Part shown: piece after piece, positions 1-33,481 of the stretch
Position numbering within the stretch: position 1 is the stretch's first letter
How the letters are laid out: each line of letters opens with the position of its first letter
Assembly: GCA_902523675.1 (NCBI GenBank)
Contig: CABZAL010000010.1
Span: 1-33,481, forward strand
From: an uncultured Alphaproteobacteria bacterium
Lineage (GTDB): Bacteria > Pseudomonadota > Alphaproteobacteria > Methylaequorales > Methylaequoraceae
DNA: 33,481 bases
Reading direction: 5' to 3'
The notes under the pieces: generated by a model
Told to the model about the DNA's origin: nothing
The model's input: the letters and a program-made list of their open reading frames with translations, nothing else
Database searches by the model: none
Translations under genes and position numbers: made by a program

Positions 1-803
1 GAAATGCTCTCTTTGAAAAAAATACTGCCAAAGACTACTGATAAAATTTGACCAAAACTCCTTTTTATAGATTCCATTATAGAAACATATGTTAATTTGA
101 TTGCCAAAAATTGAAGTATTGTGGCAGTTGTTCCAATTAAAACTGTGATTAGTATTAATAATTTATTTTTTCTAATTATTTGAAAATCCCTTTGTATTGA
201 ATTCTTGTGCAAGCAAAACAGAACCAGAAAAATTCCAACTGCTTGAATTAATCCATGAAAATTCATAGAGCTAAATTTAAAACAAATTTTGTCAATAATT
301 GGCGTTAGACTCCATAGAAAAGAAACGTACAGCATATATTTTGCTGATTTATTATTTAAAATAGAAAATATACTATCGTAAATCCCAGTTAATGAAATTT
401 TTTTGGAATATAATACTGTGGCACCAAAAACAATAAACACTATACCAAAATATTGAGTTATTACTAAATTTTCTTTTAACATTAAAGACGATAATAACGC
501 ACTAAACAATGGTGTGAATGAAAGTAATGGAATTGTTAAGCTAAGTTCAGATTTTTTGATAGATTCTAAAAATAGTAAAGCAGATATTATGCTAATAATA
601 ATTAAACATACTCCGGGAATTAAATATGAAATTATATCAATTCTAAATCCATCTAAAATCACCCAAACAAAAAAGATTAAGATTTGAGTAATAGAAAAAA
701 TTATCAGAAGTGAAATCGAGGAAATTTTTTCTAATGTTAACTTTCTGCTTACGTCAAATAATGACCAGAAAATGCCAGAGACTATACAAATAAAAATTGC
801 CAT
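1..803 (-). CDS. EamA/DMT-family transporter, 3' end truncated by the window edge
   Basis: Reverse strand open from ATG at 803 to position 1: MAIFICIVSGIFWSLFDVSRKLTLEKISSISLLIIFSITQ...; about ten hydrophobic segments and an internal duplicated EamA-like pattern. Absent from the ORF track because it has no stop in the window. Confidence 0.75.
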   Translation of the reverse strand, partial: MAIFICIVSGIFWSLFDVSRKLTLEKISSISLLIIFSITQILIFFVWVILDGFRIDIISYLIPGVCLIIISIISALLFLESIKKSELSLTIPLLSFTPLFSALLSSLMLKENLVITQYFGIVFIVFGATVLYSKKISLTGIYDSIFSILNNKSAKYMLYVSFLWSLTPIIDKICFKFSSMNFHGLIQAVGIFLVLFCLHKNSIQRDFQIIRKNKLLILITVLIGTTATILQFLAIKLTYVSIMESIKRSFGQILSVVFGSIFFKESI

Positions 804-852
804 TCGGCATTATAATCTCTTAAAAACTAGAAAAAAATTTTTTTTTAAAAAA

Positions 853-1644
853 CTACATACCAGGTAGTCTTAATAAACTTGCACCTGCAGAATCGAGTTC
901 TTCTGCCATTTGAATAAATTTAATATGCATTTCAAACTTTCTTTGATTTTCAAGAGAGTTTACCATTTCGTCAACTGAGTTAACATTACTCTTTTCTAGA
1001 AATCCAGAAATTATTCTGGCTTGCTGGTTAGCTTCAATTGGAACTTCTTCCTCTTCACCATCTTCATTTTGTAATGGAAGAATTCTTATATGTCCGTCCA
1101 AAGATTTTTTTAATTGCACCTCTTCAGCAGGAATTGATGTTCCCAAAATCGCTACTTCAACAGGTTCAGCATCAACTTCTCCTCCGAGTGGTTCGATAAA
1201 TATTTGTCCTTCTGGAGAAATATTGATTGATCTAAAAGCTGGGATTGCAATTGCTTGAAGCCCAGCATCTAACATTTGATTCCCTGCGCCGTCAAGTAAT
1301 TCGCCGTTTTCGTTAACTTGTAAGTCTCCTCTTCTAGAAAATGCAACTGATCCGCCATTCGTGGGTTGGATAATGAAATAACCATCATTCTTGATTGCAA
1401 CATCTAAATTATTTTTAGTATTTTCTAATTGACCTTGTTCTAGTGAAAAGCCCCCTGTATTCCTCGCTGACACAATTCTAGGTTCAATACCATTTTGCCT
1501 ATCTAAAAATATACTACTAAAGTCTGTGGCTACGTCTTGTTTAAATCCAGGTGTGTTAACATTAGCCAAATTATGCGCAATAGCAGTTTGATTTTCCATC
1601 AACATTTTTAAGCTATTAAGGGCTGTTTGTGCCATTCTATCCAT
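853..1644 (-). CDS. flgF: Flagellar basal-body rod protein FlgF
   Basis: N-term MDRMAQTALNSLKMLMENQTAIAHNLANVNTPGFK, central LDVAIKNDGYFIIQ..RRGDLQVNENGELL, C-term SGFLEKSNVNSVDEMVNSLENQRKFEMHIK; downstream of flgE. Confidence 0.85.
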   Translation of the reverse strand: MDRMAQTALNSLKMLMENQTAIAHNLANVNTPGFKQDVATDFSSIFLDRQNGIEPRIVSARNTGGFSLEQGQLENTKNNLDVAIKNDGYFIIQPTNGGSVAFSRRGDLQVNENGELLDGAGNQMLDAGLQAIAIPAFRSINISPEGQIFIEPLGGEVDAEPVEVAILGTSIPAEEVQLKKSLDGHIRILPLQNEDGEEEEVPIEANQQARIISGFLEKSNVNSVDEMVNSLENQRKFEMHIKFIQMAEELDSAGASLLRLPGM

Positions 1645-1661
1645 AGGTCAATCCCAATGTG

Positions 1662-4600
1662 TTACATTCTAATATTTACAATTTGCTGAGTTGTTGCAGC
1701 AGTTGTTTCAATGGATTTTGCGTTTGCTTGGAAATTTCTTTGAGCTGTAATTAGATTCACAAGTTCTTCTGTAATATCCACATTAGAACGCTCCAATGAA
1801 CCTGATAAAATTGTACCAAATCCCTCAGAACCAGCTTCCCCTACTGTTGCTGTTCCAGAAACTGCAGTCTCTACATAAGTAGCATTTCCAATTTGTTTTA
1901 AACCATTTTGGTTGTTAAAGTTTGCAAGTACAATTTTTCCAAGAGGATTGTTCTGACCATTAGTGTAGTTAGCTCTAACAGTACCTGATGCGTCAATTTC
2001 CAATCCATCAAGTCTACCAGAAGTAAAACCATCTTGTGTAACATTTGTTACAGAGAACGGTTGAGCAAGCTGAGTCGATTTTGTAAAATCAATATCTAGA
2101 TCAATACTAAACCCTGCTTCTTGTTTTTCATAATGAACGCCTTGCTTTGGACTTATGATTGCACCTGATTTATCAAAAGTAAGCTCACCCTCATCAATGA
2201 ACAACGGGAAATATCCTGACACTACATCAGTTGGTGGCGTTTCAACTTTATTACCATTAGCATCAACAAAAAGGGCAACACCAGCAGCATTTTGTGATTG
2301 AGAAATGTTATATATTTGAGGTATTGTTCCAACACCTAAATCCACATCATCTAAACCAAATCTTGCAGCTCCTTTAATCTTTAAAGTTGAAGTTGTGCCT
2401 TTAGTTCCATTTGTAAAAGTAAATTTATTTGTCGAAGAATCATACTTTACAGTAATACCTCCTCCGACCGTACCAGCGGAATTTTCTACTTGATTAATTC
2501 TTTGTTGTAATGCTTCAGCGAGAGTAGATCCAACATAAAAACCGGTTGGAACTTCAATCACTCCACTAATTCCATCAACTGAAACGTTAAATACATTTTC
2601 ATTATTTGTATTTGATAATCTAAATACTTCCGTTAAATCTTCAGTTGCCGTTGCACCCGTAACAACTGCAGCGGTAGCAGCAAGACCTTTACCTTCGGTT
2701 TTAACCGTTGAAGTTTTGGTTGCGCCAATTCCTAAAAGTTGATTATCACCAGCAAAAAAATCTGTAGTATCAATAACTGAACCATCAGTAGTTGATAATG
2801 AATATCTTCCAATGGAAATATCGGAAGCTGTTTGTGCTGTTGTAACTCCAATTGCACCATTAGCTGCGATAGATTCTCCTGTTGTACCACTATTAAAAAT
2901 GAAGGATTTAAATTCACTGCTATATTCTACTTTTACACCGAATCTTTTATCGTTAAGTTGGACTTCAGCACCATCAGCAACAAAGGTGTCTCCAGAGAAT
3001 TTTTCTCCACCTTTAATTAAGGTTGCAGTTGTGGTTGCTAATGCTGGAATTCCTAAATTATTAGTAGCTGTAGCTGTTGAGGCTCCATACAATTTAAAAC
3101 TGTTAAAATTACTGTTTGTACCCGTTCCAAGAATATTTCTATCAACTTCAAACTGTAATTTTTGATTTAAAACATCATAACTCACTTCTATAGCAGGATC
3201 TTTTTCGTCAACCCAATGGGTTGCTTCAGTAAGTCCACTTAAGGGTGTAAATGTGTCAGAAGCATGACCATCAGTAGCAGTTAGATTAATTGGTGTACCT
3301 GCAACTGCATTACTTAAAGAAGTTGCAAGTTTGAAATTATCTGCATCACTTTTAATTACATAATACGTTCTTCCATGATTCAGATTTGTATGATCAGATG
3401 TTGGTATAAATGCATCTGACGAATTACCACCACTCAAAGCTAAATCTATCACTCTTGCTGTTGATGCAGTTGCATCAGCATAAGTTTCTGCCAATTTAAA
3501 AGCTGAACTTCCATCAGGATCAGCAACATAATAAGTTCTTCCATGTTGAAGACCTGATAGATTACTTTTGGGAGTAAAGGAATCTGTAGTTGAACCGTTT
3601 GTTGCTGTTAACGTAATTGCAGCCTGAGTTTTGCCTGTTGCATTTTCATAACTTGTTGCGAGTTTAAAACTGTTACTATCAACTTTAATAATGAAGTAAG
3701 TTGTAGCATCAGTTAAACCAGTTAAAGCTGTACCACCTGCTGAATAGGTAACAGCATCACCAGTACTAAAACCGTGAGCTGATGTATGAGAAATCACATT
3801 ATTTACTGGAGCTGTAGTATCAATAGTAACTGCAGATCCTGTTCCAGCTGCATTATAAACTACTGCTGAACCTTCTGTTAAAGCAGCTATATTTGCTTGA
3901 ACGATGGTATCGTTTGCTGCTGATACTACAGAACTACTAGTTGTATTCACAGTTCTGGAAGTTCCTCCACCAGAGCCAGCTACGACATCAAAAATATCAC
4001 CAGATTTATATACCAAAGTATCTCCTGTAACAAATCCATGTGCAGTGGATGTAAAAGTTTCGTTAGCAGTGCTAACAACATTTGCACTTGTCGTATCAAG
4101 AGTTAAAGCAGTTGGTGAAAAACCAGCTGTCGACATTGAATCTAAATGAGTACCGTCTGCATTTGTTAAATTAAATTCGGCACTGTCTACACCAATTATA
4201 CCTTCTCCTGAAAAACCAATAATATCATCATTGGTGTATGCATGTTTGTTTGATGTACCAATTTCTCTAAGAACAATTTTTTTATTACTAAAGTTTACTG
4301 TTGCATCCTTATAAACATTATCTGCGCCTTCAAAAAAGCCTTCAACAGAAGTAGACAAATCACTGTAAACATTTACATTCGATTCTGTTAAATTAAAACT
4401 TGAATCTGGAAAACTCATTCCAGAAGTACTAGCTTGAATGAAGAAGTTTCCATTTGAATCAGTTGACTGAGATGAAACAGTAAACTCTCTACCGTTGAGA
4501 AATGCTCCATTTGCAGTTTCGGTAGCTGATTCGTCAAATAAACCCATCACTCTTACTTTTTCATTGACTGTAAATCCAGGATCATTGGATCCAAAATAAA

Positions 4601-6305
4601 TTTTAACAGTATTTTCAGTATGTGAATATTCAATTGTATTGCTACTATTATTAGCTGATACGGCATTTTTTGAATCATAAACATTTAGTTGCGGACTATT
4701 TTGATAATATGAATATGTTAAATATTTCGCTGCTTCTGTAACTGCCGTGACTGAACCTGCAGCTGCACTTCCACCATCTCTATATGTGAGATTAAAAACT
4801 TGATTTTGATTCAGTACAGTTGACATAGCTGAACCCACATTTCTTGCAAATAAAGCTGAATTTACTCCCAAAGCAGTCGCGCTTTGTACAGTATCAGTTG
4901 AATCAACTGCATATTCGTTAAGAGTTGAATTTATTCTTGCTTGAACGTGTGCTAAAAATTGATCTTTTGTAAAGTCAGGTGAAACACCTGTTAAGGTAAT
5001 TCCTTCAACATCTGACACATATGAATCTGAAAGCAGATCTACCGATATGGGTGTTGTAAGTCCAGTAGAAGTTCCGTCTGCATTAAGTTTTAGTAAATCA
5101 ATTGATATAGTATCATCGACATTTCTTACAATTTGTATTTTTTTATCATCGCCATATGCAGCATTTACTGCTCTTTGAATTTCCGTAGAAAGTTGCGCGG
5201 CATTGTAAGATCCAGGTCTAATGTCCACGTTAATAGGTGTATCTGCATTATCTACGTTGATTGTTAAAAAATTTGTACCCCAATAAACATTTGATGTAGT
5301 ATCACCACTTTCTCTAGTTGAATTAAATTGAACTGGATCCGTAACGATTGTTACAGTTTTATCACCTTCATCACCAAAATCGAATGCACTAGTTTCACCT
5401 CTGATTGACGCAGGGGTTGAATCAACAAGTGTTCTTAGATCATCTAATTTATGAAGAGGTGAGCCTTTTCCTTCCAAAAAGTAGTTATCGTCAGGAACAG
5501 AGGTTGTTTGTTGACCAAATCTATCAATAAATATTTGTTGTTTCGTATCACTAACAGCGGGAACTAAATCAGGTTCAATTACAGTATCATTAATAACTAA
5601 TCTAGTTTCAAATTTATTAGTAGGATCTGCAGCTGAAGCTGCTTGAGTTCTTATGAAAAAAATTGTTGCAATTGTTGGGTTACCTAAATCATCAAAGATT
5701 GTTATAGATGTTGAATTATTATAGGTTTCTGGATCATTAGCATTAAAAGCATAACCAGATGCAAATTGTGCTTTTTCAGGAATAACTTCAGCTGTTGCTG
5801 GAACGTTAACACCCAAATCAATAGCAGATGTTGCTTGAGGAGTTCCAGAAGTAATTGGAAGTTGAAGTGGGTTAGCACTTACTAAATCTTTAGCGGTTAC
5901 AGATCCGTCGGCATTAACCGGATATGCCAAAACGAACTGTCCTGATGAATCAACAACATATCTATCATTATTAACGTTAAATGAGCCATTTCGTGTATAT
6001 ACGGTTTGTGTTGATGTCAAAGAGGGTTGAAGAGCAAAAAATCCTTGACCTGAAATTGCTAAGTCTAATGCGTTTAAAGAAGAACTAATATTTCCCTGAG
6101 TGAACTGTTGTTTTACACCTTTAAGAATAGTACCAGAACCAATAGATGATGATGCATTCTGAAGAGGAGAGGTAGCAAAAATATCACCAAATTCTGCTCT
6201 GGATCTTTTAAAACCAGTTGTGTTTACGTTAGCAATATTATTTGAAGTTGCAGATATATCTGATTGTGAACCATTTAGTCCTGTTAATGCGGTATAAAAT
6301 GACAT
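1662..6305 (-). CDS. flgE: Giant flagellar hook protein FlgE (1547 aa) with large repeat-containing central insertion
   Basis: N-term MSFYTALTGLNGSQSDISATSNNIANVNTTGFKRSRAEFGDIF and C-term GSLERSNVDITEELVNLITAQRNFQANAKSIETT are hallmark FlgE ends; located after flgD. Confidence 0.9.
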   Translation of the reverse strand: MSFYTALTGLNGSQSDISATSNNIANVNTTGFKRSRAEFGDIFATSPLQNASSSIGSGTILKGVKQQFTQGNISSSLNALDLAISGQGFFALQPSLTSTQTVYTRNGSFNVNNDRYVVDSSGQFVLAYPVNADGSVTAKDLVSANPLQLPITSGTPQATSAIDLGVNVPATAEVIPEKAQFASGYAFNANDPETYNNSTSITIFDDLGNPTIATIFFIRTQAASAADPTNKFETRLVINDTVIEPDLVPAVSDTKQQIFIDRFGQQTTSVPDDNYFLEGKGSPLHKLDDLRTLVDSTPASIRGETSAFDFGDEGDKTVTIVTDPVQFNSTRESGDTTSNVYWGTNFLTINVDNADTPINVDIRPGSYNAAQLSTEIQRAVNAAYGDDKKIQIVRNVDDTISIDLLKLNADGTSTGLTTPISVDLLSDSYVSDVEGITLTGVSPDFTKDQFLAHVQARINSTLNEYAVDSTDTVQSATALGVNSALFARNVGSAMSTVLNQNQVFNLTYRDGGSAAAGSVTAVTEAAKYLTYSYYQNSPQLNVYDSKNAVSANNSSNTIEYSHTENTVKIYFGSNDPGFTVNEKVRVMGLFDESATETANGAFLNGREFTVSSQSTDSNGNFFIQASTSGMSFPDSSFNLTESNVNVYSDLSTSVEGFFEGADNVYKDATVNFSNKKIVLREIGTSNKHAYTNDDIIGFSGEGIIGVDSAEFNLTNADGTHLDSMSTAGFSPTALTLDTTSANVVSTANETFTSTAHGFVTGDTLVYKSGDIFDVVAGSGGGTSRTVNTTSSSVVSAANDTIVQANIAALTEGSAVVYNAAGTGSAVTIDTTAPVNNVISHTSAHGFSTGDAVTYSAGGTALTGLTDATTYFIIKVDSNSFKLATSYENATGKTQAAITLTATNGSTTDSFTPKSNLSGLQHGRTYYVADPDGSSAFKLAETYADATASTARVIDLALSGGNSSDAFIPTSDHTNLNHGRTYYVIKSDADNFKLATSLSNAVAGTPINLTATDGHASDTFTPLSGLTEATHWVDEKDPAIEVSYDVLNQKLQFEVDRNILGTGTNSNFNSFKLYGASTATATNNLGIPALATTTATLIKGGEKFSGDTFVADGAEVQLNDKRFGVKVEYSSEFKSFIFNSGTTGESIAANGAIGVTTAQTASDISIGRYSLSTTDGSVIDTTDFFAGDNQLLGIGATKTSTVKTEGKGLAATAAVVTGATATEDLTEVFRLSNTNNENVFNVSVDGISGVIEVPTGFYVGSTLAEALQQRINQVENSAGTVGGGITVKYDSSTNKFTFTNGTKGTTSTLKIKGAARFGLDDVDLGVGTIPQIYNISQSQNAAGVALFVDANGNKVETPPTDVVSGYFPLFIDEGELTFDKSGAIISPKQGVHYEKQEAGFSIDLDIDFTKSTQLAQPFSVTNVTQDGFTSGRLDGLEIDASGTVRANYTNGQNNPLGKIVLANFNNQNGLKQIGNATYVETAVSGTATVGEAGSEGFGTILSGSLERSNVDITEELVNLITAQRNFQANAKSIETTAATTQQIVNIRM
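3218..3714 (-). repeat. Three tandem ~55-aa repeats inside flgE
   Basis: Aligned units: TDATTYFIIKVDSNSFKLATSYENATGKTQAAITLTATNGSTTDSFTPKSNLSGL / QHGRTYYVADPDGSSAFKLAETYADATASTARVIDLALSGGNSSDAFIPTSDHTNL / NHGRTYYVIKSDADNFKLATSLSNAVAGTPINLTATDGHASDTFTPLSGLTEA. Boundaries approximate. Confidence 0.85.
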
Positions 6306-6321
6306 ATGTTTACTCCTCTAT

Positions 6322-7029
6322 TTAATCATTTGTTTTGAGTTTAAGTGCTTCTGAAGCTGAAATTTCTCCAAAGTCTTTTAATTCCAAAAGAACATCTTCT
6401 GAATTCTTTGGTGTAGATGCTGCAATTACTTTGTTATAAACAGCAGTGGCTAACCCGTTAGTTAAATTCCCATTACCAGCAAATGCCTGTAGTGAAAGTT
6501 TTTGGGTAGATTTCAATATATCTTCAGGTATGTCAGCCCAGCTAAATCCTATGAGACCTTTCTTTTGAGAACCTAAATCAATAGTATGTACAATTTCTCC
6601 TTTGGAATTTGAAATTGTTAAACCAACATTATTTGAAGATGCAGGTAAATCTATAACACCGTGGATTTCTCCATTATCATCTGGAGTAACTGTTTGTCCA
6701 GGTACTAACACAGATGTACCTAAAAATGAAGCTGCTGTAGCAATTCTATTTGGTTCTAAACGCTCACCTAGGTTAGTTAAATTATTATTAATCTCTGTTA
6801 TTCCTGTAACAGTCGAAAATTGAGCCATCTGTGCTATAAAGTCACCGTTATCCATTGGAGAAAATGGATCCTGATTCTGAAGTTGCGCTGTCATCAATTT
6901 TAGGAATTCTGCTTGTCCTAATACAGAAGAATCTTTTTTTATATTCTTTTTTTCATCTGAAGAATTTATTCCTAACTTATCCAGAATATTATTTAAGGAT
7001 TGATCTGAGGTTTTTGTTACATCTGTCAT
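6322..7029 (-). CDS. flgD: Flagellar hook capping protein FlgD
   Basis: LGQAEFLKLMTAQLQNQDPFSPMDNGDFIAQMAQFSTVTGI motif; position between flgC and flgE. Confidence 0.92.
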   Translation of the reverse strand: MTDVTKTSDQSLNNILDKLGINSSDEKKNIKKDSSVLGQAEFLKLMTAQLQNQDPFSPMDNGDFIAQMAQFSTVTGITEINNNLTNLGERLEPNRIATAASFLGTSVLVPGQTVTPDDNGEIHGVIDLPASSNNVGLTISNSKGEIVHTIDLGSQKKGLIGFSWADIPEDILKSTQKLSLQAFAGNGNLTNGLATAVYNKVIAASTPKNSEDVLLELKDFGEISASEALKLKTND

Positions 7030-7044
7030 ATATATTCTCCTATT

Positions 7045-7458
7045 TTATTTTCCTAAATTAGCTGTTTTCATCATAAGTGCTTTGATGGTTGAAATTACTT
7101 CTACATTATTTTGATATTGTCTTGAGGCCTCAAGCATTTCAACATACTCTTCTTCAGCATTGACAGGAGCCTTGTAAATAAAACCTTCCTGATCCGCAAG
7201 AGGATGACCGGGTTTGTATTCTTTAATTGGTTCAATATCCATCTGTTTAACTGTTACAGCGTCCACCGTAGAAATTCCCCTTTTTCTGATTATATCCATG
7301 TATTGAGTTTCAAAAACCGGCTTAATAGGTTTATAAGCATCTTCTGGATTACTTGCAATATTATCAGCATTAGCTAAATTACTTGCGATTGCGTTTAATC
7401 TAACTAATTGTGCACCCATTGCTCGTTTTGTAATGTTATAAATATTTTTAATTTCCAT
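7045..7458 (-). CDS. flgC: Flagellar basal-body rod protein FlgC
   Basis: AIASNLANADNIASNPEDAYKP ... YVEMLEASRQYQNNVEVISTIKALMMKT; 1-nt overlap (TAATG) with flgB stop. Confidence 0.92.
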   Translation of the reverse strand: MEIKNIYNITKRAMGAQLVRLNAIASNLANADNIASNPEDAYKPIKPVFETQYMDIIRKRGISTVDAVTVKQMDIEPIKEYKPGHPLADQEGFIYKAPVNAEEEYVEMLEASRQYQNNVEVISTIKALMMKTANLGK

Positions 7459-7847
7459 TATTCACCCCTTATAGCACTCATTAATCCTTGTAATTTTCCA
7501 TTTATAAAACTTAATGTAGTTTGATATCTAACCGCATTTTCTGCAAATTCCATTTGTTCAACAGCAAGTTCAACTGTATTTCCATCCATTGAAGGATTTA
7601 AAGATTGTCTATATTGAATTTTTCCTGGTAGGCTTTTAGACGCCACACTAAAATGCATATTATTAGTTGAATTTAAAGGCCCAGAACTTAAAGATCTTGC
7701 TAATTCTGTTTCAAATGTAATGTCTCTTGCTTTAAAATTAGGTGTTGCAGCATTTGCAATATTTGAAGCCAGAATTTCGTTTTTTCTATTGCGTATTTCT
7801 AGCGCTTTACTAAATATTTCGAATTGTTGTTTAATACTATTTGTCAT
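7458..7847 (-). CDS. flgB: Flagellar basal-body rod protein FlgB
   Basis: MTNSIKQQFEIFSKALEIRNRKNEILASNIANAATPNFKARDITFE ... NTVELAVEQMEFAENAVRYQTTLSFINGK. Start set at 7847, not 7928, because the upstream extension overlaps a sigma-54 promoter. Confidence 0.88.
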   Translation of the reverse strand: MTNSIKQQFEIFSKALEIRNRKNEILASNIANAATPNFKARDITFETELARSLSSGPLNSTNNMHFSVASKSLPGKIQYRQSLNPSMDGNTVELAVEQMEFAENAVRYQTTLSFINGKLQGLMSAIRGE

Positions 7848-7869
7848 ATTCTTAAAAAAAAGTTCAATT

Positions 7870-7885
7870 TGGTTTAGAAATTGCA
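7870..7885 (+). promoter_or_regulatory. Candidate divergent sigma-54 promoter for the K/E-rich gene
   Basis: Plus strand TGGTTT-AGAAA-TTGCA; GG-N10-GC spacing kept but the -24 box is degenerate (TTT for CAC). Overlaps the flgB promoter by 4 nt. Confidence 0.5.
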
Positions 7886-7897
7886 AATTGAATGCCA
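7882..7897 (-). promoter_or_regulatory. Sigma-54 (RpoN) -24/-12 promoter for flgBCDEF
   Basis: Minus strand TGGCAT-TCAAT-TTGCA against consensus TGGCAC-N5-TTGCA; GG-N10-GC spacing exact; predicted TSS ~7871, 24 nt before the flgB ATG. Confidence 0.8.
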
Positions 7898-7914
7898 AAG
7901 AAAGGTATAAAAAA

Positions 7915-8832
7915 ATGAATAATTTCAATTACGAGCCAGATCCAGAGGTTTCAAAGGTTAGAGACCAAATAATAAAAAAAATAGGTAATAAACCATTGGA
8001 AGAAGTTAATGCGATTATTAAAAAGTTATTAAACGGACAAATGGATGAAATCACCCGACTAGGTGCGTTAGCTGCAAGAGTTAAAATTATAAGATTAAGA
8101 ATTGAAGAATTATACGAAACAAGGGCACCAAAAAGGTTTAAAAAAGTTGAAACTAAAAATGTTTCTGAAGAACAAAAGGTACCCGAAAAAACACAAGAAG
8201 ATTGGGTTAAAGTGGAAATGCTTGAGCCTTCAGAAGTAAATGGAAAACAAATTGATCGGGGTGTTATATTGGATGTATCAAAGATTGATGCACAAAAACT
8301 AATTGAAAATAAAAAAGCTATCTCAATCAATATAAATGATCAAAAACAAGCTTTAGATAAAGAAAAAATAAAAAAAGATAGCAAAGCTAACCAAGAGGTT
8401 AAAAGTGAACAGAAAGAAGAAAAGCCTCTTGATCAAAATAAAGATTCAGAATTAAATTTAAATAATAAATCCAAAAATAAAGATGAAAAAAAATTAGAAA
8501 ATAATTATTCAGAAAAAAAAGATAATGAAAGTAAAAAAGAAAACGAAAAAAATTCTAATGAAGAAAAAATAACAAAGAATGAAGAAGAAAAACTAAATAA
8601 AGATAATGATGATGAAAAAATTAAGGTTCAGGATGTTCAAATAATAAAAGATGAAAAGAATATAATTGAAAAAACCGAACAGAAGAATGATAAGAATGCA
8701 ATTGATGAAAATTTAGATAATATAACTCTTAACCCTAGTAGTAATAATGCTGAAAAAGAAAAAGAAATAAAAAAAGATGAAGCTGATTTACTAAAAATTC
8801 ACGAAGAAAAAGCAAAAAAAGAAGAAAAATAA
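7915..8832 (+). CDS. Uncharacterised protein with ~130-aa structured N-terminal part and Lys/Glu/Asn-rich low-complexity tail
   Basis: ATG at 7915 (MNNFNYEPDPEVSKVRDQIIKKIGNK...) shortly after the sigma-54-like element; the track start at 7720 would read through flgB. Tail from about 8340 is almost entirely K/E/N/D. Confidence 0.75.
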   Translation: MNNFNYEPDPEVSKVRDQIIKKIGNKPLEEVNAIIKKLLNGQMDEITRLGALAARVKIIRLRIEELYETRAPKRFKKVETKNVSEEQKVPEKTQEDWVKVEMLEPSEVNGKQIDRGVILDVSKIDAQKLIENKKAISININDQKQALDKEKIKKDSKANQEVKSEQKEEKPLDQNKDSELNLNNKSKNKDEKKLENNYSEKKDNESKKENEKNSNEEKITKNEEEKLNKDNDDEKIKVQDVQIIKDEKNIIEKTEQKNDKNAIDENLDNITLNPSSNNAEKEKEIKKDEADLLKIHEEKAKKEEK

Positions 8833-8847
8833 AATTTATTATAATTG

Positions 8848-9273
8848 TTAATTCGAACCATGATATTTTACAATTGGTTCAATTTCTTCTTTTGGTATAC
8901 CAGTTTTTTCTGAAATTTCTAATACAGAATAACCTTCTTTTGCAAGTGAAATAGCTGATGTTATATTGTTTTCGTTACTTAAAGAATCTGCTAGTCTAGA
9001 AATCTCTTGTTCGACCCTGTTGATTACAAATTTATATTCTTCAAATGATTTTTTTTGTTCACTAAAAATTAATTCAAAGGATCTAAATTCCTCAACAAGA
9101 TCTTTCAGCGATCTATCAAAAGCAGTAAATTTTTTTAAAAGTTCATTTTTTTTTAAATAATCATAATAAAAAGATAAACCAATAAAAAATACTGAGATAA
9201 GTGAAATAGCCATCAATGCATATGCAAAAAACTTCTGCGGGTTTTCTTCGAAAAATAACGATATTGAATCCAT
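8848..9273 (-). CDS. DUF2802-like membrane-anchored protein of flagellar loci
   Basis: One N-terminal TM helix, coiled coil, and C-terminal AISLAKEGYSVLEISEKTGIPKEEIEPIVKYHG (HTH-like, as in DUF2802). Confidence 0.55.
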   Translation of the reverse strand: MDSISLFFEENPQKFFAYALMAISLISVFFIGLSFYYDYLKKNELLKKFTAFDRSLKDLVEEFRSFELIFSEQKKSFEEYKFVINRVEQEISRLADSLSNENNITSAISLAKEGYSVLEISEKTGIPKEEIEPIVKYHGSN

Positions 9274-9293
9274 ATATTTATTATAAAAGAAAT

Positions 9294-9560
9294 TTATGTT
9301 TTTTTCTCTAAATAATTTTTAAATTCTTCAAAAAGTATAAAATTTTTTTGATGCTTTAATTCTTTAGATTTAATTAACTTATCAACTGTCTTAGATAATT
9401 GGACTAAATCTTCTTTATCAACTTTATTTGATTTCAAATCTACTTTGAGTTCATCGATTTTACTAATAATTGATTTTTGAATATTTTGTGAATCTTTAAA
9501 GTCACCAGTTAGTAATCTATCAAATAAATCTAAAAGATCTTTGAAATTGTTATCCCGCAT
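9294..9560 (-). CDS. Small helical protein, possible FlgN-like chaperone (positional call)
   Basis: 88 aa, directly downstream of flgM in the flgA-flgM-flgN position; weak sequence signal. Confidence 0.4.
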   Translation of the reverse strand: MRDNNFKDLLDLFDRLLTGDFKDSQNIQKSIISKIDELKVDLKSNKVDKEDLVQLSKTVDKLIKSKELKHQKNFILFEEFKNYLEKKT

Positions 9561-9585
9561 AATTTAGGATAACACAAATTAGATC

Positions 9586-9897
9586 TTATTTCATCTCTTT
9601 GTAAGCATCCATTAATGCATCAGAAATTTTTTCTAAATCAATAGGATAATTATTGTTAGCAATAGCATTTTTAATTCTACTAACTTTTTCTTTATCAATA
9701 GGTGGTTGAACGGCCATATCTTTAATTGCTTCTTTACTAATAAATTTAGAAATATTAGTTGAATTTTGACTAGATTGATCATTTTTTTGAGTAATCTTCG
9801 CCGATGAAGTTAATGTTTTCTTTGATTCACCAGATGTATTTGTCTGAGAGACAGATTTTGTTGATGAAGAAATATTGTTTTTAATTTGATCTACCAT
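9586..9897 (-). CDS. flgM: Anti-sigma-28 factor FlgM
   Basis: C-term PPIDKEKVSRIKNAIANNNYPIDLEKISDALMDAYKEM is typical of FlgM; next to flgA. Confidence 0.85.
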   Translation of the reverse strand: MVDQIKNNISSSTKSVSQTNTSGESKKTLTSSAKITQKNDQSSQNSTNISKFISKEAIKDMAVQPPIDKEKVSRIKNAIANNNYPIDLEKISDALMDAYKEMK

Positions 9898-9929
9898 AAA
9901 TTTATTCCTTAATTATATATATCGACATA

Positions 9930-10640
9930 CTATCTGAATTGTTTAGGGTTAATTAAAACTTTTTTTCTATTTTTAACATAAGCATTAATAATTTGACCAC
10001 TAGAAATATTTTTAACCTTAATTTTTTCCATATAATCCGCATCTTCTAGAGCAATACCTTCAACTTTAATTATAACACTTCCTAGGTTATTTTCTATTGT
10101 TATTTCATCATTTTTTCTGATTAACCAATCTTTTTCAAGATTATTGGCATAAATTGGGGTGTGGAATCTAATAGTTCTTTTTAATTTTTTACCTAATATG
10201 TCGTTTTCATCAACAATCAAATTTCTTGTGTTAGTAATATTTTTTTTTAAAAAAACTAAATCATCTTCTTTTATAATACTTCCTCTTGGCATATCAGAAT
10301 TGAAAGCGAGATAATTTACAAGATTCTTAGATATTTTCTTCTTTTCATTGTTTTTTTTTTTAACTTGTTTTATTTTGTTTCTCAAAATAAAACTCCACTG
10401 CGTTGGTTTTTGACAACTGATTTTTAGTAATGAAAAGTCAGTTGAAATATCTCTAATTTTTAAATCTAGACATTCTGGATATTTTTTTTCAGGTAGAATT
10501 TTTATATTTGATGCTTTATTTTTTTCAGAAAGCCAAGTCGACACAATATTTGTGATTTCGACACCACTTAATTCATTTGAAAAAATTGCGTTTAGTGGAG
10601 CAAGTAAAAATATAAATAATAAAATTCTAATAATCAACAT
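9930..10640 (-). CDS. flgA: Flagella basal body P-ring formation protein FlgA
   Basis: Signal peptide, SAF-like region (MPRGSIIKEDDLVFLKKNI..NDILGKKLKRTIRFHTPIYANNLE) and IKVKNISSGQIINAYVKNRKKV. Confidence 0.85.
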   Translation of the reverse strand: MLIIRILLFIFLLAPLNAIFSNELSGVEITNIVSTWLSEKNKASNIKILPEKKYPECLDLKIRDISTDFSLLKISCQKPTQWSFILRNKIKQVKKKNNEKKKISKNLVNYLAFNSDMPRGSIIKEDDLVFLKKNITNTRNLIVDENDILGKKLKRTIRFHTPIYANNLEKDWLIRKNDEITIENNLGSVIIKVEGIALEDADYMEKIKVKNISSGQIINAYVKNRKKVLINPKQFR

Positions 10641-11062
10641 TAAAAACCACCAAAAAAATATATATGTTTTCCATTATTTTGATTTTTGTTAGTACCTTTG
10701 TTAACTAAATTCATCATTTCATTTACAGATGGTATTTTTAGTGTTTTGCCTGCAAATAAATAATTTGGATTATTTCTCACAAACGCCTTTTTATTTATTT
10801 CTAAAATTGAAATTTCAACAATTCTCATATTCAAACCAGTATTTTTATAATATTTATTCATAATTCCCGACAAAGAATCTCCTATCTCAACAAGATGGGT
10901 TGTAGAATAACTAGAGTCTCTTAAAAATGCATTGTTTTGATCTATATCGTTTGAATGACTGTAATTATTAAAATCAAGAACGACAAATGGTTCTATTGCA
11001 TTTACATTAGACGCAAAATTTAATAATCCTAGTAAATATAAAAACTTAAAAAACTTCTTCAT
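10640..11062 (-). CDS. Secreted LysM-like protein with FimV-like N-terminal features
   Basis: Signal peptide then HLVEIGDSLSGIMNKYYKNTGLNMRIVEISILEINKKAFVRNNPNYLFAGKTLKIPS. Confidence 0.6.
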   Translation of the reverse strand: MKKFFKFLYLLGLLNFASNVNAIEPFVVLDFNNYSHSNDIDQNNAFLRDSSYSTTHLVEIGDSLSGIMNKYYKNTGLNMRIVEISILEINKKAFVRNNPNYLFAGKTLKIPSVNEMMNLVNKGTNKNQNNGKHIYFFGGF

Positions 11063-11072
11063 ATTTTATCCT

Positions 11073-12251
11073 CTAATTTAAAAATCTAATTAATTTACCA
11101 TTTAAATCAATCAAATCTATATTTGGATTCAAGGGTTCTAAAATGGAAGCATCTAAATCAGAACTTACAACACTCATCACCGACCAGTTTTCCATGGAAT
11201 TATCTGGGTTTCTTGTTGAAATTAAACCTATTTTTCCTCTATACAACCCTTGATTTGTACCTAAATTGGTAATCAATTTTTCGTTTGAATAAATCAGCTC
11301 AGTTTCTAAAGGTAAACATTTTATTGTGTCATGAATTCTGAAGTGGTATTTTGACAAACTTAAATCTAAATACTCTATTATTTTTGATTTTGATACACTA
11401 TAAAAACTATCCAAACCTTCATACCCAGTATGATTTCCTAAATTCAAAGAAAAATTATAATTGAATGAATCTATAAACTTGTAATCAGGCCCCTCATATA
11501 ATAGCAAATCTATTGAAAAAGCTAATTCTTCACTAAATCTATGTAGTCTTGATAAAGCTCTAGTGATTTCTATGACAGGTATGATGCTATACTCCCCATT
11601 TTTTATATACAAGGTTTTTTCAGTTAATGCCTCGTAATTAAGTTCATTTTTAATCTTTTTCATATTCTCAGGATCAATAAAAAAATCTCTTTTATCACTC
11701 ATTTTTAGGTCTTTCAGGTTTTTAAGGTTTTTGAGTATTATTGAAGATATCAAAGTTGGTAAATTATGAGTCCATGCAGGAGAATTACTTGAAATTATAT
11801 AATGAGGTTGTAGAAAAGAAATATTATTAATTCTAGTGCTATCACATTTTAAATTTACATTTTTTTGTAATAATGCTGCTTGTATTTTTACCTCATAATG
11901 GGTTAAATCAGAGCTTTCTTTGAGTACTTTAAAATCTATTATTTCTGAGGCAGGTCGGATTACAAGATTCTCATTGAGACGAGTTTTGGTATCAATACTT
12001 GAAAATCCGTCTACTTTTGCTCCACCTTGTAAACTGGCTAAATAAAGTGCTTCATCCAGAGCTCTTTTTTTTGCAATTTCTTTTTCCCCGTCTACTATTA
12101 CTGCTCTTCCTGAAGTAAAAACCATTTTTACAGTATTTTCACTAGCAAAAGCAAAGTTAATGCCTAGAAATAAGGTAGCTATAACTCCCCAGAAAATAAT
12201 GAGAGCCTTTTTTATTAATCTATCAAAAGGATTGTAAGAAAAATTTTTCAA
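11073..12251 (-). CDS. flgT: FlgT-like flagellar assembly / H-ring protein
   Basis: N-term VFTSGRAVIVDGEKEIAKKRALDEALYLASLQGGAKVDGF plus C-term RGKIGLI-type domain; adjacent to flgP-like and flgA. Confidence 0.65.
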   Translation of the reverse strand: MKNFSYNPFDRLIKKALIIFWGVIATLFLGINFAFASENTVKMVFTSGRAVIVDGEKEIAKKRALDEALYLASLQGGAKVDGFSSIDTKTRLNENLVIRPASEIIDFKVLKESSDLTHYEVKIQAALLQKNVNLKCDSTRINNISFLQPHYIISSNSPAWTHNLPTLISSIILKNLKNLKDLKMSDKRDFFIDPENMKKIKNELNYEALTEKTLYIKNGEYSIIPVIEITRALSRLHRFSEELAFSIDLLLYEGPDYKFIDSFNYNFSLNLGNHTGYEGLDSFYSVSKSKIIEYLDLSLSKYHFRIHDTIKCLPLETELIYSNEKLITNLGTNQGLYRGKIGLISTRNPDNSMENWSVMSVVSSDLDASILEPLNPNIDLIDLNGKLIRFLN

Positions 12252-12272
12252 ATTAATTACCTTTTTCTTATA

Positions 12273-12773
12273 TTACAATGATTGAGCTGTTCTAAATAAG
12301 TATGCAACCATATCTTGGTCAATTTCTAAAACGGTTTCATATGTATCTGATCCAGTTGGATTAATTCTTACAGTTCTTGCTCCTCTTATAACTCCGCTAA
12401 CAATACCCCTAAAAGTGTCATTTTGAACCATTAAATCAATAACAGTTGTATTACTATCAACTTTTAGACCGTGTATTTGCTCAGCCAGTTCACGTATTGC
12501 AGCCATTCTTGCAGCCCTTATAGCCATTAATCTTTTCTGTTCGATACTTTGACCGGGTTGACTAGATACGACTGCATAACCTGTGGCAGTAAGGGTTGGA
12601 AACGTAATGCTTGAAGCATCCAGTATTTCTTTAGTTTTATTTAATTGTGCTGTAGGAGTGTTTGTTTCATTACCAGAAAAAGATTCGTTTTGAGTGAATT
12701 GTTCTAAGAAATTTCCAGCTCCAACACATGATTGCATTATAAAAATTGTAAGTACTAAAATTATTTTTTTCAT
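12273..12773 (-). CDS. flgP: FlgP-like LPP20-family outer-membrane lipoprotein
   Basis: MKKIILVLTIFIMQSC lipobox with ATATGYAVVSSQPGQSIEQKRLMAIRAARMAAIRELAEQIHG. Start moved from 12800 to 12773 because it gives a clean lipoprotein signal and follows the predicted TSS (~12799). Confidence 0.7.
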   Translation of the reverse strand: MKKIILVLTIFIMQSCVGAGNFLEQFTQNESFSGNETNTPTAQLNKTKEILDASSITFPTLTATGYAVVSSQPGQSIEQKRLMAIRAARMAAIRELAEQIHGLKVDSNTTVIDLMVQNDTFRGIVSGVIRGARTVRINPTGSDTYETVLEIDQDMVAYLFRTAQSL

Positions 12774-12808
12774 TTTTGATGTCCTTAAATTTAAGTTCAT
12801 AAAATTAA

Positions 12809-12824
12809 TGCATATAATATGCCA
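12809..12824 (-). promoter_or_regulatory. Sigma-54 promoter for the flgP-flgT-lysM-flgA-flgM operon
   Basis: Minus strand TGGCAT-ATTAT-ATGCA; GG-N10-GC exact, one mismatch in the -12 box. Confidence 0.65.
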
Positions 12825-12861
12825 TTTTTAAATATAGCTTTTGAATATTAAAAATTATATT

Positions 12862-12877
12862 TGGCATATCTGTTGCA
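12862..12877 (+). promoter_or_regulatory. Sigma-54 promoter for flhA-flhF-flhG-fliA
   Basis: Plus strand TGGCAT-ATCTG-TTGCA; GG-N10-GC exact; upstream of flhA. Confidence 0.8.
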
Positions 12878-12993
12878 TCTCAAATTTCTATGAAAAATTT
12901 TAATTTAAATAAAAATGAAAAAAGTCAGATAAATGGCTATTTAATCGATATTAATAAACAAATATGTCATTTTTTTGACTTGAAAGAGATGTC

Positions 12994-15132
12994 ATGGAAT
13001 TAACATTAAATTCATTCAATAGAAAAAGTTTAAATTATTTAGTAAAAACTTTTAGTATTCCTTTAGGCATAATGATTCTTGTGGGCATGATGGTAATTCC
13101 TCTCAGTCCAGTGTTATTAGATCTTTTATTCACAACAAATATCTTAGTATCGTTGCTTGTATTGATGGTGGCCTTACAAGCTTTTAGACCACTTGATTTT
13201 TCAAGTTTTCCAACAGTACTTTTGTTTGCTACTGTTTTAAGACTCGGACTTAATGTCGCCTCAACAAGAGTAATTTTAAGTAATGGTCATACTGGAACTG
13301 ATGCTGCTGGAAACATAATTGAAGCTTTTGGTGCATTTGTTATGTCTGGAAGTTATGTTGTTGGTTTATTCGTTTTTAGTATTCTTGTAATAATTAACCT
13401 AATTGTTATTACTAAGGGTGCTGGAAGAGTATCAGAAGTAGCAGCAAGATTCACTTTAGATGCAATGCCAGGCAAACAAATGGCTGTTGATGCTGATTTG
13501 AATGCAGGTATTATCACCAGTGATGAAGCAAAGGCTAGAAGAAAAGATTTATCTAAAGAAGGCGAGTTTTATGGTGCGATGGACGGAGCAGCAAAATTCG
13601 TTAAAGGAGATGCAGTTGCCGGCATACTAATTTTAATAATTAATATAATTGGAGGTTTAATAATTGGATCTGTTCAACACGATTTATCACTTGATGAATC
13701 TGCAGAAAAATATATTTTGCTTACAGTTGGCGACGGATTGGTTGCACAAATACCTTCCTTGTTATTGGCATTAGCGACTGCGACCATAGTAACGAGAATA
13801 GGTTCAGATGAGAATGATTTATCAGGTCAAATATCTAATCAAATGGGAATGTCTAAAGCATGGATTCCTGTTTCTGGAGTATTGTTTTTATTTGGTTTAG
13901 TTCCTGGTATGCCTAATACTTTATTTTTAATTGCTGGAGCAATATCTGGACTATTTGCATGGCGGATTGGTAAAAAAAGTGAAAAGTCATTGGACATGGA
14001 TTCAGAAAATAAAGATCAAACTGATGAAAACCCTGAAAAAATTGATGTTGATGATGTCGCTGATAATTCCGCTATTTCACTAGATTTAGGATATGGACTT
14101 ATTTCACTAGTTGACTCCAACGATAAAAAATCAAATGGCCCATTAATTTCTAAAATCACAGGAATTAGAAAACAGGTATCTAAGGAGCTTGGTTTTGTTT
14201 TACCACATGTAAGAGTAAAAGATGACCTCACGCTAGATGCGAATACATATGTTATAAGAATCGGACATACAATCGTAGCTCAGGATAAAATTTATCCCGA
14301 CAGAAAACTTGCAATGCCTAGTGATGAAACTCAAATAAACATTCAGGGTATTGAAACACTTGATCCAAGTTTTGGTATGAAAGCATATTGGATTGAGAAA
14401 CATTTGATTTCCAAAGCTGAAAATAATCATTACATGGTTATTGATCCTGAGGCAGTAATTGGAACACATTTAAATCAAATTTTAATCAAATTTGCAGGCG
14501 AATTAATTAGTCAAGATGATGTTCAGTTTTTATTGGATAATTTATCAAAATCTAGTCCACAGTTAGTTCAATCGGTGGTACCTAAATTAGTACCATTACA
14601 TCATTTAACCATTATATTGAGAAATTTACTAGTTGAAAGAGTGCCGATCAATGATCTAAAAAAAATACTAGAGGCGTTATCTAATTTGGCAGAAAAAAAG
14701 ATGAATCCTGAAGAATTATCTGAAGCTGTAAGACCTGCTATTACTTCACTTCTAATTCAAAGGATTTCTAAGATTAATGAACCATTAAATGTTAGCACAT
14801 TTAATGCAGATTTTGAACAGATGTTAATTTCCATGGCACAGAAAAGTAGTTCTGAGGGTTTGTTGATAGATCCCAGTTTAGCAAAACAAATTATTCAATC
14901 TATTATCGATATTAATGAGAAAATGTCTGCGGAAAATAAAACTGCAGTAGTAGTTACATCACCTGTTATAAGAAAAGATTTATCTATTTTATTAAGACAA
15001 CACATTGAGGATGTTGTTGTTTTAGCATTTACAGAATTACCGGAAACAAAAAAAATAAAGGTAATTGCCACAATTGGTGAAAAAATACTAACTGATAAAA
15101 AGGAGAGACAAAATGACAACGCAACTGTTTAA
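12994..15132 (+). CDS. flhA: Flagellar biosynthesis protein FlhA
   Basis: 712 aa, multi-TM N-terminus, LDAMPGKQMAVDADLNAGIITSDEAKARRKDLSKEGEFYGAMDGAAKFVKGDAVAGILI FHIPEP signature. Confidence 0.97.
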   Translation: MELTLNSFNRKSLNYLVKTFSIPLGIMILVGMMVIPLSPVLLDLLFTTNILVSLLVLMVALQAFRPLDFSSFPTVLLFATVLRLGLNVASTRVILSNGHTGTDAAGNIIEAFGAFVMSGSYVVGLFVFSILVIINLIVITKGAGRVSEVAARFTLDAMPGKQMAVDADLNAGIITSDEAKARRKDLSKEGEFYGAMDGAAKFVKGDAVAGILILIINIIGGLIIGSVQHDLSLDESAEKYILLTVGDGLVAQIPSLLLALATATIVTRIGSDENDLSGQISNQMGMSKAWIPVSGVLFLFGLVPGMPNTLFLIAGAISGLFAWRIGKKSEKSLDMDSENKDQTDENPEKIDVDDVADNSAISLDLGYGLISLVDSNDKKSNGPLISKITGIRKQVSKELGFVLPHVRVKDDLTLDANTYVIRIGHTIVAQDKIYPDRKLAMPSDETQINIQGIETLDPSFGMKAYWIEKHLISKAENNHYMVIDPEAVIGTHLNQILIKFAGELISQDDVQFLLDNLSKSSPQLVQSVVPKLVPLHHLTIILRNLLVERVPINDLKKILEALSNLAEKKMNPEELSEAVRPAITSLLIQRISKINEPLNVSTFNADFEQMLISMAQKSSSEGLLIDPSLAKQIIQSIIDINEKMSAENKTAVVVTSPVIRKDLSILLRQHIEDVVVLAFTELPETKKIKVIATIGEKILTDKKERQNDNATV

Positions 15133-16255
15133 GGCAAAAGACGTTAAGTCAGCTATAAGTAAAGTTACTGAAGAATTTGGTAATGATGCAATTATACTTT
15201 CAACAAAAAAAAATAACGGTTTGGTTGAGATTGAAGCTTCAAATGATAATAATGTTTTGACTTCATTCCCAAGAAATAACAAAGAAAACAAAGCTTTTTC
15301 AAAGATATTCTTAAAAAATTTAGAAAATAAAGATTTAAAGATTTCAAATAAAAAGGAAATTAGAAATCAATCTAAAATAGATAGTAAAACAACAAAATAT
15401 TCTTATAAAAATGAATTTAATGAAGAATTTAATGATATTAAAAAAGAAATAAAAGATATAAAAAAACAACTTTATGGAATGTTTTTAACCAATGAGTCTA
15501 GTTTATGCGATAGTCTTTCTGTATCGACTCCAGTAAAACTTTCTCAGTGCGGTTTTTCAAATACTATGATCAATGAATTAAACTATACTTTTCAAGGAAA
15601 AAATTTAGAAGAAGGAAAAATATCCTTTTTTAGAGAAATGTCAAAAAAACTCGCTTCTTTAGATTTTCAAAGATTGTTTAATTCAAAAAATATATTCATA
15701 TTTGGAAATTCAGGTTCTGGAAAATCTACTTTAGCAGCAAAGCTAGCTTCATATATTTCAGATGAAAAAAAATGTAATGTCAATTTTATCGAAGTTTCTA
15801 ACACTTCGACTAATAATTCAGAGGTTTTACGGGCTTACAGTAGGGTTTTAGGTTTTAAGTTAATAAACTTCAATAATTTTCAATTTTCTAAAAATCAAAA
15901 CGAGGGTATAAATATTTTTGATTTTTCAGGAGATTTGAATTTTAGTTTATCCAAAATAGATCATATAAAAAATAATTATAGAGATTTTGATTTTTGTTCT
16001 ATACTATCAATACAAAGTGGTTCTAACTCCACTATGATTAACAATATTTGGAAACAAGTTTCTGGTATTAAGCCCATGGTTGCAATTACGAAGTTGGATG
16101 AATGTTGGACTGGCGCAGAAGAATTATCAACACTAGCTTTTAATAAAGCTAGAATTGGATTATTTACTGGTACGAAGGTTATTATAGATTCAATTTTACC
16201 AGCAACTGAGAATTCTCTTACTAAATATATGAAAGAAAATTTTCAAGGTGTCTGA
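15113..16255 (+). CDS. flhF: FlhF-like SRP-family GTPase (divergent)
   Basis: N-term LFKAKDVKSAISKVTEEFGNDAIILSTKK, P-loop GNSGSGKST, TKLDE; between flhA and flhG; AGGAG Shine-Dalgarno inside the flhA end. Confidence 0.85.
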   Translation: MTTQLFKAKDVKSAISKVTEEFGNDAIILSTKKNNGLVEIEASNDNNVLTSFPRNNKENKAFSKIFLKNLENKDLKISNKKEIRNQSKIDSKTTKYSYKNEFNEEFNDIKKEIKDIKKQLYGMFLTNESSLCDSLSVSTPVKLSQCGFSNTMINELNYTFQGKNLEEGKISFFREMSKKLASLDFQRLFNSKNIFIFGNSGSGKSTLAAKLASYISDEKKCNVNFIEVSNTSTNNSEVLRAYSRVLGFKLINFNNFQFSKNQNEGINIFDFSGDLNFSLSKIDHIKNNYRDFDFCSILSIQSGSNSTMINNIWKQVSGIKPMVAITKLDECWTGAEELSTLAFNKARIGLFTGTKVIIDSILPATENSLTKYMKENFQGV

Positions 16256-17045
16256 TTCAATTGCTATAACAAGTGGTAAGGGTGGAGTTGGCAAAACAAC
16301 TGTATCAGTAAATTTGTCAATTGCTTTCCAAAAACTTCAAAATAAAGTCTTACTTCTAGATACTGATCTTGGTATGGCTAATTCACATGTCTTATTAGGA
16401 GTAAATCCAACAAATAATTTATCAAGTGTAATAAATGGAAATAAAAAAATTAGTGAAGTAGTGGTAAAAACAGATTATGGAATAGAATTGGTTTCAGGAG
16501 GTTCCGCAACCTCTGATTTGTTAAACTTGGAAAATAAAAAAAGATTTAGAGTATTGAATGAAATAGATGACTATTTAAAAAATTATGAAAAAGTAAAACT
16601 GATTGTTGATGTTGCCGCTGGCGCGGAAGATAATGCTGTTGTTTTTGCTAATGCCTGCGGTAGAATTGTAGTTGTTATAGTCGGTGAACCAACAAGTTTT
16701 GTAGACTCTTATTCACTAATAAAAACAATTTATCAAAAATCATCATTTAAGAATTTTTGTATATTGGTAAATCAAGTTGAGAATTCTAAAACAGGTAAAG
16801 ATTTATTTAAAAGATTTGAAATAATAACTTCAAAATTTCTTGACGTTAAACTTCATTATGTTGGTAGTTTAAATGATTCAAAAAAAGTGAAGGACTCTAT
16901 TATCAATAGAAAACCATTAATTGTAACTGACCCTAATTCTGATATTTCATTTTCTTTTAAAAAAATAGCTAACGAAATTTTAAAAACTCCTCAAAATGAA
17001 TGGGGTGGACTAAGTTTTTCATTAGGTAAAAAGAAAAGAGCATAG
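16248..17045 (+). CDS. flhG: FlhG/FleN MinD-like ATPase
   Basis: GTG start; SGKGGVGKTTVSVNLSIAF deviant Walker A, LLLDTDLGMANSHVLLG; follows flhF. Confidence 0.9.
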   Translation: MSDSIAITSGKGGVGKTTVSVNLSIAFQKLQNKVLLLDTDLGMANSHVLLGVNPTNNLSSVINGNKKISEVVVKTDYGIELVSGGSATSDLLNLENKKRFRVLNEIDDYLKNYEKVKLIVDVAAGAEDNAVVFANACGRIVVVIVGEPTSFVDSYSLIKTIYQKSSFKNFCILVNQVENSKTGKDLFKRFEIITSKFLDVKLHYVGSLNDSKKVKDSIINRKPLIVTDPNSDISFSFKKIANEILKTPQNEWGGLSFSLGKKKRA

Positions 17046-17048
17046 AGA

Positions 17049-17759
17049 ATGAACTCTTATTATAATGAAGGTCATGAAAATAAAATTGAAAAACTAGTTA
17101 AAAACAATCTTGATCTGGTAAAAAAAATTGCTTGGCAGATTTTTGGAAAAGTCAATAATGTTGTTGAAATTGAAGATTTAATTCAGCAGGGAATGGAAGG
17201 TCTCATTCAAGCAGCACAAAAATACACAAGTAAAGAAGGTGTAGATTTTACACAATATGCTTATCTAAGAATACGAGGATCAATAATAGATTATTTAAGA
17301 AAAAATTCAAATTTATGTAGAACAACTATTAAAAAAAAACAAGAGTTTGATTCAGCTTATAATTTTTTACTGAATAAGCTTAGCAAAGAACCAACAAAGA
17401 CGGAATTAATAAAACATCTTGGTATTACTAACGATGAATTTAGTTATTGGGAAAATGCTTTTCAAGCTAATAAAGTTCAAAGTTTAGATGAGATTTATGA
17501 TGAATTTTCAATTTTATTTGCATCGAATAATACAAATCCTGAAGAGCAATTTTCTGACCTTGAAATGAAAAATCTTCTTAAAAATGCTTTGAAAAATCTT
17601 AATCAAAGAGAAATTATGGTAACGCAACTTTATTACGTTGAAGAATTAAACGTTTATGAAATTGCAGATATTCTTCAAATAAGTACTGGTAGGATTTCTC
17701 AAATAAAAAAAACTATTGTTGAAAAATTAAGAAAAATAATCAATGAAAAAATTACCTGA
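17049..17759 (+). CDS. fliA: Flagellar sigma factor FliA (sigma-28)
   Basis: DLIQQGMEGLIQAAQKYTSKEGVDFTQYAYLRIRGSIIDYLRKN; C-term LNQREIMVTQLYYVEELNVYEIADILQISTGRISQIKK. Confidence 0.93.
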   Translation: MNSYYNEGHENKIEKLVKNNLDLVKKIAWQIFGKVNNVVEIEDLIQQGMEGLIQAAQKYTSKEGVDFTQYAYLRIRGSIIDYLRKNSNLCRTTIKKKQEFDSAYNFLLNKLSKEPTKTELIKHLGITNDEFSYWENAFQANKVQSLDEIYDEFSILFASNNTNPEEQFSDLEMKNLLKNALKNLNQREIMVTQLYYVEELNVYEIADILQISTGRISQIKKTIVEKLRKIINEKIT

Positions 17760-18147
17760 TAGTTGGAAGATTCTTGATAAAATTATATTAAATATCTTAT
17801 CCTCAGATCTTCATATTCATGATAACTCAATCAAAATAGTTTTAAGTTGTAATTTTGAGAATATAGTTAAAGGTCGATGTAATTTGATTATAAATGAGAA
17901 GAAAAAAAAGGAAGAAGATGAAGTATTGGTTTTTTCAGACAAACCTTTAATGGAGGTAAAAGTTTATTATGAATTAAAAAAAATAGAAGAAATAATAAAT
18001 CATATAAAATTGTCATCAATTAGAAAAAAGAAAATCACATTATATATTTCTGAAGGTTTAGCGATAAATAGTCAGGGATATCTGTATGTTGAAGAAAAAA
18101 CGAAAATAAAAGTTCTAAAAATCGAGTGGTTAATTCCTCTTTTTTAA
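17743..18147 (+). CDS. Hypothetical protein at the end of the flhA operon
   Basis: 134-aa ORF overlapping the fliA end by 17 nt; no family recognised. Confidence 0.65.
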   Translation: MKKLPDSWKILDKIILNILSSDLHIHDNSIKIVLSCNFENIVKGRCNLIINEKKKKEEDEVLVFSDKPLMEVKVYYELKKIEEIINHIKLSSIRKKKITLYISEGLAINSQGYLYVEEKTKIKVLKIEWLIPLF

Positions 18148-18149
18148 TT

Positions 18150-18959
18150 TTAGCCTATAAGTCTTTTTACAGTATCAACTTCTGATTGGAGTATTTTAGA
18201 AAATCCACTAAAAGCATGCTGAGTTCTAAGCATCGTAACTAATTCATCAGTAATATCAGTGTTTGATTTTTCAAGAGCACCCGGAAGAATCTTTCCTAAT
18301 GACCTCTCTTTAGCAAATCCTTCAATTGGTTCACCACTTTCTCCTGTTTCAACAAACCTTGCATTCCCAACATTTTGCAACCCATGTTCATTAACGAAAT
18401 CTGCTAATAAAATTTTTCCAACTATTCTTGTATCATCTAAGCCATAAGTTGCCTGAATTGTACCACTATCATCTACACGAATTTCAGATATTATTTTAGG
18501 ATCTCCAGTATTATTCACAAGTGATACAGGAACATTTATTGGTTGTTTTCCTTCTCCAAGCATAGGAAGACCATCTGTATTTACAATATTTCCTAACTGA
18601 TCTATTTGAAATGATCCGTCTCGAGTATAACTTAAATTCTCATTTTCTCTTATGAGAGCATTTTTACTAATTGGTTCACCTAATATAAAAAAACCTTCTC
18701 CCATAATTGCGAGGTCTAAACTTCCACCGGTTTGTTGAAATGAGCCCTGAGAAAACGATTGTCTTGGTTTAATGTTTTTGACACCCATTCCAGTAGCTAT
18801 TTCTGTTGAATTATTATGTTGGGAAAAATACATATCTTCGAACTGAGCTTCGCTTCTTTTGAAACCATTTGTAGAAGCATTTGCTATATTATTTGATATT
18901 ACTGCTATATCTTTATTAGCTGAATCAATGCCAGTTCTTATAATTGAAAACATACTCAT
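18150..18959 (-). CDS. Short FlgE-like (FlgE/FlgF/FlgG family) flagellar hook/rod protein
   Basis: SIIRTGIDSANKDIAVISNNIANASTNGFKRSEAQFEDMYFS ... LDLAIMGEGFFILGE ... PGALEKSNTDITDELVTMLRTQHAFSGFSKIL; 269 aa. Confidence 0.85.
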   Translation of the reverse strand: MSMFSIIRTGIDSANKDIAVISNNIANASTNGFKRSEAQFEDMYFSQHNNSTEIATGMGVKNIKPRQSFSQGSFQQTGGSLDLAIMGEGFFILGEPISKNALIRENENLSYTRDGSFQIDQLGNIVNTDGLPMLGEGKQPINVPVSLVNNTGDPKIISEIRVDDSGTIQATYGLDDTRIVGKILLADFVNEHGLQNVGNARFVETGESGEPIEGFAKERSLGKILPGALEKSNTDITDELVTMLRTQHAFSGFSKILQSEVDTVKRLIG

Positions 18960-18970
18960 AAATTTTTTAC

Positions 18971-18986
18971 AGCAAAATATATGCCA
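18971..18986 (-). promoter_or_regulatory. Sigma-54 promoter for the short FlgE-like gene
   Basis: Minus strand TGGCAT-ATATT-TTGCT; GG-N10-GC exact; predicted TSS ~18960, next to the ATG. Confidence 0.78.
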
Positions 18987-19031
18987 ATTTGTTTATTGTA
19001 ATATACAACAAATTTAGTATTATGTAACCAC

Positions 19032-19107
19032 GGGCGGATAGCTCAGCTGGGAGAGCAATTGCTCGACACGCAATAGGTCGCAGGTTCGATCCCTGTTCCG
19101 CCCACCA
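19032..19107 (+). tRNA. tRNA-Val(GAC), CCA encoded
   Basis: Full cloverleaf: GGGCGGA/TCCGCCC acceptor, GCTC/GAGC D stem, ATTGC/GCAAT anticodon stem with loop TCGACAC, GCAGG/CCTGT T stem with TTCGATC loop, CCA. Confidence 0.95.
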
Positions 19108-19177
19108 AACTAAAAAAATTATATCATATTTTATTTGTTTTAATTTTAATGTTATTGATACGTATAGATTCAAAATA

Positions 19178-20266
19178 ATGACTAGAAGAAAATTTTTAAA
19201 AAATACAATTAAAAATGTAACAATTGGTGCAGTTGTTGGTTCAACTATCGCTTTCCCGAATATAATTAGATCTAAAACAAAACATACTTGGGTAGCTGTA
19301 TCAGCTTTTGATAAAGCAGGTATCCTTGGTAGGTCTTTTCAAAAAATTTGTGACGAAATCACCCGAATTTCCAAAGGTGAACTTACAATAAGACTATTTC
19401 ATGCCAATGAATTAGTTGGCGCATTTGAGTCTTTTGATGTAGTCCAAAGTGGAACCTGTCAACTGGGGTTTGGATCGCCTTATTATTGGACTGGTAAGTC
19501 ACCAGCAATTGCTTTTTTATCAGGCATTCCTTTTGGATTAAATTCTCAGGAGATGAGTGCTTGGTTTTATTTTGGAACAGGCATGAAATTAGCTGATAAA
19601 ATTTACAATGAATTTAATTTAAAATTTTTTCCCGCAGGTAACACAGGAAATCAAATGGGAGGGTGGTTTAACAAAAGAATATTAGAAGTAAATGATTTTA
19701 AAGGATTAAAATTTAGAATGCCAGGTTTAGGAGGGGAGGTATTAAAAAGCTATGGAACTAACGTAGTCTTATTACCTGGGAGTGATGTTGTTCCAGCAAT
19801 AACTTCAGGTACTATAGATGGAACTGAGTGGATAGGCCCTGCAGCAGATTTAGGTAAAGGTCTTCACAAAATTTGCAAATATTATTATTATCCTGGTTGG
19901 CATGAACCAGGTACATGCTTGGAGGCATTTATTAACCTTAAAGCTTGGAATAAGATAGACTCAGATCTCAAACGATTAGTCGAGATGGCCTGTAAAAAAT
20001 CAAATGCTGAAATAGCAGCAGAATTTTTCGCTCGAAATTGCTTTGCAATAAAAAAACTTAGAGAGGAATTTAATGTAAATTTTTCAAGGTTTTCAGACTT
20101 AACTTTAAAACTTTTAAAAAGGGCTTCTGACGAGGTTTTGTTAGATTACGCTTCAAAAGATAATTTTTCAAAGGAATTACACAATGAAATTTTAAAATTC
20201 AGAAAAGAAGCAATGTTTTGGTCAAATTATTCTGAAAAAGATTATCTGGCTGCCAGAAATATGTAA
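19178..20266 (+). CDS. TRAP transporter solute-binding protein (DctP/TakP-like), Tat-type signal
   Basis: MTRRKFLKNTIKNVTIGAVVGSTIAFP; IPFGLNSQEMSAWFYFGTG, GNTGNQMGGWFNKRI, DGTEWIGPAADLG, YYYPGWHEPGT motifs typical of 2-oxoacid (TakP-like) binding proteins. Confidence 0.85.
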   Translation: MTRRKFLKNTIKNVTIGAVVGSTIAFPNIIRSKTKHTWVAVSAFDKAGILGRSFQKICDEITRISKGELTIRLFHANELVGAFESFDVVQSGTCQLGFGSPYYWTGKSPAIAFLSGIPFGLNSQEMSAWFYFGTGMKLADKIYNEFNLKFFPAGNTGNQMGGWFNKRILEVNDFKGLKFRMPGLGGEVLKSYGTNVVLLPGSDVVPAITSGTIDGTEWIGPAADLGKGLHKICKYYYYPGWHEPGTCLEAFINLKAWNKIDSDLKRLVEMACKKSNAEIAAEFFARNCFAIKKLREEFNVNFSRFSDLTLKLLKRASDEVLLDYASKDNFSKELHNEILKFRKEAMFWSNYSEKDYLAARNM

Positions 20267-20268
20267 AT

Positions 20269-21648
20269 TTATAATAGGTCTGGAAGCCACTTAACAATAA
20301 TCGGAAATTTAAATAAAATTATCATTAATATTATTTGTAAAAAAATAAATGGAATAACCCCCCTGTAGATTTCCTCTGTTCTTATTGTTTCCTTTGCTAC
20401 TCCACGTAAATAAAATAAGGCAAAGCCAAATGGTGGTGTTAAAAAGCTTGTTTGTATATTAACGGCTATAATTATACCAAGCCATACAGGGTCGAATCCT
20501 AGTGAAATTAAAGCTGGAGCTATAATAGGAATTATTACAAATATAATTTCTAAAAAATCTAAAAAAAAACCTAAAAAGAATATTGTTATCATTACTAGAA
20601 ATAATGAAAAATTCGGGCCTCCAGGAATATTCGTTAAAAAGTCTTCTACCAACCTATCGCCACCATATCCACGGAAAACTAGGGAGAAAAGTGATGCTCC
20701 AATCAAAATGAAGAAAACCATAGAAGTTATTTTCATGCTTTCGTCCGCTACTCGTTTTAAATTTTTAAAATTTAGTTTATTTTGGTAAAAAGAAATTAAA
20801 GTGGCACCAACTGCTCCTAAAGCTGCAGATTCTGAAGGTGTTGCTATTCCAAAAAGAATTGAACCTAAAACAAGTAGAATTAGAAATAATGGGGCAATTA
20901 TTAATTTAAATATTGTATAATTATTTATCTTATGATTTTCTTTATTAGGCAAAGCAGGTATTTGTTTAGGAAAAAATTTAGAATAAATAAAAATCCATGT
21001 AGCATACAAAAAAACTAAGATAAATCCAGGCAAAATTGCTCCTGAGAATAAATCAATGCTACTTACAGGATCAGGAGCTAAATCACCTTTGATTTGAGAT
21101 GCTTGTTCATTAGATCCTTGTAAAATATCTGCAAGTAAAACTAACACAATGGATGGGGGTATTATTTGTCCAAGTGTACCACTAGCACAAATTATTCCAG
21201 TTGAGATCTTATTATTATAACCCCATTTTTGCATTAAAGGTAGTGATAAAACACCCATAGTAACAACTGTTGCACCAACTATTCCTGTCGAAGCAGCCAT
21301 TAACATACCTACAAATAAAGTTGCATAGGCCAATCCACCTTTTTTATTTCCAAGAATTTTTGTTAGGTAAATAAGTAAAGAGTCAATTATTTTAGATTCT
21401 TTCATCATAACTCCCATAAAAATAAATAATGGTACTGCTATTAAAGACTCATTAGTTAAAATACTGAATATTCTGTTTGGTAATACTCCAAGTAAAACTA
21501 TTGGAAAAAAATCAAACATATAACCTAAAAATGCAAACATAATAGATGTGCCTGCCAGTGTTAAGGCAACTGGAAAGCCAAGAAGTAAAAAGAAAGCTAA
21601 AGCTATGAATAAATAAATTGGGATATATTCAACATCAAATATTACCAT
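20269..21648 (-). CDS. dctM: TRAP transporter large permease DctM
   Basis: Multi-TM; GTLGQIIPPSIVLVLLADILQ, ATPSESAALGAVGA, PPFGFALFYLRGVA. Confidence 0.92.
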   Translation of the reverse strand: MVIFDVEYIPIYLFIALAFFLLLGFPVALTLAGTSIMFAFLGYMFDFFPIVLLGVLPNRIFSILTNESLIAVPLFIFMGVMMKESKIIDSLLIYLTKILGNKKGGLAYATLFVGMLMAASTGIVGATVVTMGVLSLPLMQKWGYNNKISTGIICASGTLGQIIPPSIVLVLLADILQGSNEQASQIKGDLAPDPVSSIDLFSGAILPGFILVFLYATWIFIYSKFFPKQIPALPNKENHKINNYTIFKLIIAPLFLILLVLGSILFGIATPSESAALGAVGATLISFYQNKLNFKNLKRVADESMKITSMVFFILIGASLFSLVFRGYGGDRLVEDFLTNIPGGPNFSLFLVMITIFFLGFFLDFLEIIFVIIPIIAPALISLGFDPVWLGIIIAVNIQTSFLTPPFGFALFYLRGVAKETIRTEEIYRGVIPFIFLQIILMIILFKFPIIVKWLPDLL

Positions 21649-22139
21649 TTTTTGTCCTTAAAAATTTTAAAAATTAAGTTTACAACTTGAAAAAAAACAG
21701 CAATGCCCATAAAAAAAATGAAAAATTTTAAAATAAAAAGGTTAGATAATCCCCCAATTTCTTTAGAGGTTTCATTTAACAGATAAGATCTTAAGAAATA
21801 ACTTAATCCATTGTTAAGGATAATGAAACAAAATGGTAGACCAAAAAAAATTAATCCAAAAAGATTGATTATTTTTTTATATTTAACTGAGGCATTTCGA
21901 TAAATTAGATCAATTCTTACATGCTCATTTTGTTTCAAAGTATATGATATGCCCAGCAAAATTATAATGGCATGAGTCCAAATGTACAAATCTTGCAACC
22001 AAGTGAAACCAATTGAAAACAAATATCTTAAAATTACTGACGTAAATATTAAAAATATTAAAACAAAAATCAATAAACCTGATAATTTGCCAATAATATC
22101 TGTAACTTCATCAATTTTATTTTTTTTATTTTTATTCAT
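21642..22139 (-). CDS. dctQ: TRAP transporter small permease DctQ
   Basis: Four-TM protein with WLQDLYIWTHAIIILLGISYTLKQNEHVRIDLIY; 7-nt overlap with dctM. Confidence 0.9.
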   Translation of the reverse strand: MNKNKKNKIDEVTDIIGKLSGLLIFVLIFLIFTSVILRYLFSIGFTWLQDLYIWTHAIIILLGISYTLKQNEHVRIDLIYRNASVKYKKIINLFGLIFFGLPFCFIILNNGLSYFLRSYLLNETSKEIGGLSNLFILKFFIFFMGIAVFFQVVNLIFKIFKDKKW

Positions 22140-22213
22140 AAAAGTTGTAAGATAATTTGACTTTTAAATTAAATAAACTAAAACGTATACTATAACATAA
22201 GTTAGTAAAGTAT

Positions 22214-22339
22214 ATGAAAGTTTTAAGATCAATTAAATCTGCTAAATTACGTCATAGAGATTGTAGAGTAGTTAAAAGAAGAGGAAGGCTTTACGTAATT
22301 AATAAAACAGATTCAAGATTTAAAGCTAGGCAAGGTTAG
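22214..22339 (+). CDS. rpmJ: 50S ribosomal protein L36 (type B, Zn-independent)
   Basis: Not in the ORF track. [41 protein letters not shown], 41 aa; stop overlaps the convergent pyk stop. Confidence 0.95.
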
Positions 22340-23751
22340 TTTATTTTAGCAATTCTCAAATTATTCGTTGATCCAGACACACCGATCGGCGCACCAGCAG
22401 TGATAACGACGCTGTCACCTTTTTTTACAATACCCTCTTTTTTTGCAAGTTTACAAGCGTTCTCAATCATTCCAGAAAAACTTTTTGGTTCATGTGCATG
22501 AATTGTGTGGACCCCCCAGATCATTGCTAATTGTCTAGATGTTAGTCTCTCTGGAGATAGGCCAATTATGGGAACTGACGGTCGTTCTCTTGAAGCTCTT
22601 TTGGCTGTAGTTCCTGAACGTGTATAAGTAAAAATTGCCTTAGCTGATACTGTTTTTACTACATGTGAAGCAGCTGAACTAATTGCATCAGAAGTTGTTT
22701 CCTCTAGTGAAACTTGTTTTGACTCAATAAGTTGTCGGTAAGATGTATCAGATTCAACACCTCTTATTATTCTGTCCATAATTTTTACTGATTCTATTGG
22801 ATACTTACCAGCAGCAGTTTCAGCTGATAACATTAAGCAATCTGCGCTATCGTAAACGGCGGTGGCTATATCTGATGCTTCAGCTCTAGTTGGTGAGGGG
22901 GCATTGATCATTGAATCGAGCATTTGCGTGGCAACAACAACTGGTTTGCCGTGATTTATGGACGCTTGCACTAGTTTTTTTTGAATAATCGGTACTTCTT
23001 CTGGTGGCATTTCAACTCCAAGATCACCCCTTGCAACCATTGCTGCATCAGAAAATTTTAAAATTTCATCCATATTCTGTATGGCTAGAGGTTTTTCAAA
23101 TTTTGACATTATACCTGTTTGACCTTTAATAATTTTTCTTAACTTAATCAAATCTTTGGATTTTTGTACAAATGACAAAGCTATATAATCAAGACTTAAG
23201 TCCAACGCTAATTCAAGGTCTTTGAAATCTTTTTTTGTCAGAGGAGAAAGTTTAACAAAAGTTTTGGGTAAATTGACTCCTTTATTATTTGAAATTTTTC
23301 CACCAGTGAGGATTTCGGTTTCAATTTTCTCATTATTTGATTTTGTAACGTTTAACTTAATTTTACCATCATCAATTAAGATTTCAGTATTATGTTGAAC
23401 AGATTTGAAGATTTCCGGATGAGGTAAAAAAACTCTTTTTTCGTTTCCTAGTTCTGATTTTAAATCAAGAATAAATCTTTCACCCTCTTTTAATAAATGA
23501 AAAGACTTTTTGAAATTGCCTATTCTTAACTTTGGTCCTTGCAAATCACCTAGAATCGCTATTGGTCTTCCAATTCTTTTTTCGTATTGTCTTATATGAA
23601 AGACTCTTTTTCTATGTTCGTAATGATTGCTGTGACTAAAATTCAGCCTAAATATATCAGCACCAGATTTAAATAGTGAGTGGATCTTTGAAGGAGATGA
23701 GGAAGAGGGGCCTAAAGTTGCAATTATTTTTGTATTTCTATCTCTGAGCAT
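22336..23751 (-). CDS. pyk: Pyruvate kinase
   Basis: [63 protein letters not shown]. Confidence 0.97.
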
Positions 23752-23795
23752 TATGTCTTATAGTATAATTCTGAAGGCTACCAAATAATAAAAAA

Positions 23796-24548
23796 ATGAA
23801 AAAAAACATTAAACAAGTATTTTCTTATTATGATTTTAGTAATGAAAAATCTGAAGGTAACAATTTCTTTTTTATTTGTGACCATGCATCCAATTATATT
23901 CCTAAAAGATATAATAACCTAGGACTTTCTAAAAGGCATTTAAAATCTCACATTTCATGGGATTTAGGAGCAAAACATTTAACTTTTATGCTTGCTAAAC
24001 TAACAAAATCAGCATGTTTTTTAGGAAATTTTTCTAGATTACTAATAGATCCTAATAGAAAGCTTGAAGATAAAGATTTGATTTGCAGTTCTTCATTTGG
24101 AATAAATATTCCGTCTAATTTATATCTAACAGAAGAGGAAAAAAAGAAAAGAATTAGAAAATTTTATGAGGTTTATCACCAAAACCTTGAAAAAGAACTT
24201 AAAAATAAATTGATCTTGAATAAAAAATTAAAATTACTCTCAATTCATTCATTTACCAAATCGGGAGAGAATTTTAATCGTCCAACAGAAGTTGGTTTGC
24301 TATGGAATAAGGATATTTCTTTAATGTTACCAATTAAAAAGGGTTTAATAAAAAAAAAAATAAATGTTGGGTGTAATAAACCTTATTCGGGATTTTTTTT
24401 AAATTACACTCTGGATGAACATGGAAAAAAAAATAATATTAGAAATTTATGTATAGAAATTAGAAACGATTTGATTTGTGATAAAAAAGGGATTAATAAA
24501 TGGTCTAAGACTATTTTTAAACAAATTAATAAAATAAAGAATATTTAA
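23796..24548 (+). CDS. N-formylglutamate amidohydrolase family protein
   Basis: FICDHASNYIPKRYNNLGL, HISWDLGAKHLT, LLIDPNRKLEDKDLI, IHSFTKS, IEIRNDLI motifs. Confidence 0.85.
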   Translation: MKKNIKQVFSYYDFSNEKSEGNNFFFICDHASNYIPKRYNNLGLSKRHLKSHISWDLGAKHLTFMLAKLTKSACFLGNFSRLLIDPNRKLEDKDLICSSSFGINIPSNLYLTEEEKKKRIRKFYEVYHQNLEKELKNKLILNKKLKLLSIHSFTKSGENFNRPTEVGLLWNKDISLMLPIKKGLIKKKINVGCNKPYSGFFLNYTLDEHGKKNNIRNLCIEIRNDLICDKKGINKWSKTIFKQINKIKNI

Positions 24549-24549
24549 A

Positions 24550-24804
24550 ATGAAAAATGAAAAAAAAATTCAAATAGAAGCCGCTGCTTTTAGAAGACTG
24601 ATTGAACATCTACAAAAAAACCACAACGTGCAAAATATTGATCTAATGAATCTCGCTGGGTTTTGTAGAAATTGTTTATCAAAATGGATAGCAGAAGAAT
24701 CAATCAACCTTAAATCTGAAATTGACTATGAAAATTGTCGTGAAAAAGTTTACGGTATGCCATATGAGCTTTGGAAAAAAAAATACCAAAAACCTATTGA
24801 TTGA
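24550..24804 (+). CDS. DUF1244 family protein
   Basis: EAAAFRRLIEHLQKNHNVQNIDLMNLAGFCRNCLSKWIAEE...YGMPYELWKKKYQ. Confidence 0.88.
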   Translation: MKNEKKIQIEAAAFRRLIEHLQKNHNVQNIDLMNLAGFCRNCLSKWIAEESINLKSEIDYENCREKVYGMPYELWKKKYQKPID

Positions 24805-24805
24805 T

Positions 24806-25777
24806 ATGAAAATTATATTAACTGGTGCTGCTGGCTTCATTGGATTTCACACAACTAAATTTTTATGTAGAAAAAATATTGTTGTCGGTATTGATAATTT
24901 AAATAATTACTATGACGTAAAACTAAAAAAAAATAGACTAAAAAAACTCAAAGAATTAAAAAATTTTAAATTTATTCAATCAGATATCCAGGACTTAAAA
25001 TTAAAGAAAAAATTAAATTATCTAAATGAACAAAAAAAATTTAATTGCATAATAAATTTAGCTGCACAGGCTGGGGTTAGACACTCTTTTAAAGATCCTT
25101 ACTCTTATATAAACTCTAACATTCTTGGTCAACTTAATATGTTGGAGATTGCAAAATCGTTAAAAATTAAAAGATTTATATATGCAAGTTCTTCATCAGT
25201 TTATGGTGGTAACAAACAACTTCCTTTTTCAGTAAAACAAAGAGTGGACCAACCGGTTTCGTTGTATGCTGCCACTAAAAAGTCAACTGAATTAATATCA
25301 GAATGTTATGCAAAGTTATATGATATAAATGCTATTGGGCTTCGTTTTTTTACAGTTTATGGACCTTGGGGAAGACCCGATATGGCAACCTATATTTTTA
25401 CAAAGAAAATTTTAGAGAAAAAAAAAATCGATATATATAACCATGGAAGAATGAAAAGAGATTTTACGTATATTGACGATATTGTTAAGGGTATTTGTGG
25501 TGCTGTTAATTTTAAAATCGAAAAAAAAAAATTTCACAAAATCTATAACTTGGGAAATAATAAATCTGAGAAATTAATGGATTTTATTGAAACAATTGAA
25601 AACAATCTTGGCATTATCTCAGATAAAAACTTTTTGCCTTTGCAGCCAGGAGATGTAAAAGAAACTTATGCTGAAATCTCTGAAAGTAGAAAAGATTTAA
25701 ATTTTCATCCAAATATTTCGATTAAAGATGGAATACCAAAATTTATAAAATGGTATAAGGAATATTACAAACTATAA
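24806..25777 (+). CDS. NAD-dependent epimerase, UDP-glucuronate 4-epimerase-like
   Basis: MKIILTGAAGFIGFHTTKFL (start at 24806 after the DUF1244 stop), YASSSSVYGG, SLYAATKKSTE, FTVYGPWGRPDMA. Confidence 0.88.
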   Translation: MKIILTGAAGFIGFHTTKFLCRKNIVVGIDNLNNYYDVKLKKNRLKKLKELKNFKFIQSDIQDLKLKKKLNYLNEQKKFNCIINLAAQAGVRHSFKDPYSYINSNILGQLNMLEIAKSLKIKRFIYASSSSVYGGNKQLPFSVKQRVDQPVSLYAATKKSTELISECYAKLYDINAIGLRFFTVYGPWGRPDMATYIFTKKILEKKKIDIYNHGRMKRDFTYIDDIVKGICGAVNFKIEKKKFHKIYNLGNNKSEKLMDFIETIENNLGIISDKNFLPLQPGDVKETYAEISESRKDLNFHPNISIKDGIPKFIKWYKEYYKL

Positions 25778-25778
25778 C

Positions 25779-27455
25779 TTAATATAATTCGTCTATTATT
25801 TTTTTGTATCTTTTCAACACAGCTTGTCTTTTTATTTTTAGTGTATTTGTAAGAAGACCATTTTCGTAAGTAAATGGATTTTGTATTATTGCATATTTTC
25901 TAATCTTTTCAGGTATATTCAATTTTTTGTTTGTACTATCAACTATTCGACTTACAGCATCATTTGTAATCTTTTTTTGAAGAGTTAAAACAGCAACAAT
26001 AAAACTTTTATTATCACCGAAAACAACAGCTTGATTAATATCTAAGTTTTCTGTTAACAAATTTTCTATTTTTGTTGGTGAAATGTTTTCACCACCTGAA
26101 GTCACTATTAAATCTTTTTTTCTTCCAATAATTTTTAATCTACCTAGATCGTCAATCAAACCAAGATCTCCAGTGTGCAACCATTTGTTCCTCAAAGTTT
26201 TTTTAGTTAATTCATAATTATTCCAATAACCCATCATAACATTTGGTCCTTTTACAAGAATTTCATTATCTCTAGATATTTTAACTGTAACATCCTTGAC
26301 AGGTTTTCCTACAGTTGAAACATCATTGGTCTTAAAATCATTACAACTAATCAATGGACCAGATTCAGTTTGACCATAACCTTGTAAAATATTTACTCCA
26401 AGATTAATAAAAAATTGTCCTATCTCAGGACTTAAAGCAGCGCCTCCTGAAACAAAGGTTTTTAATTTTCCCCCAAAAATTTTTCTTATTTTTTTTTTTA
26501 ATAAGAAAGCTACCAAACTTCTAAATAAAATATCTCTAGTATTTAATTTTTTTGTTCTATATAAAATAGGCAACTTTGAAAAACAAAATTTAATTAGAAA
26601 ATTGGAATTTTGGATTTTTCTAAATATTTTTTTGTAAATGTTTTCATACAGTCTTGGCACAGCTGTCATAATAGTTGGTTTTATTTCAAGAAAATTTTTA
26701 TTAATTTTATCTAAACTTTCACAGTAGTAAATCTCTGCTCCAATGCTTAATGGAAAATATAGTCCAGCCATTCTTTCATATGAGTGTGATAATGGAAGGA
26801 ATGAGAGGAATCTTTCATTTGAGAAATTAAAATCTTTTAAAAGTTCATACGCTGCAAAACAATTATGTACAATTGTTGAATGTGACAACATTACTCCTTT
26901 AGGATATCCGCTTGTTCCCGAAGTGTAGATAATTGTTGAAAGATCTGAGCCTTTAATATTTTTATCAAAATTAAAATCATCTTTTTTTTTAATAATATCT
27001 CCAAATGTCAAAAAATCTTTTGAAGTTTTATCAATAAGGACTATTTTTTTTTTAAAAAGTTTGAATGTTTTTTGGTTTTTTTTGAAAAGATTTAAGCTTT
27101 CTAAAACAATAATCTTTGGTTTACAATCTTTAAGTATAAAATTATTGTCATTTTCGTTATTAGTAGAAAAACATGGAACTGTAACAGCACCAATTGACAT
27201 AATAGCCATATCAAATATAAACCATTCCGGCCTATTTTCGGATATTAACAAAACTCTGTCACTTTTATTTACTTTTTTTTTTAATAGAAAAGATGCAATT
27301 TTTGAAATTTTTTTTTTAATATCAACATAAGAATTACCAACCCACTTATTTTTAATTTTTGAGTATAAGAATTTTTTATTTGGATTTTTCGATTCTTGTT
27401 CTATAAAAAACTCACAGAGATTTGAAATTTTTTTATATTTTATTATATTATTCAT
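25779..27455 (-). CDS. Long-chain acyl-CoA synthetase (AMP-dependent ligase, FadD15-like)
   Basis: STIIYTSGTSGYPKGVMLSH, GYGQTESGP, WLHTGDLGLIDDLGRLKIIGRKKDLIVTSGGENISP. Confidence 0.92.
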   Translation of the reverse strand: MNNIIKYKKISNLCEFFIEQESKNPNKKFLYSKIKNKWVGNSYVDIKKKISKIASFLLKKKVNKSDRVLLISENRPEWFIFDMAIMSIGAVTVPCFSTNNENDNNFILKDCKPKIIVLESLNLFKKNQKTFKLFKKKIVLIDKTSKDFLTFGDIIKKKDDFNFDKNIKGSDLSTIIYTSGTSGYPKGVMLSHSTIVHNCFAAYELLKDFNFSNERFLSFLPLSHSYERMAGLYFPLSIGAEIYYCESLDKINKNFLEIKPTIMTAVPRLYENIYKKIFRKIQNSNFLIKFCFSKLPILYRTKKLNTRDILFRSLVAFLLKKKIRKIFGGKLKTFVSGGAALSPEIGQFFINLGVNILQGYGQTESGPLISCNDFKTNDVSTVGKPVKDVTVKISRDNEILVKGPNVMMGYWNNYELTKKTLRNKWLHTGDLGLIDDLGRLKIIGRKKDLIVTSGGENISPTKIENLLTENLDINQAVVFGDNKSFIVAVLTLQKKITNDAVSRIVDSTNKKLNIPEKIRKYAIIQNPFTYENGLLTNTLKIKRQAVLKRYKKIIDELY

Positions 27456-27492
27456 TTAACTCTTAATTATATCTAAATAACTTATATTATCT

Positions 27493-29247
27493 ATGAACAA
27501 ATTAAAATTACCAATATGGAATCTTGATGATTTTTATCCTTCTCATGATTCAGAAGAATTCAAAAATGACTTAACTGAACTTGAAAAACTTATAAATAAT
27601 TTTTCCATGAGTTTTAAAGGAAAATTATCTAAATTATCACCCCAAAAGCTTATCGATGCGATATCAAAGTATGAGGAAATTGAAGAAATTATAGTTAAAA
27701 TTAAAAGCTATATTTTCCTATTGTATTGTACTGATCAATTAAATGAGACCAAAAGTGTTTTTTACCAAAAAACATCTGAGGATTTGACTAAATTAGAAGG
27801 TAGTTTGATCTTTTTTGGACTAGAAATCAATAAACTACCAAATAAAAATCTGCATAACATTAAAAACTCGAAGTATCATGTATGGTTAAAAATTCAAAGA
27901 AAGTTTAAACGGTATCAAAAAAACGAAAATATTGAAAAAGTTTTATTAGATAAATCCACAACAAGTTCAAACTCTTGGATAAGGCTCTTCGATGAGACTA
28001 TGGCTAGATTGAAGTTTAATCTAGCCGGCAAAAAACTCAACGAAAGTGAGATTCTGAATCTCATTTCTTCAAAGAACCCAAAAAAAAGAGAAAATGCTGC
28101 AAAAGTTTTTGGAAAAACCTTGAAGGAAAACATTCATCTTTTTTCAATGATAACCAATACCTTATCAAAGGATCTTCAAATAGATAATTCAATACGAGGG
28201 TTTACTAATCCTGATTCCTCAAGGCATTTAAGTAATCAAGTTGATGCTGCCGACGTCGATTGTTTAGCCGAAACTGTAAAAAAAAATTATAAAAGTCTTT
28301 CTCATAGATACTATAAATATAAAGCTAGGATATTTAAGACCAAGCAACTTCATTATTGGGATAGAAATGCACCTTATCCTAATCAAAGTGTTCAAAATAT
28401 ACATTGGTCTGAAGCAAAAAAAATTGTTTTAGAATCATATGAAAAGTTTGACAAAAGAATTTCTGACGTGGTGGAGTTATTTTTTAGAAACTCTTGGATT
28501 CATGCAGAGGTTCTAAATGGCAAAACATCAGGTGCTTTTGCCCATCCTACAGTACCGTCGGTTCATCCATATATTTTACTAAACTATCAGAGCAAGGTGA
28601 GGGACGTTATGACCTTATCACATGAGTTGGGTCATGGAGTGCACCAATATCTTGCTAATAACAATGGTTTACTATTATCCTCAACCCCTCTTACTTTAGC
28701 GGAAACTGCAAGCGTATTTGGAGAAATGTTGACTTTTCGCTCAATATTGAGTGGCACTAAGTCAAATGAACAAAGAAAAGTTGTGTTAAGATCAAAAATT
28801 GAGGATATGTTAAATACAGTTGTAAGACAAATTTCATTTTATGAATTTGAGAAAAAAATTCACCGTCAAAGACTTTTGGGTGAACTATCTACAGAAATTA
28901 TTTGTAGTTTTTGGTTAGAAACTCAAAAAGAAAGTTTAGGAGATTCTGTAAAGCTTAACGGTGATTACAAATATTTCTGGGCATATATTCCACACTTTAT
29001 TCATTCTCCCTTTTATGTTTATGCCTACGCTTTTGGAGATTGTCTTGTGAATTCACTTTATGCAAAATATGAAGAAGGATTGAAGGATTTTAACGATAAG
29101 TATATACACTTACTTAAATCTGGTGGATCGATTGAGTACTCTGAATTATTACAAACTTTTGATTTAGACCCAAAAGATTCAACATTTTGGCAAGGTGGTT
29201 TAAACTTAATAAAAAAACTTATAGATGATTTAGAAGAATTAGGATAA
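27493..29247 (+). CDS. pepF: Oligoendopeptidase F (M3 family)
   Basis: MTLSHELGHGVHQYLANNNG zinc motif, LAETASVFGEML, DRNAPYP. Confidence 0.92.
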   Translation: MNKLKLPIWNLDDFYPSHDSEEFKNDLTELEKLINNFSMSFKGKLSKLSPQKLIDAISKYEEIEEIIVKIKSYIFLLYCTDQLNETKSVFYQKTSEDLTKLEGSLIFFGLEINKLPNKNLHNIKNSKYHVWLKIQRKFKRYQKNENIEKVLLDKSTTSSNSWIRLFDETMARLKFNLAGKKLNESEILNLISSKNPKKRENAAKVFGKTLKENIHLFSMITNTLSKDLQIDNSIRGFTNPDSSRHLSNQVDAADVDCLAETVKKNYKSLSHRYYKYKARIFKTKQLHYWDRNAPYPNQSVQNIHWSEAKKIVLESYEKFDKRISDVVELFFRNSWIHAEVLNGKTSGAFAHPTVPSVHPYILLNYQSKVRDVMTLSHELGHGVHQYLANNNGLLLSSTPLTLAETASVFGEMLTFRSILSGTKSNEQRKVVLRSKIEDMLNTVVRQISFYEFEKKIHRQRLLGELSTEIICSFWLETQKESLGDSVKLNGDYKYFWAYIPHFIHSPFYVYAYAFGDCLVNSLYAKYEEGLKDFNDKYIHLLKSGGSIEYSELLQTFDLDPKDSTFWQGGLNLIKKLIDDLEELG

Positions 29248-29263
29248 TTATACTTATATAAAA

Positions 29264-30382
29264 ATGATAAAATTAGCTGTTCCAAAAGAAAGACATGAGA
29301 ATGAACTTAGAGTGAGCATTACCCCAGATTGTGTTTCATCTTTAAAAAAAATTGGCTTTGAAGTTTTCATAGAAGAAGGAGCTGGTAATGGTGCATCATT
29401 TAGTGATAAAGACTATACAAATGCAGGAGCTAAAATTTCAAGACATGTTAAAGACTTGTATCAAAATGCTAAATTAATAGTCAAAATTCATAGACCGTTT
29501 AAAAGTTCAAAGATAAATGAATTTAATTTATTAGAAAACAATTCTTGTTTTCTTGGAACAATTTATTCTTCAAGATTTAAACAGGATTTTACAAATTTAA
29601 AAAAAGAAAACATTAATACTTTTGCAATGGAGCTTATGCCAAGAATTTCTAGAGCTCAAAGCATGGATGTCTTGTCTTCACAAAGCAATCTTTCTGGTTA
29701 TAAAGCTGTTGTAGACTCTGCATCCTTGTATAATAAAGCTTTTCCACTTATGATGACTTCAGCAGGAACAATTGCTCCGGCAAAATTACTTGTAATTGGT
29801 GCTGGGGTGGCTGGACTTCAGGCGATTGCTACTGCAAAGAGACTTGGTTCAGTTGTATTTTGTTTTGATGTCAGATCTGCGACGCAGGAACAAGTAGAAA
29901 GTTTAGGTGGGAATTTCATAAAAGTAGGTGGTGAAGATTCAGGAGAGTCTGCAAGTGGTTATGCTAAAGAAATGTCCGCGGCCTATAAAAAAAAACAAGC
30001 AGTTCTGTTGGAAGAAAATATCAAAAAAATGGATATTGTAATTACCACAGCCCTTATACCAGGAAAAAAGGCCCCACTAATAATAACAAAAAAAATGGTT
30101 AAAAGTATGAAATCTGGAAGTGTAATTATGGATCTTGCTTCAGAATTCGGTGGGAACTGTGAATTAACTAAACATGGAAAAACAATTGAGTTTGAATCTA
30201 AAAAAATTATTGGTCCCTTTAATCTTCCTTCGTCAGTATCTCAAGACGCATCTAGACTTTATTCAAAAAATATTTTAAATTTCTTAAAAAATTCCTGTAA
30301 AGAAGGTAAATTTCTTGATTTCAATTGGGAAGATGAACTAGTAAAAGGTACTTGTGTTAATAAAGTAAAAAAAGGTAGATAA
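29264..30382 (+). CDS. pntAA: NAD(P) transhydrogenase subunit alpha part 1
   Basis: VPKERHENELRVSITPDCVSSLKKIGFEVFIEEGAG, LVIGAGVAGLQAIATAKRLGSVVFCFDVR, ALIPGKKAPLIITKKMV. Confidence 0.95.
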   Translation: MIKLAVPKERHENELRVSITPDCVSSLKKIGFEVFIEEGAGNGASFSDKDYTNAGAKISRHVKDLYQNAKLIVKIHRPFKSSKINEFNLLENNSCFLGTIYSSRFKQDFTNLKKENINTFAMELMPRISRAQSMDVLSSQSNLSGYKAVVDSASLYNKAFPLMMTSAGTIAPAKLLVIGAGVAGLQAIATAKRLGSVVFCFDVRSATQEQVESLGGNFIKVGGEDSGESASGYAKEMSAAYKKKQAVLLEENIKKMDIVITTALIPGKKAPLIITKKMVKSMKSGSVIMDLASEFGGNCELTKHGKTIEFESKKIIGPFNLPSSVSQDASRLYSKNILNFLKNSCKEGKFLDFNWEDELVKGTCVNKVKKGR

Positions 30383-30384
30383 AA

Positions 30385-30690
30385 ATGGAAACAGTTGATC
30401 CAATAATAACATTATTGATAATATTTGTTTTAGCCTGTATGGTGGGTTATTATGTTATTTGGGGTGTAACTTCTGCCTTACACTCACCCCTAATGGCAGT
30501 CACAAATGCTATATCCAGTGTTATAATTGTGGGAGCTATAATTGCAGCCGGTCCCTCAGAAATTAACTTTTCTTCCATGATGGGATTTTTTGCGATTATT
30601 TTAGCATCAATTAACATTTTTGGGGGTTTTGTTGTTTCTCATAGAATGCTCTCAATGTTTAAGAAAAAAGAAAAAAAGACAAAAAAATGA
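30385..30690 (+). CDS. pntAB: NAD(P) transhydrogenase subunit alpha part 2
   Basis: ALHSPLMAVTNAISSVIIVGAI, FGGFVVSHRMLSMFKKKEKK. Confidence 0.95.
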   Translation: METVDPIITLLIIFVLACMVGYYVIWGVTSALHSPLMAVTNAISSVIIVGAIIAAGPSEINFSSMMGFFAIILASINIFGGFVVSHRMLSMFKKKEKKTKK

Positions 30691-32078
30691 TTTCAGCAAA
30701 TATCTCAGCAGTTGCATACTTAATTTCGGCAATTTTTTTCGTTTTCGCCCTTAATGGATTATCACACCCTGATAGTGCAAGGAGAGGGAATACTTTCGGT
30801 ATTCTTGGTATGATCACAGCAGTTGTAACTACCATGTTAAGTCCCCAAGTTATTTCATATCAAATGATTGTAGTAGCCATATTAATTGGTGGTACAATCG
30901 GAACTTTTATTGCCTTAAAAATTGAAATGACTTCTTTGCCAGAATTAGTTGCAGCGTTTCACTCTCTTGTTGGTTTAGCTGCAGTTTTTGTAGCTGCGAG
31001 TGCGTTATATTCTCCAGAAAGTTATGGAATTGGGGTTAAGGGAAACATATTCTTATCAAGTTTAATTGAAATGGCTATTGGAGTTACGATTGGAGCAATT
31101 ACATTTACAGGTTCAATAATTGCCTTTTCTAAACTCCAAGGAATTATGAGCGGAGCACCAATAACATTTTCAGGCCAACATTTACTGAACTTATTAATTG
31201 CAATTTCGATCATTATTTTAATTGGTTTGTTCTCTTCCACTGAATCAAAGTTATTATTTTGGGTTGTTGTAGCTATGTCATTATTTTTAGGAATTTTATT
31301 GATTATTCCTATAGGTGGAGCAGACATGCCTGTTGTTGTCTCAATGTTGAACTCTTATTCCGGATGGGCTGCAGCGGGAATCGGTTTTACTTTGAGTAAT
31401 CATTTACTTATCATTGTTGGTTCCTTGGTTGGTGCTTCTGGAGCAATACTTAGTTATGTTATGTGTAAAGGAATGAATAGATCATTTTTTAATGTGATAC
31501 TTGGAGGATTTGGTGTAGATGAAGGTAGTTCAAGCACAGGGAAAGTTGAAGAAAGGGCAGTAAAAACCGGAAGTCCCGAAGATGCAGCTTTTATTTTAAG
31601 TAATGCAAATTCAGTTATTATTGTCCCTGGATACGGAATGGCCGTTGCCCAAGCTCAACATGCACTTAGAGAAATGTGTGACACGTTAAAAAAAAATGAT
31701 GTAAAAGTTAAGTATGCTATTCATCCAGTCGCTGGAAGAATGCCAGGTCATATGAATGTTTTATTAGCCGAAGCTAATGTATCTTATGATGATGTATTTG
31801 AATTAGAAGAAATAAATAGTGACTTTTCTAATACAGATGCTGTACTTGTAATTGGAGCTAACGATATTACCAATCCTGCTGCTAAGACCGATAAGACCAG
31901 TCCTATTTACGGTATGCCCATTCTTGACGTTGAAAATGCTGGAACCGTCTTATTTATAAAAAGATCTATGGCTTCAGGATATGCTGGTGTGCAAAATGAA
32001 TTATTTTTTAAGGATAATACTATGATGCTTTTTTCAGATGCAAAAAAAATGGTGGAAAATATTATTAAAAATATATAG
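30687..32078 (+). CDS. pntB: NAD(P) transhydrogenase subunit beta
   Basis: GADMPVVVSMLNSYSGWAAAGIGF, VIIVPGYGMAVAQAQHALREM, IHPVAGRMPGHMNVLLAEA. Confidence 0.97.
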   Translation: MISANISAVAYLISAIFFVFALNGLSHPDSARRGNTFGILGMITAVVTTMLSPQVISYQMIVVAILIGGTIGTFIALKIEMTSLPELVAAFHSLVGLAAVFVAASALYSPESYGIGVKGNIFLSSLIEMAIGVTIGAITFTGSIIAFSKLQGIMSGAPITFSGQHLLNLLIAISIIILIGLFSSTESKLLFWVVVAMSLFLGILLIIPIGGADMPVVVSMLNSYSGWAAAGIGFTLSNHLLIIVGSLVGASGAILSYVMCKGMNRSFFNVILGGFGVDEGSSSTGKVEERAVKTGSPEDAAFILSNANSVIIVPGYGMAVAQAQHALREMCDTLKKNDVKVKYAIHPVAGRMPGHMNVLLAEANVSYDDVFELEEINSDFSNTDAVLVIGANDITNPAAKTDKTSPIYGMPILDVENAGTVLFIKRSMASGYAGVQNELFFKDNTMMLFSDAKKMVENIIKNI

Positions 32079-32082
32079 TTGT

Positions 32083-32286
32083 TTAAAAACCGTCGAAATC
32101 AATTTTTTTTCTGAGTATTTTCTTAAATCTTCTTGTAGACTCATTTAACAATCTAGCTTTTTTTTCAGAGGGTTTCTCGTAAGCTCTTCTTTGCTTCATT
32201 TCTCTAAAAACACCCTCTCTTTGCATTTTTTTCTTCATAGCACGCATTGCTTTTTCGACGTTGTTATCTTTTACATGTACTCTTAT
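32083..32286 (-). CDS. rpsU: 30S ribosomal protein S21 with predicted ATA start
   Basis: Not in the ORF track. (ATA)RVHVKDNNVEKAMRAMKKKMQREGVFREMKQRRAYEKPSEKKARLLNESTRRFKKILRKKIDFDGF*. In-frame TAG upstream; no ATG/GTG/TTG between it and the conserved core; AAAGGGAG Shine-Dalgarno 7 nt upstream of ATAATA. Confidence 0.85.
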   Translation of the reverse strand: MRVHVKDNNVEKAMRAMKKKMQREGVFREMKQRRAYEKPSEKKARLLNESTRRFKKILRKKIDFDGF

Positions 32287-32360
32287 TATTTTTTTTCTCC
32301 CTTTAAATTGTTGCTTCTAAGTTATATAAAAAATAATATTAATGTAAACCTTTTTTTTAA

Positions 32361-32972
32361 ATGAAAGAAAAAAATTTAAAAGACAAATTCACGCGAGAAA
32401 TCCTTAAGAATTTTGATAGCTTAAACTATAAAAATTTATCTAATATGGTTGAATGTAAAAAACTTGGAATTAAACCTGAACAATGCAGCAGATATTTATC
32501 ATCATTTTTCCCTAAAGGAATAAACGACGTCTTTTTAAATTTTAATGAAATGATAAGACTAAAACTTCATGATTTAACTAAACAGAAATTAAAAAAACTT
32601 TCTGTAAGTGAAAAAATAAAGTTTTTGTTATTTTCCAGATTAGAAATACTAGAAAAAGAAAAAATAAATTTTAAACCTTTATTGAGATATTTAATTCTTC
32701 CACAAAACTTTTTATTTACTAATAAGCTCCTTTTTAAAGTCTGCGACGAAATTTGGTTTTTGGCAGGAGATAAATCTTTAGATTTTAATTATTATTCAAA
32801 AAGAATTATTTTGATGAATATTTATTCTACTGGCTTAATTTATTGGATCTTTGACAAAAGTCCAAAAAAGATAAAGAGCAATGAGTTTATTAGTAAACAA
32901 ATCAAAAATGTATCTAAAATTGGTAAATATAAATATTGGGTAAAAAATATATTTGGAAACCTAGGATTATAG
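32361..32972 (+). CDS. COQ9 family protein (ubiquinone biosynthesis)
   Basis: C-term VCDEIWFLAGDKSLDFNYYSKRIILMNIYSTGLIYWIFD is the COQ9 signature; neighbours rpsU. Confidence 0.82.
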   Translation: MKEKNLKDKFTREILKNFDSLNYKNLSNMVECKKLGIKPEQCSRYLSSFFPKGINDVFLNFNEMIRLKLHDLTKQKLKKLSVSEKIKFLLFSRLEILEKEKINFKPLLRYLILPQNFLFTNKLLFKVCDEIWFLAGDKSLDFNYYSKRIILMNIYSTGLIYWIFDKSPKKIKSNEFISKQIKNVSKIGKYKYWVKNIFGNLGL

Positions 32973-33481
32973 TTTTTTAATATATGTTACATGTCCCATT
33001 TTTCTTTTTTCTTTAATAATTTTTTTAAAATAATCATAAATTTTAATATTTTTTTTACTGATTATTTTTTTTTGATACTCGTTACCAATTAAATTTTTCA
33101 TAATACCACCTGATAATATTTTTGGTGCTAAAACTTTTTGTTCAGAAATTGCTCTCAGTAAGTTTTCGAATTGATTAATTTTACAACAGTCTAGACTCCA
33201 ATGTCCTGAATTATGTGGTCTGGGCGCTAATTCATTAATTAGAACCTCACCATTTTTCAAAACAAACATTTCCACTGCTAAAATTCCAATTAGGTTCAAT
33301 TTTAAAGTAATTCTTTTCGCGTATTCAATTGCCTTTCGTTTTGTTTCTATAGAAATATCAGGAGGATATGTAGTTGACTTTAACATATTATCTTTATGTA
33401 AATTATGCACCGGTGGTAAATATTCAATATTACCTTTATAATCTCTGAAACTAATTACAGAAATTTCCTTATCAAAATCAA
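32967..33481 (-). CDS. purK: PurK, 5-(carboxyamino)imidazole ribonucleotide synthase, C-terminal part (runs off the window)
   Basis: GILAVEMFVLKNGEVLINELAPRPHNSGHWSLDCCKINQFENLLRA; frame stays open to 33481 (DFDKEISVISFRDYKGNIEYLPPVHNLHKDN), so the GTG at 33410 is not the true start. Confidence 0.93.
   Translation of the reverse strand, partial: DFDKEISVISFRDYKGNIEYLPPVHNLHKDNMLKSTTYPPDISIETKRKAIEYAKRITLKLNLIGILAVEMFVLKNGEVLINELAPRPHNSGHWSLDCCKINQFENLLRAISEQKVLAPKILSGGIMKNLIGNEYQKKIISKKNIKIYDYFKKIIKEKRKMGHVTYIKKL

Follow-up and report, generated by a model that had tools for sequence, protein, structure and literature searches.

The window analysed here is a stretch of 33,481 nucleotides from an uncultured alphaproteobacterium of the family Methylaequoraceae. 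Its minus strand carries rpsU, the gene of ribosomal protein bS21 (32083..32289), with 68 codons counted from the first of two ATA codons and the stop codon TAA at 32083-32085. The identity of the gene is indicated by its translation, by homologues in 50 of the 60 relatives searched, and by the Pfam model Ribosomal_S21 (PF01165), which matched the product with an E value of 1.1e-17 and 63.9 bits against a curated cut-off of 27. The gene COQ9 lies upstream and is divergently transcribed, pntB converges on rpsU, and rpsU stands alone between them.

The 5' region of rpsU and its leader

Read on the minus strand, the 5' region of rpsU is TAG AAG CAA CAA TTT AAA GGG AGA AAA AAA ATA ATA AGA GTA CAT GTA AAA GAT AAC AAC. 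The in-frame TAG (32317..32319, minus strand) bounds the possible start, and no ATG, GTG or TTG was read between it and the conserved VxVKDNN core. The proposed start codon is the first ATA (32287..32289, minus strand; codon 1 in the following), for which family conservation, outgroup alignment and the distance to the Shine-Dalgarno (SD) sequence are the evidence. It is followed by a second ATA (32284..32286, minus strand; codon 2), which would be an internal Ile codon and which occupies the GTG/TTG/ATG start position of other alphaproteobacteria. The SD sequence GGGAG (32297..32301, minus strand) lies 7 nt 5' of the first ATA. An earlier note on this DNA had described rpsU as lacking a canonical start, with ATA codons at the start position, and both the sequence and the coordinates were confirmed.

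Further upstream, TATATAA (32322..32328, minus strand) is probably the -10 element and would give a leader of roughly 25 nt. In family members the motif comes back at a similar distance; the consensus promoter scan did not pick it out. The leader is essentially unfolded (z = 0.96) and had no match in Rfam, and a structured ribosomal protein leader or autogenous operator was rejected on these grounds. No extended, exceptionally strong SD sequence was found on rpsU, where inspection of the sequences by eye revealed an ordinary GGGAG/AAGGAG core. Because the leader is short and unfolded, the SD sequence ordinary and an Rfam match absent, the start codon is the distinctive element of this initiation region.

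Non-canonical start codons in the family and in the class

Codon 1 and codon 2 are both AT[A/T] in every one of the 24 family members with a readable rpsU 5' end; two genomes of the family are deposited as 'Rickettsiales bacterium MED715' and 'uncultured Alphaproteobacteria AG-896-A16'. ATG, for which the earlier note had advised looking in relatives, was present in none of the 24. Codon 1 was ATT in 16 and ATA in 7 of the 23 members having 50 leader bases. No variation was seen in the first two bases of both codons or in the base that precedes codon 1, and hardly any in the GGAG core, with the rest of the leader variable; apart from position -1, the most conserved leader columns are -13 and -11 to -8. 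The distance from the A of the SD core to codon 1 is 9 nt in 21 of the 24 members and 10 nt in the other three. In-frame stops are found 1 to 21 codons above codon 1 in nearly all members (two codons 5' of it in L006 and L019), and an upstream start in the family was rejected for this reason. Longer open frames extend upstream in L009 and L011, yet the SD sequence and the probable promoter sit just above the ATH codon there.

A single transition would convert ATA to ATG. On the tree of PntB at least three changes between ATA and ATT are needed at codon 1, and ATG is never seen. Since the family genomes mostly use ATT and ATA among the ATH codons, the third base of codon 1 drifts with composition while avoiding G, and we read this as selection against AUG at this position. 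Codon 1 directly follows seven A's, a run at which an assembly or sequencing error might hide a true ATG, but ATA or ATT occurs in about ten genera whose genomes were assembled separately and differ in the neighbouring bases, so that these are not copies of one error, and the chance of such an artefact is practically negligible.

It is also highly improbable that the gene is a pseudogene, or that it is inactive and a normal rpsU lies elsewhere in the genome. No second S21 copy, which in the earlier note would have spoken against the non-canonical start, was found in the source genome; this genome is 74% complete, which leaves some room for a copy in the missing part. Two family members carry an extra, very divergent S21-like frame (L217 at G006:C8 and L218 at G004:C5), to which no clear start codon could be assigned and which may be counted in favour of a second gene as well. 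Against this, S21 is single-copy in the family members G008, G009, G015 and G017, which are 90-93% complete, and strong conservation of the bS21 protein across the family goes along with many synonymous differences.

The rarity of such genes was judged on the rpsU-bearing contigs of four family members, with 123-162 conserved gene-like open reading frames kept in each after filtering. rpsU alone had homology that extended beyond the most upstream canonical start in each of the four genomes. The gene purM was also without a canonical start in three of them; among the purM loci read (L369-L398) it appears to start with ATT, ATA or ATC in 17 of 20 family copies, often as ATT ATT directly after a stop codon, and has ATG in the window's own genus. 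In several other alphaproteobacteria the start of purM is apparently ATC.

Over the class, 196 alphaproteobacterial rpsU 5' ends were read, with start codons GTG (104), TTG (30), ATG (21), ATC (18), ATT (18), ATA (15) and CTG (8); these are counts and not frequencies, as the sample was similarity-ranked and the window's family is over-represented (24 genomes and one duplicate record). ATA, ATC or ATT stands at codon 1 in 51 loci and CTG in 8, together in about 19 families, with ATA and ATT in AT-rich genomes and mostly ATC in GC-rich ones. The CTG loci are L039, L046, L056, L082, L083, L139, L191 and L213, and include Rhodospira trueperi and Pararhodospirillum oryzae. Of these 59 non-canonical loci, 35 lack any canonical start from the upstream stop down to codon 1. 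In the other 24, mostly GC-rich ATC loci, a possible GTG, TTG or ATG occurs upstream before any stop, and the figure for the class is therefore not as secure as the result for the family; in some of them the GTG falls within the SD sequence (GGGGTGA), which makes them less certain. The AUA start on rpsU, proposed from this one gene, is thus strongly supported, and extends to AUA/AUU within the family and to AUA, AUC, AUU or CUG in the wider set of families. A plasmid search for rpsU gave only rhizobial-type and similar copies. Viral S21 relatives share no more than 63% identity, and many of them carry ATG or TTG close to or at the start position; they were set aside as a guide to the family start codon.

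Position of the start codon

Codon 1 aligned with the ATG of rpsU sequences assigned, from sequence, to Gammaproteobacteria and Betaproteobacteria, for example ATG CCA GTA ATT AAA GTA AGA GAA AAC. Codon 2 matched the position at which Rhizobiales, Rhodobacteraceae and similar groups have their GTG/TTG/ATG start. Translation from the second ATH, in the register of these groups, would therefore use the same position as the canonical start of 147 alphaproteobacterial loci, and codon 2 is likewise AT[A/T] throughout the family. Codon 1 would then be part of the leader, yet all family members share its first two bases. At codon 1 the 147 loci show 35 different codons, only four of the loci having one that begins with AT, which means that where codon 2 is used, codon 1 varies freely, unlike in the family. 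The AUH and CUG lineages have codon 1 fixed and GTT/GTC/GTA or ATT/ATA at codon 2, and the GTT/GTC/GTA of the other AUH and CUG lineages argues against a start at codon 2, as does the outgroup ATG at codon 1. A start at codon 2 is thus improbable. The SD spacing is broad in the codon-2 group, so that spacing alone is not decisive over the class.

The alignment with the outgroup ATG, the SD spacing and the codon conservation together place the start at the first ATA, and rpsU is very probably initiated at the first AUH codon. The earlier note had assigned the position of the initiator Met to the second ATA, and the same three lines of evidence speak against that placement.

Proposed weak initiation and its possible links to IF3 and bS21 supply

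As known from infC and pcnB of E. coli, AUH codons initiate inefficiently and IF3 rejects such initiation; infC, which encodes IF3, starts with AUU in that organism. rpsU carries the sequence marks of AUH genes of the infC/pcnB type, namely a missing canonical start, an AUH codon at the homologous position, conservation, and SD spacing. In the alphaproteobacteria outside the family the apparent start of infC was AUA or AUC in 57 of 57 loci (13 relatives and 44 further loci, 20 of the latter picked for an AUH or CUG rpsU), from which it follows that AUH starts are already part of translation in the class. In the family the pattern is reciprocal: infC starts with AUG in all 17 members read, and AUH is absent from infC and present on rpsU. 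The infC loci read, those of the family included, are L219-L248 and L429-L472.

Residues Y75 and R131 of E. coli IF3 are linked to fidelity, and their equivalents are conserved in the family, so a loosened IF3 was rejected as an explanation; the numbering (Y75, R129, R131, R168) follows what we take to be the E. coli reference sequence. At the equivalents of R129 and R168, Lys is found in the subclade whose rpsU start is mostly ATT (L236, L237, L239-L242, L244, L246-L248). An initiator-type tRNA with CAU anticodon was read from one contig and a matching gene was present on two others; an odd initiator tRNA was rejected, as the scan, which covered part of the genomes, found the ordinary CAU initiator.

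We propose that rpsU is translated from an AUH codon that has been selected as a weak start. Leaving the IF3 step aside, we consider this probable as a whole; that a weak start has been selected on this gene can be held with slightly more confidence than the whole. An ancestral AUG at codon 1 would have been replaced, with AUG selected against since, and a near-cognate AUH (AUA in the window, AUU in most family members) would initiate translation, positioned by a good SD sequence and with the ordinary CAU initiator tRNA presumably decoding it. As IF3 rejects AUH initiation complexes, synthesis of bS21 would be kept low and sensitive to the fidelity of initiation. It would go up when 30S subunits outnumber IF3 and down when IF3 is abundant, as for E. 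coli infC with its AUU codon. By this analogy the chance that rpsU is under IF3-dependent control is about even, and the class-wide AUA/AUC start of infC may be taken as circumstantial support for the link to IF3 and fidelity.

The main alternative is that AUH acts simply as a weak constitutive start, which sets a low level of bS21 with no control by IF3 or feedback. A non-AUG start is indeed the rule on alphaproteobacterial rpsU (GTG 104, TTG 30 and CTG 8, with ATG 21 of 196, in the similarity-ranked counts given above), and we give this explanation a substantial, if lesser, chance. Against it, AUH belongs to the codon class that IF3 discriminates in E. coli; many families have it on rpsU, and class-wide it is found on infC too.

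For the selected, IF3-sensitive start, the physiological part is weaker. A coupling of the rpsU start to ribosome or bS21 supply is a tentative suggestion, and that it closes a feedback loop with the supply of bS21 or 30S subunits is speculative. Since infC of the family starts with AUG, any effect of IF3 on rpsU would not be direct autoregulation, and an IF3 loop in the family would be unlike that of E. coli. One doubtful possibility is that in the family rpsU has in effect taken over the IF3-sensitive start from infC. IF3 would then be made from AUG without feedback, the output of bS21 would read the balance of IF3 and 30S subunits, and a ribosomal protein gene would serve as a fidelity-sensitive valve.

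Conserved AUH starts are known from a few bacterial genes. infC of Staphylococcus aureus starts with AUA, and the conserved AUA start of ccpN and AUU start of cvfC1 lower reporter translation in the same species (PMC13009471). The rpsU of the family resembles infC of E. coli and S. aureus as a translation gene with a near-cognate AUH start of the IF3-discriminated class and a good SD sequence, but it encodes a ribosomal protein and not IF3. It shares with ccpN and cvfC1 the conservation of a non-canonical AUH start; they are not ribosomal genes and belong to another phylum. In Flavobacterium johnsoniae rpsU is autoregulated through an extended SD sequence read by ribosomes without bS21 (PMC9976891). 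The likeness, as proposed here, is control of bS21 synthesis by a special initiation region of the rpsU mRNA; the distinctive element there is the SD sequence, whereas here the SD sequence is ordinary and the start codon is odd. The gammaproteobacterial rpsT (bS20) has a UUG start, and a 2024 review described rpsU regulation as unknown even in E. coli (PMC10931766). Like rpsU as read here, rpsT encodes a small-subunit protein and has a weak start that is confined to certain families, but UUG is a standard alternative start while AUA and AUU are not, and no IF3 link is claimed for rpsT.

Neither AUH starts on rpsU nor the infC/rpsU pattern was described in the open-access literature searched; subscription papers lay mostly outside this search, so an earlier description is possible. 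With rpsU, a ribosomal protein gene is added to the few bacterial genes known for conserved AUH starts, and such starts recur on the rpsU of alphaproteobacteria. Gene callers limited to ATG, GTG and TTG would miss or misplace these genes. The weak start may offer a route that ties bS21 supply to initiation fidelity, and the reciprocal infC pattern of the family opens the feedback role of IF3 to comparative test.
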